A stretch of 64,000 nt of DNA from Sedimenticola thiotaurini (GTDB lineage Bacteria > Pseudomonadota > Gammaproteobacteria > Chromatiales > Chromatiaceae): positions 2,356,001 through 2,420,000 of the forward strand of contig NZ_CP011412.1 in NCBI RefSeq assembly GCF_001007875.1, written 5' to 3'. The notes under the pieces are model-generated. The model made no database searches and was not told the DNA's origin. It saw only the letters and a list, made by a program, of their open reading frames with translations. Every line of letters starts with the position of its first letter. Positions within the stretch are counted from its first letter, which is position 1. Of the stretch, positions 1 through 64,000 are shown piece after piece. A program made the translations under genes and the position numbers.

Positions 1-99
1 CAGGTAGAAAGTGCCCAGGCTGCTGCCATAAACCAGCAGCACAAAGGTAACCAACTGAACCAGCTTTCGGATAACAGAGAGGTTTTTCAACGGATTCAT
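1..99 (-). CDS. Membrane protein, N-terminal fragment (runs off the window)
   Basis: Only the first 33 codons are visible. The ATG at 99 overlaps the stop of the upstream gene as ATGA, which indicates translational coupling and fixes this start over the ATG at 105. The fragment has a short basic N-terminus (Asn-Pro-Leu-Lys, then Arg-Lys) followed by one hydrophobic segment around residues 13-32, so it is an inner-membrane protein or a signal-anchored one. The family cannot be decided from 33 residues. It is the third gene of a TonB-receptor operon, so a role in uptake or redox handling of the same substrate is plausible but unproven. Confidence 0.6.
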   Translation of the reverse strand, partial: MNPLKNLSVIRKLVQLVTFVLLVYGSSLGTFYL

Positions 100-923
100 T
101 TCCATACCCCCTTTTTTCCGCGAGCGGCCCGACGGGTTATCAAGCCACCGAACAGGAACCCGACTCCGGCCACAGCAATGCCCCAGGGCTTGGATTGCCA
201 GTGCTCGGGAGAGACCCGGTATTCGGCGCTCAAAGTCGTGTCATAGCGAATACCCGCTGTTTCATAGGTGGTATGAAAACTGAGGTCCGCTGTGCGCCGA
301 TCCCGGTCACCGGGGACGATATTGGGGAAGTCATCCGGTATCCGGAACACCACCCGTCCCTGATCGTCCGACACCCCCCGCAGAGAACTGCCGTTACCGG
401 TGCGAAGCTCTACCTGCTGATCGGCCAGCAGTTGGTCCTTGTAACGCACCACAAATGCCACTTCGGCCCGTGCGTAGTAGCGGTGATGCTCCCGGGGCAG
501 TGGATCCGGGACGATCTCCAGTGGCGTTTTTTGCGCTGCCAGCAGTTTCACCGGACTCTCGCCACTGGGTTTCCCGAACAGGTACTCGTAGCGAACAATC
601 GCATCCACCGAATTCCCCCAATTCTTCTCCACCACGATGGCGTGGTAGTTATCCACCCCGGTGGGTGGCAGGGTGATCACGCCCATCTTGGGCTCAAGCG
701 CGCGCTTGCTCAGATCCGGCTTCCAGAGCGTAATCTCCGCCCCCTCCCCATTGGACAGGGACAAACGCTTCGGCGCCCGGTGATGCATAGCCGGTGCAGC
801 CGGCTTCTTACCTCCACCGGCCACGCCGTGTTCGGCTTGGCCGGCCGCCGGAACAACCCCATTGCCAACCAGCAGCAACAGGCCGAACAGCAGCACGATT
901 AAACGATTATTGAACCAGATCAT
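96..923 (-). CDS. Exported protein of unknown function with C-terminal membrane anchor, TonB-receptor neighbour
   Basis: 275 residues. The N-terminus is a clear signal peptide (hydrophobic run at about residues 8-27). The mature part looks like beta-sandwich material. Its middle (about 150-235) reads like a transthyretin/carboxypeptidase-regulatory or DUF4198-type domain: a construct resembling 'QVELRTGNGSSLRGVSDDQG' followed by 'RVVFRIPD'. One hydrophobic segment near 247-265 is followed by a basic tail, giving a C-terminal inner-membrane anchor. DUF4198-like proteins often sit with metal-related TonB systems, so a periplasmic partner of the upstream receptor is plausible. It starts 11 bases after the TonB receptor stop and overlaps the next gene by 4 bases. 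The family assignment is tentative. Confidence 0.55.
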   Translation of the reverse strand: MIWFNNRLIVLLFGLLLLVGNGVVPAAGQAEHGVAGGGKKPAAPAMHHRAPKRLSLSNGEGAEITLWKPDLSKRALEPKMGVITLPPTGVDNYHAIVVEKNWGNSVDAIVRYEYLFGKPSGESPVKLLAAQKTPLEIVPDPLPREHHRYYARAEVAFVVRYKDQLLADQQVELRTGNGSSLRGVSDDQGRVVFRIPDDFPNIVPGDRDRRTADLSFHTTYETAGIRYDTTLSAEYRVSPEHWQSKPWGIAVAGVGFLFGGLITRRAARGKKGVWK

Positions 924-934
924 GCCGCCTCCTG

Positions 935-3187
935 TTAAAAGCTGTAGGTGTAGTTCAGCATGGCGGTACGGGGCGAACCCGCACTGTAAGACTTGTCGCC
1001 CTGAGTGTCTTTTGTAACTTCGGTGGCATAGCGCTTATCGAACAGGTTATCCACGTTCAATGAGACTTTATGGGGACCCGTCTCGTAACCCAGCATCAGG
1101 CTGGTAAGGAAGCTGTAACCGTCATATTTTTCGGTGTTGGCATTGTCCATGTAATACTCACCCCAGGTATCCGCCTGGATGCGGGCCATGAAACCGGACG
1201 GATGGTTGTAGTCGAGACTCAGGCTGTACTGATGCCGGGGCACAAAGGGAGTCTGATTGCCTGACCGATCCACGACAGTCTTGGAGGACCCGTAACCGAC
1301 CACCTCTTTGAAATCCTCAAACTGGTAGTCGCTGTAGGCGTAACTCACACCAAGCCAGAGGTGCTTGCCGAGAGCCAGATTACCGCTCAGTTCAAATCCA
1401 TTCTTCAGCGTCTCGCCGGCATTCTGAAACTCGGTCGTACCACCCTGGAGTACCGAGACGATCTCGTCAGTAACCGTGGTTCTGTAGAACGACAGATCCA
1501 GATTCCACTCCTTGGCCCGCGCCTTCAGGCCCACCTCGATATTCCGCGCGGTGGCCGCATCCAGGTTGGGGTTGCTCTGGATCTCCGACTCGGACGGCAC
1601 CTGGCCGGATTGGGCCACCATGCCGTAGACGCTGTAGATATTGTTCAGCGCATAGGTGGCACCCAGCTTGGGCGAGAAGAGATCAAAGGAGGTATCGGTG
1701 TTGGTGAATACCGGCGCACCAAACATATCGTAACTCCCGGTCGACCAGCTGTATTCGCCGTACTCGGTCTGGTCGATATCGAAATTCATCCGGTCGTAGC
1801 GGAAACCGGCATCGATAGTCAACCGATCAGTCGGCCGCACGGTCTCCTGCAGGAACAGCCCGAACAGGCTGTTTGATGCGTCCTCGGTGGACAGCAGTGC
1901 ACCCTTCCGATCGGAGTTGGTACGTACGATTTGGTTAACAAAGCCGCTCGGTCCAAAGGGTCCGTCTGGATCAACCCATACCGTGTCGACATCGGCGTAC
2001 TGATACTTCTTGGAATTCTCAGTCTTGTCCAGTCGCGCCGTCACGCCGCCCACCAGGGTACTTTCACCCATCAGGTTGTGGTTGTAGGCAAACTCCAGGT
2101 CGGTACCGAACACATTGGTACCGGGATTGTCGTTGATCGCCCCGGTCACCGGATGAAAATGATCCCAGCGGTTGAAATAGAACCTTGGCTTGAACGTCAG
2201 GTTGCCGAACTCCTGTTCATAACGGCTATTAAAGAACCAGATGGTGGAGTAACGCCCACTGTTTTGCCACTGGCTGCTGGTGTTGTGTTGTTCACCGCTA
2301 TTCCGGTAGGTCTGGAATTCACTGTCGGTCAGTTTGGCGGGTAACTGCAAGTCCGCCTGGGAGTAGCTCAACTCAGTCTCAAGCGTGGCGCCGCTGTCCA
2401 GCATCAGGCCATGCTTCAGGCTCAGCTGCTGGGTATCAAACCTATTCCAGTCACGCCAGCTGTTGTCAGATGCGCGATGGGAACCGGTCAGTAAGACACT
2501 GTTACTGTCGTTGATATCCTGGCTGTAACGGAAATGGAGGTTCTCCTGCCCCTCGTTGCCGATACCGAGTTTGACCCGGTTACCATCCACATCAAATACC
2601 GACTTGGAGATAATCTGAATGGTGCCACCGGAGGAGCCACTGCCGTACAGCGAACCGGGTCCCTTGGTAATTTCAATACGTTCGATATCCTGGGTATCGA
2701 TAAAATCAAACCGGGAGAAGCTGTCGGGATCGGTCATGGGTACGCCATCCCGTATCACCATGATCTCACGCACCCCGTAATTGGCTTTCTGTCCGGCACC
2801 CCGAATAATCAGACGTGAGTCATAACCGCCGCTTTTGGATTCGATCAACACACCCGGAGTACCCCGGATCGCATCCTTGATATTCTGCATCTGTTCGGCG
2901 TCAATGCGCTTGGCATCGATCACACTGATGGCGGCAGGTACCTCCTTGGTACCGCGAGCGATCCGGGAAGCGGTGACACTGATGGTATCCACCGTCTCAT
3001 CGGAGGCCTGTATCGATTCAGCGTATTCGCCATCGGCGGCCAACAGACCGTTGTTGAATATGAGCAGGGAAGTGGTGAGCGTTGAAAACAGCATACTGCT
3101 ATGTTTGATGGTAGGCATAACTACATTCCAACCTGACAGTTTTGATAAAGGGACGTGCTGAGTGGACAACTGGATCGCCCTCAACAC
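935..3187 (-). CDS. TonB-dependent outer-membrane receptor
   Basis: 750 residues, normal for the family. After the leader comes a plug domain (about 75-185, with the typical 'AISVIDAKRIDAEQMQNIKD' and 'PGVLIESK' stretches) and then a long 22-stranded barrel rich in Tyr/Trp/Asn, ending in the C-terminal aromatic residue (…Tyr-Ser-Phe) expected of a BAM substrate. It imports an unknown ligand using TonB energy. Start choice is uncertain: the GTG at 3187 has a good AGGAG six bases upstream, whereas the ATG at 3118 begins a conventional signal peptide but has a poor ribosome site. If the GTG is used the leader is about 50 residues. It is the first gene of a three-gene minus-strand operon. The substrate cannot be read from the sequence; the neighbours suggest a metal or a metal complex. 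Confidence 0.9.
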   Translation of the reverse strand: MLRAIQLSTQHVPLSKLSGWNVVMPTIKHSSMLFSTLTTSLLIFNNGLLAADGEYAESIQASDETVDTISVTASRIARGTKEVPAAISVIDAKRIDAEQMQNIKDAIRGTPGVLIESKSGGYDSRLIIRGAGQKANYGVREIMVIRDGVPMTDPDSFSRFDFIDTQDIERIEITKGPGSLYGSGSSGGTIQIISKSVFDVDGNRVKLGIGNEGQENLHFRYSQDINDSNSVLLTGSHRASDNSWRDWNRFDTQQLSLKHGLMLDSGATLETELSYSQADLQLPAKLTDSEFQTYRNSGEQHNTSSQWQNSGRYSTIWFFNSRYEQEFGNLTFKPRFYFNRWDHFHPVTGAINDNPGTNVFGTDLEFAYNHNLMGESTLVGGVTARLDKTENSKKYQYADVDTVWVDPDGPFGPSGFVNQIVRTNSDRKGALLSTEDASNSLFGLFLQETVRPTDRLTIDAGFRYDRMNFDIDQTEYGEYSWSTGSYDMFGAPVFTNTDTSFDLFSPKLGATYALNNIYSVYGMVAQSGQVPSESEIQSNPNLDAATARNIEVGLKARAKEWNLDLSFYRTTVTDEIVSVLQGGTTEFQNAGETLKNGFELSGNLALGKHLWLGVSYAYSDYQFEDFKEVVGYGSSKTVVDRSGNQTPFVPRHQYSLSLDYNHPSGFMARIQADTWGEYYMDNANTEKYDGYSFLTSLMLGYETGPHKVSLNVDNLFDKRYATEVTKDTQGDKSYSAGSPRTAMLNYTYSF

Positions 3188-3525
3188 ACGAAACTCCTGA
3201 TAGCTGTGTTGAAGAAATTCCCTTTAATTTGTACGGCCAGATTGTATGACCTAGCGCTGGACAGTTCTGGACTATTGCCTACAGAAAAAAAGGAAATTTA
3301 TTAATAATTACTTAATAATCACATGGTTATTAAAAGCGGCGGTTTTTTGCTGTCAGAAGTTGTGCGTTAATTCCCTCACCGTATCGGTCAACAGACTGTT
3401 TTTGTGCGCCGCAAACGGCATTGTCAACGCGTTTCTCCAGTGGTCGGACATCCAAAAACAATTGACATTTATGATTCCTTCACAGCCTTCAATTCAGACC
3501 TCATAACCTTGAGAATCAGTTGATC
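3188..3525. other. Intergenic region between the TonB receptor and the ArsR-family gene
   Basis: About 340 bases between divergent genes. It holds the AT-rich inverted repeat at 3312-3333 and presumably the receptor promoter. I see no coding sequence, tRNA or recognisable riboswitch. Confidence 0.5.
3312..3333. promoter_or_regulatory. AT-rich inverted repeat upstream of the TonB receptor
   Basis: Perfect 7-base arms TTAATAA/TTATTAA separated by 8 bases, preceded by a second similar TTAATAA-like stretch. The site sits about 125 bases upstream of the GTG start of the receptor in a very AT-rich patch of a GC-rich genome. It could be an operator for a metal-responsive repressor, but it does not match a full Fur box. 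Confidence 0.35.
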
Positions 3526-3548
3526 ATATATATGTTTAGGGATATATA
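3526..3548 (+). promoter_or_regulatory. Operator copy 1 of the ArsR-family regulator, overlapping its -10 box
   Basis: ATATATATGTTTA, then GGG, then ATATATA. The same ATATATATGTTTA…ATATATA arrangement recurs at 3936-3960, on the other side of the gene, which supports a specific operator rather than random AT richness. The -10 hexamer TATAAT lies at 3545-3550, so a bound repressor would cover the promoter. Only five bases separate the hexamer from the ATG at 3556, so the expected transcription start is at or next to the start codon. Confidence 0.6.
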
Positions 3549-3555
3549 ATGAGGC

Positions 3556-3894
3556 ATGAAAATTTCTCCGCACCAGTTGATTAACGCCGTCCATGATCAG
3601 ACACGCCTGCGCATTATTTACCTGCTGAATCAGTACAGTGAGCTGTGTGTTTTTGATTTGGTGGAAGGTATCGACACCAACCAGCCAAAAGTCTCACGCC
3701 ACCTGAAAGTGTTGCGAAGCGCAGGGATTATCAATAACAGACGGGATGGAACATGGATCTACTACCGTATAAATCCTGAGCTCCCCACCTGGGCCAGTCG
3801 CGCGTTGAACAACCTGTTTGATGGCTGCGCCAACTACAAGCCCTATACGGAAGATATGCAGCGCCTTGAAAGTATTCTAAAAAGAGATTACTGA
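3556..3894 (+). CDS. ArsR/SmtB-family winged-helix repressor
   Basis: 112 residues, the usual ArsR length. The helix-turn-helix is at about 35-60, with recognition helix around 'QPKVSRHLKVLRSAG', followed by the beta-wing 'NRRDGTWIYYRI' (61-72). The start of the ArsR alpha-3 helix is recognisable as Glu-Leu-Cys31-Val-Phe-Asp-Leu. Classical arsenite sensors have Cys-Val-Cys here, and the second cysteine is Phe. The only other cysteine is Cys91. It may therefore sense another metal(loid) or a redox or sulfur signal. The gene is probably autoregulated through the flanking operator copies. No arsenic-resistance gene is adjacent. Confidence 0.85.
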   Translation: MKISPHQLINAVHDQTRLRIIYLLNQYSELCVFDLVEGIDTNQPKVSRHLKVLRSAGIINNRRDGTWIYYRINPELPTWASRALNNLFDGCANYKPYTEDMQRLESILKRDY

Positions 3895-3935
3895 AATCCC
3901 GTACACCCTGAGTCCTGCTTCAGTAAAAGATTCTT

Positions 3936-3960
3936 ATATATATGTTTAATCGAATATATA
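3936..3960 (+). promoter_or_regulatory. Operator copy 2 downstream of the ArsR-family gene
   Basis: Same left arm ATATATATGTTTA as copy 1 and the same right arm ATATATA, with five bases (ATCGA) instead of three between them. A -10-like TATAAA follows at 3957-3962, the same geometry as copy 1, so this may be a second repressed promoter. The next convincing gene downstream starts only at 4301, leaving a leader of over 300 bases. Confidence 0.5.
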
Positions 3961-4300
3961 AAAAGATTGTTAAGACTGAAACACAGATCTGCTCCAGACA
4001 ATAGTATCAGGTGCAACTGACATTTATCAGAACAACCTGAATCCTTCCGTTGCCTGTCAAGTCGCAACCTGATCAACCGATCCTGTCGATACAGACCGAT
4101 CAAGAAAATCGGGGAGCGTTGATTACAGGGCCGGAACCAAATCCAACAGAACTGTCCCAAATGGCGTACCGGCCATGGCGATGCTTCAGCAGGCCTTATC
4201 TACAGGTCAGCGGGTTGTTATTTTCCGACGGGTCAGACAAGCTGTACACCAGTCCGCCCTGCTCCGGGTTTTGTTTAGCAGAGAAGATGTTGTCAGTTTA
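3961..4300. other. Intergenic region or long leader between operator copy 2 and the amidotransferase gene
   Basis: About 340 bases with no convincing gene. A reading frame continuous with the amidotransferase opens at 4175, but the first 42 residues it would add do not resemble the family. The stretch could be the untranslated leader of the amidotransferase gene or the scar of a lost ArsR-target gene. Confidence 0.4.
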
Positions 4301-5008
4301 ATGAAACCGTTGCTCATCATCAGTCACGTCGCCAGTAGTCATCCCGACTACCTGTGTGAGTATCTGGAACAGCGCGACCTCCCCTATCAACGCTTCTGTG
4401 TGGAATCGAGCGACCCCCTGCCCGATCCCGAGCAGATTGCCGGCCTGGCGCTCCTGGGTGCACCGCTGAGCGTGAACAGTGATCTGGCGTGGATCCACCA
4501 AGAGATAGCGTTGGTACGCCACTGTGTGGAGCGAGCCATTCCGGTACTCGGTATCTGTTTTGGCAGTCAGTTGATCAGCAAGGCATTTGGCGGCTTGGTA
4601 TTTACCGCCCCGGCCATGCAGATCGGCTGGCACCCGGTGACAACCACTCAACAGTGCCAGGAACTCTTTGTCGATCTCTCCATGCCGGAACAGTTCACCG
4701 CCTTCGAGTGGCATGAGGAGACCTTTACCCTGCCAAACGGCGCCATCCCGATGTTTAGCGGCGGCTGCATTGGCAACCAGGGGTTCCTCTATAAGAGCTG
4801 CCTGGCGGTGCAGTTTCATCCTGAAGTGACCGACCAGATCGTACGCGACTGGGTAGCTCAATTCGAAACCTGCGTCGAAAAGCCCACTATCTGCCGCCAG
4901 GACCGGGATGCCATCCTGCAGGATCTGCCGCAGAAACTGGCGGCCATGCGACAGATATCCGACAAGCTGTTCGACTGGTGGGTCAGCCAGTCTGTCACCG
5001 GGGCCTAA
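4301..5008 (+). CDS. Class I glutamine amidotransferase (GMP-synthase-like)
   Basis: 235 residues from the ATG at 4301. An in-frame start at 4175 would add 42 residues unlike the family. The nucleophile elbow Gly-Ile-Cys86-Phe-Gly-Ser-Gln and the His173/Glu175 pair in Gln-Phe-His-Pro-Glu-Val complete the triad, so glutaminase activity is intact. No synthetase domain is attached. It belongs to the stand-alone GuaA-N-like group, whose acceptors are mostly unknown (some act in gamma-glutamyl or polyamine breakdown). The ribosome site is weak. A hairpin follows at 5016-5064. Confidence 0.8.
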   Translation: MKPLLIISHVASSHPDYLCEYLEQRDLPYQRFCVESSDPLPDPEQIAGLALLGAPLSVNSDLAWIHQEIALVRHCVERAIPVLGICFGSQLISKAFGGLVFTAPAMQIGWHPVTTTQQCQELFVDLSMPEQFTAFEWHEETFTLPNGAIPMFSGGCIGNQGFLYKSCLAVQFHPEVTDQIVRDWVAQFETCVEKPTICRQDRDAILQDLPQKLAAMRQISDKLFDWWVSQSVTGA

Positions 5009-5015
5009 TCCCGAT

Positions 5016-5064
5016 AAACTGCAAGGACACTTTAATCGGGCGGGGCTTCCGCCCGCGGCAGTTT
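5016..5064 (+). terminator. Stem-loop after the amidotransferase gene
   Basis: Nested inverted repeats: an outer arm AAACTGC (5016-5022) pairs with GCAGTTT (5058-5064), and an inner stem CGGGCGG (5037-5043) pairs with CCGCCCG (5049-5055). The inner stem is followed within a few bases by a T-rich GTTTCGGTT. A moderate intrinsic terminator. Confidence 0.4.
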
Positions 5065-5177
5065 CGGTTAGAATGCGGCATATTCTCAATTCCAATTTAT
5101 AGAGTCCATGAACGATAACCCTTTGAATATCGTTACTTGATTCAATGTTTTTTTAATCACCAGCCAGGATTACAGCT

Positions 5178-6362
5178 ATGCAATTTCGTCCATTCAATCC
5201 CCCTGTCCGCACCCTGATGGGCCCCGGCCCTTCCGATGTCCATCCGCGCATTCTGGAAGCGATGTCCCGGCCCACCATCGGCCACCTGGACCCCGCCTTC
5301 ATCCAGATGATGGAGGAGGTGAAGACGCTGTTGCAGTACGCATTCCAGACCAAAAATGAACTGACCATGCCGGTATCGGCCCCCGGATCCGCCGGGATGG
5401 AGACCTGCTTCGCCAATCTGGTGGAGCCCGGTGATCAGGTCATCGTCTGTCAGAACGGCGTGTTTGGCGGCCGCATGAAGGAGAACGTGGAGCGTTGCGG
5501 CGGTATCCCCATCATGGTTGAAGACACCTGGGGAGAGGCGGTTGACCCGGACAAGCTGGAGACTGCCCTGAAGGCCAATCCGGAGGCCTGTATCGTGGCC
5601 TTTGTACATGCTGAGACATCCACCGGCGCCCAGTCGGATGCCGAGACCCTGGTAAAACTGGCCCACCAGTATGACTGTCTGACCATTGTCGACGCCGTCA
5701 CTTCCCTGGGCGGCACGCCGATCAAGGTGGACGAGTGGGAGATCGACGCCATCTACTCCGGCACCCAGAAGTGCCTCTCCTGCACCCCTGGTCTGTCACC
5801 GGTCAGCTTCAATGAGCGGGCCCTTGAGAAGATCCGCAACCGGAAGCAGAAGGTCCAGAGCTGGTTCATGGACCTGAACCTAGTGATGGGTTACTGGGGT
5901 GGCGGCGCCAAGCGCGCCTATCACCACACGGCACCCATCAATGCGCTGTACGGTCTGCATGAAGCACTGCTGATGCTGCAGGAGGAGGGACTCGAGAACG
6001 CCTGGGCACGACACCAGAAGAATCACCTGGCGCTGCGGGCCGGGCTGGAGGCGATGGGCCTCACCTTCATCGTCAACGAAGGGGATCGGTTACCCCAGTT
6101 GAATGCCGTCTCCATCCCGGAGGGCGTGGATGACGGGGCTGTGCGCAGCCGTCTGCTTAACGAATACAACCTGGAGATCGGCGCGGGACTGGGCGCCCTG
6201 GCCGGCAAGGTGTGGCGGATCGGCCTCATGGGTCACGCCAGCCGTGCCGAAAACATCCTGCTCTGCATCAGCTCCCTGGAAGCGATACTGTCGGAGATGG
6301 GTGCCGATATCAGCCAGGGGGTGGCCATTCCAGCCATGCAAAAGGCGCTGGCCCAGGCCTGA
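5178..6362 (+). CDS. Class V aminotransferase, serine/alanine-glyoxylate type
   Basis: 394 residues, matching the AGXT/serine-glyoxylate aminotransferase family. The PLP lysine is Lys198 in Ser-Gly-Thr-Gln-Lys-Cys; the aspartate contacting the pyridine nitrogen is Asp172 in Val-Asp-Ala-Val-Thr-Ser. The N-terminal 'MGPGPSDVHPRIL' and 'GHLDPAF' signatures are typical. It transfers an amino group to glyoxylate, making glycine from serine or alanine. Placement beside aceK, aceB and aceA suggests it drains glyoxylate produced by isocitrate lyase. The start has AGGA eight bases upstream. The exact donor (serine or alanine) cannot be fixed by reading. Confidence 0.88.
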   Translation: MQFRPFNPPVRTLMGPGPSDVHPRILEAMSRPTIGHLDPAFIQMMEEVKTLLQYAFQTKNELTMPVSAPGSAGMETCFANLVEPGDQVIVCQNGVFGGRMKENVERCGGIPIMVEDTWGEAVDPDKLETALKANPEACIVAFVHAETSTGAQSDAETLVKLAHQYDCLTIVDAVTSLGGTPIKVDEWEIDAIYSGTQKCLSCTPGLSPVSFNERALEKIRNRKQKVQSWFMDLNLVMGYWGGGAKRAYHHTAPINALYGLHEALLMLQEEGLENAWARHQKNHLALRAGLEAMGLTFIVNEGDRLPQLNAVSIPEGVDDGAVRSRLLNEYNLEIGAGLGALAGKVWRIGLMGHASRAENILLCISSLEAILSEMGADISQGVAIPAMQKALAQA

Positions 6363-6384
6363 CAAACCCCAGCCGGCTCACCAC

Positions 6385-6407
6385 ACCCCGGGGCATAAAC
6401 CCGGGGT
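6385..6407. terminator. Bidirectional hairpin between the aminotransferase and aceK
   Basis: ACCCCGGG (6385-6392) pairs with CCCGGGGT (6400-6407) around a 7-base loop. It lies between convergent genes. There is no T-run on either side, so termination may be only partial. Confidence 0.35.
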
Positions 6408-6438
6408 GGCGGTGGCCCGGCCCTTCACCGCCAGGGGT

Positions 6439-8193
6439 TCAACCGGTGGCGGCGGATTTCTCGAACGCCTCCCGATGCAGATTGATAAAACGGATATCTT
6501 GCGGATAGGGAAATACGTCTGCATGGATGCCGCGACCGATATCCAGCTGCCGCTCCCGCCAGTAGTGGGCGTCAAACAGCTCCGGATGCAACTCCAGCAA
6601 GGTCTTGCGAATCAGCGGACTGGCGCTCAGGAAAGTGAGAAACTCTTCAGGAAACACATCGTCATCGGCCACTGAATACCAGGGCTCGCTGCTCATCTCA
6701 TCCTCCGGTGTGCGGGGTGGCGGGATCTGCCGGAAATTGCACTCGGTCATCCGGGTGATCTCGTCATAGTCGTAGAACACCACCTTACCCTGCTGGGTCA
6801 CCCCGAAGTTCTTGAACAGCAGATCGCCGGGAAAGATATCCGCCGCCATCAGCTGTTTGATGGCCAATCCCCAGTCGTCCAGCATGGCCCGCTGTATCTG
6901 CGGCGGGCTTTCAGCCAGGCAGATATCCAATGGCGTCATCCGGTTCTCGATATAGAGGTGGTCGATAATGACGTTATCCCCGTCCATCTCCAGCTGGGAG
7001 GGTATCGAATCCTCCAGCTCCGCCATCAGCTCCGGGGCGATGCGATCACGGGGAAAGGCGGTTTTCGAGAACTCCAGGGTATCGGCCATGCGCCCTACCC
7101 GATCGTGCAACTTAACCTGCAGGTAGCGCGCCTTCACCTGCTCGTGGGTGATATTCTTCTGCGGCGCGAAACGATCCCGGATCACCTTGAAGACAAAGGG
7201 ATAAGAGGGCAGGGTAAACACCATCATCACCAGCCCCCGGACGCCCGGAGCAACAATGAAGCGGTCGTTACTGTTGTCCAGGTGGTGCAACAGGTCCCGG
7301 TAGAACTCATTCTTGGCCTGCTTGTGGAATCCGATGCTCATGTAAAGCTCCGCCAGCGGCTTGTTGGGCATGATGGATTGCAGGAAACAGACCGTGGCGG
7401 CGGGAATGGAGTTGTTCGCCATAAAATAGGCGCGGGCAAAACTGAACAGCGCCTCCACCTCCTCCTGGCCAGTGAGCAGGGTATCGACAAAGATGGTCCC
7501 CTGATAGTTGAGCAGCGGCATCACCAGCGGCTGCACCTCATCACCACTGACCACCCGGCCAATCAGGTAAGCCGCCTTGTTGCGATAAAAGGGCGCCTCC
7601 AATACGTCGATACGCAGCGCCTCGTCGGGCCGTTTGCCGAATGGGGAGCGGGTACGGAAGGCGTTGGCCACATGGCCGATGTCCCGCTCAATATCCTGAT
7701 AGGGTATACGGAAGTAAAAAGCGGACAATATCTCCCGCAAACAGGTCTCCAGTCCGCCATCCTTCAGGTAAAAGGACATGAAAACCCGGTCACGCCGGGT
7801 CAGCGCCTCCCGGTCCACGCCCGATTCGATAAAGATCTTGTCGTTATCGAAATACTGACGGTCAAACATCTTGCAGAAGACCGAGTTATAGAAGGTCTCC
7901 GCCAGCTCCGGACGTCGGTAGTTGACCAGGTACTGCTGGTACTGACTCTTCACCTGCTGCCACAGGGCATCATCCACCTGGGAAACATCGAACGTGGAGC
8001 GTACCTTGCTGATCGCCTCCTGCACCCGGCGGTCGTAAAAGCTGATCCGATCCACCGATGCCTGGCGGATCGCTTCCCAGTCAGCCTGCTCAAAACTCTG
8101 CCGCACCTGGCTGGTAATCTCCTGAAAAAAGGAGAAGTGACGCTCAAAGCCGGTGAAGATGGTTCTGGCCAACTGCTGTGCAAGGTCTCTCAT
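6439..8193 (-). CDS. aceK: Isocitrate dehydrogenase kinase/phosphatase
   Basis: 584 residues, the AceK length. The unusual P-loop is present as Ala-Pro-Gly-Val-Arg-Gly-Leu-Val-Met around residue 320, followed by the kinase lobe with 'FKVIRDRFAPQK' and the catalytic-loop and metal region ending in Phe-Tyr-Asp-Tyr-Asp-Glu. The enzyme phosphorylates and dephosphorylates isocitrate dehydrogenase, directing isocitrate to the glyoxylate shunt. In E. coli it is the last gene of aceBAK. Here it is divergent from aceB, so it has its own promoter in the roughly 250 bases between them. Confidence 0.97.
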   Translation of the reverse strand: MRDLAQQLARTIFTGFERHFSFFQEITSQVRQSFEQADWEAIRQASVDRISFYDRRVQEAISKVRSTFDVSQVDDALWQQVKSQYQQYLVNYRRPELAETFYNSVFCKMFDRQYFDNDKIFIESGVDREALTRRDRVFMSFYLKDGGLETCLREILSAFYFRIPYQDIERDIGHVANAFRTRSPFGKRPDEALRIDVLEAPFYRNKAAYLIGRVVSGDEVQPLVMPLLNYQGTIFVDTLLTGQEEVEALFSFARAYFMANNSIPAATVCFLQSIMPNKPLAELYMSIGFHKQAKNEFYRDLLHHLDNSNDRFIVAPGVRGLVMMVFTLPSYPFVFKVIRDRFAPQKNITHEQVKARYLQVKLHDRVGRMADTLEFSKTAFPRDRIAPELMAELEDSIPSQLEMDGDNVIIDHLYIENRMTPLDICLAESPPQIQRAMLDDWGLAIKQLMAADIFPGDLLFKNFGVTQQGKVVFYDYDEITRMTECNFRQIPPPRTPEDEMSSEPWYSVADDDVFPEEFLTFLSASPLIRKTLLELHPELFDAHYWRERQLDIGRGIHADVFPYPQDIRFINLHREAFEKSAATG

Positions 8194-8444
8194 TTACCCA
8201 TACTCCTCTCAGTTGTGGCGCCGGTTTATAAGGAGCATGCCACATTAAATATTTATTACTACCCTATTTTCTTCCGCGTTGCAGCATAAAGAATTTCAAT
8301 ACAAAGGATTAAAGTATTTATCGTTCCTAATACTGCACAATTGCGTATGCTCTATCCGGTTCACAGATCTATTTGCTTGTTATTATTAGGGTTTTACCTG
8401 AGTTTCGGGTATTTACCGATGAGGCAGCCTGGGAGATACCAGAG

Positions 8445-10040
8445 ATGACAGCCGCTCAATTCAGCACCGCAAGCACCGGTCAGCGCATTCGGGTCAATGC
8501 GCCACTGGCAGAGGGTCAGGAACGGATTCTGACGCCAGAGGCGCTCCGTTTTGTTGCCGACCTGGAGCAGCGTTTTGGTCAGCGCCGCCAGCAACTACTG
8601 GGGCTGCGGGCAGATCGGCAGCGTCGTTTCAATGAAGGCGAACTGCCCGCATTCCGGCCGGAAACCGCGGAGCTCCGGCGCACCGCGTGGCGGGTAAAGC
8701 AGACCCCGGCCGATTTGCGAGGGCGGCGGGTGGAGATCGTCGGCCCGGTGGATCAACAGAGCGTGATGAGCGCCTTCCAGTCCGGCGCCAGCTGTTTCGT
8801 CATGGACTTCGAGGATAGCCACGCACCCACCTGGAACGGCACACTCGAGGGCCAGCTTAACCTGTATGATGCTGTGCGCGGCGACTTCGATCGCCCGGAC
8901 GCCGGCAACGGACAGGATCGGGGGTCGGACTCCAGCAGAATCGCCCTGAGCATGCGGCCCCGCGGCTGGCATCTCAGTGAGACCCATCTGCAAGTGAACG
9001 GTAATCCGGTCTCCGCCAGCCTGTTTGATTTTGGCCTGTTCATGTTCCACAACGGCCTGCAACTGCTGGAACAGGGCGCGACGCCCAGTTTCCACCTGCC
9101 TAAGCTGGAGAGCTATATCGAGGCACAGCTTTGGAGTGATCTGTTCGCCTACACCGAAGAGAGCCTGGGCCTGAACCATGGCGACATCTGCTGCACCGTA
9201 GCCATCGAAACCCTGCCGGCGGCCTTCGAGATGGACGAGATGCTTTACGCCTTGCGGGATTACGCACTTGGTCTAGACTTTGGTCGTCGTAACTACATCT
9301 TCAGTTTCATCAAGCGATTCCAGGCCGACCCTGCCCGGGTGCTCCCGGAGCACAAGCAGATAACTGTAGATAGCGGTTTTGTACAGGCCTGTTCACGCCT
9401 GTTGCTTGAAACCTGCTATCAGCGCGGTGCCCATGCAACCTGCGCCATTGCCGCAGCAATGCCCGCCGAGGCAGACAGCGACGCGGTGAAACGGCTGGAA
9501 GCCGATCTGGCACAGCCACTGACCGAAGGGTACGACGCTGTCCGGGTGACCCATCCCGGCCTGGTGAGCCTGGCCAACCGCCAACTGGAGCGCTGTCCGT
9601 CGCGGGCTGATCGCCGCCCGACTGAATCAGCCGTCAGTGAAGCCGACCTGTTGCAGCCAGCGCAAGGAACGATCACCGCGTCCGGCTTCGGTGACAATAT
9701 CAGCCTGGCGCTGCACTACCTGGCCGGCTGGTTGGGTGGACAGGGGACCGTAATGATCAACCATTGCCTGGAAGATGCCGCCTCTGCCGAGATCGCCCGA
9801 GCCCAGATCTGGCAATGGATACAACACCCGCGGGGGATTTTGGAGGATGGCCAGGAGATCACGATCGAGCTGTTTCAGCAAAAACTCTCCCAGGAGTTGG
9901 AGCGGGTACGACAGGAGATCGGCGAACCGGCCCTGACAACCGACCACTACTCGACAGCAGCGGAACTGCTGGGCGAACTGGTCGACACAAACCATTTTAT
10001 CGAGTTTCTTACACTGCCCGCATACCATAAGCTGGCCTGA
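8445..10040 (+). CDS. aceB: Malate synthase A
   Basis: 531 residues from the ATG at 8445, against 533 in E. coli AceB. An upstream in-frame start at 8373 would add 24 unconserved residues. It condenses glyoxylate with acetyl-CoA to malate. Typical family stretches are visible: 'VEIVGPVDQQSVMSAFQSGA', 'CFVMDFEDSHAPTW', 'MRPRGWHLSE' and the C-terminal region with the catalytic Asp. The TIM-barrel signature 'RDYALGLDFGRRNYIFS' matches form A rather than form G. It is followed 97 bases downstream by aceA on the same strand, with no terminator between them, so aceBA is an operon. Confidence 0.97.
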   Translation: MTAAQFSTASTGQRIRVNAPLAEGQERILTPEALRFVADLEQRFGQRRQQLLGLRADRQRRFNEGELPAFRPETAELRRTAWRVKQTPADLRGRRVEIVGPVDQQSVMSAFQSGASCFVMDFEDSHAPTWNGTLEGQLNLYDAVRGDFDRPDAGNGQDRGSDSSRIALSMRPRGWHLSETHLQVNGNPVSASLFDFGLFMFHNGLQLLEQGATPSFHLPKLESYIEAQLWSDLFAYTEESLGLNHGDICCTVAIETLPAAFEMDEMLYALRDYALGLDFGRRNYIFSFIKRFQADPARVLPEHKQITVDSGFVQACSRLLLETCYQRGAHATCAIAAAMPAEADSDAVKRLEADLAQPLTEGYDAVRVTHPGLVSLANRQLERCPSRADRRPTESAVSEADLLQPAQGTITASGFGDNISLALHYLAGWLGGQGTVMINHCLEDAASAEIARAQIWQWIQHPRGILEDGQEITIELFQQKLSQELERVRQEIGEPALTTDHYSTAAELLGELVDTNHFIEFLTLPAYHKLA

Positions 10041-10137
10041 TTTAACCGCATAGCCAATACCATTGATCCCCCCTTCTACCGGAGGGATGATTGAACGGAG
10101 GAGGTTTGATGACTGCAATACTGAAGGAGATTGTTCT

Positions 10138-11448
10138 ATGAACCGTAAACAACAGATCGAAGCCTTGGAAAAAGATTGGGCAGAGAACCCCCGCTGGAAA
10201 ACCGTTAAACGCGGCTACTCTGCTGAAGACGTCGTCCGTCTGCGCGGATCGGTGCAGCCCGAATTTACCTATGCCAAGCGCGGTGCCGACAAGCTGTGGG
10301 ATCTGGTCCACGGCAGCGCCAAGAAAGGGTATGTGAACTGCATGGGCGCCATCACCGGCGGTCAGGCAATGCAGCAGGCAAAAGCGGGCATCGAGGCAAT
10401 CTACCTCTCCGGCTGGCAGGTAGCGGCCGATGGCAACACCTCCGAAACCATGTATCCGGACCAGTCGCTGTACGCTTATGACTCGGTACCCACCATGGTG
10501 CGGCGTATCAATAACGCCTTCAAGCGTGCCGACGAGATCCAGTGGGCCCGGGAGATCGGCCCCGGTGACGAAGGCTATATCGACTACTTCCTGCCCATCG
10601 TGGCAGATGCCGAGGCCGGCTTTGGCGGTGTTCTGAACGCCTTCGAACTGATGAAGAACATGATCTCCGCCGGCGCTGCCGGTGTGCACTTCGAAGACCA
10701 GCTGGCAGCGGTCAAAAAGTGCGGGCACATGGGCGGCAAGGTGCTGGTTCCGACCCAGGAAGCGGTACAGAAGCTGATCGCTGCCCGCCTGGCAGCGGAT
10801 GTGTGCGGTGTTCCCACCCTGCTGCTGGCCCGTACCGATGCCGAGGCGGCCACCCTGCTGACCTCCGATTTCGATCCCAATGACAAACCCTTTGTCACCG
10901 GTGAGCGTACCCCGGAAGGCTTCTATAACGTGAAGAACGGCCTGGAGCAGGCTATCTCCCGCGGTATCGCCTACGCCCCCTACGCGGATCTGGTCTGGTG
11001 TGAAACCGGTACACCCGATCTCGGTTTCGCCCGCGAATTTGCCCAGGCGGTACTGGAGAAGAACCCGGGTAAACTGCTGGCCTACAACTGCTCGCCCTCG
11101 TTCAACTGGAAGAAGAACCTGGACGACGCCACCATCGCCAAGTTCCAGGATGAGCTCTCCGACATGGGCTACAAGTACCAGTTCATCACTTTGGCCGGTA
11201 TCCACAACATGTGGTACAACATGTTCGACCTGGCCTATGACTACGCCCGCGGCGAAGGTATGAAACACTATGTGGAGAAGGTCCAGGAGCCCGAGTTCGC
11301 AGCCCGCGAAAAGGGTTACACCTTCGTCTCCCACCAGCAGGAAGTGGGTGTCGGTTACTTCGACGACGTGACCACCACCATTCAGGGTGGCGCCTCTTCG
11401 GTGACAGCGCTGACCGGCTCCACGGAAGAAGAGCAGTTCGAGGGTTAA
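10138..11448 (+). CDS. aceA: Isocitrate lyase
   Basis: 436 residues from the ATG at 10138, which has AGGAG eight bases upstream; in-frame codons back to 10063 lack a ribosome site. The catalytic loop Lys-Lys-Cys195-Gly-His-Met-Gly-Gly-Lys is intact. The enzyme splits isocitrate to succinate and glyoxylate, the first step of the shunt, and feeds AceB. Length agrees with E. coli AceA (434). A strong terminator follows at 11471-11502. Confidence 0.98.
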
Positions 11449-11470
11449 TTACCGGAACTGACGGCACAAC

Positions 11471-11502
11471 CGGTCACATCCGCAAGGGTGTGGCCGTTTT
11501 TT
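11471..11502 (+). terminator. Rho-independent terminator after aceA
   Basis: An 11-base-pair stem (11471-11481 with 11486-11496, two G-T pairs) closed by a GCAA tetraloop and followed by six T. It ends the aceBA transcript before the RraA-like gene, which must therefore have its own promoter or depend on read-through. Confidence 0.85.
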
Positions 11503-11521
11503 GTAACAGGAGGAGAAAAAG

Positions 11522-12016
11522 ATGACCCAGGCACCCACTTCTCTGGAAAAGACCGCCGATATCTATGACGAACATGAGACCGACATCCAGGTCTGCGAAC
11601 CGATCTTCCGGGACTACGGCGGCCACATCCGCTTCAGCGGCCGGATTGTCACCATCAAGTGCCATGAAGACAACTCCCGGGTCAAAGAACGGCTGGGCCA
11701 ACCCGGCGAAGGCCGGGTCCTGGTAGTGGATGCCGGTGGCTCCACGCGCTGCGCCATGCTGGGGGATCTGCTGGCGCAGAAAGGCGTCGACAATGGCTGG
11801 GCCGGCATACTGATGTATGGCTGCATCCGGGATGCCCGGGAGATCGGTGAGATGCCGATCGGCGTCAAGGCACTGGCCACCATCCCCAAAAAGAGTATCA
11901 GGAAAGGGGCCGGCGAGACCGATCTGCCGGTGACTTTTGCCCAGGTAACCTTCCGCCCAGGCGACTGGTTGTATGCGGATGAAGATGGCGTGGTGGTCTT
12001 GCCGGCCGGGGAGTAA
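11522..12016 (+). CDS. RraA-like protein, probable 4-hydroxy-4-methyl-2-oxoglutarate aldolase / oxaloacetate decarboxylase
   Basis: 164 residues with an excellent AGGAGG ribosome site. The fold signatures 'VLVVDAGGSTRCAMLGD' and 'YGCIRDAREIGEMPIGVKAL' place it in the RraA/HMG-aldolase family. It keeps Arg-Asp-x2-Glu (in 'IRDAREI'), the metal and pyruvate-binding motif of the class II aldolases that E. coli RraA lacks. Enzymatic C-C lyase or decarboxylase activity is therefore more likely than RNase E inhibition. Its place after aceA fits a role around oxaloacetate, pyruvate or glyoxylate, but that is inference. Confidence 0.75.
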   Translation: MTQAPTSLEKTADIYDEHETDIQVCEPIFRDYGGHIRFSGRIVTIKCHEDNSRVKERLGQPGEGRVLVVDAGGSTRCAMLGDLLAQKGVDNGWAGILMYGCIRDAREIGEMPIGVKALATIPKKSIRKGAGETDLPVTFAQVTFRPGDWLYADEDGVVVLPAGE

Positions 12017-12174
12017 CCCGGGCTGACCGGTGTGCAGACAAATCCCTATAGCAACTTTAACCTGCTGACACTAAACTCTTGGTATCTGTTTGAAGAGAGG
12101 ATCCTGCAAACGGTCCCGCAACCAATCGTACGATGAGTTTTACCATACCTAAGCACCTGAAGAAGGGGCGGGGA

Positions 12175-12933
12175 ATGCACGCCACCTTGCTGGCCTGCCT
12201 GCTCAACCTGATAGCCTGCGGGATTGTCAGCGCCTCCTCCACAGCCCAGAGTTCGGCGCCAGCGGAAGGCAGTAACATCACCCTGGTCACCGCCCATCTG
12301 CTCCCTTTCAGCATCCAGGAGGGGCGACAGCAAGGCTTCATGGTGGAACTGGTGCGGGAGATCGAGCGACGCCTGGGCACCAATCGACCGGTGCGGTTCC
12401 TGCCCTGGCCAAGGGCATACCGCAACGCCCTGGTGTCACCGAATCACGTCATCTTTCCTCTCGCCCGCACCCCTGAACGGGAGGCGGATTTCGACTGGGC
12501 GATTAAAGTCGCCCCTCTGACGCCGGTCTTCGTGACGCTGAACGGTCGGCAACTGGACCTGGACTCGGCCCGCCAACAGGGCGCCATTGCGGTGCAGCAG
12601 AACAGTCCGTTTGAACAGTATCTGCGCCAGCACGGTTTCACCAACCTGATCATCACCACCAGCGCCGCACCCATCCCTATCCGCATGCTGCGGGCTGGCC
12701 GGGTGGACGCCTGGTTTACCGCCCGCGACCTGGCATCCTACTCGATGCGGGAACAGTTCGTCACCGAACCGATCACCTACAGTGAGCCGGTCTTCTCCGT
12801 CGACATCTATATCGCCTTCTCCCGGGCGTTTCCGGCCGAACTGAAGCAGGCCTACCTGGACACTTTTGCACAGATAAAAACCGACGGCACCTTCACACGC
12901 ATCATGGGCGACTATCTGACAAACGCACCCTGA
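12175..12933 (+). CDS. Periplasmic solute-binding protein, amino-acid family 3
   Basis: 252 residues from the ATG at 12175, which has a GGGG-rich site and opens a signal peptide (hydrophobic to about residue 20, with a Cys at 15 that lacks a proper lipobox). An ATG at 12133 would add 14 residues and has no ribosome site. The family 3 binding-protein pattern is visible ('VTAHLLPFSIQEGRQQGFMVELVREI', later 'RMLRAGRVDAWFTARDL'). No permease or ATPase is nearby. It may be an orphan receptor or a stand-alone periplasmic sensor protein. The ligand is unknown. Confidence 0.75.
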   Translation: MHATLLACLLNLIACGIVSASSTAQSSAPAEGSNITLVTAHLLPFSIQEGRQQGFMVELVREIERRLGTNRPVRFLPWPRAYRNALVSPNHVIFPLARTPEREADFDWAIKVAPLTPVFVTLNGRQLDLDSARQQGAIAVQQNSPFEQYLRQHGFTNLIITTSAAPIPIRMLRAGRVDAWFTARDLASYSMREQFVTEPITYSEPVFSVDIYIAFSRAFPAELKQAYLDTFAQIKTDGTFTRIMGDYLTNAP

Positions 12934-12984
12934 GCCAGGATGAACCGATCGAGCAGCCGGCCATCACAAGGGGGCCTGCCTGGA

Positions 12985-14019
12985 TTACCCGGGCAAAGCC
13001 AAATCAGCAGTGGTCGCCCGTAACTGATCCACCAACTGCCGCTCCTGGAGCCGATCGAAGTGGGTCACATCCAGGGGCACACAACCACCAGCCATCTCGT
13101 ACCAGCCATAGCCACCGCTCCAGGGTGGCAACGCCCGACTGCCCTGGGGCATACGGGGCAGACAGTAGAGCACACCGGGATAGGCAATCAGGTTATAGGG
13201 CACTTTATGGCCGTGCAGTTCCAGGATAAAACGCCACGCCTCCTGGGCAGAATCAAATCGGTAACAGGTCGCCGGATAGGGTTCTTGCCCGCCGTTGTGA
13301 GCCCAGTGGGCGGCGCTCACGGGCAATGGCTCATCCCGCACAAACAGATGGAAATGGAGGTGATTCACTGAGGCACAGGCCCCGTAACTGTTATAACCGA
13401 CACCAACCCCCGGCAGCCCCTGCCCCAGGCCCGCCACAACCTGCCAGAGGTAGTCATGATCGGACTGCTGCAGGTACTGGGGCCGTCCCTCCCGGGCTTC
13501 CGGCACCAGCAGCCCCAGCAGCCGGACGAAGGGGAACTTGTTGTACAGCAGGGTTACATCCCGCCCCTCCAGTCTGCCGCGCCAGAATATCTCCTTGCGC
13601 AGAAAAGGTTTGGCAAAATGAAATCCGTCCGGATCAAAAGGTGCCGCCAGCCCGGTCACCCGCTGCTGCACCATACGGGGTGGTCGCAACACCCGCAGCG
13701 GGTTGAACTGCAACTCCCAGGGGCCGGCATGGCGCAATCTGATCGGGCCGAGATGATCCAGTCCCAGGCTCATCAGCTGGGAAAAGACGGCCCGATCATC
13801 CACGGCGTCGTCCAGGGAGTCCCCCGGTCGCGCTGACAGCCGGGAAAATTTCTGCCGCAATGGCCCGGACAGGCCGTCCCAGATCTCCGGCTCCATCATG
13901 GCGTTGGCCAGCACCAGAATAAACACGCCCAGCTCATCGTATCCCGACAACATGGTATTGAGACCAGCGATAAAGGCGCTCTGATAAGTTTCCGGTGATT
14001 CAAACAAAGAATGGCTCAT
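12985..14019 (-). CDS. HIT-superfamily nucleotidyltransferase/phosphorylase-like protein
   Basis: 344 residues. The core 'VNHLHFHLF' is the His-x-His-x-His triad of the HIT/GalT superfamily (around residue 222), preceded by 'NSYGACAS'. Overall shape resembles the VTC2-type GDP-hexose phosphorylases and ATP adenylyltransferases rather than small HIT hydrolases. The substrate is not predictable by eye. It stands alone, with a short gap to the convergent binding-protein gene and a 380-base non-coding region upstream. Confidence 0.6.
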   Translation of the reverse strand: MSHSLFESPETYQSAFIAGLNTMLSGYDELGVFILVLANAMMEPEIWDGLSGPLRQKFSRLSARPGDSLDDAVDDRAVFSQLMSLGLDHLGPIRLRHAGPWELQFNPLRVLRPPRMVQQRVTGLAAPFDPDGFHFAKPFLRKEIFWRGRLEGRDVTLLYNKFPFVRLLGLLVPEAREGRPQYLQQSDHDYLWQVVAGLGQGLPGVGVGYNSYGACASVNHLHFHLFVRDEPLPVSAAHWAHNGGQEPYPATCYRFDSAQEAWRFILELHGHKVPYNLIAYPGVLYCLPRMPQGSRALPPWSGGYGWYEMAGGCVPLDVTHFDRLQERQLVDQLRATTADLALPG

Positions 14020-14400
14020 TAAATTTCAGTCTGGGTTGATTAGTTCACATTGGGACATGGTAGCACCCGCCACAGTTAGCGCAGAGACCAGCGTCAGGCT
14101 GTTACTTATGGTAACGAAATTCCCCGCAACCGCACACCCTAACGCTACCTGCGGTAACAGTAAACCTTATCTGCACAAAGCCCGAAATTGGCCTATATTC
14201 AGTATCTTGTTGATAAAAATATCAATTGTTTTTTCTGGCCTAAATCATGCAGAATGAAGCGCGGTCGCGAAGAAGGAGTTTCAGAGTCACAAGCTGTTAT
14301 GGCACTCCGCCTCTACGTGGAACGGTCATGATCCACCCGCAACCGACCGGCACGTAATAAAGAGCGAACGCGCACTACTAATAAACCGGAGGACTTAATA
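14020..14400. other. Intergenic region upstream of the symporter operon
   Basis: About 380 bases between divergent genes. It contains a short hairpin GTTAC…GTAAC near 14100-14115 and an inverted repeat TTGATA-N4-TATCAA at 14210-14225. The operon promoter must lie here. I see no gene and no known riboswitch. Confidence 0.5.
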
Positions 14401-14664
14401 ATGAGTACACAAGACCCGTCTGGCATGGCCTATTGGAAGGCCAATGTCAGGCTCATCACAATCTGTCTGGTGATCTGGGCCGTATGTTCATACGGATTCG
14501 GCATCATCCTTCGCCCCATGCTGTCCGGCATCCATATCGGCGGCACCGACCTCGGCTTCTGGTTCGCACAACAGGGCTCCATGATCGTCTTCCTGGTGTT
14601 GGTTTTCTTCTACGCCTACAAGATGAATCAGCTGGATCGTCAATTCGACGTACATGAAGACTAA
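14401..14664 (+). CDS. DUF4212 small subunit of the sodium:solute symporter
   Basis: 87 residues with two transmembrane segments (about 17-38 and 56-77). It is the small partner protein that precedes VC_2705-type symporters. The ribosome site GGAGG is strong. The next gene starts 20 bases later. It is presumed to form the transporter with the following SSS subunit. Confidence 0.9.
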   Translation: MSTQDPSGMAYWKANVRLITICLVIWAVCSYGFGIILRPMLSGIHIGGTDLGFWFAQQGSMIVFLVLVFFYAYKMNQLDRQFDVHED

Positions 14665-14684
14665 AAATTAAGGGGTCCGAATTA

Positions 14685-16430
14685 ATGGAACTACAAACAC
14701 TTACTTACATTGTCGTCGGCCTGACCTTCGCGCTCTATATCGGCATCGCCGTATGGGCCCGGGCCAGCAGTACCGGCGAATTCTACGCTGCCGGTCGCGG
14801 CGTGCACCCGGTAGCCAACGGTATGGCTACCGCCGCCGACTGGATGTCAGCCGCATCCTTCATCTCCATGGCCGGAATTATCGCCTTCCAGGGCTATGAC
14901 GCCTCCCTGTTCCTGATGGGCTGGACCGGCGGTTATGTACTGCTGGCAATGCTGCTGGCGCCCTACCTGCGTAAGTTCGGCAAGTTCACTGTGCCGGAGT
15001 TTATCGGCGATCGCTACTATTCCCAGACCGCCCGTGTCGTGGCGGTGATCTGTCTGATCGTCGCTTCACTGACCTATGTAATCGGTCAGATGAAGGGTAT
15101 CGGCGTGGCCTTTGGCCGCTTCCTGGAAGTGGAGTACGACACCGGTCTCTACATCGGTATGGCTATCGTGTTCTTCTACGCGGTACTCGGTGGCATGAAG
15201 GGTATCACCTACACCCAGATCGCCCAGTACTGCGTACTGATCATGGCCTACACCATTCCGGCCATCTTCATCTCCCTGCAGTTGACCGGTAACCCGATCC
15301 CGCAGCTGGGCATGTTCAGCAACACCGTGGCGGACAATACCCCGCTGCTGGCCAAGCTGGACCAGACCATTGTGGATCTCGGCTTCGCGCAATATACCGC
15401 GCAGAAGACCAACACGCTGAACCTGGTGCTCTACACCTTCTCACTGATGATCGGTACCGCGGGCCTGCCCCACGTGATCATCCGCTTCTTCACCGTACCC
15501 AAGGTGAAGGACGCCCGTTCATCCGCTGGCTGGGCACTGGTGTTCATCAGCCTCCTCTACACCACCGCTCCGGCCGTGGGTGCCATGGCCATGCTGAACC
15601 TGGTCCATACGGTACAGCCGGGGGCTGTTGCGGCAGCTGATGGCGCACTGGAGTACGCTGAACGTCCCCAGTGGTTCAAGACCTGGGAGACCACCGGTCT
15701 GCTCAAGTTCGAGGACAAGAACGGTAACGGTCGCATCGAGTACCGTGGTCCGAAAGCTGAAGGCACTGCCAACGAGTTGACCGTCGACCGTGACATCATG
15801 GTACTGGCCAACCCGGAGATTGCTCAGCTGCCAAACTGGGTTATTGCCCTGGTGGCCGCAGGTGGCCTGGCTGCGGCGCTCTCTACCGCGGCAGGTCTGC
15901 TACTGGCCATCGCCTCCGCCATTTCTCATGATATGTTGAAGGGTATTTTCAATCCCCAGATCACGGAGAAAGGCGAACTCATGGCGGCCCGTATCTCCAT
16001 GGCGGGTGCCATTGCGGTAGCGGGTTATTTCGGTCTGAACCCCCCCGGCTTCGCCGCCCAGGTGGTGGCGCTGGCGTTCGGTCTGGCCGCCAGCTCGATC
16101 TTCCCGGCATTGATGATGGGTATCTTCAACAAACGCATCAACAACACCGGTGCAGTCACCGGCATGCTGGTGGGCCTGGGTACCACCCTGCTCTACATCT
16201 TCTGGTTCAAGGGCTGGTTCTTCATTCCGGGTACCGCAATGTCCGCCAATACGCCTGACAACTGGCTCCTGGGTATCTCACCCGAGGCGTTCGGTGCGGT
16301 AGGCGCGATACTGAACTTCGCATCAGCCATTCTGGTATCCAAGGTGACCGCAGAGCCACCCGAGCATATCCAGCACATGGTCGAGGACATCCGTACCCCC
16401 CGGGGTGCAGGTGGAGCCACCGGCCACTAA
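14685..16430 (+). CDS. Sodium:solute symporter, VC_2705 subfamily (acetate-type)
   Basis: 581 residues with about 13 transmembrane helices, typical of the SSS family close to ActP. Core stretches such as 'ATAADWMSAASFISMAGIIAFQG' and 'LSTAAGLLLAIASAISHD' carry the sodium-site serines. An extra-membrane insertion at about 305-370 with 'DKNGNGRIEYRG' looks like an EF-hand-like loop, a feature of this subfamily. It is co-transcribed with the DUF4212 gene. The likely substrate is acetate or another short carboxylate, consistent with the nearby glyoxylate shunt. Confidence 0.9.
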   Translation: MELQTLTYIVVGLTFALYIGIAVWARASSTGEFYAAGRGVHPVANGMATAADWMSAASFISMAGIIAFQGYDASLFLMGWTGGYVLLAMLLAPYLRKFGKFTVPEFIGDRYYSQTARVVAVICLIVASLTYVIGQMKGIGVAFGRFLEVEYDTGLYIGMAIVFFYAVLGGMKGITYTQIAQYCVLIMAYTIPAIFISLQLTGNPIPQLGMFSNTVADNTPLLAKLDQTIVDLGFAQYTAQKTNTLNLVLYTFSLMIGTAGLPHVIIRFFTVPKVKDARSSAGWALVFISLLYTTAPAVGAMAMLNLVHTVQPGAVAAADGALEYAERPQWFKTWETTGLLKFEDKNGNGRIEYRGPKAEGTANELTVDRDIMVLANPEIAQLPNWVIALVAAGGLAAALSTAAGLLLAIASAISHDMLKGIFNPQITEKGELMAARISMAGAIAVAGYFGLNPPGFAAQVVALAFGLAASSIFPALMMGIFNKRINNTGAVTGMLVGLGTTLLYIFWFKGWFFIPGTAMSANTPDNWLLGISPEAFGAVGAILNFASAILVSKVTAEPPEHIQHMVEDIRTPRGAGGATGH

Positions 16431-16460
16431 TCACAGTTAGTCAAATGTGATGTTAAGATA

Positions 16461-16488
16461 GGGCCTGCCTCGCGCAGGCCCTTTTTTT
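16461..16488 (+). terminator. Rho-independent terminator after the symporter gene
   Basis: Perfect 8-base-pair stem GGGCCTGC/GCAGGCCC with a 5-base loop, followed by seven T. It closes the DUF4212-symporter operon. Confidence 0.9.
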
Positions 16489-16745
16489 GTGCCCCGGGAT
16501 GAAAACATATGATAAAAAACAGGGGCAGCCTGGGCGGCCTTTTAAGATACACCCATAGATGGAAGAATCACGGCTGAACAGCCCGACTTTGCCTGCCGGG
16601 TGACGCAGTGGCCTGCCACAGCGATCGACTCCAGCGGCCAGGCACACCGGACACGGAACCGATAACTATAAATGGCCCCGGGCAGTGACCGGGATCAACC
16701 AACGGACCAGATGCGCCAGCACCCCTGGCAGACCAGGAGCAGAAC
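16489..16745. other. Intergenic region upstream of the DUF294/CBS gene
   Basis: About 260 bases after the terminator. Only a 20-codon frame from an ATG at 16500 is seen, without a ribosome site. The promoter of the next gene is presumably here. Nothing else is recognised. Confidence 0.4.
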
Positions 16746-18602
16746 ATGGAAATTGAACTGATTGAGATCCGGGACTTTCTCGCCGCCTACCACCCCTTCA
16801 ACCAACTTCCGGCAGAGGCACTCAACCAGATGCCGGAACTGCTGCAGGTGAGGTATTTCAGGCGCGACAGCACCATACCCGATACCGGCAGTATCGATGA
16901 CTATCTCTACCTGGTACGCAGTGGCGCGGTGGAGATCCATGGCACCCAGGACGAACTGCTGGCCCAACTGGGTGAGGGGGATCTGTTCGGTTATCGTGCA
17001 TCCCACATGGAGGGGCACGCGGAGTTTCGGGGCACGGCGATGGAGGACAGCCTGCTCTACCTGCTGCCGGCGTCCGAAGTGGACCGCTTCTGCCGGGAGC
17101 ACCCACAGTTTTCCTATTACTTTGAACCGGCCGGTGGCGACCGGCTACGTGACGCCATCAGCGGTGCCGGTGAGGTTGGCAGCGCCCAGTTGGGACTCAT
17201 GACCACCCAGATCGGCGATATGATCAGCCGTGCCCCGATCAGCATGCCACCCAGTGCATCCATCCAGGAGACCGCCGGCGTCATGTCGGAAGAGCGCGTC
17301 TCCTCAATCCTGATCACTGAAGAGAGCAAGCTGGTTGGTATTGTCACAGACCGGGACTTGCGCCGCCGGGTGGTGGCCAAGGGGCTGGACACCAGTCAAC
17401 CCGTGAGTACCATCATGACCGCCGACCCCCAGACACTGGAGGCGGGCGACTACGCCTTCGATGCCATGTTGCAGATGGCCCGGGCCAACATCCATCACCT
17501 GCCGATACTGCGGAACGGCGAAGTGGCCGGTATGCTGACCGCGACCGACTTTGCCGAGCGCAACTCCACCTCGGCGGTCTACCTGGTCGGTTCCATCTAC
17601 AAGCAGCACGAAGTGGAGGGACTGGCCAGCATCAGTGCCAAGCTGCCACAACTGTTGACCAACCTGGCCGCGGCCGATGCCACGGCCAACAGTATTGGCC
17701 ACGTTATTACCGCCGTAGTGGACGCCATTACGGTGCGCCTGTTGCAGCTGGCCGAAGAACAGCTGGGTCCACCACCGGTACCCTACGCCTGGGTCGCGGC
17801 TGGCTCCCAGGCGCGCAGCGAACAGACCGCCAAGTCGGATCAGGACAACTGCCTGGTACTCGACAACGCTTATGACGAGAAGGCCCATGGCACCTATTTC
17901 AAGACACTCTCCCAGTTTGTCTGCGACGGCCTGAACGCCTGCGGTTATGTCTACTGTCCCGGTGAAATGATGGCCGTCACCGATAAATGGCGTCAGCCGA
18001 TGGACAGCTGGAAGCGCTATTTCAACCAGTGGGTCAATCAACCCGAGCCGAAGGCGCTCATGTTGACCTGCGTATTTTTCGATCTGCGCTGCATCTACGG
18101 CGAGAAAGAGCTGTTCAGGGAGCTGCGCCAATACCTGCTCGACAAGACCCGTGGCAACCAGATCTTCCTGGCCTACATGGCCGGTAACGCCCTGAACTCC
18201 AAGCCGCCACTGGGCTTTTTCCGCAACTTCGTGCTGATCAGCGGCGGCGAACACGACCACACCTTCGACCTGAAACACACCGGGATCGTGCCGATTGTGG
18301 ATCTGGCCCGGGTGTACGCCCTGGCTGCCGGCAGCCACGCCATCAATACCCAGGACCGGCTCAAGGAGGTGGCAGCCGGTGGCGAGGTGTCCCACGGCGG
18401 CGCCCACGACCTGCGGGACGCCCTGGAGTTTGTCAGCTCCCTGCGCATCCGCCACCAGGCCCGGCAGATCAAGGCGGGCGAGGCCCCGGACAACTACATG
18501 TCACCGGATGACCTGTCCCATTTCGAACGCAGTCATCTGAAGGACGCCTTCTCGGTTGTCCGTACCATGCAGAATGTACTCAGCCAACGGTACCAGAGGT
18601 AG
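16746..18602 (+). CDS. Cyclic-nucleotide-binding / CBS / DUF294 nucleotidyltransferase-like signal protein
   Basis: 618 residues. Domains in order: a cNMP-binding barrel (about 10-130), a tandem CBS pair (about 160-285, 'VSSILITEESKLVGIVTDRDLRRRV' and 'HHLPILRNGEVAGMLTATDF'), and a DUF294 nucleotidyltransferase domain (about 310-440, 'GSQARSEQTAKSDQDNCLV' with the Gly-Ser…Asp-x-Asp active-site pattern), then its C-terminal substrate-binding domain. Such proteins are usually found next to acetate symporters and acetyl-CoA synthetase and with a DnaQ exonuclease, as here. An uridylyl/adenylyl-transferase regulatory role has been suggested for the family; the target is unknown. Confidence 0.88.
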   Translation: MEIELIEIRDFLAAYHPFNQLPAEALNQMPELLQVRYFRRDSTIPDTGSIDDYLYLVRSGAVEIHGTQDELLAQLGEGDLFGYRASHMEGHAEFRGTAMEDSLLYLLPASEVDRFCREHPQFSYYFEPAGGDRLRDAISGAGEVGSAQLGLMTTQIGDMISRAPISMPPSASIQETAGVMSEERVSSILITEESKLVGIVTDRDLRRRVVAKGLDTSQPVSTIMTADPQTLEAGDYAFDAMLQMARANIHHLPILRNGEVAGMLTATDFAERNSTSAVYLVGSIYKQHEVEGLASISAKLPQLLTNLAAADATANSIGHVITAVVDAITVRLLQLAEEQLGPPPVPYAWVAAGSQARSEQTAKSDQDNCLVLDNAYDEKAHGTYFKTLSQFVCDGLNACGYVYCPGEMMAVTDKWRQPMDSWKRYFNQWVNQPEPKALMLTCVFFDLRCIYGEKELFRELRQYLLDKTRGNQIFLAYMAGNALNSKPPLGFFRNFVLISGGEHDHTFDLKHTGIVPIVDLARVYALAAGSHAINTQDRLKEVAAGGEVSHGGAHDLRDALEFVSSLRIRHQARQIKAGEAPDNYMSPDDLSHFERSHLKDAFSVVRTMQNVLSQRYQR

Positions 18603-18605
18603 CCG

Positions 18606-19304
18606 GTGTCGATCTGGAAGTATCTGTTCAACCTGGAGGAGCGCCGAAACTGGTGGATGCGCAAGATGCCGGACGGGCCGCTGCGGGAGTTTTACGACAC
18701 CCCATTCCCCTCCCGGGAGAATGATTGGCGCCAGGTGGACTACCTGGCGATTGACTTTGAAACCACCGGACTGGAGGCGGGTCACGATCAGCTCCTGAGC
18801 GTCGGGTACGTTACCCTGCGGGGTGACCGGATACTGCTGGGTGATGCCGCCCACACCCTGATCAGACCCACTATGGACATTCCGGAGTCGTCCGCCGTGG
18901 TGCACGGCATTCTGCATGACCGGGCTGCCGAGGCCCAGCCCCTGGAGGAGGTGTTACCGGGTATTCTGGACGCCTTGAAAGGCAAAGCGCTGCTGGCCCA
19001 TCACGCTGCCATCGAGTACGAGTTCCTCAATCACGCCTGCCAGGACCTGTACGGTTACCCCTTTCTCTGTCCCGTGGTGGATACCCTGGCACTGGAGGTG
19101 CGCCAGTTCCGACGCGAGGATCGCGCCATCCGCTCCGGCGATCTGCGCCTGGCCAAGGCCCGGGCTCGCTACGGCCTGCCCCGTTACCCGGCCCATAACG
19201 CCCTGACGGACGCCCTGGCCGCTGGGGAACTGTTCTTGGCCCAGGCCGCCTATCGGCGCACCAAGCGGGCCCTGCGACTGAAAGACCTGGTGGTGGTCAG
19301 CTAG
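18606..19304 (+). CDS. DnaQ-like DEDDh 3'-5' exonuclease
   Basis: 232 residues from a GTG at 18606 (AGAGG seven bases upstream; three bases after the DUF294 stop). The Asp-x-Glu of ExoI is in 'AIDFETTGLEAG', ExoII around 'HHAAIEYEFLN', and ExoIII is 'HNALTDALAAGELF', so all catalytic residues are present. The 40-residue N-terminal extension is typical of the copies paired with DUF294 proteins. The function of the pair is not established. Confidence 0.85.
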   Translation: MSIWKYLFNLEERRNWWMRKMPDGPLREFYDTPFPSRENDWRQVDYLAIDFETTGLEAGHDQLLSVGYVTLRGDRILLGDAAHTLIRPTMDIPESSAVVHGILHDRAAEAQPLEEVLPGILDALKGKALLAHHAAIEYEFLNHACQDLYGYPFLCPVVDTLALEVRQFRREDRAIRSGDLRLAKARARYGLPRYPAHNALTDALAAGELFLAQAAYRRTKRALRLKDLVVVS

Positions 19305-19319
19305 ACCACCACCACAACA

Positions 19320-20003
19320 TTACTTACCCGACGATTTAGCCGCCCCATCACCCAGGCCCAACTCCAACGCCAGCACATTATCCACCAACCGATACCCGGT
19401 GCGCCGCGCGGTCAGCATCAGGAACAGGGTCTGGGTGCCATACAGAAACAGGTAGATAGCGACGATCTGGAACGGTACGCCGAGATTGATCACCCAGCCA
19501 ATCAGGAAAAAAACCAGAAAATAGAGCGCCAGTACGTAGAGGTCCCGCAACATACTCCAATGAATCCGGGTATTCAGCACTACCGGCTTGCCCGACTGTC
19601 GCAGATAGGCCTCCTGCCACACCTCGGTCTGCACCTTGCGACTGAATCCGGCGTCCTTCACCCGGGAGAACTTCGCCTGCAGATCTGCCGCTTCGAACGG
19701 TTGTTTGCGACTGGACAGAAAGACATCACTGGCGGGATGGGGATACTGGCCACGGGCATAGAGCAAGCGGTTTTTCCAGCTATCTGACAACCGCTGCACC
19801 AACAGCGCCCCGGCCACCGCGATCAGACTGCATATAATCGCCACATACACTATCTGTGGACTCAGTTGGTCCCAGGCGGCGAGACTGATCAAGAAAGGAT
19901 CCAATCCAAAAGGGAGTTGCAGCATGAACAGATAGAGCATGATGCCGTTGAGGGCGGCGAAAACGATCACCAGCGCCAGGTGAAAAAACGAAAGGAATTT
20001 CAT
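19320..20003 (-). CDS. Membrane protein of unknown function
   Basis: 227 residues with hydrophobic segments at about 8-28, 48-68, 155-175 and 180-200, separated by a hydrophilic, basic central domain. I do not recognise the family. It is convergent with the exonuclease gene and upstream lies a long non-coding stretch. Confidence 0.55.
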   Translation of the reverse strand: MKFLSFFHLALVIVFAALNGIMLYLFMLQLPFGLDPFLISLAAWDQLSPQIVYVAIICSLIAVAGALLVQRLSDSWKNRLLYARGQYPHPASDVFLSSRKQPFEAADLQAKFSRVKDAGFSRKVQTEVWQEAYLRQSGKPVVLNTRIHWSMLRDLYVLALYFLVFFLIGWVINLGVPFQIVAIYLFLYGTQTLFLMLTARRTGYRLVDNVLALELGLGDGAAKSSGK

Positions 20004-20366
20004 GGGAGTGGATTGTCCGGCTGGTTTGATTGGTTGCTCATTACGGGTATTTCACGTGATTTAACAATAAATGGCAACTCTATCCATCAGCAACTGACTA
20101 CCGCCCAACGCGTTTGCATCGCCAGAACGAAATCGGCCGTACAGGCACTGCCACGGTCACCCCTGCAGGAAGCCGCAGGAGCGAATCCTGTATGGACTAC
20201 ACTTATCAAAGTCCCACCAGAAACAGGCATGATCTGATGGGCACGATGGAAACGGAGACAGGCCTGACTGAGCAGATATCAGGTGGCGTCACAAATCGCC
20301 ACAGCCGGGCGCTATCTTATGAGTATCCACATCTCACCATTAAAAAAGTATCAGAAGGAGTAGACC
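20004..20366. other. Intergenic region upstream of phbB
   Basis: About 360 bases between divergent genes. I see no gene, RNA or convincing repeat. The phbB promoter should be in the last 100 bases, which are less GC-rich. Confidence 0.4.
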
Positions 20367-21089
20367 ATGGGGCGAGTAGCATTGGTAACAGGCGGCACCC
20401 GCGGCATCGGCGAGGCAATTTGTGTCGCATTGAAAAACAACGGATATGAGGTCGTGGCCAACTATGCCGGTAATGACCAAGCCGCCGCCGAATTTACAAA
20501 ACGTACCGGCATTCAGGCAGTAAAATTCGACGTAAGCGACTTTGATCAGGTCACCGCCGGCATCGCATCGATCGAATCATCCAGTGGGCCGGTCGAGGTA
20601 TTGGTCAACAACGCCGGTATCACCCGCGACGGCACCATGCACAAGATGGGTTTCGACCAGTGGGATAAGGTTATACAGACCAACCTCGCCTCCTGTTTCA
20701 ACACCTGTCGCTGCGTGATCGACGGCATGCGTGAGCGGAATTTCGGACGCATTGTCAACATCGGTTCAGTCAATGGACAGGCCGGCCAGTACGGACAGGT
20801 CAACTATGCCGCCGCCAAGTCCGGTATCCACGGCTTTACCAAGGCCCTGGCCCTGGAGGGCGCCACCAAGGGGATTACCGTCAACGCAATCGCGCCGGGC
20901 TATGTGGAGACAGACATGGTCCGGGCGGTACCGGCGGAAGTGTTACAGAAAATCATCCGCACCATCCCGGTTGGCCGCTTGGGACAACCGGAAGATATCG
21001 CACGCAGCGTGCTGTTTCTTGTGGATGACAATGCCGGATTCATCACCGGATCCACCCTCTCCATCAATGGCGGCCAGCACATGTACTAG
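20367..21089 (+). CDS. phbB: Acetoacetyl-CoA reductase (NADPH), PHB synthesis
   Basis: 240 residues, short-chain dehydrogenase. The Rossmann motif is Thr-Gly-Gly-Thr-Arg-Gly-Ile-Gly (8-15) and NNAG is at 81-84; the active site is Tyr147-x3-Lys151 in a context ('SVNGQAGQYGQVNY') diagnostic of PhbB/PhaB rather than FabG. It makes (R)-3-hydroxybutyryl-CoA for polyhydroxybutyrate. The ribosome site AGAAGGAG is strong. No phaA or phaC is in the window. Confidence 0.9.
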   Translation: MGRVALVTGGTRGIGEAICVALKNNGYEVVANYAGNDQAAAEFTKRTGIQAVKFDVSDFDQVTAGIASIESSSGPVEVLVNNAGITRDGTMHKMGFDQWDKVIQTNLASCFNTCRCVIDGMRERNFGRIVNIGSVNGQAGQYGQVNYAAAKSGIHGFTKALALEGATKGITVNAIAPGYVETDMVRAVPAEVLQKIIRTIPVGRLGQPEDIARSVLFLVDDNAGFITGSTLSINGGQHMY

Positions 21090-21101
21090 CAACCGCACGG
21101 G

Positions 21102-21120
21102 GCCGGGCATCATGCCCGGC
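21102..21120 (+). terminator. Hairpin after phbB
   Basis: GCCGGGCA and TGCCCGGC pair around three bases, 13 bases after the stop codon. There is no T-run, so it is a stabilising or weak terminator structure. Confidence 0.4.
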
Positions 21121-21291
21121 TCCGGCCCGGCCTGATCCACCGATCACCCCGCCCGAAAAGCCAGCTGTTCACCGTTCTGACCTCTCCAGTACCCGCACAG
21201 GCCAAGACAAAACCAAAACCAGAACATTAGTACAATCGTCCAATTATTTTTTATATTTTTTGTTTTTGCGCCGCACAAAACCCCTGTTTTC

Positions 21292-21300
21292 TGCTATTAT
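21292..21300 (+). promoter_or_regulatory. Extended -10 promoter of the GAPDH gene
   Basis: TGCTATTAT is a good extended -10 (TGn plus TATTAT), 79 bases before the start codon and just after an AT-rich block at 21240-21270. No good -35 is at the usual distance, as expected for extended -10 promoters. Confidence 0.45.
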
Positions 21301-21378
21301 CCGCGCACACCAGCGGTGTATATGGACCAATAAACTCTTCTTTAATCGAATAAACAGCACGTTAGAGGCGGTTGAGAT

Positions 21379-22824
21379 ATGGGCTTGAATGCAAGTGAAC
21401 AGTACCTGAATGAGTGGAAAGACCGCCAGACCCTGGCGGAGCAGATGATTCCGCTGGTGGGACAACTCTATCGTGACAGCGGGTTGGTAATCCTCATGTA
21501 CGGCCGCCGGCTGATGAACGCCACTACCATCGATATCCTCAAGGCGCATCGTTATGCCCGCCAGATGGTGGGAGAAGAGCTGGATATCACGGTCTCTTTT
21601 GCCATGCTGGAAGCGATCGCCAGCATGGATCTGGCACCGGCCCGGATCGACCTGGGTAAGCTCTGCAGCACCTACCTGACCCTGCCGCATGAGATCAGCA
21701 TGCAGGCTTTCCTGGAGCAGCAGCTGGCGGAGATCAACACCGGCAAGAAGAGCCCGCTGCCCGGTCCGCAGGATGTGGTGCTGTATGGTTTCGGTCGTAT
21801 TGGTCGTCTGCTGGCACGCCTGCTGATCGAACGCACCGGGGCCGGCAACAAGATGCGCCTGCGAGCCATCGTGGTCCGGGGAGGACGGCAAGGCGATCTG
21901 AAAAAGCGCGCCAGCCTGCTGCGCCGGGATTCGGTGCACGGACCGTTTAACGGCTCCATCATCACCGATGAAGAGAACAACGCCATCATCGCCAATGGCA
22001 ACTACATCCAGGTTATCTACGCCGACTCGCCGGACTCCATCGACTATACCCAGTACGGCATTAACGACGCCCTGGTGGTGGACAACACCGGCATCTGGAA
22101 AGATGAAGCGGGCCTGGGACTGCACCTGAAATCGAAAGGTACCGCCAAGGTGTTACTGACGGCACCCGCCAAGGGCGACATCAAGAATATCGTTTACGGC
22201 GTCAATCACCAGGAAATCACACCCGATGACCGGATTCTCTGCGCCGCCTCCTGCACCACCAACGCCATCGTGCCGGTACTGAAGGTGCTGAACGAAAGCC
22301 TGGGTATCAACAGCGGCCATCTGGAGACCATCCACGCCTACACCAACGATCAGAACCTGATCGACAACTATCACAAGGCGGAGAGACGCGGACGCAGTGC
22401 CCCGCTGAACATGGTGATCACTTCCACTGGTGCCGCCAAGGCGGTGGCCAAGGCGCTGCCGGAACTGTCCGGCAAACTGACCGGCAACGCTATCCGGGTG
22501 CCCACCCCCAACGTCTCCATGGCGCTGATGAACCTGAACCTGGGCCGGAACACCAGTGTGGAGGAGCTGAACGGTCTGCTGCGGGAGGCATCCCTGAACT
22601 CCCCCCTGTGCGAGCAGATCGGCTACACCACCTCCACCGAACTGGTCTCCAGTGATCTGGTTGGCTCCACCGAGGCCGGCATCGTGGACTCGGCCGCCAC
22701 CATTGTGGAGGAGAATCGGGCTGTGCTCTATGTCTGGTATGACAACGAGGCCGGTTACAGCAACCAGGTGATTCGAGTGATGCAGAACATGACCGGACTG
22801 AAGCTGAAGAATCTGCCAGCCTGA
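21379..22824 (+). CDS. gap: Glyceraldehyde-3-phosphate dehydrogenase, long form
   Basis: 481 residues instead of about 335. The extra 130 residues are N-terminal and largely helical. The NAD-binding motif 'YGFGRIGRLLARLL' begins near residue 136, and the catalytic cysteine lies in Ala-Ser-Cys-Thr-Thr-Asn. The family is the long GAPDH seen in many Pseudomonas and marine gammaproteobacteria. The direction in vivo (glycolytic or gluconeogenic) is not readable; growth on acetate would favour gluconeogenesis. A strong hairpin follows. Confidence 0.9.
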   Translation: MGLNASEQYLNEWKDRQTLAEQMIPLVGQLYRDSGLVILMYGRRLMNATTIDILKAHRYARQMVGEELDITVSFAMLEAIASMDLAPARIDLGKLCSTYLTLPHEISMQAFLEQQLAEINTGKKSPLPGPQDVVLYGFGRIGRLLARLLIERTGAGNKMRLRAIVVRGGRQGDLKKRASLLRRDSVHGPFNGSIITDEENNAIIANGNYIQVIYADSPDSIDYTQYGINDALVVDNTGIWKDEAGLGLHLKSKGTAKVLLTAPAKGDIKNIVYGVNHQEITPDDRILCAASCTTNAIVPVLKVLNESLGINSGHLETIHAYTNDQNLIDNYHKAERRGRSAPLNMVITSTGAAKAVAKALPELSGKLTGNAIRVPTPNVSMALMNLNLGRNTSVEELNGLLREASLNSPLCEQIGYTTSTELVSSDLVGSTEAGIVDSAATIVEENRAVLYVWYDNEAGYSNQVIRVMQNMTGLKLKNLPA

Positions 22825-22833
22825 GACAGTGCG

Positions 22834-22860
22834 CCACTTCCCCGGCCGGCGGGGAAGTGG
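22834..22860. terminator. Hairpin between gap and yidD
   Basis: Perfect 10-base-pair stem CCACTTCCCC/GGGGAAGTGG with a 7-base loop between convergent genes. It can serve both strands, although T-runs are lacking. Confidence 0.55.
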
Positions 22861-22907
22861 GCCGTTGAGTGATCAGGGCCGAAACAGGCCCGCTATCCCA
22901 TCATGAA

Positions 22908-23141
22908 TCAATGCTTGTGCCGGCACTCCGAGCCCGGTACCGGATCATAGCCCCCCTCATGGAACGGATGACAGCGCAGAATGCGCCGGGTACCCATCCA
23001 CAGCCCGCGCAGCACGCCGTGGATCTCCACCGCCTCCCGGGTGTAGGCGGAGCAGCTGGGATAGTAACGGCAGTTGTTCCCCAGCAACGGACTGATCAGG
23101 TAGCTGTAGCCCTTCAATACCAGCAGCACCAACCGTTTCAT
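22908..23141 (-). CDS. yidD: Membrane-protein insertion efficiency factor
   Basis: 77 residues from the ATG at 23141, which overlaps the zur stop by four bases. The family signature '[17 protein letters not shown]' with its cysteine pair and '[13 protein letters not shown]' are present. YidD is usually encoded between rnpA and yidC, so its position at the end of a zinc operon is unusual and may be a second copy. Confidence 0.93.
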
Positions 23142-23605
23142 GCTTGCCCCCGTTGACTGCAGCGCTGACAGCGGCCGGTCACTTCGATGACCCGTGAATC
23201 CGCCTTGAAACCACACTCTTTGACTGCACTGCCCAGGGTACGCTCCACGCTGCGACTCTCCAGCTCCCGCACTTCACCACAATCCCGACAGATCAGGAAC
23301 TGGCTGGAGTGAGGATGGTCCAGATGCACACAACCCACGTAGGCATTCAGGGACTCGATGCGATGCACCAATCCATGTTCCAGCAGAAACTCCAGGGCCC
23401 GATAGACAGTCGGCGGTTTGGCAGTTGGCACGCCACTCTTCAGCAGTTCCAGGATATCGTAGGCACCCAGTGGCTCGCCGCTGGTGCAGAGAATTTCCAG
23501 CACCTGACGACGCTGGGGGGTCAACCGGGCACCCCGCCCCTCGCAAAGCTGCTCCGCCACACGCAATATTTTTCCACAGTCCGTACTACAGGAGTCCGCT
23601 TTCAT
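23138..23605 (-). CDS. zur: Zinc uptake regulator, Fur family
   Basis: 155 residues. The winged-helix domain ('[13 protein letters not shown]', '[22 protein letters not shown]') is followed by the dimerisation domain with His-rich '[21 protein letters not shown]' and a C-terminal Cys-x2-Cys ('RCQRCSQ'), giving the structural zinc site. Linkage to znu genes and a Zur-type box identify it as Zur rather than Fur. It overlaps znuB and yidD by four bases each. Unlike the transporter genes of the same operon it looks intact. Confidence 0.93.
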
Positions 23606-24033
23606 TGCACCACCTTCGTCAATTGCCGGCGCAGATCCCTCCGTTTCCGCCCCGTAGTATAGAGCAGCGAGATCATATAGGTAACTCCCGCCACCAGGAT
23701 AATGGTGGCACCCGCCGGCAGGTCGGGCGTATAGGAGATAAACAGCCCTGACAGGGTAAACAGCGCAATGACCAGAATAAGGCCCACCACCTGGATCAGC
23801 AGCACCACGGTCACCGCCGCCACCAGCGCACCACCCAGTGGACTCGCACCGATAAAAAAGGCGATGCCCATTCCACCCAGTACGCTGTGGGAGATGCCGC
23901 CGGCCATGAATCCAATCCGTTTGACCACCACGTAACTACCGATGATGCCGCAGCCGATACTGGCCAGCAGACCACCAATCAGCGCATGCTGCAGAAACGG
24001 ATATTCCCAAAGTGCTGTAAATACTTCCATCAT
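23602..24033 (-). pseudogene. znuB: Zinc ABC transporter permease, two apparent internal deletions
   Basis: 143 residues in an open frame, but the family has about 265-280. The first 75 residues match the family N-terminus ('YPFLQHALIGGLLASIGCGIIGSYVVVKRI', then 'GGISHSVLGGMG'). The frame then jumps from 'GGALVAAV' straight to 'TVVLLIQVVGLILVIAL', which in the family lies about 110 residues later. It jumps again from 'VIAL' to 'FTLSGLFISYTPDLPAGATII', skipping the roughly 28 residues with the conserved 'IPAA' motif. Both gaps keep frame. The product would lack most central helices and should not form a channel. It overlaps zur by four bases and follows znuC after 11 bases. Family alignment is from memory; lengths are approximate. 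Confidence 0.8.
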
Positions 24034-24044
24034 ACCCCCGTCCC

Positions 24045-24773
24045 TCAGTGCCGATGCTCCACCATCCGCACATCCGCATCATAGAGCGCATGTATGGCGT
24101 CTCCATCAATCGAGGCGGTGGAGTGACAGATCGGGGTGCGATTCAGACAGGCAACCCGGTTCACATAACCGGAGATGAAACCGACATCGGGGGAAACCAC
24201 CACGATGGTCATCCGTTCATTAAAACGTTTCAACAGATCGAAGATTTCCGTCTCGATACGCATATCGATGTTAGCGGTCGGCTCATCCAGTATCAGGATA
24301 CGGGGATCACAGGCCAATGCCCGGGCCACCAGCACCCGTTGCAGCTGCCCACCCGACAGGGTACAAAGCTGCCTGGCGGCAAGATTCAACACCTCGGTTT
24401 CGGCCATGGCCTGACGGGCCGCCTCCCTGTCACGGCGCCGGTAGTTTCCGAACAGCCCGGATGTACCCAGCCGTCCCATCAGCACCGTCTGCTCGACGGT
24501 TATGGGAAAGTCGCGGCTGAACTGGGGATACTGGGGGACATAGCCGATCTGTCTGCGGCTCTGTTCCGGCGGCTTGCCCAACACCCGCACTTTACCCTTG
24601 GGTGGTTCCAGCAGCCCCAGCATCAACTTCAGCAGGGTGCTCTTGCCCCCCGCATTGGGACCCACAATGCCGATAAACTCGTGCTCGGCGATCTCCAGGT
24701 GGACCCCATCCAGCACCAACGGGCCACCGTAGGAGAAAGAGACATCCTGCAGTGACACCACCGGCGCGTTCAT
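24045..24773 (-). CDS. znuC: Zinc ABC transporter ATPase, H-loop histidine replaced
   Basis: 242 residues, normal length. Walker A is Gly-Pro-Asn-Ala-Gly-Gly-Lys-Ser-Thr, the signature is Leu-Ser-Gly-Gly-Gln-Leu-Gln-Arg, and Walker B is Ile-Leu-Ile-Leu-Asp-Glu-Pro. The switch (H-loop) that should read Val-Ser-His-Asp reads Val-Ser-Pro-Asp; the proline codon CCC (24189-24191) is one base from CAC. Loss of this histidine abolishes or strongly reduces ATP hydrolysis in well-studied ABC ATPases. With the damage in znuA and znuB this suggests the transporter is dead. It overlaps the znuA remnant by four bases. Confidence 0.88.
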   Translation of the reverse strand: MNAPVVSLQDVSFSYGGPLVLDGVHLEIAEHEFIGIVGPNAGGKSTLLKLMLGLLEPPKGKVRVLGKPPEQSRRQIGYVPQYPQFSRDFPITVEQTVLMGRLGTSGLFGNYRRRDREAARQAMAETEVLNLAARQLCTLSGGQLQRVLVARALACDPRILILDEPTANIDMRIETEIFDLLKRFNERMTIVVVSPDVGFISGYVNRVACLNRTPICHSTASIDGDAIHALYDADVRMVEHRH

Positions 24774-25493
24774 TGATAGGCCTCGCTGATTGAACGGGCG
24801 ACCTGACGCAGATTGTCCAGGTAGGACTCCGCCAGCGGGTTAAGTGTTACCAACCGGGCCCCCATGGCACTCGCCAGCGTTGCAGCCTGGTCACGACTGA
24901 ACTGTTGCTGCACAAAAATCACCTGGACTCGCTCCCTCTTTGCCTGTTCCATCAGGCGAGTCAGGGTGCGCGCACCGGCCTCTTTCCCCTCACTTTCGAT
25001 CGACACCTGCCGCAGGCCGAAAGCATCGGCAAAATAGCCCCAGGAGGGGTGAAACACCATGAAACTGCGCCCTTCCAGCGGCTGCAGAAGGGTGTGAATT
25101 TCCTCTTCTAGCGCCAGCAACTCCTGCTTAAAGCGGTCATGATTCTCCTTGTAGGCCGCAGCATTCGCCGGATCCAGCTCAATCAACCGGTCACGCAGAT
25201 AGCCGATCATGATCCGCACGTTGGCGGGATCGAGCCAGATATGGGGATCCGCTCCTCCTTCCTCATGGTGATGATCATGATGATCGAAATCATGGTGATG
25301 TCCACCCGCCGGCTCCATCTCCCGCAGTGTCAGCCCCTGACGTGCATCCAGAACAGAAATGTTCGGGTTATTCTTTTGCACTGTCCCCATCCAGACATCT
25401 TCAAAAGGCATGCCGACGCGATAAAACAGCGCCGCCCGTGACAGCGCCGCCTGTCACCAACAACAGCGCTAACAACAGATTTCGTAAGATCAT
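24770..25493 (-). pseudogene. znuA: Zinc-binding periplasmic protein, N-terminal deletion with frameshift
   Basis: The C-terminal 213 residues (from 25411) match ZnuA: His-rich loop around 'GGHHHDFDHHDHHHEEGG', then 'ADPHIWLDP', 'FMVFHPSWGYFADAFGLRQV' and 'VIFVQQQFSR'. Upstream, an ATG at 25493 opens a good signal peptide ('ILRNLLLALLLV') in another frame that stops at TGA near 25404. The ZnuA frame can be followed back from 25411 only as 'GALFYRVGMPFEDVW', fused directly to the leader. About 75 residues with the first metal-ligand histidine are missing and the reading frame is shifted. The usual Asp of 'LDPLA' is Asn. A Zur-type box lies 31 bases upstream, so this is the true 5' end of the operon. 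Confidence 0.82.
25426..25455. repeat. 15-base tandem repeat in the znuA leader
   Basis: ACAGCGCCGCC occurs at 25426-25436 and again at 25441-25451, giving a 15-base period in which only the ends differ. It codes for a duplicated Val-Thr-Gly-Gly-Ala in the signal peptide and touches the point where znuA sequence is missing. Confidence 0.7.
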
Positions 25494-25523
25494 AGCTACA
25501 CCGAATGGTTTTACGGATAAAAC

Positions 25524-25543
25524 TGTTATGTTATCACATAACA
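25524..25543. promoter_or_regulatory. Zur-type operator between znuA and the divergent zinc-ribbon gene
   Basis: Perfect 8-base arms TGTTATGT and ACATAACA around TATC. This agrees with the GTTATA-type Zur boxes of gammaproteobacteria. It lies 31 bases from the znuA start and 77 bases from the divergent start at 25620, so one bound dimer pair could control both. Confidence 0.75.
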
Positions 25544-25619
25544 AAATCTGACAGGACATCCACGCGGCCAATCCGTTACCATGCCAGCCGGAACAGACAT
25601 ACCGAGGCCCCGAACCGCG

Positions 25620-26219
25620 ATGAATCCCGGCTACCTGATACTGCATCCCACCAGCCAGCCACCCAGCGACCTCCAGGCACTGCTGAAACGGCTGTCGGAT
25701 ACCGGCCTGATCGGCACCCCCCTGCCCCAGCCATCCAATGGTTTTCTGGCTGGTCCGCGCTTTCTGCAACGTATCACCTTTCTGGGTTGCTCACCCAATC
25801 TACCCCTGCCTGGAAACAGCGAATCTGCCCGGGCAACCTGCACCGTTCAACTGCTGGGACCCTACCCGGCCGAACGCATGATAACCGACCATAACTGTCG
25901 CCCGCCACGCTGCCATGGCTGCGGCCACAGCTTCCGGGAGTGGCGTGACCGGATCACCCAAGCGGACTGGCAGGTCGATTGTCCGGAGTGCAAGCAAGCG
26001 GCTGAATGGCCGGAATTGAATTGGCGCCAGACTGCCGGCGCCGCCCGACTGTTTATCGCCATCTCCCAGGTATTTCCCGGCGAGGCGGTACCCACCGGCG
26101 GCTTATTGGAGACACTTAGAGAAGGGAGCGGGGATTGGGCCTATTTCTATGCGCAACAGCCACTGGTATGGCCCGCTGGCAACAATCCGTTAGCCGGAGA
26201 AGATCACCCAACTGAGTGA
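25620..26219 (+). CDS. Protein of unknown function with a zinc ribbon, divergent from znuA
   Basis: 199 residues from the ATG at 25620; an ATG at 25581 would add 13 residues and lacks a ribosome site. A zinc ribbon is clear near the middle: Cys-His-Gly-Cys-Gly-His and, about 25 residues later, Cys-Pro-Glu-Cys-Lys. The flanks have no family I recognise. The shared Zur-type box makes it a likely member of the zinc regulon: a zinc-sensing or zinc-sparing partner. It ends immediately against the convergent GGDEF gene; the two stop codons abut in TGATCA. Confidence 0.65.
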   Translation: MNPGYLILHPTSQPPSDLQALLKRLSDTGLIGTPLPQPSNGFLAGPRFLQRITFLGCSPNLPLPGNSESARATCTVQLLGPYPAERMITDHNCRPPRCHGCGHSFREWRDRITQADWQVDCPECKQAAEWPELNWRQTAGAARLFIAISQVFPGEAVPTGGLLETLREGSGDWAYFYAQQPLVWPAGNNPLAGEDHPTE

Positions 26220-27797
26220 TCAATGAACAACGATGCGATCTTTGCCGGACCGCTTTGCCTCGTACAGAGCTTTGTCCGCACGGGCAAACACCGTCTCCGG
26301 GGTATCACCCTGGATGAACTGGCTCATGCCACAGGAGATGGTGATTTCGACCCGCTTACCCAGGGAGTGAATGCCACTCTGCTTCACTTCTCGGCGCACC
26401 GCTTCGGCCACGTGCACGGCGTCGTCGCTCTGGGTACCGGTCAGCAGCATGACAAACTCCTCTCCCCCGAAACGGGCCACAAAATCGGTCTCCCGCAGGG
26501 AGGTCTGCAGACTCCGGCCGATAATATGTAACGCCTTGTCACCGGCGTGATGGCCGAACCGATCATTGATGCGTTTAAAATCATCCACATCCCACACCAG
26601 CAGGGTGAGCGGTTCACCAAACCGTTTCCAACGGGCAAACTCCTGCTCCAGTCGCTCCTCGTAAGCCAGACGATTGGGCAGTCCGGTCACGGTATCGGTC
26701 GCCGCCTGGCGATGCGCCTCGATCATCTTGGTGCGTAGCTCGCGACTCTCTTTCTGCACTTCATCCAGCCGCTTGCGTAACTGCACCTCCAGGCGCTCCG
26801 CCTCTTTATGACGCTCAGCCTCATTAACCAGGTATTTGCCCACGTGGGACTCGATCGCCTCCAGGTGCTGGCTGATCTCATTGCGCAACTGGGAGAGCGT
26901 GGTGGCGTTATTCATGTAACTGCGCATATCGCCAACCCGCTGCTCCATCGACTCGCCCAGCAACTCCCGATCCGCCTGCGAAGCCTGCCGCAGATCGTTG
27001 TTACTGCTGACATGCTTGTCGATCTCCTCCAGCCGCTTGGTCAACTCGGTGAGGAAACCACGGGTATCCCGAATCTCGGTCTCCACCTCGCCGACCGAAC
27101 GGGACAGCAACTGCAGCAGGGAGGAGAGCACCTCCATCCAGGCACCGGTGTCCTGTTGGGTCGCCAGCTCCATCTCCATGCGCTGAATATCCAGACTGAA
27201 CTGGGACGGCCAATCCAACGTATTGAGCAGCTTGGTCAGTTGCTGATTGGGGGTAACAGCATCGTCTGAAAGGGCGGGAGAACCGCCCCCGGCACTCCCC
27301 GCCCCACCGAACAGCCGACCCAGCAACCCGGGGGCAGCCGGACGCGCTCCGGGGCCGGTAAGCAGCTCCAGAAACCGGTCGATCTGCTGATCCGAGGCGT
27401 CATCACCGGCTGCCAACAGTTGCTCCACCTGCTTGCGCAGTTTACTCAGCCTACGGCCATCGGCCCCCGAACGGGCAACCATACGGGTAAGCAGACAACT
27501 ATCACAGGGTGTGGTGGTATCGACAGGATCCTCGGCCCTGATGAGGGCCTCTGAAATCGCTGTCAGACGCTCTTTCAACTCGGGCTGAACGCCCTTTCTG
27601 ACCGCGTTACGCAGTGACACGAGATGGGGGTCCAGAACGGGATCCAGACCACTGGTGGCAAGGGTCAGACGGATAATAATACGGCAGAGCAGCTGTTCGG
27701 TCTCGGCCGCGTCGGCCTTCTCAGCTGCCTGCACCTTGATCAGATCCAGGTATCTGAGCTTCCAATCCTTGGTGGCCGTCATCTCCTGTTCGCTCAT
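26220..27797 (-). CDS. Diguanylate cyclase, cytoplasmic GGDEF protein
   Basis: 525 residues. The N-terminal 340 residues have no transmembrane segment, contain a Cys-Asp-Ser-Cys pair at about 97-100 and a long predicted coiled coil (about 270-360). The C-terminal GGDEF domain has Gly-Gly-Glu-Glu-Phe and, five residues before it, Arg-Glu-Thr-Asp, the RxxD inhibitory site. It should make c-di-GMP with product inhibition. The signal is unknown. It starts four bases after the stop of the upstream EEP gene, so the two form an operon. Confidence 0.88.
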   Translation of the reverse strand: MSEQEMTATKDWKLRYLDLIKVQAAEKADAAETEQLLCRIIIRLTLATSGLDPVLDPHLVSLRNAVRKGVQPELKERLTAISEALIRAEDPVDTTTPCDSCLLTRMVARSGADGRRLSKLRKQVEQLLAAGDDASDQQIDRFLELLTGPGARPAAPGLLGRLFGGAGSAGGGSPALSDDAVTPNQQLTKLLNTLDWPSQFSLDIQRMEMELATQQDTGAWMEVLSSLLQLLSRSVGEVETEIRDTRGFLTELTKRLEEIDKHVSSNNDLRQASQADRELLGESMEQRVGDMRSYMNNATTLSQLRNEISQHLEAIESHVGKYLVNEAERHKEAERLEVQLRKRLDEVQKESRELRTKMIEAHRQAATDTVTGLPNRLAYEERLEQEFARWKRFGEPLTLLVWDVDDFKRINDRFGHHAGDKALHIIGRSLQTSLRETDFVARFGGEEFVMLLTGTQSDDAVHVAEAVRREVKQSGIHSLGKRVEITISCGMSQFIQGDTPETVFARADKALYEAKRSGKDRIVVH

Positions 27798-27800
27798 TGA

Positions 27801-28571
27801 TCAGGCCGCCAAACGCATTCCGGACGGGATAATGACATCGATACCAATCGGCAAATGGTCCGAAAGCGGATACTCAACCACTTTGGCGTTCTCCACCTGC
27901 AGTGAGTCGGACACCAGGATATGGTCAATCTTCCGGATCGGGCGCCAGCTGGGGAAGGTATTCATGTGACAGGCCGGCTGAATCAGCCCGCTGTTGCCGG
28001 TGAGAAAGCGCATCTCCTGGGAGTCACAACCAAAATTGAGATCCCCCATCACCACCACGTGGGGCAGACCCGCCACCAGCTCCCGGATAAAGGCCACCTG
28101 ACGCATCCGGGCGCGTCGACCCAGTGCCAGGTGCACAATACAGACCGTTAAACCGGCAGGACCGCCAAAATTGCTGACGATCACACCGCGCCCGGGCAGG
28201 CCGGGCAACTTGTGTTCGGTGATTTCAGAGGGGCGTACCCTGGACAGCAGGCCGTTACTGTTCTGCGCCAACTTACCGAGGCTGCGATTGACCTGCTTAT
28301 ACCAGTAAGGGAAAGCCGCCTGATTGGCCAGGTATTCGGTCTGATCCACAAAACCGCTGCGCAGACTGCCGGAATCCACCTCCTGCAACCCGACCACGTC
28401 ATAACCATGGATCACCCCGGCGATACGATCAAGATTGACCTGCCTATCCCGGTGCGGCAGCACCTGTTTCCAGCTCTGGGTCAGGTATTGGCGGTAACGC
28501 TGCGTATCTATCCCAGCCTGTATGTTATAGCTGAGCAGTTTCAGACGCTGTGAACCAGCCGTATCTCCCAT
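27801..28571 (-). CDS. Endonuclease/exonuclease/phosphatase family hydrolase
   Basis: 256 residues. The family motifs are in order: 'LLSYNIQAG' (Asn), 'VVGLQEVDSG' (Glu), 'VVMGDLNFG' (Asp-x-Asn) and 'KIDHILVSDSL' with 'LSDHLPIGIDV' (Asp-His). These are the metal and catalytic residues of the DNase I-like fold. Substrates range from DNA to phosphodiesters and lipids; not resolvable here. It is operonic with the diguanylate cyclase. Confidence 0.82.
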   Translation of the reverse strand: MGDTAGSQRLKLLSYNIQAGIDTQRYRQYLTQSWKQVLPHRDRQVNLDRIAGVIHGYDVVGLQEVDSGSLRSGFVDQTEYLANQAAFPYWYKQVNRSLGKLAQNSNGLLSRVRPSEITEHKLPGLPGRGVIVSNFGGPAGLTVCIVHLALGRRARMRQVAFIRELVAGLPHVVVMGDLNFGCDSQEMRFLTGNSGLIQPACHMNTFPSWRPIRKIDHILVSDSLQVENAKVVEYPLSDHLPIGIDVIIPSGMRLAA

Positions 28572-28601
28572 TTGGACTCCCTCAGTACTCTCTATTTAAG
28601 T

Positions 28602-29255
28602 CTACTGTGTTTTGGCCTGTTTTTCAGCGACTACCTTATCGATTAAATAATTGATCGCCTGAATCTGCGACGCCGGTTCCAGCCCCCCGGTACGGTATTT
28701 CCCGTCAATGACGAAAGCCGGCACGGTGCGGATGTCAAACCGATCCGCCAGCACTTCTGCACGGCGCGACTGGGTCTGCACGGCAAAGGATTTCATCGCC
28801 TTGCGATAAGCCTCGATATCAACCCCTTGCCCGGCCAGAAACGCCTCCATCTGGGCGCTGTCTGACAACCGCTGGTTCTTGTCATGAATCGCGCTGAACA
28901 GCGCCGGGGTCAATTCATCTTCCAGCCCCATCAGGGTCAGGGCGTAGAAGGTCTTGGCATGCAGCACAATATCCGGCCGATTAAACATGGCGGGAATACG
29001 GACAAACTCTACGTTGTCCGGCTTTTTCTCCAGCCACGCCTCGATGTGCGGCTCCATGTTATCGCAGTGAGGACAGCTATACATGAAAAACTCCACCACC
29101 TGTACTTTGTCCCCCTCACCACCAGGTTGCTCAGGAATGATGGAGAAGTAATGCAGATCCTCCTCAAATTTCGGGGCTGTCTGGGCGGAAGCAGTAAAAC
29201 CAACGCACAACAGGCTAAGCAGGGAAAGTACCCGGATCAGTGTGATTTTTTTCAT
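28602..29255 (-). CDS. dsbA: Thiol:disulfide interchange protein DsbA
   Basis: 217 residues from the ATG at 29255, which has AGAGG eight bases upstream; an upstream in-frame start would add 17 residues before the signal peptide. A cleavable signal peptide ends near residue 25. The active site is Cys61-Pro-His-Cys64, with the cis-proline at 'TVPAF'. It oxidises cysteines of exported proteins, relevant for the c-type cytochromes encoded nearby. Confidence 0.93.
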   Translation of the reverse strand: MKKITLIRVLSLLSLLCVGFTASAQTAPKFEEDLHYFSIIPEQPGGEGDKVQVVEFFMYSCPHCDNMEPHIEAWLEKKPDNVEFVRIPAMFNRPDIVLHAKTFYALTLMGLEDELTPALFSAIHDKNQRLSDSAQMEAFLAGQGVDIEAYRKAMKSFAVQTQSRRAEVLADRFDIRTVPAFVIDGKYRTGGLEPASQIQAINYLIDKVVAEKQAKTQ

Positions 29256-29636
29256 ATTTGTACCTCTAAGGGAGTTAAGCGGCCAATCAGTGAAATTATT
29301 GAGCATAAATCCGACTTCAAACTGCTGACTCTTTCCGACCGGTCAAATCGCCCGTGGTTCAACAGGTCACCATGACAAATGGCAGAAAACGCGTTACGAC
29401 GGAGTAAGCAACCTGGGGCTGCGGCTGGGCATTCGGGACAGAGGAAAGGGTACTGAAATCGAAAAGCGGCGGTGACCGGGTGGCCGGGCAGGCGAGTCCC
29501 GCAGCAGGTGTGTTGGTACCGGATGGGCCGACGAAGTGCCCGGGACGGCGGAGCAGAAATGAGCGGTACCGGCAGGATGGGGGCAAAGCCTTACCCATCC
29601 TGCCGCCAAGAGTTCTCTGGATAGCTTAATGGCGAA
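29256..29636. other. Structured, GC-rich intergenic region between dsbA and cytochrome c4
   Basis: About 380 bases without a gene I can name, although frames stay open for 70-80 codons on both strands between about 29359 and 29628. It contains a perfect 11-base-pair hairpin at 29571-29604 with a further 3-base-pair stem in its loop. The composition is unlike the AT-richer promoter regions elsewhere. It may be a structured RNA or a dispersed repeat. Confidence 0.4.
29571..29604. repeat. Long perfect inverted repeat (hairpin)
   Basis: GGCAGGATGGG (29571-29581) pairs with CCCATCCTGCC (29594-29604). The loop holds GGC-AAA-GCC, which can stack on the stem. It lies 33 bases past the cytochrome c4 stop codon and could terminate that transcript, although no T-run follows. 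Confidence 0.6.
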
Positions 29637-30248
29637 TCAGCGCAACCCCTGCACATACTGGGCAACTGCCGCGATCTCCTGATCGGTCATGCGCGCTACC
29701 ACATCCCGCATCATCTTGGCATTGTCGTTACTGCGGTCGCCGGAACGGAAATCCTTAAGCATTTTCTCAACATAAGCGGCATGCTGGCCGGAAATACGCG
29801 GGAACTTGGCGCCGGGATTCCCCATACCGGTAGGACCGTGGCAGGCCATGCAGGAGGCGACGTTGGTAGCCGCATTACCGGCCCGGTAGATCTTGGCGCC
29901 CAGCTCTACCTGGTCTGCCGCCGCGGTACCCGGTGCCTGCTCCTGACTGCTGAAGTAGGCCGCCAGATCGTCCATATCCTGCTCGCTGAGCGGGGTGGCC
30001 ATCGGGGACATCAGGTCATTTTTGCGTACGCCCCCTTTAAAATCCAGCAGCTGCTTCTTGATATAGCTGGGATGCTGCCCCGCAAGTTTCGGCCAAATCG
30101 CATTGGCACTGTTTCCATCTGCACCGTGACAGGCGAGACAGACGGCGGATTTGGTCTTGCCGGCCTCGGCGTCGCCCGCTGCCTGAGCAGTGCCGACGGC
30201 CATAGCCAAAAGGATGGAAACTGAAACTAGCCATTTATTCATGGTCAA
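29637..30248 (-). CDS. Cytochrome c4-type diheme protein
   Basis: 203 residues with a signal peptide (to about 24) and two haem sites, Cys37-Leu-Ala-Cys-His41 and Cys133-Met-Ala-Cys-His137, in two repeated domains, as in cytochrome c4. Downstream methionines ('SPMATPL' and 'NAKMMRDVV') are the axial ligands. A soluble or membrane-attached periplasmic electron carrier to terminal oxidases. The start is at ATG 30248 or ATG 30242; the first has AGG eight bases upstream. Confidence 0.93.
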   Translation of the reverse strand: MTMNKWLVSVSILLAMAVGTAQAAGDAEAGKTKSAVCLACHGADGNSANAIWPKLAGQHPSYIKKQLLDFKGGVRKNDLMSPMATPLSEQDMDDLAAYFSSQEQAPGTAAADQVELGAKIYRAGNAATNVASCMACHGPTGMGNPGAKFPRISGQHAAYVEKMLKDFRSGDRSNDNAKMMRDVVARMTDQEIAAVAQYVQGLR

Positions 30249-30597
30249 ACCTGCTGTGTCGACTGACGCACCCAGTCGTTAGTAAACCCACCGGGCGACA
30301 ATTTTCAATCACCCCCGGAAATCAACCCACCCGGGAATCGATCATCAACCGCCCAGGTCCGAAAAAAGCCGTGCATGTATACCAGATGGCGCGGCTCCGG
30401 GTCAAATCAACCCGGTTTTTTACAGGCTCATAACAGCCCCGTCAACCGTTTCCGCAACCCACTGCCCGTGGGCCACCGCCTGACAGTCCGGCTTGACAAT
30501 TATCCTGTCCCGGCTGTTCTGTCTGTGATGGAATGCGTCGCGCTGCAAGAATGCAGTATCATCATCCTCTCGACTACTGCAGAGATGGCAAAGCCAG
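30249..30597. other. Intergenic region between cytochrome c4 and menF
   Basis: About 350 bases between divergent genes, holding both promoters. A perfect -35 TTGACA is at 30493-30498 toward menF, but no good -10 follows at 16-18 bases. No gene or RNA is recognised. Confidence 0.4.
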
Positions 30598-31995
30598 ATG
30601 CCCAACCGGCCATTATCGCCCCAGACTCTACTGGATCGCCTTGAAAGCGTCCTGACCACACTCCCCTCCCATCGCTTACAGGGGGACGGGCGGTTGACCA
30701 GTGTCACCCTGGCGACTCCGGAGCTGCGCCTGCAGCACCTGCCGGAGCTGAACGGCGACTGGTTTTACTGGGGCGAACCCAACCGGCAGCACTATCTGCT
30801 CGGTATTGGCGAGGCACTGCGGCTCAGTGCAACCGGCAGTCATCGACTCGAGATGCTGTCCGACCAGTTCGAGCTGCAACGGGATCGCTGGCACCACCTG
30901 GACCTGGACGGTTGCGGATTCCGCGCCACGGCCTTTACCGGTTTTGCCTTCGATCCGGCCGATCCCATGCAGCAGAACTGGAGCGGCCTGCCCAACAGCG
31001 CCATCTTCTTTCCGGAGCTGCTGCTGCAACAGAGCGCTGATCGCTGCGCCCTGACCTTCAGCTTCGCCCATAACGACCCGGCACGCACCCGGCTGCGGGC
31101 CCGGCACCTGCTGGAGACCTTGAGTGAAGCGTTGCGACGCGAACCGGAGCCGGCACGGCCGCCCAACCGCCTGGCCAGAACGGCCGCCAGGCCCTCCTAT
31201 GACGAATGGATACATCAGGTCAGCAAGGCGACCCGGCAGATCCGCCAGGGCACCCTGGACAAGGTGGTACCGTTCCGCCGCATCAGTGTCCGGGCGGAAC
31301 ACCCCCTCAATCCGGCCCGGCTGATGGCCTCGCTGGATGACCTCTATCCCAGCAGCCTGCTGTTCTCCATCCAACTGGCCGGCAGCACTTTTGCGGCCGC
31401 CACCCCGGAGCGCCTGATCACCCGGCGCGGTGTGCTGATCGACTGTGACGCGGTCGGTGGCACCATCCACCGAGCTCCAGATCCCGAGCAGGACCGGCTG
31501 TTGGGTCGACAACTGCTGCACGACCCCAAATCCCGCCACGAACATGCACTGGTGGTGCAAGGCATCCTGGCCAGCCTCGATGCCCACTGTCATCAGCTGG
31601 ATGCACCGGATCAGCCGGCCCTCAAGCGGCTGCGCAAACTGCAACACCTGTGGACCGGCATCAGCGGCGAGTTGCGCGGTGACAGCACACTGCTGCGTAT
31701 CGCCAGCGATCTGCATCCCACCGCGGCGGTCAACGGCTTTCCCAGCGCCAATGCGGGACGCTGGCTGAGCGCCCATCAGAATGACGCCCGGGGCTGGTAC
31801 ACCGGCGCGGCCGGCTGGCTGGACCAGCAGGGGGATGGCGAACTGGCTGTGCTGTTACGCTGCGCCCTGCTGAAAGGGGAGAGTGCCGAGCTGTTTGCCG
31901 GGGCCGGCGTGACCAGTGAGTCCTGCCCGATTGCTGAGTTCCAGGAGACCGAGCTGAAGTTCGGTACCATGCTGGAGGCGCTGGAACATGCCTGA
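30598..31995 (+). CDS. menF: Isochorismate synthase
   Basis: 465 residues. Catalytic-domain signatures are visible: 'KATRQIRQGTLDKVVPFRR' with the general-base lysine, 'HPTAAVNGFP', and the C-terminal 'GAGVTSESCPIAEFQETELK' that binds magnesium and the substrate. It converts chorismate to isochorismate, the first committed step to menaquinone. The stop overlaps menD by eight bases. The first 220 residues are the variable N-terminal part of this family. Position in a men operon makes MenF more likely than EntC. Confidence 0.9.
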   Translation: MPNRPLSPQTLLDRLESVLTTLPSHRLQGDGRLTSVTLATPELRLQHLPELNGDWFYWGEPNRQHYLLGIGEALRLSATGSHRLEMLSDQFELQRDRWHHLDLDGCGFRATAFTGFAFDPADPMQQNWSGLPNSAIFFPELLLQQSADRCALTFSFAHNDPARTRLRARHLLETLSEALRREPEPARPPNRLARTAARPSYDEWIHQVSKATRQIRQGTLDKVVPFRRISVRAEHPLNPARLMASLDDLYPSSLLFSIQLAGSTFAAATPERLITRRGVLIDCDAVGGTIHRAPDPEQDRLLGRQLLHDPKSRHEHALVVQGILASLDAHCHQLDAPDQPALKRLRKLQHLWTGISGELRGDSTLLRIASDLHPTAAVNGFPSANAGRWLSAHQNDARGWYTGAAGWLDQQGDGELAVLLRCALLKGESAELFAGAGVTSESCPIAEFQETELKFGTMLEALEHA

Positions 31996-33709
31996 CCCGT
32001 CCCAGGGGATGATCAATCTCCAGTGGGCCTTTGCGCTGATCGACGGATTGGCGGGCGCCGGGATAAGTCGGGCCGTGATCTCACCCGGCTCCCGCTCCAC
32101 ACCACTGGTACTGGCCTGTGATGCCCACCCGGCGATCCGGATCAGCGTCCAGGTGGATGAACGGTGCGCCGCCTTCTTCGCCCTGGGCCTGGCCCGGGCC
32201 AGTGGCCGGCCGGTGATCCTCATCGCCACCTCCGGCAGCGCCCCGGCCCACTGGTTTCCGGCAGTCATCGAAGCGAGTCACAGCAATATCCCACTGATCC
32301 TGTTGAGCGCCGATCGGCCACCCGAACTGCACGGCTGGGGTGCCAACCAGACCACCGATCAGCAGCAGCTGTTCGGCTCTCACTTGCGGGCCTTCCATGA
32401 TCCCGGTCCGGCCAGGGCGGAAGACGCCGCACGGGAGCAGTTGCATCGGCTGGGCAGGCAGGCAGCCCAGCAGGCCCTGCAACCCCATCCCGGCCCCCTA
32501 CAGATCAACCTGCCACTGCGGGAACCACTGGTAGGGGATCCTCTCCAGCTGCCGGCACCGCGCCCCGTTGAGCCCATCCAGCCGTCCTGTCCGGCAGCCG
32601 ATCCGACGCTGCTGGATCGGGCCCTGAGCCTGATCAACAGCGGTCCCGGCATCATCATCTGCGGCGCCACCGACCTGGGCCTTCAATTTGCTGAGGCGGT
32701 CACCCGGCTGGCGGCGCAACTGCACTGCCCGATCCTGGCCGACCCCCTGAGCAACCTGCGCTTCGGCGCGCCAGACTGCTCGACGCTGATCTGTCACTAC
32801 GACGCCTTCCTGGCGGGCCAGGCCGAATCCCTGCAGCCGGCCTGGATTCTGCGCTTCGGCGCCCTGCCGGTCTCCAAACCACTGTTACAGTTCATGGAGC
32901 TGTGCACAGCCCCGGTGATTCTGTGTGATCCCTACGGACAGTGGCCGGTTCCGGCGCCCCATACCGAGCTGACCCTGATCGCCGATCCCGTGCGGCTCAG
33001 TGACGCCATGGTCGCCCGGGCGCCGACTGCCGCGCCGGCAGACTGGTTGCAGCGCTTCCGGCAGCTGGAGCAGCGCGTGGCACGGCTGATGGCCCCGGAG
33101 ACCCTGGATGACCAGCCCTTTGAGGGCTGCCTGGTACGGGAGCTACTGGAGAGCCTGCCGGAGGGAAGCCTGCTGTTCAGCGGCAACTCCATGCCGATCC
33201 GGCAACTGGATAGCTGGAGCGGCTCGTCGACCAAGCGCATCCATCTGCATGCCAACCGGGGTGTCAGTGGCATCGACGGCAATATCTCCACCTTTATCGG
33301 CATGACAGACGGTGACTATCCGGCCACTGTTGCACTGCTGGGGGACCTCACCTTCTACCACGACATGAACGGACTGCTGGCGGCACAGGGGCGTGACCTG
33401 GTGATCATCCTGCTCAACAACCAGGGGGGCGGGATCTTCGGCTACCTGCCCCAGTCCGGCCTGGCGACTTATGAAACCTACTGGAACACCGCCACCGGCC
33501 TGGAGTTCCGCCACACCGCCGCTCTCTATCGCCTGGGCTATCAGCGGGTAGCACAGCAGTCGGCATTCCGCCCGGCACTGAGCCGGGCGCTGGCTGAGGG
33601 GGGGGCGCAGTTGATCGAAGTCGTCCTCGATCGGGCATTCAGTATCGAACAGCACCGCCATTACCGACAGCTGGTCAACCAATCCCTGACGGATGATATC
33701 CTCAGCTGA
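31988..33709 (+). CDS. menD: SEPHCHC synthase
   Basis: 573 residues, thiamin-diphosphate enzyme. N-terminal 'GAGISRAVISPGSRSTPL' is the MenD signature, and the C-terminal ThDP motif runs from 'GDLTFYHDMNGLLA' to 'NNQGGGIFGYLP'. It joins isochorismate with 2-oxoglutarate. It overlaps menF by eight bases, indicating coupling. Confidence 0.96.
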   Translation: MPDPSQGMINLQWAFALIDGLAGAGISRAVISPGSRSTPLVLACDAHPAIRISVQVDERCAAFFALGLARASGRPVILIATSGSAPAHWFPAVIEASHSNIPLILLSADRPPELHGWGANQTTDQQQLFGSHLRAFHDPGPARAEDAAREQLHRLGRQAAQQALQPHPGPLQINLPLREPLVGDPLQLPAPRPVEPIQPSCPAADPTLLDRALSLINSGPGIIICGATDLGLQFAEAVTRLAAQLHCPILADPLSNLRFGAPDCSTLICHYDAFLAGQAESLQPAWILRFGALPVSKPLLQFMELCTAPVILCDPYGQWPVPAPHTELTLIADPVRLSDAMVARAPTAAPADWLQRFRQLEQRVARLMAPETLDDQPFEGCLVRELLESLPEGSLLFSGNSMPIRQLDSWSGSSTKRIHLHANRGVSGIDGNISTFIGMTDGDYPATVALLGDLTFYHDMNGLLAAQGRDLVIILLNNQGGGIFGYLPQSGLATYETYWNTATGLEFRHTAALYRLGYQRVAQQSAFRPALSRALAEGGAQLIEVVLDRAFSIEQHRHYRQLVNQSLTDDILS

Positions 33710-33812
33710 GAAGTGGCACTACCTGGCTCCGCACCAACTCCGGGAACAACCAGTTTCCCCCAGCCGGCCAGACCTGAGCGGCAAATATTCTACCCAGCGC
33801 TGGCGTTTTGTT

Positions 33813-33818
33813 TAAAAT
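33813..33818 (+). promoter_or_regulatory. Possible internal promoter of menB (-10)
   Basis: TAAAAT lies 35 bases before the menB start in the only sizeable gap (143 bases) of the men operon, close to a 10-base palindrome CCAGCGCTGG at 33794-33803. No clear -35. This is a weak call. Confidence 0.3.
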
Positions 33819-33852
33819 GCCCGCTTTCAGCGATCAGAACATTGGAGCAGTC

Positions 33853-34683
33853 ATGGGCAGCAGCATCGATTGGCAGGTTCCCGACGGAACCCGGTACAAT
33901 GACATCCTCTATCATCAGGCCGAGGGTATCGCCAAGATCACCATCAACCGGCCCCAGGTGCACAACGCCTTCCGCCCGGAGACCGTCATGGAGCTGATCC
34001 AGGCGTTCCGGCACGCCCACCTGGACCCGAATATCGGTGCCATCATCCTGACCGGTGCCGGCGAGCGCGCCTTCTGCTCCGGCGGTGACCAGACCATCCG
34101 GGGCGATGGCGGCTACCGGGACAGCAGTGGCGTCGAGCATCTGAATGTGCTGGAACTGCAACGCCAGATCCGTACCCTGCCGAAACCGGTGGTGGCCATG
34201 GTGGCGGGCTACGCCATCGGCGGCGGCCATGTGCTGCACCTGATCTGCGATTTGAGCATCGCCGCCGACAACGCCCGCTTCGGCCAGACCGGTCCCCGGG
34301 TGGGCAGTTTTGACGGCGGCCTGGGCGCCGGCCTGCTGGCCCGCACCGTGGGTATGAAAAAAGCCAAGGAGATCTGGTTCCTGTGTCGCCAGTACGATGC
34401 CCAACAGGCACTGCAGATGGGACTGGTCAACACCGTGGTGCCACTGGCTGAACTGGAGAATGAAACCGTGCAGTGGTGCCGGGAGATGCTGCAACTCTCC
34501 CCCACCGCCCTGCGCATGCTCAAGGCCTCCTTCAATGCCGAGACCGACGGCCTGGCCGGCATCCAGGAGCTGGCCGGTAACGCCACCGGACTGTTCTACC
34601 TGACCGCCGAGGCCCAGGAGGGGCGCGACGCCTTCGTGGAGAAGCGTCCGGCCGATTTCAACAAGTTTCCGCGCCGTCCCTGA
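33853..34683 (+). CDS. menB: 1,4-dihydroxy-2-naphthoyl-CoA synthase
   Basis: 276 residues from the ATG at 33853, which has GGAG six bases upstream. Crotonase fold with '[15 protein letters not shown]' and '[16 protein letters not shown]', both typical of MenB. It cyclises succinylbenzoyl-CoA. It follows menD after 143 bases. Confidence 0.95.
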
Positions 34684-34701
34684 TCACGGCTGAATCCAGA
34701 C

Positions 34702-35571
34702 ATGCAGATAAAACAGTGGCTGCTGGCCATCCGCCCAAAGACTTTGGGCATCTCCGTCGTACCGGTGCTGGTGGGCAGCGCCCTCGCCTGGGCCGAGCTG
34801 GAACAACTGCTCTGGCTGCCGGCCCTGGCGGCCCTGGCGGCCGCCATTCTGATCCAGATCGGTACCAATCTGTATAACGACGCTGCCGATTTTGAACGGG
34901 GTGCCGACACCCCGGACCGGCTCGGTCCGGAACGGGCCACGGCCGAAGGGTGGTTCAGTGCTGGCCAGGTAAAACGGGCCGCCCTGATCAGTTTTGGCGC
35001 TGCCTTCGCTTTCGGCATCTACCTGGCCTGGGTCGGTGGCTGGCCCATTGTCATCATCGGCCTGCTCTCCCTGCTGGCGGGCTACACCTATACCGGCGGC
35101 CCCCGGCCGATCTCCTACAGCGCCACTGGTGAGCTGTTTGTATTCATCTTCTTTGGTCTGCTGGCGGTGGGCGGCAGCTACTACCTGCAGACCGGCGCGC
35201 TCTCCCTGGACACCCTGTTCAGTGCCGCCGCGGTCGGGCTGCTGGCCGCCGCCGTGCTGCTGGTGAACAACTATCGGGATCTGGAAACCGATGAACGGGC
35301 CGCCAAGCTGACCCTGGTCCACTACCTGGGAAGGGAACGGGCCCGGCAGCTCTACGTGCTGCTGCTGATCCTGCCTTTTGCCCTGCCGATCCTGTTCAAT
35401 CACCGCTTTAACGGCAGCTGGCTGGTGGTGCTCTGCCTGCCGTTCGCCCTCTGGCTGCTGCACCGTTTCTCCCGGGAGCCCCTGGGGCGCGGGTTCAACG
35501 CCATTCTGGCCAATACCGCCAAACTGCAACTGCTCTACGGCGGCCTGTTGAGTGTTGGACTGCTGCTCTGA
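34702..35571 (+). CDS. menA: 1,4-dihydroxy-2-naphthoate polyprenyltransferase
   Basis: 289 residues with eight or nine transmembrane helices. The first Asp-rich motif is 'TNLYNDAADFERGAD', which binds the prenyl diphosphate magnesium, and the second is 'NNYRDLETDERAAK'. It attaches the isoprenoid tail in the inner membrane. It lies 18 bases after menB and overlaps menC by one base. Confidence 0.95.
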   Translation: MQIKQWLLAIRPKTLGISVVPVLVGSALAWAELEQLLWLPALAALAAAILIQIGTNLYNDAADFERGADTPDRLGPERATAEGWFSAGQVKRAALISFGAAFAFGIYLAWVGGWPIVIIGLLSLLAGYTYTGGPRPISYSATGELFVFIFFGLLAVGGSYYLQTGALSLDTLFSAAAVGLLAAAVLLVNNYRDLETDERAAKLTLVHYLGRERARQLYVLLLILPFALPILFNHRFNGSWLVVLCLPFALWLLHRFSREPLGRGFNAILANTAKLQLLYGGLLSVGLLL

Positions 35572-36638
35572 TGCAGATTGTCGATGCCACGCTGCTGCCT
35601 TATCGACTCCCCCTGACCAGCCCCTGGGCCAGCGCCGTGGGCCGCTGGCAGTCGCGGCAGGGTTGGTTGATCCGTATCACTGACCAGTCCGGTCGCAGCG
35701 GCCATGGCGATGCCGCCCCGTTGCCGGCCGCCGGTACCGAAACCCTGCCCCAGGCCCGCTCCTGGCTGCTGAGCCGATTCGCCAGGCTGACCGGAGAAAC
35801 CCCGACCCAGGCCCGCAGCCAGCTACCCCAACCCGGTAACCATCCGGCGGCCCGTTGTGGTCTCGAAACCGCGCTGCTGGATCTGCAGTCGCAACAGCAG
35901 GCAGTTCCCCTCTATGAGTTGCTCGGCGGTTCACCAGGGCAGGCAATCCGACTCAACACCGCCATTGGCGGACTGGATCCGCAGACCGCCACACGCGCCC
36001 ATACCGCCATCGCCGCCAGCTACGCCACACTCAAGCTGAAGCTGGGCCTGGCGCCAATCCATACGGAACTGGACCTGCTGCACCAGCTTTGCGATCAACT
36101 ACCCCCCGGAGTACAACTGCGCCTGGATGCCAACCGGGCCTGGCGGAATGCCGAGGCCTTGCAGCTGATTGAACAGCTCAACCCGTTACCCATCGAATGC
36201 CTGGAAGAGCCACTGCGCCATCCCATCGGGGCGACTCTGGCGCAGCTGCAGACCCGGGCCCGCTTCGACCTGGCCCTGGACGAGTCCCTGCCCGGTTATA
36301 TCCAGGGACAGCAACTGCAGTCGATTCCGGTCCGACGCATCATTATCAAACCAACCTGCCTGGGCGGCCTGATGCCGGCGCTGGATCTGATCCGCCTGGC
36401 CCACCGGTCGGGCATCCGCTGTGTGATCACCAGCACCCTGGAGAGCAGCGCGGGAATCTGGCCACTCTGCCATCTGGCAGCAGCGGCCGACACCCTGACC
36501 ACGCCGGCCACCCATGGACTGGCCACCAGTGACTGGTTTTCCCGAAACCTGGGCGCGCCACCGGCGATTGTCGATGGTCAGGTGACGGTGGGAGCCGTTC
36601 CGGGCACCGGCTTTGTACCCGAACCAGAGGCCGGATGA
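35571..36638 (+). CDS. menC: o-Succinylbenzoate synthase
   Basis: 355 residues, enolase superfamily. The first catalytic Lys is in 'YATLKLKLG' and the metal ligands are in 'RLDANRAW' and 'CLEEPL', with 'IIIKPTCLGG' supplying the second lysine. It dehydrates SHCHC. It is the last gene of menFDBAC on this strand. Confidence 0.92.
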   Translation: MQIVDATLLPYRLPLTSPWASAVGRWQSRQGWLIRITDQSGRSGHGDAAPLPAAGTETLPQARSWLLSRFARLTGETPTQARSQLPQPGNHPAARCGLETALLDLQSQQQAVPLYELLGGSPGQAIRLNTAIGGLDPQTATRAHTAIAASYATLKLKLGLAPIHTELDLLHQLCDQLPPGVQLRLDANRAWRNAEALQLIEQLNPLPIECLEEPLRHPIGATLAQLQTRARFDLALDESLPGYIQGQQLQSIPVRRIIIKPTCLGGLMPALDLIRLAHRSGIRCVITSTLESSAGIWPLCHLAAAADTLTTPATHGLATSDWFSRNLGAPPAIVDGQVTVGAVPGTGFVPEPEAG

Positions 36639-36654
36639 CAGCCGATCGCTGTCC

Positions 36655-36670
36655 GTGAGTGAGCACTCAC
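36655..36670. terminator. Short hairpin between convergent menC and menE
   Basis: GTGAGT and ACTCAC pair around a 4-base loop, followed by the AT-rich AATATC. The stem is only six pairs, so it is at best a weak bidirectional terminator. Confidence 0.3.
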
Positions 36671-36674
36671 AATA

Positions 36675-38093
36675 TCACTGGTCCAGCAGAGCCAGCAGGG
36701 CCGGCCGGTTGAGCTTTCCCATCCGGTTACGGGGCAGTTTGCCGGTTCGGATAAACTGACGGGGGCGCAGATGCCCGGGCAGTTGCTGCGACCACCGGGT
36801 CAGCTGTTCCACTGTCACCTCGCCGTTGAACAGTGCCACCAGGATCACCCCCCAGACCGGATCCGGCCGACCGGCCACGCCGACCTCCACCACTCCGGGA
36901 CACTGCATGAGTCGCTCCTCCACCTCCGCAGGGTGGACATTCTTACCCCCACTGACCAACAGATCATCCACCCTCCCGATCACTGTCAGCCGGCCCTGTT
37001 CGTCCAGGCGGCCCAGATCACCGGTCTCGAACCAGCCCTGGGTCAAACCCTGCCCCAGCACGCCGGCGACATTGGCATAACCCCGCATCACCGCCGGGCC
37101 ACGCACCCGGATCCGGCCGGCCGCACCGATCGCCACCTCGTAACCGGTCAGGGGAAGCCCAACCCGACCGGCGACCAGCCCGGCTCGAGGCGAGCAGTCG
37201 GTGGCAAACTGGGAGGCGGTTTCACTCAGGCCATAACTGACACAGAGCGGCCAGCCGGCATCGTGGGCCCATTGTGCCAGGGTGGTTGAGAGGGGACCGC
37301 CACCGATCAGAACCACCCGCAGGGTGGCCGGTGGCGTCTGTCCGGCGGATTGCCGCAGCAGTCGATCCAGCATGGCCGGCACCAGGGAGATATGGGTCAC
37401 GCCTCCCTGCACGATCTGTCGCCAGATCCGCTCCGGGTCGAATCCCTCCTCCAGTTGCACCCGGGCACCAGCGGCAAGACAACGGAGCAGGATCGACAGC
37501 CCCCCGATGTGAAACAGGGGCAGGCAGGCCAGCCAGCAATCATCCCCGTGAAGCTCCAACCGCTGCCCAGAGGACACCACGCTGGCCGCCAGGTTGGCCG
37601 CACTCAACTGCACTCCCTTGGGCTCCCCGGTCGTGCCGCTGGTGGCAATGATCAACTGTATCCCATCCCCTGCCAGGGGTCGGGGCGTACAGGCGGCCAC
37701 TCCGTCACCTGCCTTCACCAGCGGCGTTGCCGGATCGATCCAGGCCACGCCGGTGGCGCTGGACGGCGACCGGGCGATCAGGCAGTGCGCCCCTACTGTG
37801 GCCAGCAACCGGTCCCGACGCCCCCGCTCCAGAGCGGGGTCCAGCGGCAGCAAGGTGGCACCCAGATACAGCGTCCCATAAAAGAGCCGGGCCAGCTGCT
37901 CCGCGGACTCCAGTTGCACCGCCACAATCTGACCATGCCGCACCCCCTGGGTCGTCAGCCCCGCCGCCAGACGACTCGTCTGCGACTCCAGCTCTTCATA
38001 GGAGAGTGTCTGCTCACCGGTGAGCGCTACACCTCGGGGGATCTGTTGGCTTTTCTCCAGCAGCCAATCGGCCGGTGCAGGCGCAAGGGTCAC
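36675..38093 (-). CDS. menE: o-Succinylbenzoate-CoA ligase
   Basis: 472 residues from a GTG at 38093 with GGGGAG upstream. ANL-superfamily adenylation enzyme: the phosphate loop 'ATSGTTGEPKGVQ', the motif 'YGLSETAS', and C-terminal 'GRVDDLLVSGGKNVHPAEVE' with the lysine of 'LPRNRMGKLNR'. It activates o-succinylbenzoate to the CoA ester for MenB. It is convergent with menC and shares a divergent regulatory region, including an FNR-type box, with a cytochrome c gene. Confidence 0.93.
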   Translation of the reverse strand: MTLAPAPADWLLEKSQQIPRGVALTGEQTLSYEELESQTSRLAAGLTTQGVRHGQIVAVQLESAEQLARLFYGTLYLGATLLPLDPALERGRRDRLLATVGAHCLIARSPSSATGVAWIDPATPLVKAGDGVAACTPRPLAGDGIQLIIATSGTTGEPKGVQLSAANLAASVVSSGQRLELHGDDCWLACLPLFHIGGLSILLRCLAAGARVQLEEGFDPERIWRQIVQGGVTHISLVPAMLDRLLRQSAGQTPPATLRVVLIGGGPLSTTLAQWAHDAGWPLCVSYGLSETASQFATDCSPRAGLVAGRVGLPLTGYEVAIGAAGRIRVRGPAVMRGYANVAGVLGQGLTQGWFETGDLGRLDEQGRLTVIGRVDDLLVSGGKNVHPAEVEERLMQCPGVVEVGVAGRPDPVWGVILVALFNGEVTVEQLTRWSQQLPGHLRPRQFIRTGKLPRNRMGKLNRPALLALLDQ

Positions 38094-38161
38094 TGCGGTC
38101 TCCCCGGGGAGTGGTGTTTCGAATGGTCGGAAGCAGACAAAATCATGGAAAACACCCTGTT

Positions 38162-38175
38162 TTGATCAAGATCAA
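38162..38175. promoter_or_regulatory. FNR/ANR-type box between menE and the diheme cytochrome c gene
   Basis: TTGATCAAGATCAA is an exact match to the TTGAT-N4-ATCAA consensus of FNR-type oxygen-sensing activators. Its centre is about 75 bases upstream of the menE start and about 130 bases upstream of the cytochrome start, so either or both genes could be oxygen-controlled. Confidence 0.78.
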
Positions 38176-38299
38176 CATAAAAGCCAGCCGTTTTCTGTTC
38201 CAATACGGCCCAACCGTGGGCCGTCAGTGTACGGCCCTGTTTTCGACTTACGACCCCCATTTACAGGTTTGCCGCCTAATTTTTGAGAAATTACCATCC

Positions 38300-38989
38300 A
38301 TGTCCTTTGAAACAGCGCCAATCAGATTTGCAACTCTCGTGCTGCTCGTCCTGAGTCTCCCACTGCCGGCGCAGGAGCACGACTATGATCCAGATAACGG
38401 GGAAGAGATCAATGAGCTTTGCGCTGGTTGTCATGGAGAATTCGGCCAGGGAGGGAAGGATGGCGAGTATCCCCGACTGGCGACCCAACCGGCCGGATTC
38501 ATACTTGACCAGCTACGCCTGTTCCGTGACCGGAAGCGAAAAAACCTGGCCATGGTGGAGTATGTGGACCATCGTCAGTTGCCTGAATCGGATATGCGTG
38601 ACATCGCCCGTTACCTCTCCGAGATCACCCTCGAGACCCGCCTGCCGCCGGTCGATGAGTCCGCGCCCGGTTTTGACGCCTATGCCCGTCTGCTGGCTTC
38701 AAAAAAGATCATGCAGATCCCCCGGGCGCCAGGGGATATTGAAAAAGGCAGAAAGATCTATAACAAGGAGTGCGACTCCTGCCATGGCAAGGAGGGTTGG
38801 GGAAACCATAAAAAGGCGGTACCCATGCTGGCCGGGCAGTACACCAATTATCTCTGGCGTCAGGTAAAACAGCTACGCACCAAGCAGCGCATCCATGACC
38901 CGGACGATCCCGAAGAAGAGCTGCTGGATGAATTCACCGACCAGGAGTTGACGGACATCTTCGCCTATCTCTCCACCGTGGATGACTGA
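38300..38989 (+). CDS. Diheme cytochrome c, c4/c553-like
   Basis: 229 residues from the ATG at 38300, which opens a signal peptide (about 1-24). Longer frames reaching back overlap menE on the other strand and are unlikely. Haem sites are Cys41-Ala-Gly-Cys-His45 and Cys158-Asp-Ser-Cys-His162; 'KNLAMVEYV' and 'AVPMLAGQ' contribute methionine ligands. A periplasmic electron carrier, probably induced at low oxygen through the upstream FNR-type box. Confidence 0.9.
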   Translation: MSFETAPIRFATLVLLVLSLPLPAQEHDYDPDNGEEINELCAGCHGEFGQGGKDGEYPRLATQPAGFILDQLRLFRDRKRKNLAMVEYVDHRQLPESDMRDIARYLSEITLETRLPPVDESAPGFDAYARLLASKKIMQIPRAPGDIEKGRKIYNKECDSCHGKEGWGNHKKAVPMLAGQYTNYLWRQVKQLRTKQRIHDPDDPEEELLDEFTDQELTDIFAYLSTVDD

Positions 38990-39008
38990 CCATTTCACAA
39001 CAACAAAC

Positions 39009-39036
39009 AGAGAGCCCGGCTTCCGCCGGGCTCTCT
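39009..39036 (-). terminator. Hairpin between convergent cytochrome and EF-hand genes
   Basis: A 12-base-pair perfect stem AGAGAGCCCGGC/GCCGGGCTCTCT with a TTCC loop. On the minus strand it is followed by the T-rich TGTTTGTTGTTG, so it terminates the EF-hand gene; it may also act on the cytochrome gene. Confidence 0.7.
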
Positions 39037-39058
39037 GGTATGGACGACAGGCATCCGG

Positions 39059-39658
39059 TTACTGTTGCAGACGGTTGCGACTGCGGGGTACAAACTCGTC
39101 CGGTGTCAGGACACCATCCCCGTTGCTGTCAAAGGTAGCAAAACTGGGGGACGATGCGGCGTTCCGCATCGGATAACCCTGCGTCGCCTTCTCCGCCTGA
39201 CGGGCGGCACGGGTCTGGTCGAACTCTTCCGGAGTCACCACGCCGTCACTGTTGCTATCGAAGTCGCTGAAGCTCGCCATGGGGCGGGCACCGGGACCAC
39301 CCGGACCGCCCGGACCACCCATCGGTCGGTTCATGCGGTTCTCCTGCAATTGGGACAACTGCCCCTTCAGCAACTCGTTTTCACTCAGGTAACCATCTCC
39401 ATCGATGTCGAACTGTTCAAACGCCGGTGCGTTACCTGCATTGCGCATCATGCCGCCCTTCCTGGCCTGTTCGGCTATGCGGGCATTTCTGGCCGCATAG
39501 AACTCATCCACGCTGATCCGGCCATCCCCGTTGGAATCATAATCGCTGAAAGGGATCGGTCCCGGTGGAGCCATCGGCCCGGCAGCCATCAACACACCGG
39601 CACCCAACAGGGCGGTTATTGCTATTGCCAATGTCATCATACGTTTGTTGGTCTTCAT
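39059..39658 (-). CDS. Exported protein with four EF-hands
   Basis: 199 residues with a signal peptide (to about 27). Four Asp-x-Asn/Asp-x-Asp-Gly loops are present: 'DSNGDGRISVDEF', 'DIDGDGYLSENEL', 'DSNSDGVVTPEEF' and 'DSNGDGVLTPDEF', the last closing the protein. Gly/Met/Pro-rich spacers separate pairs, and one spacer repeats GlyGlyProGly. It should bind calcium in the periplasm or outside. The ribosome site AGAAGGAG is strong. Its promoter shares the CTGAA-N6-CTGAA box with the PepSY two-component operon at 42.4 kb. Confidence 0.9.
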   Translation of the reverse strand: MKTNKRMMTLAIAITALLGAGVLMAAGPMAPPGPIPFSDYDSNGDGRISVDEFYAARNARIAEQARKGGMMRNAGNAPAFEQFDIDGDGYLSENELLKGQLSQLQENRMNRPMGGPGGPGGPGARPMASFSDFDSNSDGVVTPEEFDQTRAARQAEKATQGYPMRNAASSPSFATFDSNGDGVLTPDEFVPRSRNRLQQ

Positions 39659-39717
39659 TGCCTTGCTCCTTCTATCTGTGTACTGCTCTCTCTTGATTTA
39701 AAGCCTACCCCTGTCAA

Positions 39718-39733
39718 CTGAAACCAGGCTGAA
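39718..39733. promoter_or_regulatory. CTGAA-N6-CTGAA direct repeat upstream of the EF-hand gene
   Basis: CTGAA at 39718 and at 39729, exactly 11 bases apart (one helical turn), 60 bases upstream of the start codon. The same spacing and orientation relative to the gene occur before the PepSY/response-regulator operon (42496-42511). The format resembles the CTTAA-N6-CTTAA box of PmrA-like OmpR-family regulators. Confidence 0.55.
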
Positions 39734-39834
39734 AATATCCGGCATATTGAAAAAACTGTAAACTTTCGGCTAAATGCTCTACAACTGGGCAGATAAGTAA
39801 CCCGTCAACCTACAGCCAGCCGAATTCGAACACC

Positions 39835-40095
39835 ATGCGCATCTACATGCAGACCCTGCACGCACCGGAGCAACCGCTCCGCTATTACCATCTGCATCTG
39901 CAACCCGATCTGCTGGGTGGCTGGAACCTGGTGCGGGAGTCCGGCATTCAAGGTGCCCGGGGTCAGGTCACCAAAGAGCATTTCGAAGATCGGGAAGCGG
40001 CCGAACGCACCCTGATCAAACGGCGGGATATGCAGTTGAAACGGGGCTACCGGGTGGTTTTTCGCGAAGGGATCCCATACGAATCCAGCAACTGA
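39835..40095 (+). CDS. WGR-domain protein
   Basis: 86 residues. 'RYYHLHLQPDLLGGWNLVRESGIQGARGQV' carries the Trp-(Gly→Asn)-x-Arg hallmark of WGR domains, which often bind nucleic acids. The rest of the domain ('AAERTLIKRRDMQLKRGYRVV') matches. A small stand-alone domain with no catalytic part, five bases from the convergent kinase gene. Function unknown. Confidence 0.65.
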   Translation: MRIYMQTLHAPEQPLRYYHLHLQPDLLGGWNLVRESGIQGARGQVTKEHFEDREAAERTLIKRRDMQLKRGYRVVFREGIPYESSN

Positions 40096-40100
40096 GGCGA

Positions 40101-41426
40101 CTACTGCGGCAGTCTGATCTGCACCTTCAAACCGCCCAGATCGGGTGACAGCATGAAGGAGATCTCCCCACCGTAGAGTTTCACCATATCCTTGGCAATC
40201 GCCAGTCCCAGCCCGTGACCATCCACCGACTCGTCAATACGCACACCCCGTTCCGCCAGCCGGGTCAACGCCTCCGGCGACACTCCGGGGCCATCATCTT
40301 CCACTTCGATAACAATTGAATCCTGCTGCTCTATCGTGCAGCGTACCTGGCCAACGGCCCATTTACAGGCGTTATCCAGCAGGTTACCCAGCAGTTCCAG
40401 CATGTCCTCCCGGTCGACCGAGAGCCCGCCGGACTCCGGTACCCTACTGTCGATCTGCAGCGTTTTTTCGTGGTAGATCTGGCGTAATACCCGCACCAGC
40501 GAAGGCATCTCCCGGGCTGCATTGAAACGCCCGCCGGAGATGCCCGACCCGGCCAGCCGGGCCCGCTTCATCTCCCGCTCCATCAATTGACGCACCCGGG
40601 TCAATTGCAGAGCCATGGCCCTTTTCAGCTCGCCGTGAGACTCCATCTCTTCACTATCGATCTGCTGTTGCAGCAGATTGATCGGCCCCTTCAGGGCATG
40701 GGACAGGTTTCCCAACCCCTTACGGGAATGCTCCAGGCGCTGCTGGAACAGCTGCAGCAGATGGTTGAACTGCGCCACCAACGGTTCCACTTCCAGCGGC
40801 ACATCGGTGGTCAGGGTGTCAACCTCACCCCGCTCCAGGCGTGCCATATCCTCCCGAACCCGTTCCAATCGCCCCATTGCGCTGTTCACGATCATCTGCT
40901 GGCCGAAAAAGAGCAGCAACGTAATCCCCAGGGTGAGGGCGACAAACAGCCACTCGAACTGTGTGACGCGCTGGTTGAGGGGCGACATATCCTCCGCCAC
41001 CGCAACCGAAAAAACCTGCCCCTGCTTGTCGTAACCGGCAGCCCACACCAGCAGGTCCTGACCGGCCGGGCCTTCCATGCGCCACTGTCCCTGACTGCCC
41101 GGGGGAAACTGCGGAATATCCAGCTGCTGATCCCACAGGGAGCGGGAACTGACTTTTCTGCCGTCCGGAAAGCTGATCTGGTAATAGTGACCGGAGAGGG
41201 GCTGTTCATAGATGGCATCCACCCGGCGCCAGCGCACCAGGGGCCGACCTGAACCGTCCAGCCGCATGGCGGCCAGCAACGCCTCGGCATCGTGCTCCAG
41301 GCGGGAGGCGACAAAATGGTCCGTCAGGCTGTGGATCGCCTGAATACCACCCCACCACATCACGCCGAACAGCACCACCAGACCGGCTGCCAGTCCCAAT
41401 CGCAGCTGATAGCCCAGGGACTTCAC
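40101..41426 (-). CDS. Sensor histidine kinase, PhoQ-like family
   Basis: 441 residues from a GTG at 41426 that overlaps the response-regulator stop as GTGA. Two transmembrane segments (about 8-30 and 155-178) frame a periplasmic sensor loop. A HAMP-like linker leads to the H-box 'LGNLSHALKGPINLL', then N-box 'LLGNLLDNACKWA', G1 'EDDGPGVS' and G2 'GHGLGLAIAKDM'. PhoQ-type kinases sense divalent cations or peptides, which fits the calcium-binding neighbour, but the ligand is an inference. Confidence 0.9.
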   Translation of the reverse strand: MKSLGYQLRLGLAAGLVVLFGVMWWGGIQAIHSLTDHFVASRLEHDAEALLAAMRLDGSGRPLVRWRRVDAIYEQPLSGHYYQISFPDGRKVSSRSLWDQQLDIPQFPPGSQGQWRMEGPAGQDLLVWAAGYDKQGQVFSVAVAEDMSPLNQRVTQFEWLFVALTLGITLLLFFGQQMIVNSAMGRLERVREDMARLERGEVDTLTTDVPLEVEPLVAQFNHLLQLFQQRLEHSRKGLGNLSHALKGPINLLQQQIDSEEMESHGELKRAMALQLTRVRQLMEREMKRARLAGSGISGGRFNAAREMPSLVRVLRQIYHEKTLQIDSRVPESGGLSVDREDMLELLGNLLDNACKWAVGQVRCTIEQQDSIVIEVEDDGPGVSPEALTRLAERGVRIDESVDGHGLGLAIAKDMVKLYGGEISFMLSPDLGGLKVQIRLPQ

Positions 41427-42091
41427 TCCACGTCCCCTTTGAACAGATAGCCCTGCCCACGCCGGGTTTCAATATGTTCCCGGCCAATGCGCTCCCGCAA
41501 ACGACGGATATAGACCTCGATGAGATTACTGTCACGATCGAAATCCTGATCATAGACATGCTCGGTCAGGCGCGTCTTGGAGAGAATCTGCCCCGGATGC
41601 AGCATGAAGTAGCGTAACAAGCGAAACTCGGTGCCGGTCAGATCCACAGCCCTGCCATCGGTCAGAATCACCTGCTGGTGCGCCTCATCCAGTTGCAGGC
41701 CGCCCTGTTTCAGTGTGTGCGCCGGCTGGCCGGCACTGCGACGCACCAGGGCCAGCAGGCGCGCCACCAGCTCTTCTACGTGAAACGGCTTACCCAGATA
41801 GTCATCCGCACCCGCCTTGAATCCATCCACCCGTTCATGCCAGGCATCCCGCGCAGTGAGCACCAGAACCGGCACCGGAATCTCCTGCTCCCGCCAGTTG
41901 GCCAGCACCTCCAGGCCCGGTCGCTGCGGCAAACCCAGATCCAGCACTATTACATCATAGGGCTCTTCTTCCCCCATGAACTGGCCATCAATGCCGTTGT
42001 CCGCCACATCGACGGCAAACCCGGCCCGTTTCAGAGCCGGTTTCAGTCGGGCGACCAGTTCCACATCATCTTCCACCAGCAACAAGCGCAT
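41423..42091 (-). CDS. OmpR-family response regulator
   Basis: 222 residues. Receiver domain: 'LLLVEDDVEL' acidic pair, phospho-acceptor Asp51 in 'VIVLDLGLP', Thr in 'VLVLTAR', Lys in 'YLGKPF'. C-terminal winged helix with 'LTGTEFRLLRYFMLHPGQILSKTRLTEHVYDQD'. It is closest to PhoP/QseB/PmrA types, whose sites are 11-base-spaced direct repeats like those found here. The gene lies one base after the PepSY gene stop. Confidence 0.92.
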   Translation of the reverse strand: MRLLLVEDDVELVARLKPALKRAGFAVDVADNGIDGQFMGEEEPYDVIVLDLGLPQRPGLEVLANWREQEIPVPVLVLTARDAWHERVDGFKAGADDYLGKPFHVEELVARLLALVRRSAGQPAHTLKQGGLQLDEAHQQVILTDGRAVDLTGTEFRLLRYFMLHPGQILSKTRLTEHVYDQDFDRDSNLIEVYIRRLRERIGREHIETRRGQGYLFKGDVE

Positions 42092-42092
42092 C

Positions 42093-42383
42093 TCAGTCGT
42101 CCTGCTCGCGCTTCAGCAGTTCACCGGTCACCGCATCCAGCTTCAATTCCCACACTTTGCCCTGCTCATCCAGCAGTTCCACTTCATAGATTACACTCTT
42201 TTTCTTCTGCTCCAGTTTGATCTCCAGCAGACGACCGGGATACTCGGCACGGACATTTTTCAGAATCTCCTCCAGGGGCAGGATTTCACCCGACTCAAAC
42301 AGCGCCTTGGCCCGTTCATGATCACCATCCGCAACCACCCACAGGGGCAATAACAGCGCCAGAGCTATCACTATTCGTTTCAT
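42093..42383 (-). CDS. PepSY-domain exported protein
   Basis: 96 residues from the ATG at 42383 (AGAGG upstream); a start at 42431 would put 16 residues before the signal peptide. The signal peptide ends near 19. The remainder is one PepSY domain ('ILPLEEILKNVRAEYPGRLLEIKLEQKKKSVIYEVELLDEQGKVWELKLDAVTGELL'). As the first gene of PepSY-RR-HK operons it is thought to modulate the sensor or report envelope proteolysis. Confidence 0.88.
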   Translation of the reverse strand: MKRIVIALALLLPLWVVADGDHERAKALFESGEILPLEEILKNVRAEYPGRLLEIKLEQKKKSVIYEVELLDEQGKVWELKLDAVTGELLKREQDD

Positions 42384-42695
42384 CACATCACCTCTCTCCC
42401 GCAGGTTGCGCGGGGCGCGGGCAATCGGCATCCCGAAAGTTCTGCAGCGGGCAGGCCTTGCCAGTTTTATCTAGGATTAAGAATAGCCCGGACAGCTGAA
42501 CTGAAGCTGAAAGCTGACCGATCAAACCGGTTTATCCTCCGTAACCGGAGGTATTTTCTGCGGCCGATCTGGTAAGTGTACCGGGCCTGATCTAAGCTTC
42601 TGTTTATGCAGCCCTGAAACTTCACCTTTAGGAGCGCATCACCTCTTGAAGTAACACGATGATGTGGCCCCGCTCATCCGGAGTAGGAGCTAACC
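42384..42695. other. Intergenic region between the PepSY operon and the 70-residue gene
   Basis: About 310 bases between divergent genes. It contains the CTGAA repeats and a hairpin CCTCCG-TAAC-CGGAGG at 42536-42551 followed by TATTTTCT on the plus strand, which could be an attenuator-like structure. No gene is seen. Confidence 0.45.
42496..42511. promoter_or_regulatory. CTGAA-N6-CTGAA direct repeats upstream of the PepSY operon
   Basis: CTGAA at 42496 and 42507 (11-base spacing), with extra copies at 42501 and CTGA at 42514, 113 bases before the PepSY start. The arrangement matches the EF-hand promoter (39718-39733), suggesting autoregulation by the encoded response regulator and co-control of the EF-hand gene. 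Confidence 0.55.
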
Positions 42696-42908
42696 ATGAC
42701 CACCACTATAACCAGTACTTTCACCTCGATGGAGACTATCCGTAACACCATGGAAGATCTCCTGGCCAACGGTATCGAACGGGAAAAGATGTTCGCTGAC
42801 GACGCGCATACCGAACTGAAAATCATGATACCGGACGATATCCAAAACGAAGTGATAGAGATCATTCAACGCCATAAACCGATCGAGACGGTATCTTATC
42901 ATCGCTGA
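42696..42908 (+). CDS. Small conserved-looking protein of unknown function
   Basis: 70 residues with a strong AGGAG six bases upstream and a stop well before the convergent GTPase gene. The N-terminus is Thr/Ser-rich and then forms an acidic helical protein ending in 'EVIEIIQRHKPIETVSYHR'. It reads like an alpha-beta stress-type domain; I do not recognise the family. No transmembrane segment or cysteine. Confidence 0.6.
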   Translation: MTTTITSTFTSMETIRNTMEDLLANGIEREKMFADDAHTELKIMIPDDIQNEVIEIIQRHKPIETVSYHR

Positions 42909-42942
42909 CCCGGGTACCGCCTGGCGGGACTATCTCATCGGG

Positions 42943-44331
42943 CTAGGCGGTCAGCTGTTGGTAGATCCAGGCCCGCAACTGTTCCGCCGCCTGGCCCTGC
43001 GGCCCCTGCCTGACCAGCTGTTTACACTGTTTCAACAAGCGGATCTGGACTTTCATCTCCAGTGACTGCATGAAATGATCGCCCGCCTGGTGAATCGTCA
43101 GACGCTCCCGGTCGGCATGGCTGCGGGCCAGCATGGCCCGGGCGTGACTCAGGGCCCGTCCCAGGATGACAAATGCGAAGTTGGGATCTTTGACCGGCCC
43201 TAACAGATGCTGCTCAGCGCTGAACTGGAGCCAGGCTGGCAACTGCTGTTTGAACCAGTCCAGCCCGAGCCAGCCCGAAACTCCCCCCAGCACGCCACCC
43301 CCGATCGCGCCGGCAAACAGAGAACTGCCACCCAGCCCCGCATCCGCCAGCAGCCCCAGGGTGGCGCCGGCCGCAGCGCTGACCAACACCAGCTGTTTTT
43401 TCTCCAGCCCCCAGAGCGTCCACTGAGACTCATCCATCAACTCACTCTGGCGCACCTCCAGCCGGGCCAGATCGGACTCCAGTCGATGGTAGAGAAACAG
43501 CGCCTCCAGCTGTTGCTGACCGTCCCGCTCCAGCCAGTTCAGGTGCTGGTTGAAGCGGCTGATCTCGGCCGGCAGCAGTTCCGGCAGCTGCTCCCGGGCA
43601 GCCTGCTCCAGACGGCTGCTGGACTGCTGATAGGTGAGCAACCGGTAGAGATTCTCCACCAGGATACGGGCAGCCTGCTCCAGTTTCTGCCGGCGATACT
43701 GCTCCAGCTGCTCGATCGCCTGATCAAATATCCGGCCCGGCCGGGAATCCAGCTCACCGAAACTGCGCAGCAGTTGCAGATGCTGGTCAAAGCTGGCGTG
43801 CAACGGGTCAAACTGCTTCACCAGGCTGAAATACTGGTTCAGCGCCTGCTGCCACTGGGCCACGTAGGCATCGCCCCCGATCGGGTTGATCAGAGCCAGC
43901 CGCGGCCGACCGGTCCAGCGCAGGATCTCCATCTCCGTCTCATACTCCGGGCTGTAGGGCAACGACCCGTCCACCACGTAGATGATCCCGGCGCCAGCCA
44001 CAATCGGTTTCAGCAACTCCACTTCGTCAAAGAACTGGCCGGAACTCCTGAACTGTTCAACGAATTCCGCCACCCGGGCGGGCCGCTGATCCGCCGGTAA
44101 CTCCTCGACCCTCAACCAGGCCAGGCATTTGGCGGCGCGCTGGAAACCGGGCGTGTCCACCAACTCAAACACGGTCTCTCCATCCAGCTTGAGACTGAAG
44201 TGCTGAGCCACCCGGGTGGTGCCGGAAAGGGGCGATATATGCACCTGGTCGTTCTGGGTCAGGGCGGACACCACCGACGACTTGCCCTTATTGGGGTGTC
44301 CCACCACTGCCAGGATCGGATAGTCAGCCAT
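42943..44331 (-). CDS. Era-like GTPase with DUF3482
   Basis: 462 residues. G1 is Gly-His-Pro-Asn-Lys-Gly-Lys-Ser-Ser (11-19), G2 is around 'SGTTRVAQHF', and G3 is Asp-Thr-Pro-Gly. A DUF3482 region follows, including a long predicted coiled coil (about 210-290) and a Gly/Ala-rich hydrophobic hairpin (about 315-360, 'AAAGATLGLLADAGLGG'). This suggests membrane insertion. It is operonic with the DUF2868 gene (two-base gap). Function unknown; dynamin-like or membrane-remodelling activity is conceivable. Confidence 0.85.
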   Translation of the reverse strand: MADYPILAVVGHPNKGKSSVVSALTQNDQVHISPLSGTTRVAQHFSLKLDGETVFELVDTPGFQRAAKCLAWLRVEELPADQRPARVAEFVEQFRSSGQFFDEVELLKPIVAGAGIIYVVDGSLPYSPEYETEMEILRWTGRPRLALINPIGGDAYVAQWQQALNQYFSLVKQFDPLHASFDQHLQLLRSFGELDSRPGRIFDQAIEQLEQYRRQKLEQAARILVENLYRLLTYQQSSSRLEQAAREQLPELLPAEISRFNQHLNWLERDGQQQLEALFLYHRLESDLARLEVRQSELMDESQWTLWGLEKKQLVLVSAAAGATLGLLADAGLGGSSLFAGAIGGGVLGGVSGWLGLDWFKQQLPAWLQFSAEQHLLGPVKDPNFAFVILGRALSHARAMLARSHADRERLTIHQAGDHFMQSLEMKVQIRLLKQCKQLVRQGPQGQAAEQLRAWIYQQLTA

Positions 44332-44333
44332 GG

Positions 44334-45674
44334 TCAGCTCCGGCCGGGCACATTTTCACTGACCAGGTGCACCCGGTCCGGTATCTGTCGCATAAACGAT
44401 TTCCATGACTGAATCAGCTGGCTCTGGCGCGCAGCGGCCATTCCCTCCAGCGGCACCGGCCAGAGAAACAGGCGGCTGCGCTGTTGCGCCAGCAACTGGC
44501 AGAGATCGGCCAGCTCACCCGTGGGCGGTTCCCACCCTTTGCAGAGCAGCAGCAGGGGTTGGTCCGGGAGGTTGGCGAGGGACGCCTGGACAGACTCCGG
44601 GGCGGTGGAGCTCTCCACTTCAATCCACCGGGTCCCGGCCCCTCCGCCCACCAGTTGTGCACGCAACGGATTGATCAGTTCTTCGGGCCAGATACCCCAA
44701 CAGACGATCTGCCCGTAATGGCCCGTGAGGGACTCCATTTCGGTGGCTGGATTGTCGCCCTCCCGCTGTTCCACCGACTCCATCTCCTGGTCCACCAGGC
44801 CGGTGGTGAGACGCTGCCAGAGGCCGCTGATCAGGGCATCACGATCCCGCACCCGCACCAGCATCCGGCTCAGGCGCAGACGCGCCAGGGCGGTGGTAAC
44901 CAGGCGCGGCAACAACACGTAGACCAGCAGGCACATCAGCAGGAAGCGCCACCACTGGCCGAACAGGGCCGGCTGCTCGACCGCCAGCGGGGCGGCACGG
45001 AAGTAGTGGGTCTGCTCAATCAACTCCACCGTCGGGACCGCCGCCGGCCAGACTGTCGACCAGGGCCAGGCCAGCAGGCTGGTGATCCGGTGCACCAGCC
45101 CACTGCCCAGATCCAGGGTCGAGGACCAGCCGAAGGCGAGGTCGGTCATCAACAGATAGAGCAGAAAGGCGATCAACATACCCAATGAGAACAGCAGTGA
45201 CAGTTGCTGACCCAGGGCGATCAGGGTCGGCTTCAGCAAGGCTGTCAACCCGGCCGGCACCTCCCCCGGGAGCAGGCGGTGCATAACCAGTGTGCGCAGG
45301 GGAAACGGCACCTGTGCGGAGGTAAAAAAGAGTGCCAGCAACCACCAGGCAAAAGGCAACACCACTGCGAAGGCGATAAACCAGAGCAGATTGATACGTT
45401 GAAACGGCTGAAACGCAAGCAGCCCGGACATCAGGACAAAACCGATCACCAGCGCCATGGCAGAGGCACCAAAAACAGACAGATTGATCCCCCCGCGGGG
45501 CATCCCTTCCCACTGCCCCAGCCAACCCTGCAAAAGCTGCCAGGCTGACTGCCGGGGCTGTGTAAGGGCCCAGCTCCGATCCCGTTTGTGCAGGGTCTGC
45601 CAGTCGATGGAGCGTTCGCTCTCCAGTCGCCGGCGCAGGCGCATCAGCAACAGGCTCTTTTCCCAGATGTTCAT
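44334..45674 (-). CDS. DUF2868 membrane protein
   Basis: 446 residues. Four transmembrane segments lie in the first 300 residues (about 68-90, 97-117, 155-178 and 245-265), with a cytoplasmic C-terminal half that includes 'GTRWIEVESSTAPESVQASL'. It is always seen beside DUF3482 GTPases in related bacteria, and probably anchors that GTPase. No known activity. Confidence 0.8.
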   Translation of the reverse strand: MNIWEKSLLLMRLRRRLESERSIDWQTLHKRDRSWALTQPRQSAWQLLQGWLGQWEGMPRGGINLSVFGASAMALVIGFVLMSGLLAFQPFQRINLLWFIAFAVVLPFAWWLLALFFTSAQVPFPLRTLVMHRLLPGEVPAGLTALLKPTLIALGQQLSLLFSLGMLIAFLLYLLMTDLAFGWSSTLDLGSGLVHRITSLLAWPWSTVWPAAVPTVELIEQTHYFRAAPLAVEQPALFGQWWRFLLMCLLVYVLLPRLVTTALARLRLSRMLVRVRDRDALISGLWQRLTTGLVDQEMESVEQREGDNPATEMESLTGHYGQIVCWGIWPEELINPLRAQLVGGGAGTRWIEVESSTAPESVQASLANLPDQPLLLLCKGWEPPTGELADLCQLLAQQRSRLFLWPVPLEGMAAARQSQLIQSWKSFMRQIPDRVHLVSENVPGRS

Positions 45675-45808
45675 GTGATCGGTTTGGCGGACCTTGATAT
45701 GGATTGATTCGACACCATAACGGGCAGGTTATCACAGGGCATGAATGATTCCAGCCTGTTGCGCCGACTGTTACCATGGCCGGCATCTTTCCAGCCTCGA
45801 GACCAACC

Positions 45809-46597
45809 ATGCCCCACAACGGAGAACTGCTGTACCACTGCCGGGACGAGTGGGGAGGCCTATCGGTCTATCAGGAGAGTAATCGGCGCATGCTCTGTTT
45901 CGGCAACCAGATCGAACAGAGTTGCATCGATATTCACCAGCCGGCCCGGCTCTGCCATCCCTATACCCAGGTGATGATGCTCGGATTCCTGCTGGCGCCC
46001 AACGCCACCCACTGCACTCTGCTGGGACTGGGTGCCGGCGCACTGGTCCAAGCGGTACTCACCCACTATGCCCTCTGCCGGATCGATGCGGTAGAACTGC
46101 GCCCCCGGGTGGTGGAGCTGGCCCGGGAGTGGTTTGCATTGCCCGAGGAGAGGCGGCTGCGCCTGCACCACAAAGACGCCTGGGAGTACCTGAGCCATCA
46201 CCCGCTCCCTACCGACCTGCTGCTGACCGATCTCTATGTCAGTGACGGAATGAACGAGTTGCAGGCCCAGCAGCAGTTCCTGGCCGCCTGCCGCAGCGCA
46301 CTGAAACCGGGCGGCATCCTGGTCGCCAACTACTGGCTGAAGAGCCCACTCACCAGCCACGCCCTCAATGAGGCGTTACAGAACGTCTTCGATCAACAAG
46401 TGGTCACCCTGAGCATACCGGATGGCAACTGCATCGCCTTCGCTTTTGATGCCGGCATACCACGACTGCATGGCAAACGGTTTATTCAGGCGGCGGAAGT
46501 ATCGGGAAAGCTCATGGACATCCCGCTACAAAGACACGCCCGGGCACTGCTGCATGAGAATCGACTGGCCTTTCGCTGTTCACGCCGGACAGACTGA
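45809..46597 (+). CDS. Spermidine-synthase-fold methyltransferase-like protein
   Basis: 263 residues from the ATG at 45809; an ATG at 45776 is possible and neither has a good ribosome site. SAM-binding motif 'LLGLGAGALVQAVL' and acidic 'VELRPRVVELA' match SpeE-type Rossmann proteins. The usual polyamine-binding 'Asp-x-x-Asp-Pro' loop is replaced by Thr-Asp-Leu-Tyr-Val-Ser-Asp-Gly. It is therefore probably not a true spermidine synthase; related orphan proteins occur widely. No speD is nearby. Confidence 0.7.
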   Translation: MPHNGELLYHCRDEWGGLSVYQESNRRMLCFGNQIEQSCIDIHQPARLCHPYTQVMMLGFLLAPNATHCTLLGLGAGALVQAVLTHYALCRIDAVELRPRVVELAREWFALPEERRLRLHHKDAWEYLSHHPLPTDLLLTDLYVSDGMNELQAQQQFLAACRSALKPGGILVANYWLKSPLTSHALNEALQNVFDQQVVTLSIPDGNCIAFAFDAGIPRLHGKRFIQAAEVSGKLMDIPLQRHARALLHENRLAFRCSRRTD

Positions 46598-46637
46598 GGA
46601 CCATCGGCAGGCCCGGTTGGCCCCGGGATCGATACAG

Positions 46638-48512
46638 TCAGGTTTCGACCGGGCTCGCGGCCGGCTCGCTCTCCGCTTCTACTTCACGCAGTTGAGCCAC
46701 AAAGTCGGTCTCCCGATGGCTGGTAATCAACAGCTTTTCGGTAGAACGGGTCATAGCCACGTAGAGCAGTTTAGCCTCCGCTACCGGATCGGCATCCCTG
46801 CTCGGCATGTAACCCACCCCGGATACCGCCACTAACGGAAACTCCAGCCCCTTGCTGCTGTGCATGGTCATCAGTTTGACCTGCTCTTCTCCAGGCTTGA
46901 AGCGTTTTTTGCTGGTGGAGTCCCCGAGCCACTGGCAGGGTACGCCGGCGTCAACAAATTCACTGTGCAGGCGCTCGCCCATCCAGTTACTACGATAGGT
47001 GACGCACATCTCTGACCAGGGCAATTCACGCTCTTCATGCAACCGTTTGAACAGCTGCACGATATAGCACACCTCGCCTTCATAGTTATTGAACAGTTTC
47101 ACCACGGGCGGTGGACCGTGTCGTCCGACTGACTGGGGCTCCACCAGCGGCACATGGTCCTCGTCCCGGTCATCCGGACTGAGATAACGGGCGGCAAACC
47201 GGTATGCGAACTCCAGTATCTCTTCGGTGTTGCGATAGTTGAGTTTCAGCACCGTGGTCCGGCCACGCGCCTGCACGCCGACACTGGAGAGACTGAAATC
47301 GAGCTGACTCTTCTTGCTGTAGATCGACTGGGCATCGTCGTACAACAGCAGCAAAGAGTTGCTCTCCTGATCGACCATATTGACCACCAACCGCAACCAC
47401 TCCGGCTCAAAGTCGTGCCCCTCATCAATCATTACGGCACCGTACTGCTGCCTGGGAATCCGACCCTGCTCGGTCGCTTCGATCACCGCCTCCACCAAGC
47501 GGTCGTAATATCCATCTCCCGATTCCGGACGTTCCACATGGTAGGTGCGCAACTGCTCTCCGCACCAGTCGTGAAAGTGGTAGACATTGACCTTGTCCGA
47601 TACCCCCCGCTCCAGCATCAACTCGCGCAACCGGGCGGCCAGGGTGATGTTGTAGCAGAGCACCAGGATTGGCTTGTGCAGCAGCTTGGCGAGATAGAGA
47701 CAGCGGTAGCCGAGAATCAGGGTCTTACCAGAACCCGCCACTCCATGAATCACCCGATGCCCCTCGCCAAGACTGCGTGCCAGTAACTCCTGTTGCATAT
47801 CCATCACCTTGACCAGATCAGGTACCAGGGTATCCACATCTGCAGTTTCCGGATCGCTGCCAAACAGCTCCTCCTGAGCGTCGGTGTTGATACGCACCTC
47901 CGGGAACAGGTGCCAACGGATACGATCAATCTGCGGCAGACTCAACGGTTGTGAAAACTGGACATTGAACATGTCCCATAACCGGCTCTGAAACGCCTCC
48001 ATCTCCACACTCTCCACCATCTCATCCTTACAAATGGTCTGGTGCGCAGGCAGCACTTCCCCCAAATCAGTGGCGTCAAACTGCTTCCGGGTAATGTTGC
48101 TCAACACCACGCCATAACCGTATGGCATAGCCAGGTGGCCCTTGTAGCGACCTGCTTGGACCACCAGTTGCGGATCCTTCTCCAGCCGGTTGATCAACTG
48201 ATAAGTACACTGGCGAACCTGCTCCAAGGGATTGCAGACAACTTTCACACCACGCGGGGTGATCAGAGTAGCGGAGGCCCGATCCATTTTCTGGATCGTC
48301 TCCAGTTTCCAGTCCTTCACCTCCAGCAACAGGAGACCGCGCAACGGGTGCAGAATAATGAAATCCGAGTAGCGCTGTCGTCGCCCCACCGGTAGCTCAT
48401 ACCAGCAGAGATAGTCCTCTTCCAGGTGGGTTCCCAAGCGCCAGGCGAAACGCTTCTCACCCGCCTGCATGCGACCGATACAACTATTGAGTGTGGGTAT
48501 CAGACTTGCCAT
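46638..48512 (-). CDS. NERD nuclease-like / UvrD-type helicase fusion
   Basis: 624 residues. The N-terminal 150 residues match NERD, with the nuclease-like pattern 'DFIILHPLRGLLLLEVKDWK' (Asp, Glu-x-Lys). A superfamily 1 helicase follows: Walker A 'GVAGSGKT' near 258, Walker B 'VMIDEGHDF', motif III 'LLLYDDAQSI', then 'TMHSSKGLEFP' and 'YVAMTRS' motifs. The helicase is complete but short, lacking the large 1B/2B insertions of UvrD. A role in DNA repair or defence against invading DNA is plausible; it is alone, not in a recognisable defence cassette. Confidence 0.82.
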   Translation of the reverse strand: MASLIPTLNSCIGRMQAGEKRFAWRLGTHLEEDYLCWYELPVGRRQRYSDFIILHPLRGLLLLEVKDWKLETIQKMDRASATLITPRGVKVVCNPLEQVRQCTYQLINRLEKDPQLVVQAGRYKGHLAMPYGYGVVLSNITRKQFDATDLGEVLPAHQTICKDEMVESVEMEAFQSRLWDMFNVQFSQPLSLPQIDRIRWHLFPEVRINTDAQEELFGSDPETADVDTLVPDLVKVMDMQQELLARSLGEGHRVIHGVAGSGKTLILGYRCLYLAKLLHKPILVLCYNITLAARLRELMLERGVSDKVNVYHFHDWCGEQLRTYHVERPESGDGYYDRLVEAVIEATEQGRIPRQQYGAVMIDEGHDFEPEWLRLVVNMVDQESNSLLLLYDDAQSIYSKKSQLDFSLSSVGVQARGRTTVLKLNYRNTEEILEFAYRFAARYLSPDDRDEDHVPLVEPQSVGRHGPPPVVKLFNNYEGEVCYIVQLFKRLHEERELPWSEMCVTYRSNWMGERLHSEFVDAGVPCQWLGDSTSKKRFKPGEEQVKLMTMHSSKGLEFPLVAVSGVGYMPSRDADPVAEAKLLYVAMTRSTEKLLITSHRETDFVAQLREVEAESEPAASPVET

Positions 48513-48723
48513 GTCTCACTTGCTCCCGAAGTGACTACCTGGATAACAGCGGCATATCCCGCCAAAACTTGCGCGACAGGAATTAAAATACAGCAAGCCC
48601 GTCATAGACGCTACTGGCCGGGCAGGCCGGGCAATGGACACTCGGGTAAAAAATAGTCTTGGCTAACACAACCATCCGGGCATAAACTGACACCATGCCC
48701 GACGTCCCCCCTGCCGGGCAGTC

Positions 48724-49410
48724 ATGGAAAGGACACACTTGATACCAGAGAATTCCGATTTTAACGCCGCCGCACCGCCGGAAGATGACGGTCTGTTCGA
48801 GCGTATCGCCTGCGGTCTTGAGGATCGCGGTCATGTTATTCTGCCCGCGGCGCTACCCGAGCCAATTGCTGCCGCCCTGCTGCAATACCTGAGCCAGCAG
48901 GAGCAGGATCGGTTTCACCGGGCACGCATCGGGCGCGGAATCGAACAGACCCGCAATCAGTTCGTCCGTCGGGACAAGATTGTCTGGATGGACCCGGCCC
49001 ACCCGCAAGCCGACGCCTGGTTCAACTGGACCGATCGTCTGCAACGTTATCTGAACCGGCGACTGTTTCTGGGCCTGTTCTCGTTCGAGAGTCACTTCGC
49101 CCACTACCGGCCTGGGGATTTCTACAGGAAACACCTGGACGCCTTTCGCGGTGAGTCCAACCGGGTGCTCAGCCTGGTTACTTATCTGAACCGGGGCTGG
49201 GAGCCCGATCAGGGCGGCGAACTGGTTATCTACGCCCCGGACGACGGCGCTGAGATTACCCGGGTGATGCCCACTTTCGGCACCCTGGTGATCTTTCTCA
49301 GCGAAGAGTTCCCCCATGAGGTCCTGGCAGCCGAACGGGATCGCTACAGTGTGGCCGGCTGGTTTCGGGTTAACGGCTCCATCAACCGGCAGATCGACCC
49401 GCCACGCTGA
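48724..49410 (+). CDS. 2OG-Fe(II) oxygenase, prolyl-4-hydroxylase type
   Basis: 228 residues. The iron triad is His137-x-Asp139 ('RKHLDAF') and His198 ('FPHEV'), with Arg207 and Ser209 as the 2-oxoglutarate clamp. The jelly-roll 'GGELVIYAPDDGAEITRVMPTFGTLVIF' is typical of the SM-20/PiuC-like bacterial group. The hydroxylated target is unknown; EF-Tu or ribosomal proteins are targets of relatives. The ribosome site is weak, but no other start fits. Confidence 0.88.
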   Translation: MERTHLIPENSDFNAAAPPEDDGLFERIACGLEDRGHVILPAALPEPIAAALLQYLSQQEQDRFHRARIGRGIEQTRNQFVRRDKIVWMDPAHPQADAWFNWTDRLQRYLNRRLFLGLFSFESHFAHYRPGDFYRKHLDAFRGESNRVLSLVTYLNRGWEPDQGGELVIYAPDDGAEITRVMPTFGTLVIFLSEEFPHEVLAAERDRYSVAGWFRVNGSINRQIDPPR

Positions 49411-49465
49411 TCGCCTATTACGGAATCGACACGCCAGGTCGAACCGGTTACGCCCGTAATCGGCG

Positions 49466-50002
49466 TTAACGCTCCTGCAGGCACAACCACTCCACTTCAA
49501 CTTCCCCCGCTTCGGTTGCCACATAGGCTGAGTCGCCGCTGATGGTGACGGAGAAGGTCATGGTTCTTTGCACCAGCTCAGCCAATTGGCTGATAGCACG
49601 AGCATCGAAGCGAAATACCGATACCGGCAGGGCCGCGAGCTTTGCCCGGGACTGATCCCACCAGACATCCGACTTGGCGTTGAAGCTATAGACCTTGACC
49701 TGCTTCGCCAGTCGCGAGGCCTTTTTAATCCGTTCCACCGCCGGTTCCCCCACATCAATCCACAGCTCCAGCTGATCGTCCAGGGTACGCTGCCAGATAT
49801 CCGGTACATCGGGTTCTGATAACCCCTTGGTAAACAGCAACGACTCCTGCGCATTCAGACAATAGGCCATGACCCTGGCCATCATCCGTTGCGGATTTTC
49901 CGACGGGTGCTGTGCCACCGTCAGATTCAGGGTGTCGTAGTGGTGGCGATTGGTATCGGACAGATTGATGGTGAATTTGTAAATGGTTGGCTTCAGGGCC
50001 AT
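49466..50002 (-). CDS. yaeQ: YaeQ family protein
   Basis: 178 residues. The whole protein follows YaeQ ('MALKPTIYKFTINLSDTNRHHY', 'LELWIDVGEPAVERIKKA', 'FSVTISGDSAYV'), a PD-(D/E)xK-like fold with the Glu-x-Gln residues in the centre. In E. coli it was first linked to RfaH loss; its activity is unknown. It ends close to the convergent oxygenase gene. Confidence 0.92.
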   Translation of the reverse strand: MALKPTIYKFTINLSDTNRHHYDTLNLTVAQHPSENPQRMMARVMAYCLNAQESLLFTKGLSEPDVPDIWQRTLDDQLELWIDVGEPAVERIKKASRLAKQVKVYSFNAKSDVWWDQSRAKLAALPVSVFRFDARAISQLAELVQRTMTFSVTISGDSAYVATEAGEVEVEWLCLQER

Positions 50003-50082
50003 ATCTCATCCTTCGTGAAATCGCCCTGGTTCGGGCTGATTGGCAGATGGGGAAAATAACAGCTTAACGACAGGTCGCCGAA

Positions 50083-50820
50083 TCATGCATCCTGTAATCG
50101 GCGAATCAATGCCGGTATTTGGCTCGGGTGTGCCACCGTGTGGTGGGGCGTAATCCCCAGGCCGGCATCCAGCGACTGCTGATGTTGCACCCAGATCGAG
50201 GGGATAGAACTGGCCTGGGCACCGGCGATGTCCGCCGCCAGGCTGTCTCCCACATGGATCGCCTCGTGGGCCGCGCAATTGGCCAGCCTGAGTGCTTTCT
50301 GAAAAATGGAGCGGGCCGGCTTCTCCTCCGGCTCCTGTCCCCCGATAATGATGTGATCCACCCGTTCTGCCAGATTGACCGCCTCAATCTTGGGCACCTG
50401 GGAGAATACCGGACCATTGGTGATCACCACGGTGGTGAAAGAGTCACGGGCTTCGGCCAGAAAGGCCTCGATACCGGGAAAGAAATCGAAGGCAGCCAGC
50501 CGATCACGATCGAACTGATTCTGCAGACGCTGCGCAGACGATTGACCCGCCTCCGCCACACCCAGCTCGGCCAACAGATCAATCATCAGTTGCACGCGAA
50601 ACCCGTCTTCTCCCTGCTGCTGGATAATGGGTAGATAACGTGCCCGCTGGCTATCACTCCAACGACGATAGAAACCGGTCTCATATCGCTCGGCAAACAG
50701 CACACCATCCACACCGAACTGCTCGCTTACCGTCCCGGCCAGACGCGCCTTGGCCAGTTCAGTGGCTTTTCGCGTGTCACAGAGAGTCTCATCCAGATCG
50801 AGAAAAATCGCTTTCAGCAC
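50083..50820 (-). CDS. HAD-superfamily hydrolase
   Basis: 245 residues from a GTG at 50820. Motif I is 'FLDLDETLCDT' (Asp8/Asp10), motif II 'VVITNGP', motif III Lys in 'EEKPARSIFQKAL', motif IV 'HVGDSLAADI'. A helical cap (about 17-100) fits the YjjG/N-acylneuraminate-9-phosphatase type. Substrate unknown. Confidence 0.85.
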   Translation of the reverse strand: MLKAIFLDLDETLCDTRKATELAKARLAGTVSEQFGVDGVLFAERYETGFYRRWSDSQRARYLPIIQQQGEDGFRVQLMIDLLAELGVAEAGQSSAQRLQNQFDRDRLAAFDFFPGIEAFLAEARDSFTTVVITNGPVFSQVPKIEAVNLAERVDHIIIGGQEPEEKPARSIFQKALRLANCAAHEAIHVGDSLAADIAGAQASSIPSIWVQHQQSLDAGLGITPHHTVAHPSQIPALIRRLQDA

Positions 50821-50990
50821 TTAAACATCCCGCCAATATATACTTGGCAACCCTTTAATGTGATTGCTACGCTGACGCCTTATCGGCAAACAACAGACCG
50901 ACTAAATTGACCTGTTCCATCTTATCACTCACGACTCAGGTTTATATCAGTCGGCAGGCCACCAAAATTCAACCCGGATTGTCGACAACT

Positions 50991-51317
50991 TCACTGCCCG
51001 TCCTGGTACTCCATATCCTCTTCCAGCAGGGGCGACGTTTCCCGGGGAGCGGCGTTGTTCCAATCGTCAAAAGGAAACGGTTTGTGCTCGGTATTAAAAA
51101 CCAGGAACTGGGTAATATCGTACAGATAGGTGCTGAGTCCCTGGCCAAATTTTCGTAACGGCTCATTGGGCTCCTTATTGATGGCGACGAGAATGAACTG
51201 CACCACCGCTACAGCAAAAACGATCCCCTTGGCCAGACCGTGGATAATCAGAAACAGCAGCATGTAGAGACCGCGTATCCAGATCTTGTTATTCGACGGG
51301 GTTACTTCTTGATTCAT
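50991..51317 (-). CDS. DUF4389 membrane protein
   Basis: 108 residues with a long hydrophobic region at about 13-45 (probably two helices), then 'NKEPNEPLRKFGQGLSTYLYDITQFLVFNTEHKPFPFDDW', the family signature, and an acidic tail. No known function. It is divergent from the DedA/PAP2 gene. Confidence 0.85.
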   Translation of the reverse strand: MNQEVTPSNNKIWIRGLYMLLFLIIHGLAKGIVFAVAVVQFILVAINKEPNEPLRKFGQGLSTYLYDITQFLVFNTEHKPFPFDDWNNAAPRETSPLLEEDMEYQDGQ

Positions 51318-51510
51318 GTTGCACTTCCTCTCTGCAGCGGGTCTTTAAGCTAAAATGGGCCTTCGCCGGATGAATCTCAATAGCCTATTCAATCCTACTT
51401 GCAGTTGGCTGTCGATGGAAACCGGCAACCGGGTGCGGCAGACAGATGCAGATCAGTCACGCAAAACAGGCTAGACTAACCGCTTCTGCAGAAACACAAC
51501 CCACGGACTG

Positions 51511-53490
51511 ATGACCGAGTTTTTTCAACAGATCCTGGAGTGGGTGACACTCCACCCCGGCTGGTCCTACAGCGTCATCTTTTTCATCGCCATGGCCGAA
51601 TCGCTGGCCATTATCGGGCTGATTGTGCCCGGCGTTGCCATTATGTTCGGTATCGGTGCCCTGATTGCCAGCGGCGCCATCGCCTTCTGGCCCGCCATGG
51701 GTTGGGCAGTAGCCGGGGCGGTCACGGGTGATGGCCTGAGCTTCTGGCTGGGGCGTCATTACCAGCAACGCCTGACCACTATCTGGCCCTTCAACCGGTA
51801 CCCCGAATCGTTACAGCGCGGCGTCGATTTTTTTCAGAAGTATGGTGGCAAAAGCGTAGCGCTGGGTCGTTTCTTCGGCCCGATCCGGGCCGTGATTCCA
51901 CTGATCGCCGGCATGTTGGGCATGACCCCGTTGCGCTTCGTGATCGCCAACGTGCTCTCGGCCCTGGCCTGGGCACCGCTCTACCTGTTGCCGGGCATCG
52001 TCTTCGGGGCCTCCCTGGAACTGGCTTCCGAAGTGGCCATGCGGCTGGTGATCCTGGCCCTGTCACTGTTGGTTATCGCCTGGTTGGTCTACAACCTGAT
52101 CCGTTGGCTGTTCCGGCGCCTGCACCCCTATACCAGTGGCTGGGTGCAGTGGTTGATGAGGTGGGGCCAGGCCCACCCGGTGATGGGTGAGATCGCCAGC
52201 GCCCTGGCCGATCCTGACCATCCGGAGACCCGGGGCCTGTCGATCCTGGCCAGCCTGCTGGTGATCACCTCCATTCTGTTTGCCCTGCTGGTCGGCCTGC
52301 TGCCCGAGGGCGGCATGCATACCCTGCCCGACCTGACCGTCCTGCAGACACTGCAGAGCCTGCGTTCACCCTGGGCCGATGAGTTGATGGTCTATTTCAC
52401 CCGACTGGCCGATACCGGGGTGATTCTGACCCTGGCGGTGGGGGTCTGGCTGTTCCTGTTTTTCAGCGGCCATCGGCGTACGGCCAGTTACTGGCTGGCT
52501 GCGGTACTGTTCAGCAGCCTGGCCGCTTTTCTGTTAAAGCTGGGCATGCAGGTTTCCCGCCCCGATATTATCGTGCAGAGTCCCGACTCCTTCTCATTCC
52601 CCAGCGCCCATACCCTCTATTCGGTGGTGCTGTATGGGTTCCTTTCGGTACTGATCGCCCGTCCTCTGTCGGATCGCTGGCGTTGGCTGCCTTACAGTCT
52701 GGCCGGCCTGCTGATTCTGGCCGTGGCCATGTCGCGGCTCTATCTGGGTGTGCACTGGCTCTCCGATGTGGTCGGCAGTATCACCCTGGGGCTGGCCTGG
52801 GTCGCCCTGCTGGGCCTCGCCTACCATCGTCATGCAACCCGGGAGACCCAATGGCGGCAACTGCTGCTGGTGGCACTGCTACTGACCAGCGGCGCATTCG
52901 GTGTGGAGACAGCACTGCACCATGAGCGAAACATGGCCCATTACCAGCCGGTCCGGACAATCCAACTGATCCCGGAGCATCAGTGGTGGGGCAACGGACC
53001 TACCGCCCTACCGGCGTTTCGTGCTGATCTGCGAAACCGTGCGGATCACCCGCTGAATCTGCAATTTGCCGGCTCACTGGACTGGCTCAGCCAGCAGTTG
53101 AACCGTGCCGGCTGGCACGATGCTATCCGGTTGAATAGCACCGACTGGCTCACACTGCTCTCACCTGCACAACCGCTGCAGGCTCTGCCGGTGCTGCCAC
53201 AGGTGCATGACGGTCGCCACGAGGCGCTGCTGTTGCAGAAAACGCTGCCACATGACCGACGACTGGTGGTGCGCCTCTGGCCCACTGACTTCCAGTTGGC
53301 GGGAATCAATACTCCGGTCTGGGTCGGTAATGTCAGCGAGCAGCAGCGGGTAACCTTGCTGGGCCTGCTCACTTACGCCCAGACGGCGCAAAACTTCGAT
53401 CAGGCCCTGGCAGAGTTACGCCAGGACCTGCGCCCGCTGGTGAACGGACAACTTAAGGATGCAGGCAGTCTGCTGAAGATCCGGCAGTAG
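51511..53490 (+). CDS. DedA (VTT) – PAP2 phosphatase – LssY fusion protein
   Basis: 659 residues. The N-terminal 200 residues form a DedA/VTT membrane domain ('GLIVPGVAIMFGIGALIASG', 'RFFGPIRAVIPLIAGMLGM'). The middle (about 215-450) is a PAP2 phosphatase with 'KLGMQVSRP', 'PSAHT' and 'SRLYLGVHWLSDV', i.e. the Lys-x6-Arg-Pro, Ser-x-His and Arg…His residues. The final 170 residues are a soluble LssY-type domain. It likely recycles or hydrolyses polyprenyl or phospholipid phosphates. Single gene with weak ribosome site. Confidence 0.9.
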   Translation: MTEFFQQILEWVTLHPGWSYSVIFFIAMAESLAIIGLIVPGVAIMFGIGALIASGAIAFWPAMGWAVAGAVTGDGLSFWLGRHYQQRLTTIWPFNRYPESLQRGVDFFQKYGGKSVALGRFFGPIRAVIPLIAGMLGMTPLRFVIANVLSALAWAPLYLLPGIVFGASLELASEVAMRLVILALSLLVIAWLVYNLIRWLFRRLHPYTSGWVQWLMRWGQAHPVMGEIASALADPDHPETRGLSILASLLVITSILFALLVGLLPEGGMHTLPDLTVLQTLQSLRSPWADELMVYFTRLADTGVILTLAVGVWLFLFFSGHRRTASYWLAAVLFSSLAAFLLKLGMQVSRPDIIVQSPDSFSFPSAHTLYSVVLYGFLSVLIARPLSDRWRWLPYSLAGLLILAVAMSRLYLGVHWLSDVVGSITLGLAWVALLGLAYHRHATRETQWRQLLLVALLLTSGAFGVETALHHERNMAHYQPVRTIQLIPEHQWWGNGPTALPAFRADLRNRADHPLNLQFAGSLDWLSQQLNRAGWHDAIRLNSTDWLTLLSPAQPLQALPVLPQVHDGRHEALLLQKTLPHDRRLVVRLWPTDFQLAGINTPVWVGNVSEQQRVTLLGLLTYAQTAQNFDQALAELRQDLRPLVNGQLKDAGSLLKIRQ

Positions 53491-53514
53491 CCGGCGCAGC
53501 CTGGAAAGGGGTTG

Positions 53515-54144
53515 TCAGGTTGGGGAAGCGTCGCCACCCCAGGGACGGTTGAGTGAGTTCTCAATGCCCAGATGACCCAGCAGGCGCGCCACCATGAAGT
53601 CGATCAACTCTTCAATGGTAGTGGGACGGTTATAGAATCCGGGACTGGCTGGCATGATCACCACCCCCAGGCGGGAGAGTTTCAGCATGTTCTCCAGGTG
53701 GATGGGAGAAAAGGGTGTCTCCCGCACCATCAGAATCAACTTGCGCTGCTCCTTCAGCACCACATCAGCGGCCCGTTCAATCAGGTTATTGCTGGCACCG
53801 CAGGCAATCGCCGAGAGTGTACCGGTGCTGCAGGGACAGACCACCATCGCCCCCGGGGGATTGGAGCCGCTCGCCACCGGCGCAGTCCACTGCTCCCGCC
53901 CGAACACCCGCAACTGCCCCGCCGCCGCTCCGTAGCGCTCCCTCAGGATCGCCTCCGCTTCGGTGGCCCGGGAAGGGAGCGTCAGACCGGTCTCCATCGG
54001 CATCACCACCTGGGCCGCCTTGGAGATCATCAGGTAGACGGTCCGCTCGGCCTGCACCAGGCACTCCAGCAGGCGCAGCGCATAGGGCGCCCCGGAGGCA
54101 CCGGTAATGGCCAGGGCGATGGGTTTGGCGGCTTGATCGGTCAT
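53515..54144 (-). CDS. ubiX: Flavin prenyltransferase
   Basis: 209 residues. '[19 protein letters not shown]' binds the flavin phosphate, and '[16 protein letters not shown]' and '[46 protein letters not shown]' are the family core. It makes prenyl-FMN for UbiD, so the organism makes ubiquinone as well as menaquinone. It follows mpl after nine bases. Confidence 0.95.
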
Positions 54145-54153
54145 AGCTGAAGA

Positions 54154-55521
54154 TTAGCTCCTGGCCGACAGGGCATCCAGCAGTCGCTGGTGGATCTGCT
54201 CGAAGCCGCCGTTGCTCATGATCAGCACCCGGTCACCCGGCGCCACCTCCGCCACCAGGGCCTGGATGATCTCCTCCACACCCCGGAACACCCGTCCCCG
54301 CTCACCCAGGGGGGCGAACACCGCATCGGCATCCCAATCCAGCGCAGCCGGGGAGTAGACCAGCACCCGGTCTGCAGCGGCCAGCGAGGCCGGCAGCTGG
54401 GCGGCATGCACCCCCATACGCATGGTATTGGAACGGGGTTCCAGCACGGCAAAGATACGCGCCTCGCCCACCTGGGCACGCAGGCCGCTGAGGGTGGTTT
54501 CGATCGCGGTCGGGTGGTGGGCGAAATCGTCGTATACCTGAACGCCATCCACCTCGCCACACAGCTCCATACGCCGTTTTACATTACGAAACTCCGCCAG
54601 CGCCTCCATCGCCACCGCCGGTGTCACGCCCACATGGCGGGCCGCCGCAATGGCCGCCAGGGCATTGCTGATGCTGTGTTGACCGGTCAGCGCCCAAGCC
54701 ACCTCGCCGATACACCTGCCCTCGTGCAGCAGATTGAAGCGACTGCCATCGGGCGTCAGGGGCTGGGCCGCCCACTGGGCGGTGGTGTCACCGGCGGAGA
54801 ATCTCTCCAGCGGGGTCCAGCAGCCCATCGCCAGCACCTGGTCCATGGCCGTTTCATCCTTGGGCGCTATGATCAGACCACTGCCCGGCACGGTACGCAC
54901 CAGGTGGTGAAACTGACGCTGAATCATGGCCAGATCATCAAAAATGTCGGCGTGATCGAACTCCAGGTTGTTCATCACCAGGGTACGGGGGTGGTAGTGG
55001 ACAAACTTGGAACGCTTGTCGAAAAAGGCGGTGTCGTACTCGTCCGCCTCCACGACGAAAAACGGCGTGTCCCCAATACGGGCCGAGAGGCCGAAGTTGA
55101 GCGGTACGCCGCCGATCAGAAACCCCGGTCCCATGCCGGCATACTCCAGAATCCAGGCCAGCAGACTGGCGGTACTGGTCTTGCCGTGGGTGCCGGCCAC
55201 CGCCAGCACCCACTTGTCATGCAGTACCTGCTCCGCCAGCCACTGGGGACCGGAGGTGTAGGGCAGGCCCGCATCCAGCATATACTCCACCGCCGGGTTA
55301 CCCCGGGACAGGGCATTGCCCACCACGACACAGTCCGGGGCAGGCATCAGGTGGGCCGGATCATAACCCTCCCGCAGCTGAATACCCGCCGCCTCCAGCT
55401 GGGTGCTCATAGGCGGGTAGACATTGGCGTCGGAGCCACTCACCTCGTGGCCGAGCGCCCGGGCCAGCAGGGCCACCCCACCCATGAAGGTGCCGCAGAT
55501 ACCGAGGATATGGATATGCAT
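54154..55521 (-). CDS. mpl: Murein tripeptide ligase
   Basis: 455 residues, Mur ligase family. N-terminal 'HILGICGTFMGGVALLARALGHEVSGSDANVYPPMST' is diagnostic for Mpl; ATP-binding 'GTHGKTSTASLLAW', then 'VVEADEYDTAFFD', then the C-terminal domain with 'DDFAHHPTAIETTL'. It joins recycled L-Ala-gamma-D-Glu-meso-DAP to UDP-MurNAc. One base from the upstream membrane-protein gene. Confidence 0.97.
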   Translation of the reverse strand: MHIHILGICGTFMGGVALLARALGHEVSGSDANVYPPMSTQLEAAGIQLREGYDPAHLMPAPDCVVVGNALSRGNPAVEYMLDAGLPYTSGPQWLAEQVLHDKWVLAVAGTHGKTSTASLLAWILEYAGMGPGFLIGGVPLNFGLSARIGDTPFFVVEADEYDTAFFDKRSKFVHYHPRTLVMNNLEFDHADIFDDLAMIQRQFHHLVRTVPGSGLIIAPKDETAMDQVLAMGCWTPLERFSAGDTTAQWAAQPLTPDGSRFNLLHEGRCIGEVAWALTGQHSISNALAAIAAARHVGVTPAVAMEALAEFRNVKRRMELCGEVDGVQVYDDFAHHPTAIETTLSGLRAQVGEARIFAVLEPRSNTMRMGVHAAQLPASLAAADRVLVYSPAALDWDADAVFAPLGERGRVFRGVEEIIQALVAEVAPGDRVLIMSNGGFEQIHQRLLDALSARS

Positions 55522-55522
55522 C

Positions 55523-56041
55523 TCAACTACTCCTTGAGAAAAACAGTTCTACCAGCCAGTTGATCAGCATGAAATAACCGATGGATAGCAACATACCGTT
55601 GCCAAAACGGATCTGGAAAGTGTGTCGCAGGATGTGTCCCACCACCACCAGCCCCCAGATCACCAGTACCACGTAGAGCAGCACGCCCAGCCCGCCCATG
55701 GGTGATACCCGGGGGTCGTCACCGATCATCAGCTGCACCGGCATGGCCACCAGGTTGATCAGCACACCACACCCGAACAGGGCGCTGATGGCCTGATTAA
55801 AGCGCCCGACCCGGCGCTGGTAATTCAGGGCCAGCCGCAGCAGCAGGGCCAGCAGGGCCAGATCCATTGACTGGGCCAGCAGGGCCGGCACCATGCTGCC
55901 GAAATTGCCCACAATCACAATGGTGCCGGTCAACAGATTCAGGAACAGGGTCAGATTCACCAGAAAGGTCGCCGCCGGCAAATCCTGCGGCGCGGCCCGC
56001 AGCAGACAGATATCCACGTACAGATTGATTAACCTTTTCAC
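55523..56041 (-). CDS. Membrane protein of unknown function
   Basis: 172 residues from a GTG at 56041. Four hydrophobic segments (about 25-47, 53-72, 82-103 and 120-141), then a C-terminal helix. I do not recognise a family. First gene of a minus-strand operon with mpl and ubiX. It is divergent from rnd. Confidence 0.6.
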   Translation of the reverse strand: MKRLINLYVDICLLRAAPQDLPAATFLVNLTLFLNLLTGTIVIVGNFGSMVPALLAQSMDLALLALLLRLALNYQRRVGRFNQAISALFGCGVLINLVAMPVQLMIGDDPRVSPMGGLGVLLYVVLVIWGLVVVGHILRHTFQIRFGNGMLLSIGYFMLINWLVELFFSRSS

Positions 56042-56185
56042 CAGCGCCCTGCCCTTCTGTTAAGACGACCATCTTCCGGGCCCGCCCGGGCCGGGACAAA
56101 ATCTGCCCCATCATACCGTTTGACCGAAAACAGACAAACCAAAGAGATAGATTTGTTATGCTTGCCCCACACTTCGCAGCCACAA

Positions 56186-57358
56186 ATGGTCCCCATGCTG
56201 GAACGTCACATACAAACTGAACAACAACTGATCGAGCTCTGTACACAATTGGCTCACAGTCCCTGGCTCGCCCTGGATACGGAATTCGTCCGGGAGAAGA
56301 CCTACTACCCGCAGTTCTGCCTGCTGCAGATCAGCAACGGCGAGATCGCCGCCACGGTCGACCCGATCCAGATACAGGAGCTGCAACCGCTGCTGGATTT
56401 GCTCTATGACGACGCCATCATCAAGGTGTTCCACGCCGGCTATCAGGACCTGGAGATCTTCTACAACCTCTGGGGCAGGCTCCCGACGCCACTGTTCGAT
56501 ACCCAGCTGGCCGCCTCCCTGCTGGGTCTGGGGGATCAGGTGGGTTACGGCAACCTGGTCGAGCAACTGCTCAATCACACCCTGGAGAAGGGACACTCCC
56601 GTACCGACTGGTCACGCCGCCCACTGGACGAGGCGCAGTTACGCTATGCCCTGGACGACGTGATCTACCTGGGCGATATCTACATCAAACTGACCGGGAT
56701 GCTGCGGGACGCAGGACGGGAAGGCTGGTTACAGGATGACTTTGACCAGTTGGCCAATCCCGACACCTACCGCAACCCGCCCCAGGAGGCCTGGAAACGG
56801 ATCAAGGGACGCCAGCAGCTGAAGGGCGTCCAGCTGGCGGTGCTGCAGGGGGTGGCGGCCTGGCGCGAACAGGAGGCGCAACAGGCCAACCGGCCGAAAC
56901 GCTGGATCCTGAAGGACGAAGTCCTGACCGACCTGGCCCGACGTCAGCCGAAAAGTCTGGAGCAACTCTCCAGGATCCGCGGACTGGAACCGGGCGTGAT
57001 CAAGCGGCGCGGCGAACTGTTGCTGAAACTGATTGCCGATGCCCGGGCCCTGCCCCGGGAACAGTGGCCCCGGGACAAGCGGCGCATTATTCGCCTCACC
57101 CCCAACCAGGAGGCCCTGACCGACCTGCTCTACAGCTGTCTGCGCCTGCTGGCGGAACAGAACAACATCACCCCGGCTGCTCTGGCCAACCGTAAGGAGA
57201 TCGAGTCCCTGGTGAGCGGCGAACGGGAACTGGATATCCTGCGCGGCTGGCGCCGCACCATTGCCGGCAACCGGCTGCTGGAGGTACTGGCGGGCAACTG
57301 CTGGCCCGAACTGGAGAATGGGCAGCTGGTGCTCTCCACAACGACCACCCCCGACTGA
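56186..57358 (+). CDS. rnd: Ribonuclease D
   Basis: 390 residues from the ATG at 56186, against 375 in E. coli; the start is uncertain because neither this ATG, the ATG at 56195 nor a TTG at 56120 has a good ribosome site. DEDD residues are in 'LALDTEFVREKTYYPQ', 'VFHAGYQDLEIF' and 'YALDDVIYLGDIY', so catalysis is intact. Two HRDC domains follow (about 210-290 and 300-375). It trims tRNA and other structured RNA 3' ends. Confidence 0.9.
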   Translation: MVPMLERHIQTEQQLIELCTQLAHSPWLALDTEFVREKTYYPQFCLLQISNGEIAATVDPIQIQELQPLLDLLYDDAIIKVFHAGYQDLEIFYNLWGRLPTPLFDTQLAASLLGLGDQVGYGNLVEQLLNHTLEKGHSRTDWSRRPLDEAQLRYALDDVIYLGDIYIKLTGMLRDAGREGWLQDDFDQLANPDTYRNPPQEAWKRIKGRQQLKGVQLAVLQGVAAWREQEAQQANRPKRWILKDEVLTDLARRQPKSLEQLSRIRGLEPGVIKRRGELLLKLIADARALPREQWPRDKRRIIRLTPNQEALTDLLYSCLRLLAEQNNITPAALANRKEIESLVSGERELDILRGWRRTIAGNRLLEVLAGNCWPELENGQLVLSTTTTPD

Positions 57359-57381
57359 GCCGGCAGCGGTGTAGAAGAAAT

Positions 57382-58893
57382 TTAACCGGAACGGACAGCG
57401 CGCGCGCCAGCCACAAGCAGTATCAGAACCGACAACAACACCACCGCCCAGTTGCCCACCCGCACGTAGGGGGTCATCCCCTGCATGGGCAGGATCTCAC
57501 CACTCAGTACATCCTGCTGAAAGGCCGGGGAGAAGGCCAGTACCCGGCCTTTCGGGTCGATCAGCGCCGAGATGCCGGTATTGGTGGCGCGCAGCAGGTA
57601 ACGGCCAGTCTCCAGGGCACGCATACGGGCGATCTCCAGATGCTGACGGGGTGCCAGGGAGTCGCCAAACCAGGCATCATTACTGGCGTTGACCAGAAAA
57701 GCCGCCTGCGGCAGCGCCTCCGCCACCTCTTCGCCGAAGGCGTCCTCATAGCAGATCGAGATACCGGCAGCATAACCGGCCACCCGCAGCAGCGGTTGGG
57801 GTGAGTCACCGGGGGTAAAATCGGACATGGGGATCTGCAGCCAGTCGATCAGCGGTCGCAACCAGCCTTTCAGCGGCATGAACTCCCCAAACGGCACCAG
57901 GTGGCGCTTGGCATAGCTGCCCTGCTCATGCCCGAGGCTGATCATGCTGTTGTAGTAAGCGCCGCTCTCGGTGTCCCACTCCGGTATACCGATCAGCAGA
58001 GCGCTCCCGTTGGCTCTCGCCTCCCCTGCCAGGGGCTGCAGGAACGGCTCATTCACCTGGTGGGCAAACGCCGGCACAGCGGTCTCCGGCCAGATAATCA
58101 GGTCACTCTGCCAATGCTGGCGGGTCAGACCGGTATAGAGTTCCAGGGTCGGTTGCAGCGAACCCCGTTTCCACTTCTCCTCCTGGGCGATATTGCCCTG
58201 AATCAGGCTGACCCGCAGCGCTGCCCCGGCCGGCTCGGTCCAGGCCACCTGGTTCAACAGCGGACCGCCACCCCATAGCAGAGCCAGGCCACCGGCCAGC
58301 CAGAAACGCCCCCAGACCGCGGGGCTCAGCAGGCACAACAGCAGCGCTACGCTCAACATCACCAGCCAGCTGACGCCATAGACCCCGACCAGCGGCGCAT
58401 AGCCACCCAGGGGCGCATCGATCTGGGAGTAACCCAGCAGCAGCCAGGGAAAGCCGGTAAAGATCCAGCCCCGCAGCCACTCTCCCAGCACCCAGAGTGA
58501 TGGAATCACCCCGAACAACCAGACACCACGACCGCGCCACAACCGCACCGTGAGCCAGCCCACCAGGCCGTAATAGAGGGCGATCGCCAGCACAAACAGC
58601 AGGGTAATGGCGATCGCCGCCAGGGTTCCCATGTTGCCGAACTGGTCGATACTGATGTGCAGCCAGAACACCCCGAATCCGAGCAGCCCGATGCCGTAGG
58701 CCCAGCCGCTCTGGAAGCCGAACCGGGGCGTTCCGTCCCGCCACAGCCCCAACAGCAGCAAAGGACCGAGCAGGGCCAGGGGATAGAGGGAAAAGGGGGC
58801 GAAAGCAAGCACCGTCAAGGCGCCCGCCCCGAAGGCGACTACCAGCCGTAACGGGGATGAGGTTCGCAGACGCTGCACCAGGCTAATGGGCAC
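57382..58893 (-). CDS. lnt: Apolipoprotein N-acyltransferase
   Basis: 503 residues from a GTG at 58893, overlapping corC by 11 bases. About six membrane helices precede a nitrilase domain with the triad Glu ('WPETAVP'), Lys ('KRHLVPFGEF') and Cys ('SICYEDAFG'). It adds the third acyl chain to lipoproteins. Last gene of the miaB cluster. Confidence 0.95.
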   Translation of the reverse strand: MPISLVQRLRTSSPLRLVVAFGAGALTVLAFAPFSLYPLALLGPLLLLGLWRDGTPRFGFQSGWAYGIGLLGFGVFWLHISIDQFGNMGTLAAIAITLLFVLAIALYYGLVGWLTVRLWRGRGVWLFGVIPSLWVLGEWLRGWIFTGFPWLLLGYSQIDAPLGGYAPLVGVYGVSWLVMLSVALLLCLLSPAVWGRFWLAGGLALLWGGGPLLNQVAWTEPAGAALRVSLIQGNIAQEEKWKRGSLQPTLELYTGLTRQHWQSDLIIWPETAVPAFAHQVNEPFLQPLAGEARANGSALLIGIPEWDTESGAYYNSMISLGHEQGSYAKRHLVPFGEFMPLKGWLRPLIDWLQIPMSDFTPGDSPQPLLRVAGYAAGISICYEDAFGEEVAEALPQAAFLVNASNDAWFGDSLAPRQHLEIARMRALETGRYLLRATNTGISALIDPKGRVLAFSPAFQQDVLSGEILPMQGMTPYVRVGNWAVVLLSVLILLVAGARAVRSG

Positions 58894-59743
58894 TGTCCGG
58901 TTGGGGCGATAGCAGCCGGATGTTCAGCAGATGGATGCGCCGGCTGTCGGCCCGCAGTACTTCGAAGCGGAACCGGTCTATCTCTGCCACTTCACCGCGC
59001 TTGGGCAGGTGTCCCAGGGATTGGGTCACCAGGCCGGCGATGGTGTCGAACTCCTCATCCGGAAAACTGCTATCGAAGTAGTCATTGAATTCATCGATCG
59101 AGGTCACCGCCTTGGCGGTGTATTCGGTGTCGCTGCGCTTCAGGATGGTGGTTCCTTCATCGAAATCGTGTTCATCCTCGATCTCGCCGACAATCTGCTC
59201 CAGCACGTCCTCGATGGTGACCAGGCCGTCGGCGGCACCGTACTCGTCCACCACAATAGCCATGTGGCTGCGGCTGGCGCGGAACTCGTTGAGCAGCACG
59301 TTGAGCCGCTTGCTGGCCGGCACAAACACCGCTGCCCGCAGCACGTCACGGATATCGAAACGCCGTTTCTGTTCGCCAAAGTAGGTCAGCAGATCCTTGG
59401 CCAGCAGAATACCTTCCACTTCCCCCTTGTCATCACCGATGACCGGGAAACGGGAGTGGGCAGATTCGATAACAATTGGCAGGATCTCTTCCAGTGGTGC
59501 ATCCCGCTCGATCACCACCATGTGGGCCCGGGGGATCATGATATCCCGGACCCGCAGTTCGGAAACCTGCAGCACCCCCTCCATCATGGAGAGAGCATCG
59601 GTATCCAGCAGGGCGCGGCTTTTGGCGTCCCTGAGCAGTTGTATCAATTGGTCTCGGTTTTCCGGTTCGTTGCCGAAGGTCCGTAACAGCTTTTTCAGCC
59701 AGGACCTGGACAGCGAACCGCTGGTAGTGCCGTCGCTACTCAT
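58883..59743 (-). CDS. corC: CBS-domain transporter-associated protein CorC
   Basis: 286 residues. Two CBS domains ('[25 protein letters not shown]', '[48 protein letters not shown]') and a C-terminal CorC/HlyC domain. It has no membrane domain and is linked to magnesium and cobalt efflux in relatives. Overlaps ybeY by four bases. Confidence 0.93.
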
Positions 59744-60204
59744 AGTTCCCTTTCAGATTGGTATGGATCGGGAAATCCCAGGGTTGCCAGGATCTCCACT
59801 TCGAGGCTCTCCATGGTTTCGGCCTCCTCTTCATTAATATGGTCAAAGCCGAGCAGATGCAACACCCCGTGCACCAGCAGGTGGGCCCAGTGCGCTTCCA
59901 GCGGTTTCTGCTGCTCGCGCGCTTCATCCTCCACCACCGGGGCACAGATCACCAGGTCACCCAGCAGATCGCTCTCAACCACGTCCGGGGCCTCGAAGGG
60001 GAACGAGAGCACATTGGTAGGTCGATCCTTGCCGCGATACTCCCGGTTGAGCTGCCGGCTCTCATCCCGATCCACAATACGGACCACCAGTTCCGCCTGT
60101 TCCAGACGCCCCTCCAGGGCGGCTTCGACCCAGGCCTGAAACTGCATCACACCGGGCACATGCTCACACGCCACCACCCGCTGGAGTTCCAGTTGCAGGT
60201 TCAT
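59740..60204 (-). CDS. ybeY: Endoribonuclease YbeY
   Basis: 154 residues. The metal site His-x3-His-x5-His is in '[15 protein letters not shown]'. It takes part in 16S rRNA 3' end maturation and ribosome quality control. Three bases after ybeZ. Confidence 0.97.
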
Positions 60205-60207
60205 GGG

Positions 60208-61215
60208 TCAGGCCTTCTGTTTGTCGAACTGATCGTAGGCGCTCACAACCTGCTGCACCAGGGGATGGCGCACCACATCGCGGGCGTTGAAGAAGGTGAA
60301 GCTGATCCCCTCCACCTCCTTGAGCACCTCAATCGCCTGGCGCAGCCCCGAGACCTGCCCCCGGGGCAGATCCACCTGGGTCACGTCACCGGTGATCATG
60401 GCGGTGGAGTTGAATCCGATACGGGTCAGGAACATCTTCATCTGCTCCGGCGTGGTGTTCTGTGCCTCGTCGAGGATAATGAAGGCGTCATTCAGGGTGC
60501 GGCCCCGCATGTAGGCCAGTGGGGCCACTTCGATCACATTGCGTTCGATCAGCTTGGCCACCCGCTCAAAGCCCAGCATCTCGTAGAGGGCGTCATACAG
60601 GGGGCGCAGGTAAGGGTCGATCTTCTGGGACAGATCCCCGGGCAGGAAGCCCAGGCGTTCCCCCGCCTCCACCGCTGGCCGCACCAGCAGAATGCGGCGC
60701 ACCTGGTCCCGTTCCAGGGCATCCACGGCACAGGCCACCGCCAGGTAGGTCTTGCCGGTACCAGCCGGACCGATGCCGAAGTTGAGATCGTGTGTCACCG
60801 CTTTGTGCAGATACTCCTGCTGGTTGGCGCCCCGCGGCCGGATCAGGCCCCGCCGGGTCTTGATCACCACTTCGGGCACGCTGCTCTCGGCCAGTTCCCC
60901 CAGCAGGGCGTCGATGCCCGAGTCCTGCAGATAGAGGTGCACCGACTCCGGGGTCAGTACCTCCTGCCGGGCCTGGCGATAGAGCGCCTGCAGCACTTCG
61001 CCGGCGGCGGCAATCGCCTCCGGCTCACCCAGCAGCTTGAAATGGTTGCCACGATAATTGATCTCGATACCGAGCCGACGTTCGATCAGACGCAGATGTT
61101 CGTCCAACTGACCACACAGGTTGGCCAGTAACTCATTGTCTTCCGGCGTCAGGGAGAGTTCGAGGGCTTTGGGATGGACAGACACGGATTCAGTCCTGGA
61201 AGCAGCCTTGCTCAT
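60208..61215 (-). CDS. ybeZ: PhoH-like ATPase YbeZ
   Basis: 335 residues. An N-terminal RNA-binding-like region (about 20-120) precedes '[19 protein letters not shown]' (Walker A) and '[23 protein letters not shown]' (Walker B). Partner of YbeY. Overlaps miaB by four bases. Confidence 0.96.
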
Positions 61216-62558
61216 GCGGATTGGGCCAACCCCTCATCGATAAGTTCGCCCCGCAGAGAGTTGGGCAGGGCTTCGGTGATACGGATATCCACGAACTGGC
61301 CGATCAGCCGCTCGGGACCGTCAAAATTGACAACGCGATTGTTCTCGGTACGCCCCGCCAGTTGCCGCTGATCTTTCTTGGCATGCCGTTCCACCAGCAC
61401 CCGCTGGACACTACCCACCATGCGCCGGCTGATCTGCTGCGCCATCTCGGTAATGCGGCGCTGCAACCGCTCCAGGCGCGCCTGTTTCACCGCCAGCGGC
61501 ACATCATCCGGCAGTTCGGCAGCCGGCGTCCCGGGACGGGCGCTGTAGATGAAGCTGAAGGAGTGATCAAAGCCGATCTGCTCGATCAGGTTCATGGTGT
61601 GTTCAAAATCCTGTTCGGTCTCGCCGGGGAAGCCGATAATGAAGTCGGATGACAGGCTGAGATCCGGGCGCAACTCCCGCAATCTGCGGATCTTGGCCTT
61701 GTAATCGAAGGCGGTGTGACCCCGTTTCATCATCGCCAGCACCCGGTCAGAACCACTCTGGACCGGCAGATGGAGGTGACTCACCAGCTCCGGCACTTCC
61801 CCGTAGACGGCGATCAGGCTGTCGGAGAACTCCATTGGATGGGAGGTGGTGAAGCGGATCCGGTCAATCCCGTCGATAGCGGCCACGTACTGAATCAGCA
61901 GGGCCAGGTCGGCAATCGAGCCGTCATCCATCAGGCCGCGGTAGGCGTTCACATTCTGGCCCAGCAGATTGACCTCCCGTACGCCCTGTGCCGCCAGGCT
62001 GGCCACCTCCGCCAGTACGTCGTCAAACGGGCGGCTGATCTCTTCGCCCCGGGTGTAGGGTACCACGCAGAAGGTGCAGTACTTGGAGCACCCCTCCATG
62101 ATCGACACAAAAGCGCTGGGACCGTCAGAACGGGGTTCCGGCAGCCGGTCAAACTTTTCGATCTCAGGGAACGAGATATCCACCACCGGCGCCCGGTCAC
62201 GCCGGGCGGCATCCAGCATCTCCGGCAGGCGATGCAGGGTCTGGGGACCGAACACCAGGTCCACGTAGGGCGCCCGCTCCCGGATCGCCTCGCCCTCCTG
62301 GCTGGCCACACAACCGCCCACACCGATCACCAGATCCGGACGCTGCTCCTTCCAGGGCCGCCAACGTCCCAGCTGGGAGAACACCTTCTCCTGCGCCTTT
62401 TCCCGTATCGAGCAGGTGTTAAGCAGCAGCAGATCGGCCTCTTCAGGCCGGTCAGTCAGGGTGTAACCATGGGATTCCCGAAGCAGATCCGACATCTTGT
62501 CGGAGTCGTACTCGTTCATCTGACAGCCAAAAGTCTTGATATAGAGTTTGCCGGGCAT
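61212..62558 (-). CDS. miaB: tRNA-2-methylthio-N6-dimethylallyladenosine synthase
   Basis: 448 residues from the ATG at 62558; a start at 62609 would add 17 residues before the conserved '[12 protein letters not shown]'. The radical SAM cluster is '[15 protein letters not shown]', the auxiliary cluster cysteines are in the N-terminal domain ('FGCQMN', 'NTCSIREKA', 'GGCVA'), and a TRAM domain is C-terminal. It thiomethylates A37 of tRNAs. First gene of the miaB-ybeZ-ybeY-corC-lnt cluster, which is conserved in gammaproteobacteria. Confidence 0.97.
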
Positions 62559-62773
62559 ACGATTCGTACAAAATTCAGGGGCGCCAAAGGCGCAGTAGCT
62601 TACCCCCAATATTAGCGCTTTTCCAGGTTAAAGGGGTGAGTCGGCGCACGGACGGGGTAAATCGCCGTTACCAAACCAGAGATAAATGCCTACGCTTACC
62701 ATTACAACCTGATATTAAGGAAATTCGGCAAACCAGCCCCCTAAGCCAGCAATCAGGCTAACAGGCACGGAAT

Positions 62774-64000
62774 ATGCGTCGCACTCCCCCGCTTTCAGAA
62801 CATGCACTGAATGAGCAGATCACACTGCTGCTGGCCAATGCTATGCCGGCGAATCTGACTGTGGCGGCCATCTCCCTGCTGTTTTCCGCCAGCATGTGGG
62901 ACAAACTGGACCACTCCCTGCTGCTCAGCTGGAACGGCGGCATGCTGCTGTTTGTCTGCCTGCGCATCATTTTACTGCTGTTTCACAAACGGGCACCGAA
63001 ACGTTATACGCTGGCCACCTGGGGGCAATACTACATTTTCAGTACCCTGCTGGTGGGCATCTCCTGGGGTAGCCTGACCCTGCTGATCCTGACCACCGAG
63101 GAACCCTTCGTCCACTTCGTCATCTTTCTGATCATATTCGGCGCCATTTCGGTAGCGGTGCCGGTACTGGCATCCCGCTTACCGGCCCTGCTGGCCTACG
63201 TTCTCCCGCAGGCATTATTCCTGGTGGCCGTGCTGCTGATCCAGAACAACCGCTGGAGTCTGATGTTGAGTATCGCGACCCTCATCTACACCGGATTGCT
63301 GGTCGCCACCGGCCAGAATATGAACCAACAGATCCGTCGCTCCATCGAACTGGAGGATCACAACCAGTCATTGATCGATGACCTGAGCGAAGAAGTGACC
63401 CAGCGCCGCTCGGCCCAGGGAGCACTGGAACAGCATCAGGCACAACTGGAGGAGCAGGTGGAGCTGCGTACCCAGGCATTGACCCGGACCAACGAGAGCC
63501 TGGAAAACCAGATCGACATCCGTAAACAGGTGGAGAACCGCCTGGAGCACCTGGCCCATCACGACACCCTGACCAACCTGCCCAACCGGCTGTTGCTGGA
63601 TGCCCGGATGGAGCAGGCCATCCAGCACGCCCGCCGGGAACAGACCCAGTTGGCCGTGATGTTTCTGGATCTGGACAATTTCAAGCACATTAACGACAGC
63701 CTGGGCCACGCAGCCGGTGACCAGCTGTTGCAGGAGGTCACCCAACGTCTGCTGTCAATTACCCGGCAGGATGACACCGTTGCCCGGCTCGGCGGGGATG
63801 AGTTCGTCCTGCTGATGGGTGAGATTCAGGACTCCAGCACGGTGATCTACCTGGCCCAGAAGATCCTGGACAAACTGAACGAACGCATCGAGATCAATGG
63901 CGAAACGATTTTTGTCGGTTGCAGTATCGGCATCAGCCTCTATCCCCAGGACGGGGACAATGCAGAAACCCTGATGAAAAATGCCGATGCCGCCATGTAC
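62774..64000 (+). CDS. Membrane diguanylate cyclase (continues beyond the window)
   Basis: 409 residues are visible and the frame is open at the edge. About five or six transmembrane helices span residues 28-190. A coiled coil (about 200-250) follows, then a GGDEF domain starting near residue 270 ('LAHHDTLTNLPNRLLLDARM') with intact Gly-Gly-Asp-Glu-Phe. The usual RxxD inhibitory site is Arg-Gln-Asp-Asp here. A C-terminal EAL domain outside the window is common for this layout but not seen. The start at 62774 has AGGCACGG upstream. Confidence 0.85.
   Translation, partial: MRRTPPLSEHALNEQITLLLANAMPANLTVAAISLLFSASMWDKLDHSLLLSWNGGMLLFVCLRIILLLFHKRAPKRYTLATWGQYYIFSTLLVGISWGSLTLLILTTEEPFVHFVIFLIIFGAISVAVPVLASRLPALLAYVLPQALFLVAVLLIQNNRWSLMLSIATLIYTGLLVATGQNMNQQIRRSIELEDHNQSLIDDLSEEVTQRRSAQGALEQHQAQLEEQVELRTQALTRTNESLENQIDIRKQVENRLEHLAHHDTLTNLPNRLLLDARMEQAIQHARREQTQLAVMFLDLDNFKHINDSLGHAAGDQLLQEVTQRLLSITRQDDTVARLGGDEFVLLMGEIQDSSTVIYLAQKILDKLNERIEINGETIFVGCSIGISLYPQDGDNAETLMKNADAAMY

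Follow-up and report, generated by a model that had tools for sequence, protein, structure and literature searches.

The native zinc importer operon znuA-znuC-znuB-zur of Sedimenticola thiotaurini SIP-G1 is likely to have decayed recently, a transferred gene cluster having made the importer redundant; our rough probability for this reading is 0.8. Judging from the lesions described below, the native operon would no longer make a working zinc importer. A search of open-licence PMC papers, covering znuA pseudogenes or horizontal transfer and the znu genes of Sedimenticola, found no report of this case.

SIP-G1 is a salt-marsh sulfur bacterium. Its genome of 3,962,284 bases consists of two contigs, the larger of 3,928,944 bases, and the plasmid has 33,340 bases (PMC4472907). 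It was assembled from PacBio reads by HGAP at 294x coverage with two rounds of Quiver (PMC4472907). The analysed stretch of 64,000 nucleotides (positions 2,356,001 to 2,420,000 of NZ_CP011412.1) is called the window. The genus set comprised SIP-G1, a single strain, and eight other genomes (nine in total), and ZnuA of S. selenatireducens (291 aa) served as the reference for residue numbering. Two metagenome-assembled genomes labelled S. thiotaurini, BK-3 and HyVt-443, were not taken as conspecific because their ZnuA identity is just 51-64%; znuB is full-length in both. The features of the native locus are as follows.

25524..25543, minus strand: Zur-box-like palindrome upstream of znuA, a putative Zur site found by pattern scan
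25401..25493, minus strand: signal-peptide frame of 30 codons left from the start of znuA (sequence and alignment)
25450..25451, minus strand: approximate junction of the znuA deletion, about 155 nt lost (alignments to relatives)
24770..25411, minus strand: ZnuA remnant of 213 aa without signal peptide (Pfam ZnuA and alignment); the same frame is open upstream to 25453
24045..24773, minus strand: full-length ZnuC of 242 aa (Pfam ABC_tran; 87.5% identity to S. selenatireducens)
24189..24191, minus strand: znuC codon 195, in which CCC encodes Pro instead of the H-loop His (alignment)
23602..24033, minus strand: ZnuB remnant of 143 aa (Pfam ABC-3, profile positions 2-64 of 258 only; alignment)
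23818..23819, minus strand: junction of the 339 nt deletion in znuB (DNA alignment)
23760..23761, minus strand: junction of the 84 nt deletion in znuB (DNA alignment)
23138..23605, minus strand: zur, 155 aa, intact frame, its start overlapping the znuB stop in ATGA (Pfam FUR; alignment)
22908..23216, minus strand: gene downstream of zur that we take to be yidD-like, intact frame, in the same place in relatives

The signal peptide of ZnuA and the rest of the protein lie in different frames, as stated in the initial annotation. The frame that starts with ATG at 25493 meets a stop at 25401, and the ZnuA frame continues to 24770. The remnant, taken from ATG 25411, matches the Pfam ZnuA profile with E 3.4e-50 at positions 58-263 of 263. 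In alignments with relatives, homology of the right arm starts at AALSRAALFYR, and the junction falls approximately 26 nt ahead of ALFYR. Residues from about 17 to about 68 are absent. By hand count on the alignments the loss is about 155 nt, or about 52 codons out of 291, roughly 18% of the protein, and it changes the frame; this is considerably less than the loss of the N-terminal half, with a join at residue ~95, that had been proposed. The left edge of the deletion cannot be placed exactly, since conservation of the signal peptide is poor. As an independent measure, 118 nt separate the palindrome in SIP-G1 from the codon that aligns with ATG 25411, versus 278 nt in three relatives (G001, G003 and G006), so that the SIP-G1 stretch is 160 nt shorter. 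The open frame of znuA has 296-313 codons in all eight other genomes of the genus. Thus, with about 52 codons gone, the frame changed and the Pfam match starting at position 58, the native gene does not encode a ZnuA with a signal peptide and a full binding fold. The sequence GGCGGCGCTGT, which occurs twice near the junction, was considered as a clue to the mechanism; by alignment it belongs wholly to the right arm and is uninformative.

The C-terminal part of the protein and its His-rich loop are intact, as described earlier: the remnant retains the His-rich stretch and the histidines of DPH and FHPSW. The segment with the first ligand is gone with the deletion. It reads PHTYEP in 1pq4, the best-matching solved protein, where we take the His to be a metal ligand, and PETFEP in S. 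selenatireducens. The claim that the first metal ligand is missing thus holds for the segment but not for the His itself, as all eight genus relatives have Glu at this position anyway. Among 89 ZnuA loci (L035-L114 and nine of L014-L023, with at least one genome counted twice) the position is occupied by Ala in 45, His in 27, Glu in 11, and Val and Thr in three each; a large group of ZnuA-like proteins in this survey is without the first His. The second ZnuA of SIP-G1 keeps it. One protein of the survey, from L045, has 223 aa in the alignment owing to the chosen ATG, and its frame is open farther upstream. A conserved Asp is replaced by Asn in the SIP-G1 remnant. This substitution was not counted as inactivating because Asn occurs at the same place in six of the 89 relatives.

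The breakage of znuA by an N-terminal deletion and frame change, as initially annotated, is thus upheld, but the damage extends beyond this gene to znuB and to the active site encoded by znuC. The H-loop of the native ZnuC reads SPD (His195 to Pro), versus SHD in all eleven other aligned sequences. The remaining ATPase motifs are unchanged in the alignment; with Pro for the H-loop His, the set of motifs is incomplete. When the H-loop His is mutated, HlyB, HisP, MalK and MsbA lose most of their ATPase activity; Pdr5 is an exception, the H-loop being not essential there (PMC6222333). At 158 positions invariant in the eight genus relatives, the native ZnuC has four private changes, the one in the H-loop included; two of the four introduce proline. 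The corresponding number in single relatives ranges from zero to seven. A PDB search with ZnuC gave nothing beyond family membership.

ZnuB has 143 aa versus 284 in S. selenatireducens and 283-288 in the eight genus relatives, and so is not a full-length permease. DNA alignment with the eight relatives shows two in-frame gaps of 339 and 84 nt, which together remove 141 of 284 codons. A genome search with an intact relative recovered both native pieces and the complete second copy, and nothing of the lost pieces elsewhere. Short repeats may have mediated the deletions, but the case is too weak to claim at znuB: exact repeats through the breakpoints, as read in the eight relatives, measure 0-7 nt at the first (7 nt in one relative, 4 nt in another, 3 nt in a third, none in the other five) and 0-5 nt at the second (5 nt in two relatives).

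The lengths of 58 window genes were compared with their counterparts on one contig of S. selenatireducens, after overlapping frames and matches below 90 bits had been removed. Six are shorter by more than 25 residues, znuA and znuB among them; three others lack 36-51 N-terminal residues, possibly owing to start choice, and one is truncated by the window end. One gene of the 58 is longer than its counterpart. Separately, the gene at 14685-16430 encodes 581 aa and the corresponding S. selenatireducens frame, with 93% identity, only 377 aa; the latter copy may be broken.

The regulator gene zur has an open frame. Its product scores above the Pfam FUR cut-off, and its best NCBIfam match is the Zur model, with 151.5 bits, below the cut-off of 167. 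The cysteines and histidines that we take to be its metal sites are unchanged in the alignment. The stop of znuA overlaps the start of znuC, and the stop of znuB that of zur, in SIP-G1 and, with few exceptions, in the genus relatives. The palindrome upstream of znuA is the sole site of its kind in the window at three or fewer mismatches (0.01 expected), and its exact 15-base core occurs upstream of znuA in all nine genus genomes. It is a putative binding site of Zur. A wider regulon of this type was considered and rejected: the exact core occurs one to three times per genus genome, and the site upstream of znuA alone is shared. The other exact core site in SIP-G1 lies between two genes with no evident link to zinc; with one mismatch there are nine sites in SIP-G1, versus three for the reversed pattern. 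The presumed yidD-like gene is seen next to both zinc clusters, downstream of the native zur and, in the second cluster, after the cobW-like gene at L115 ~13200-13480; one also lies near znuA in L015.

A search for the ZnuA family found four loci in the SIP-G1 genome. One of them, at 1,562,378-1,563,253, is a complete second znuA that adjoins znuC, znuB and a second FUR-family gene; the frames of znuA, znuC and znuB are all complete, with 323, 253 and 290 aa. The second ZnuA scores above the Pfam cut-off and gets 121 bits from the NCBIfam ZnuA equivalog model, whose cut-off is 268. The neighbouring genes match, by Pfam, ZrgA, DUF3299, NicO, cobW and DUF1826. The cluster also contains a second threonyl-tRNA synthetase gene (above the NCBIfam cut-off) and a carbonic-anhydrase-like gene (below the cut-off), together with genes that we take to encode an ABC ATPase, a permease, a DUF1007-like protein and KatG. 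In the cobW/COG0523 gene (L115:11979-13091) the C-terminal part lies in another frame, with a break at approximately 12950-12970. The gene seems frameshifted, and the break may be real or a leftover consensus error. Candidate Zur boxes in this cluster are weak: two intergenic sites with two mismatches (L115 10405 and 11780), and nine sites versus 3.6 expected at three or fewer mismatches. A stricter palindrome scan of the intergenic stretches found none, and the 20-base pattern is absent from the cluster. Given its complete frames, the second znuACB could transport zinc and do the importer's job. The comparison with close relatives and the search for a second copy, both proposed in the initial annotation, thus yielded a full-length znuA in all eight genus genomes and an intact one elsewhere in SIP-G1; therefore a real loss is favoured.

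The second-type ZnuA occurs in one of the nine genus genomes, SIP-G1; the other eight have the native copy, with 46-54% identity in the best piece. In the ZnuB tree (41 rows) the second ZnuB groups with that of G364, a genome of another family, with support 100/99, and then with G268, of the same family as G364 (99/86); the native remnant falls among the nine genus rows (100/99). In the ZnuC tree (30 rows) the second ZnuC again groups with G364 (99/96), the next neighbour being not G268 but G015, of the own family (96/98), and the native ZnuC falls within the genus clade. The gene order on the G364 contig is that of the second cluster: znuA (truncated at the end of the contig), znuC, znuB, zur, zrgA, ATPase and permease, with 79, 82, 93, 79, 69, 80 and 89% identity, respectively. 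DUF3299 was not found on this contig. Threonyl-tRNA synthetase identity between S. selenatireducens and G364 is 72%, and the second ZnuB is 93% identical to that of G364. Some genomes of the own family, e.g. G015 and G275, carry znuC and znuB of the island type. In G015 the second-type znuA and zur are found together, and znuC and znuB are on another contig (L015, L175).

On one side the second cluster is bordered by a tRNA-Ser(GGA) gene; no border was found on the other side. The genes outside it are conserved in G002, G003 and G006. The contigs of G003 and G002 end at this site; that of G006 continues past the tRNA gene, and no SIP-G1 frame in L192 and L115 with a length of 130 aa or more has a match in its 40 kb (thresholds: identity above 55%, more than 150 bits). 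Beside the same tRNA gene, at L115:18100-18948, a short sequence recurs in several near-copies, which are read as similar frames. The second cluster thus has both a patchy presence and its closest kin in another family, and we regard it as transferred and as lying at a tRNA site of variable content.

The following scenario would account for the two loci. A second complete znuACB-zur would have been gained within a zinc-starvation cluster near the tRNA-Ser gene. The foreign cluster would supply a full importer, so that the native one would lose value and its loss could be tolerated. Deletions and the change in the ATPase site would follow in the native importer genes, and zur would stay open, perhaps because it is still used. 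Gain before loss is the order that we infer. Both this order and the direction of transfer are made less certain by the own-family genomes with island-type genes and by the ZnuC tree, in which G015 rather than G268 is the next neighbour.

Non-synonymous divergence gives a rough view of the age of the decay. Branch dN of the window lineage was divided by that of the S. selenatireducens lineage, with three outgroups. The ratio is 1.6-2.0 for the znuA remnant, 2.1-4.3 for znuC, 1.2-3.1 for znuB and 3.3-4.4 for zur, the highest of six genes; the two controls give 2.0-3.5 (GGDEF gene) and 1.5-2.0 (256-aa upstream gene). These figures are rough, since synonymous changes approach saturation with the outer outgroup. 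The zur product has five private changes at 91 invariant positions, two of them radical. Neither branch dN nor private changes at invariant sites separated the znu genes from zur and the controls, and thus no relaxed selection was detected by these measures. Since zur is no better conserved than the broken genes, it is the open frame that speaks for continued selection on it. As the remnants have no excess of amino acid changes, either the genes were lost recently or what is left of them is still under constraint. A recent loss seems the better explanation, and the decay is probably recent relative to the split from S. selenatireducens.

The second cluster could be an old paralogue lost in the other Sedimenticola, the native operon decaying for another reason. 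Such an origin would fit the island-type znuC and znuB in G015 and G275. However, the second-type ZnuA is absent from all eight other genus genomes, ZnuB and ZnuC join G364 with strong support inside own-family rows, and the 93% identity of ZnuB to G364 is well above the 72% for the threonyl-tRNA synthetase; we consider an old paralogue unlikely. It is also conceivable that the gaps themselves are artefacts, the three of them being consensus errors in genes that are intact in the cell. The second cluster's cobW-like gene probably has a single-base frame break, a sign that small errors or small real breaks do occur in this assembly. On the other hand, gaps of about 155, 339 and 84 nt do not resemble PacBio errors, two of the three are multiples of three, the H-loop change is a substitution, and the coverage was 294x with two Quiver rounds, so that this explanation is very improbable.

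If the lesions are real, the shortened genes might yet have a role. The native locus could be a maintained half-way state, in which only erosion that keeps the overlapping frames into zur survives and the dead genes, from the znuA fragment through znuC to the shortened znuB, serve as translational carriers that pass ribosomes on to zur. The stop/start overlaps at znuA-znuC and znuB-zur, present here and in most genus relatives, the two in-frame deletions of znuB, the position of ATG 25411 just ahead of the stop of the 30-codon frame, and the lack of excess amino acid change in the remnants all agree with this. But two in-frame deletions would arise by chance in one case out of nine, the znuA deletion is out of frame, and a recent loss gives the same dN; such maintenance is thus quite unlikely. 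Still harder to accept is that the shortened ZnuA, ZnuC and ZnuB still yield a functional protein or a new one, such as a fragment that holds zinc in the cytoplasm. The frames are open, and ZnuA keeps its His-rich stretch and two conserved histidines. Against this, short forms occur in no relative (the genes are full-length in all eight genus genomes), ZnuB has lost half its length and ZnuC its H-loop His, and the conserved Asp of ZnuA is Asn, though this is also seen in the six relatives mentioned above; we give this possibility almost no credence. Recent decay of the native operon after transfer of the second cluster remains our preferred reading.

Thus SIP-G1 seems to hold a transporter operon that a foreign cluster is in the course of replacing; its three transport genes are damaged and its regulator is whole. 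With two zur genes and a single importer that appears complete, the strain allows tests of the order of loss and of cross-talk between the regulators. For annotation, the native znuA, znuB and znuC of SIP-G1 should not count as a working zinc importer.

In gene order, gene families and the Zur-box-like palindrome upstream, the native locus resembles a ZnuABC operon with linked zur; operons of zur with znuABC and autoregulated zur genes have been described (PMC6103462). It differs in that all three importer genes are lesioned and the regulator is not. The second cluster resembles Zur-linked zinc-starvation clusters, as it contains the companions of Zur named in PMC2770081, namely genes for threonyl-tRNA synthetase, gamma carbonic anhydrase, COG0523 and DUF1826. 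It also has ZrgA and an ABC pair, as does the Vibrio zrgABCDE system, which imports zinc (PMC9820375). Unlike zinc-starvation clusters, it adds its own znuACB-zur, and its cobW-like gene seems frameshifted. Replacement of this kind is a known process, xenologous gene replacement, in which a transferred copy displaces the native one, and the present case is a new example. The complete copy of foreign affinity and the broken native copy conform to it; the difference is that SIP-G1 appears to be caught part-way, with an intact native regulator and two zur genes.
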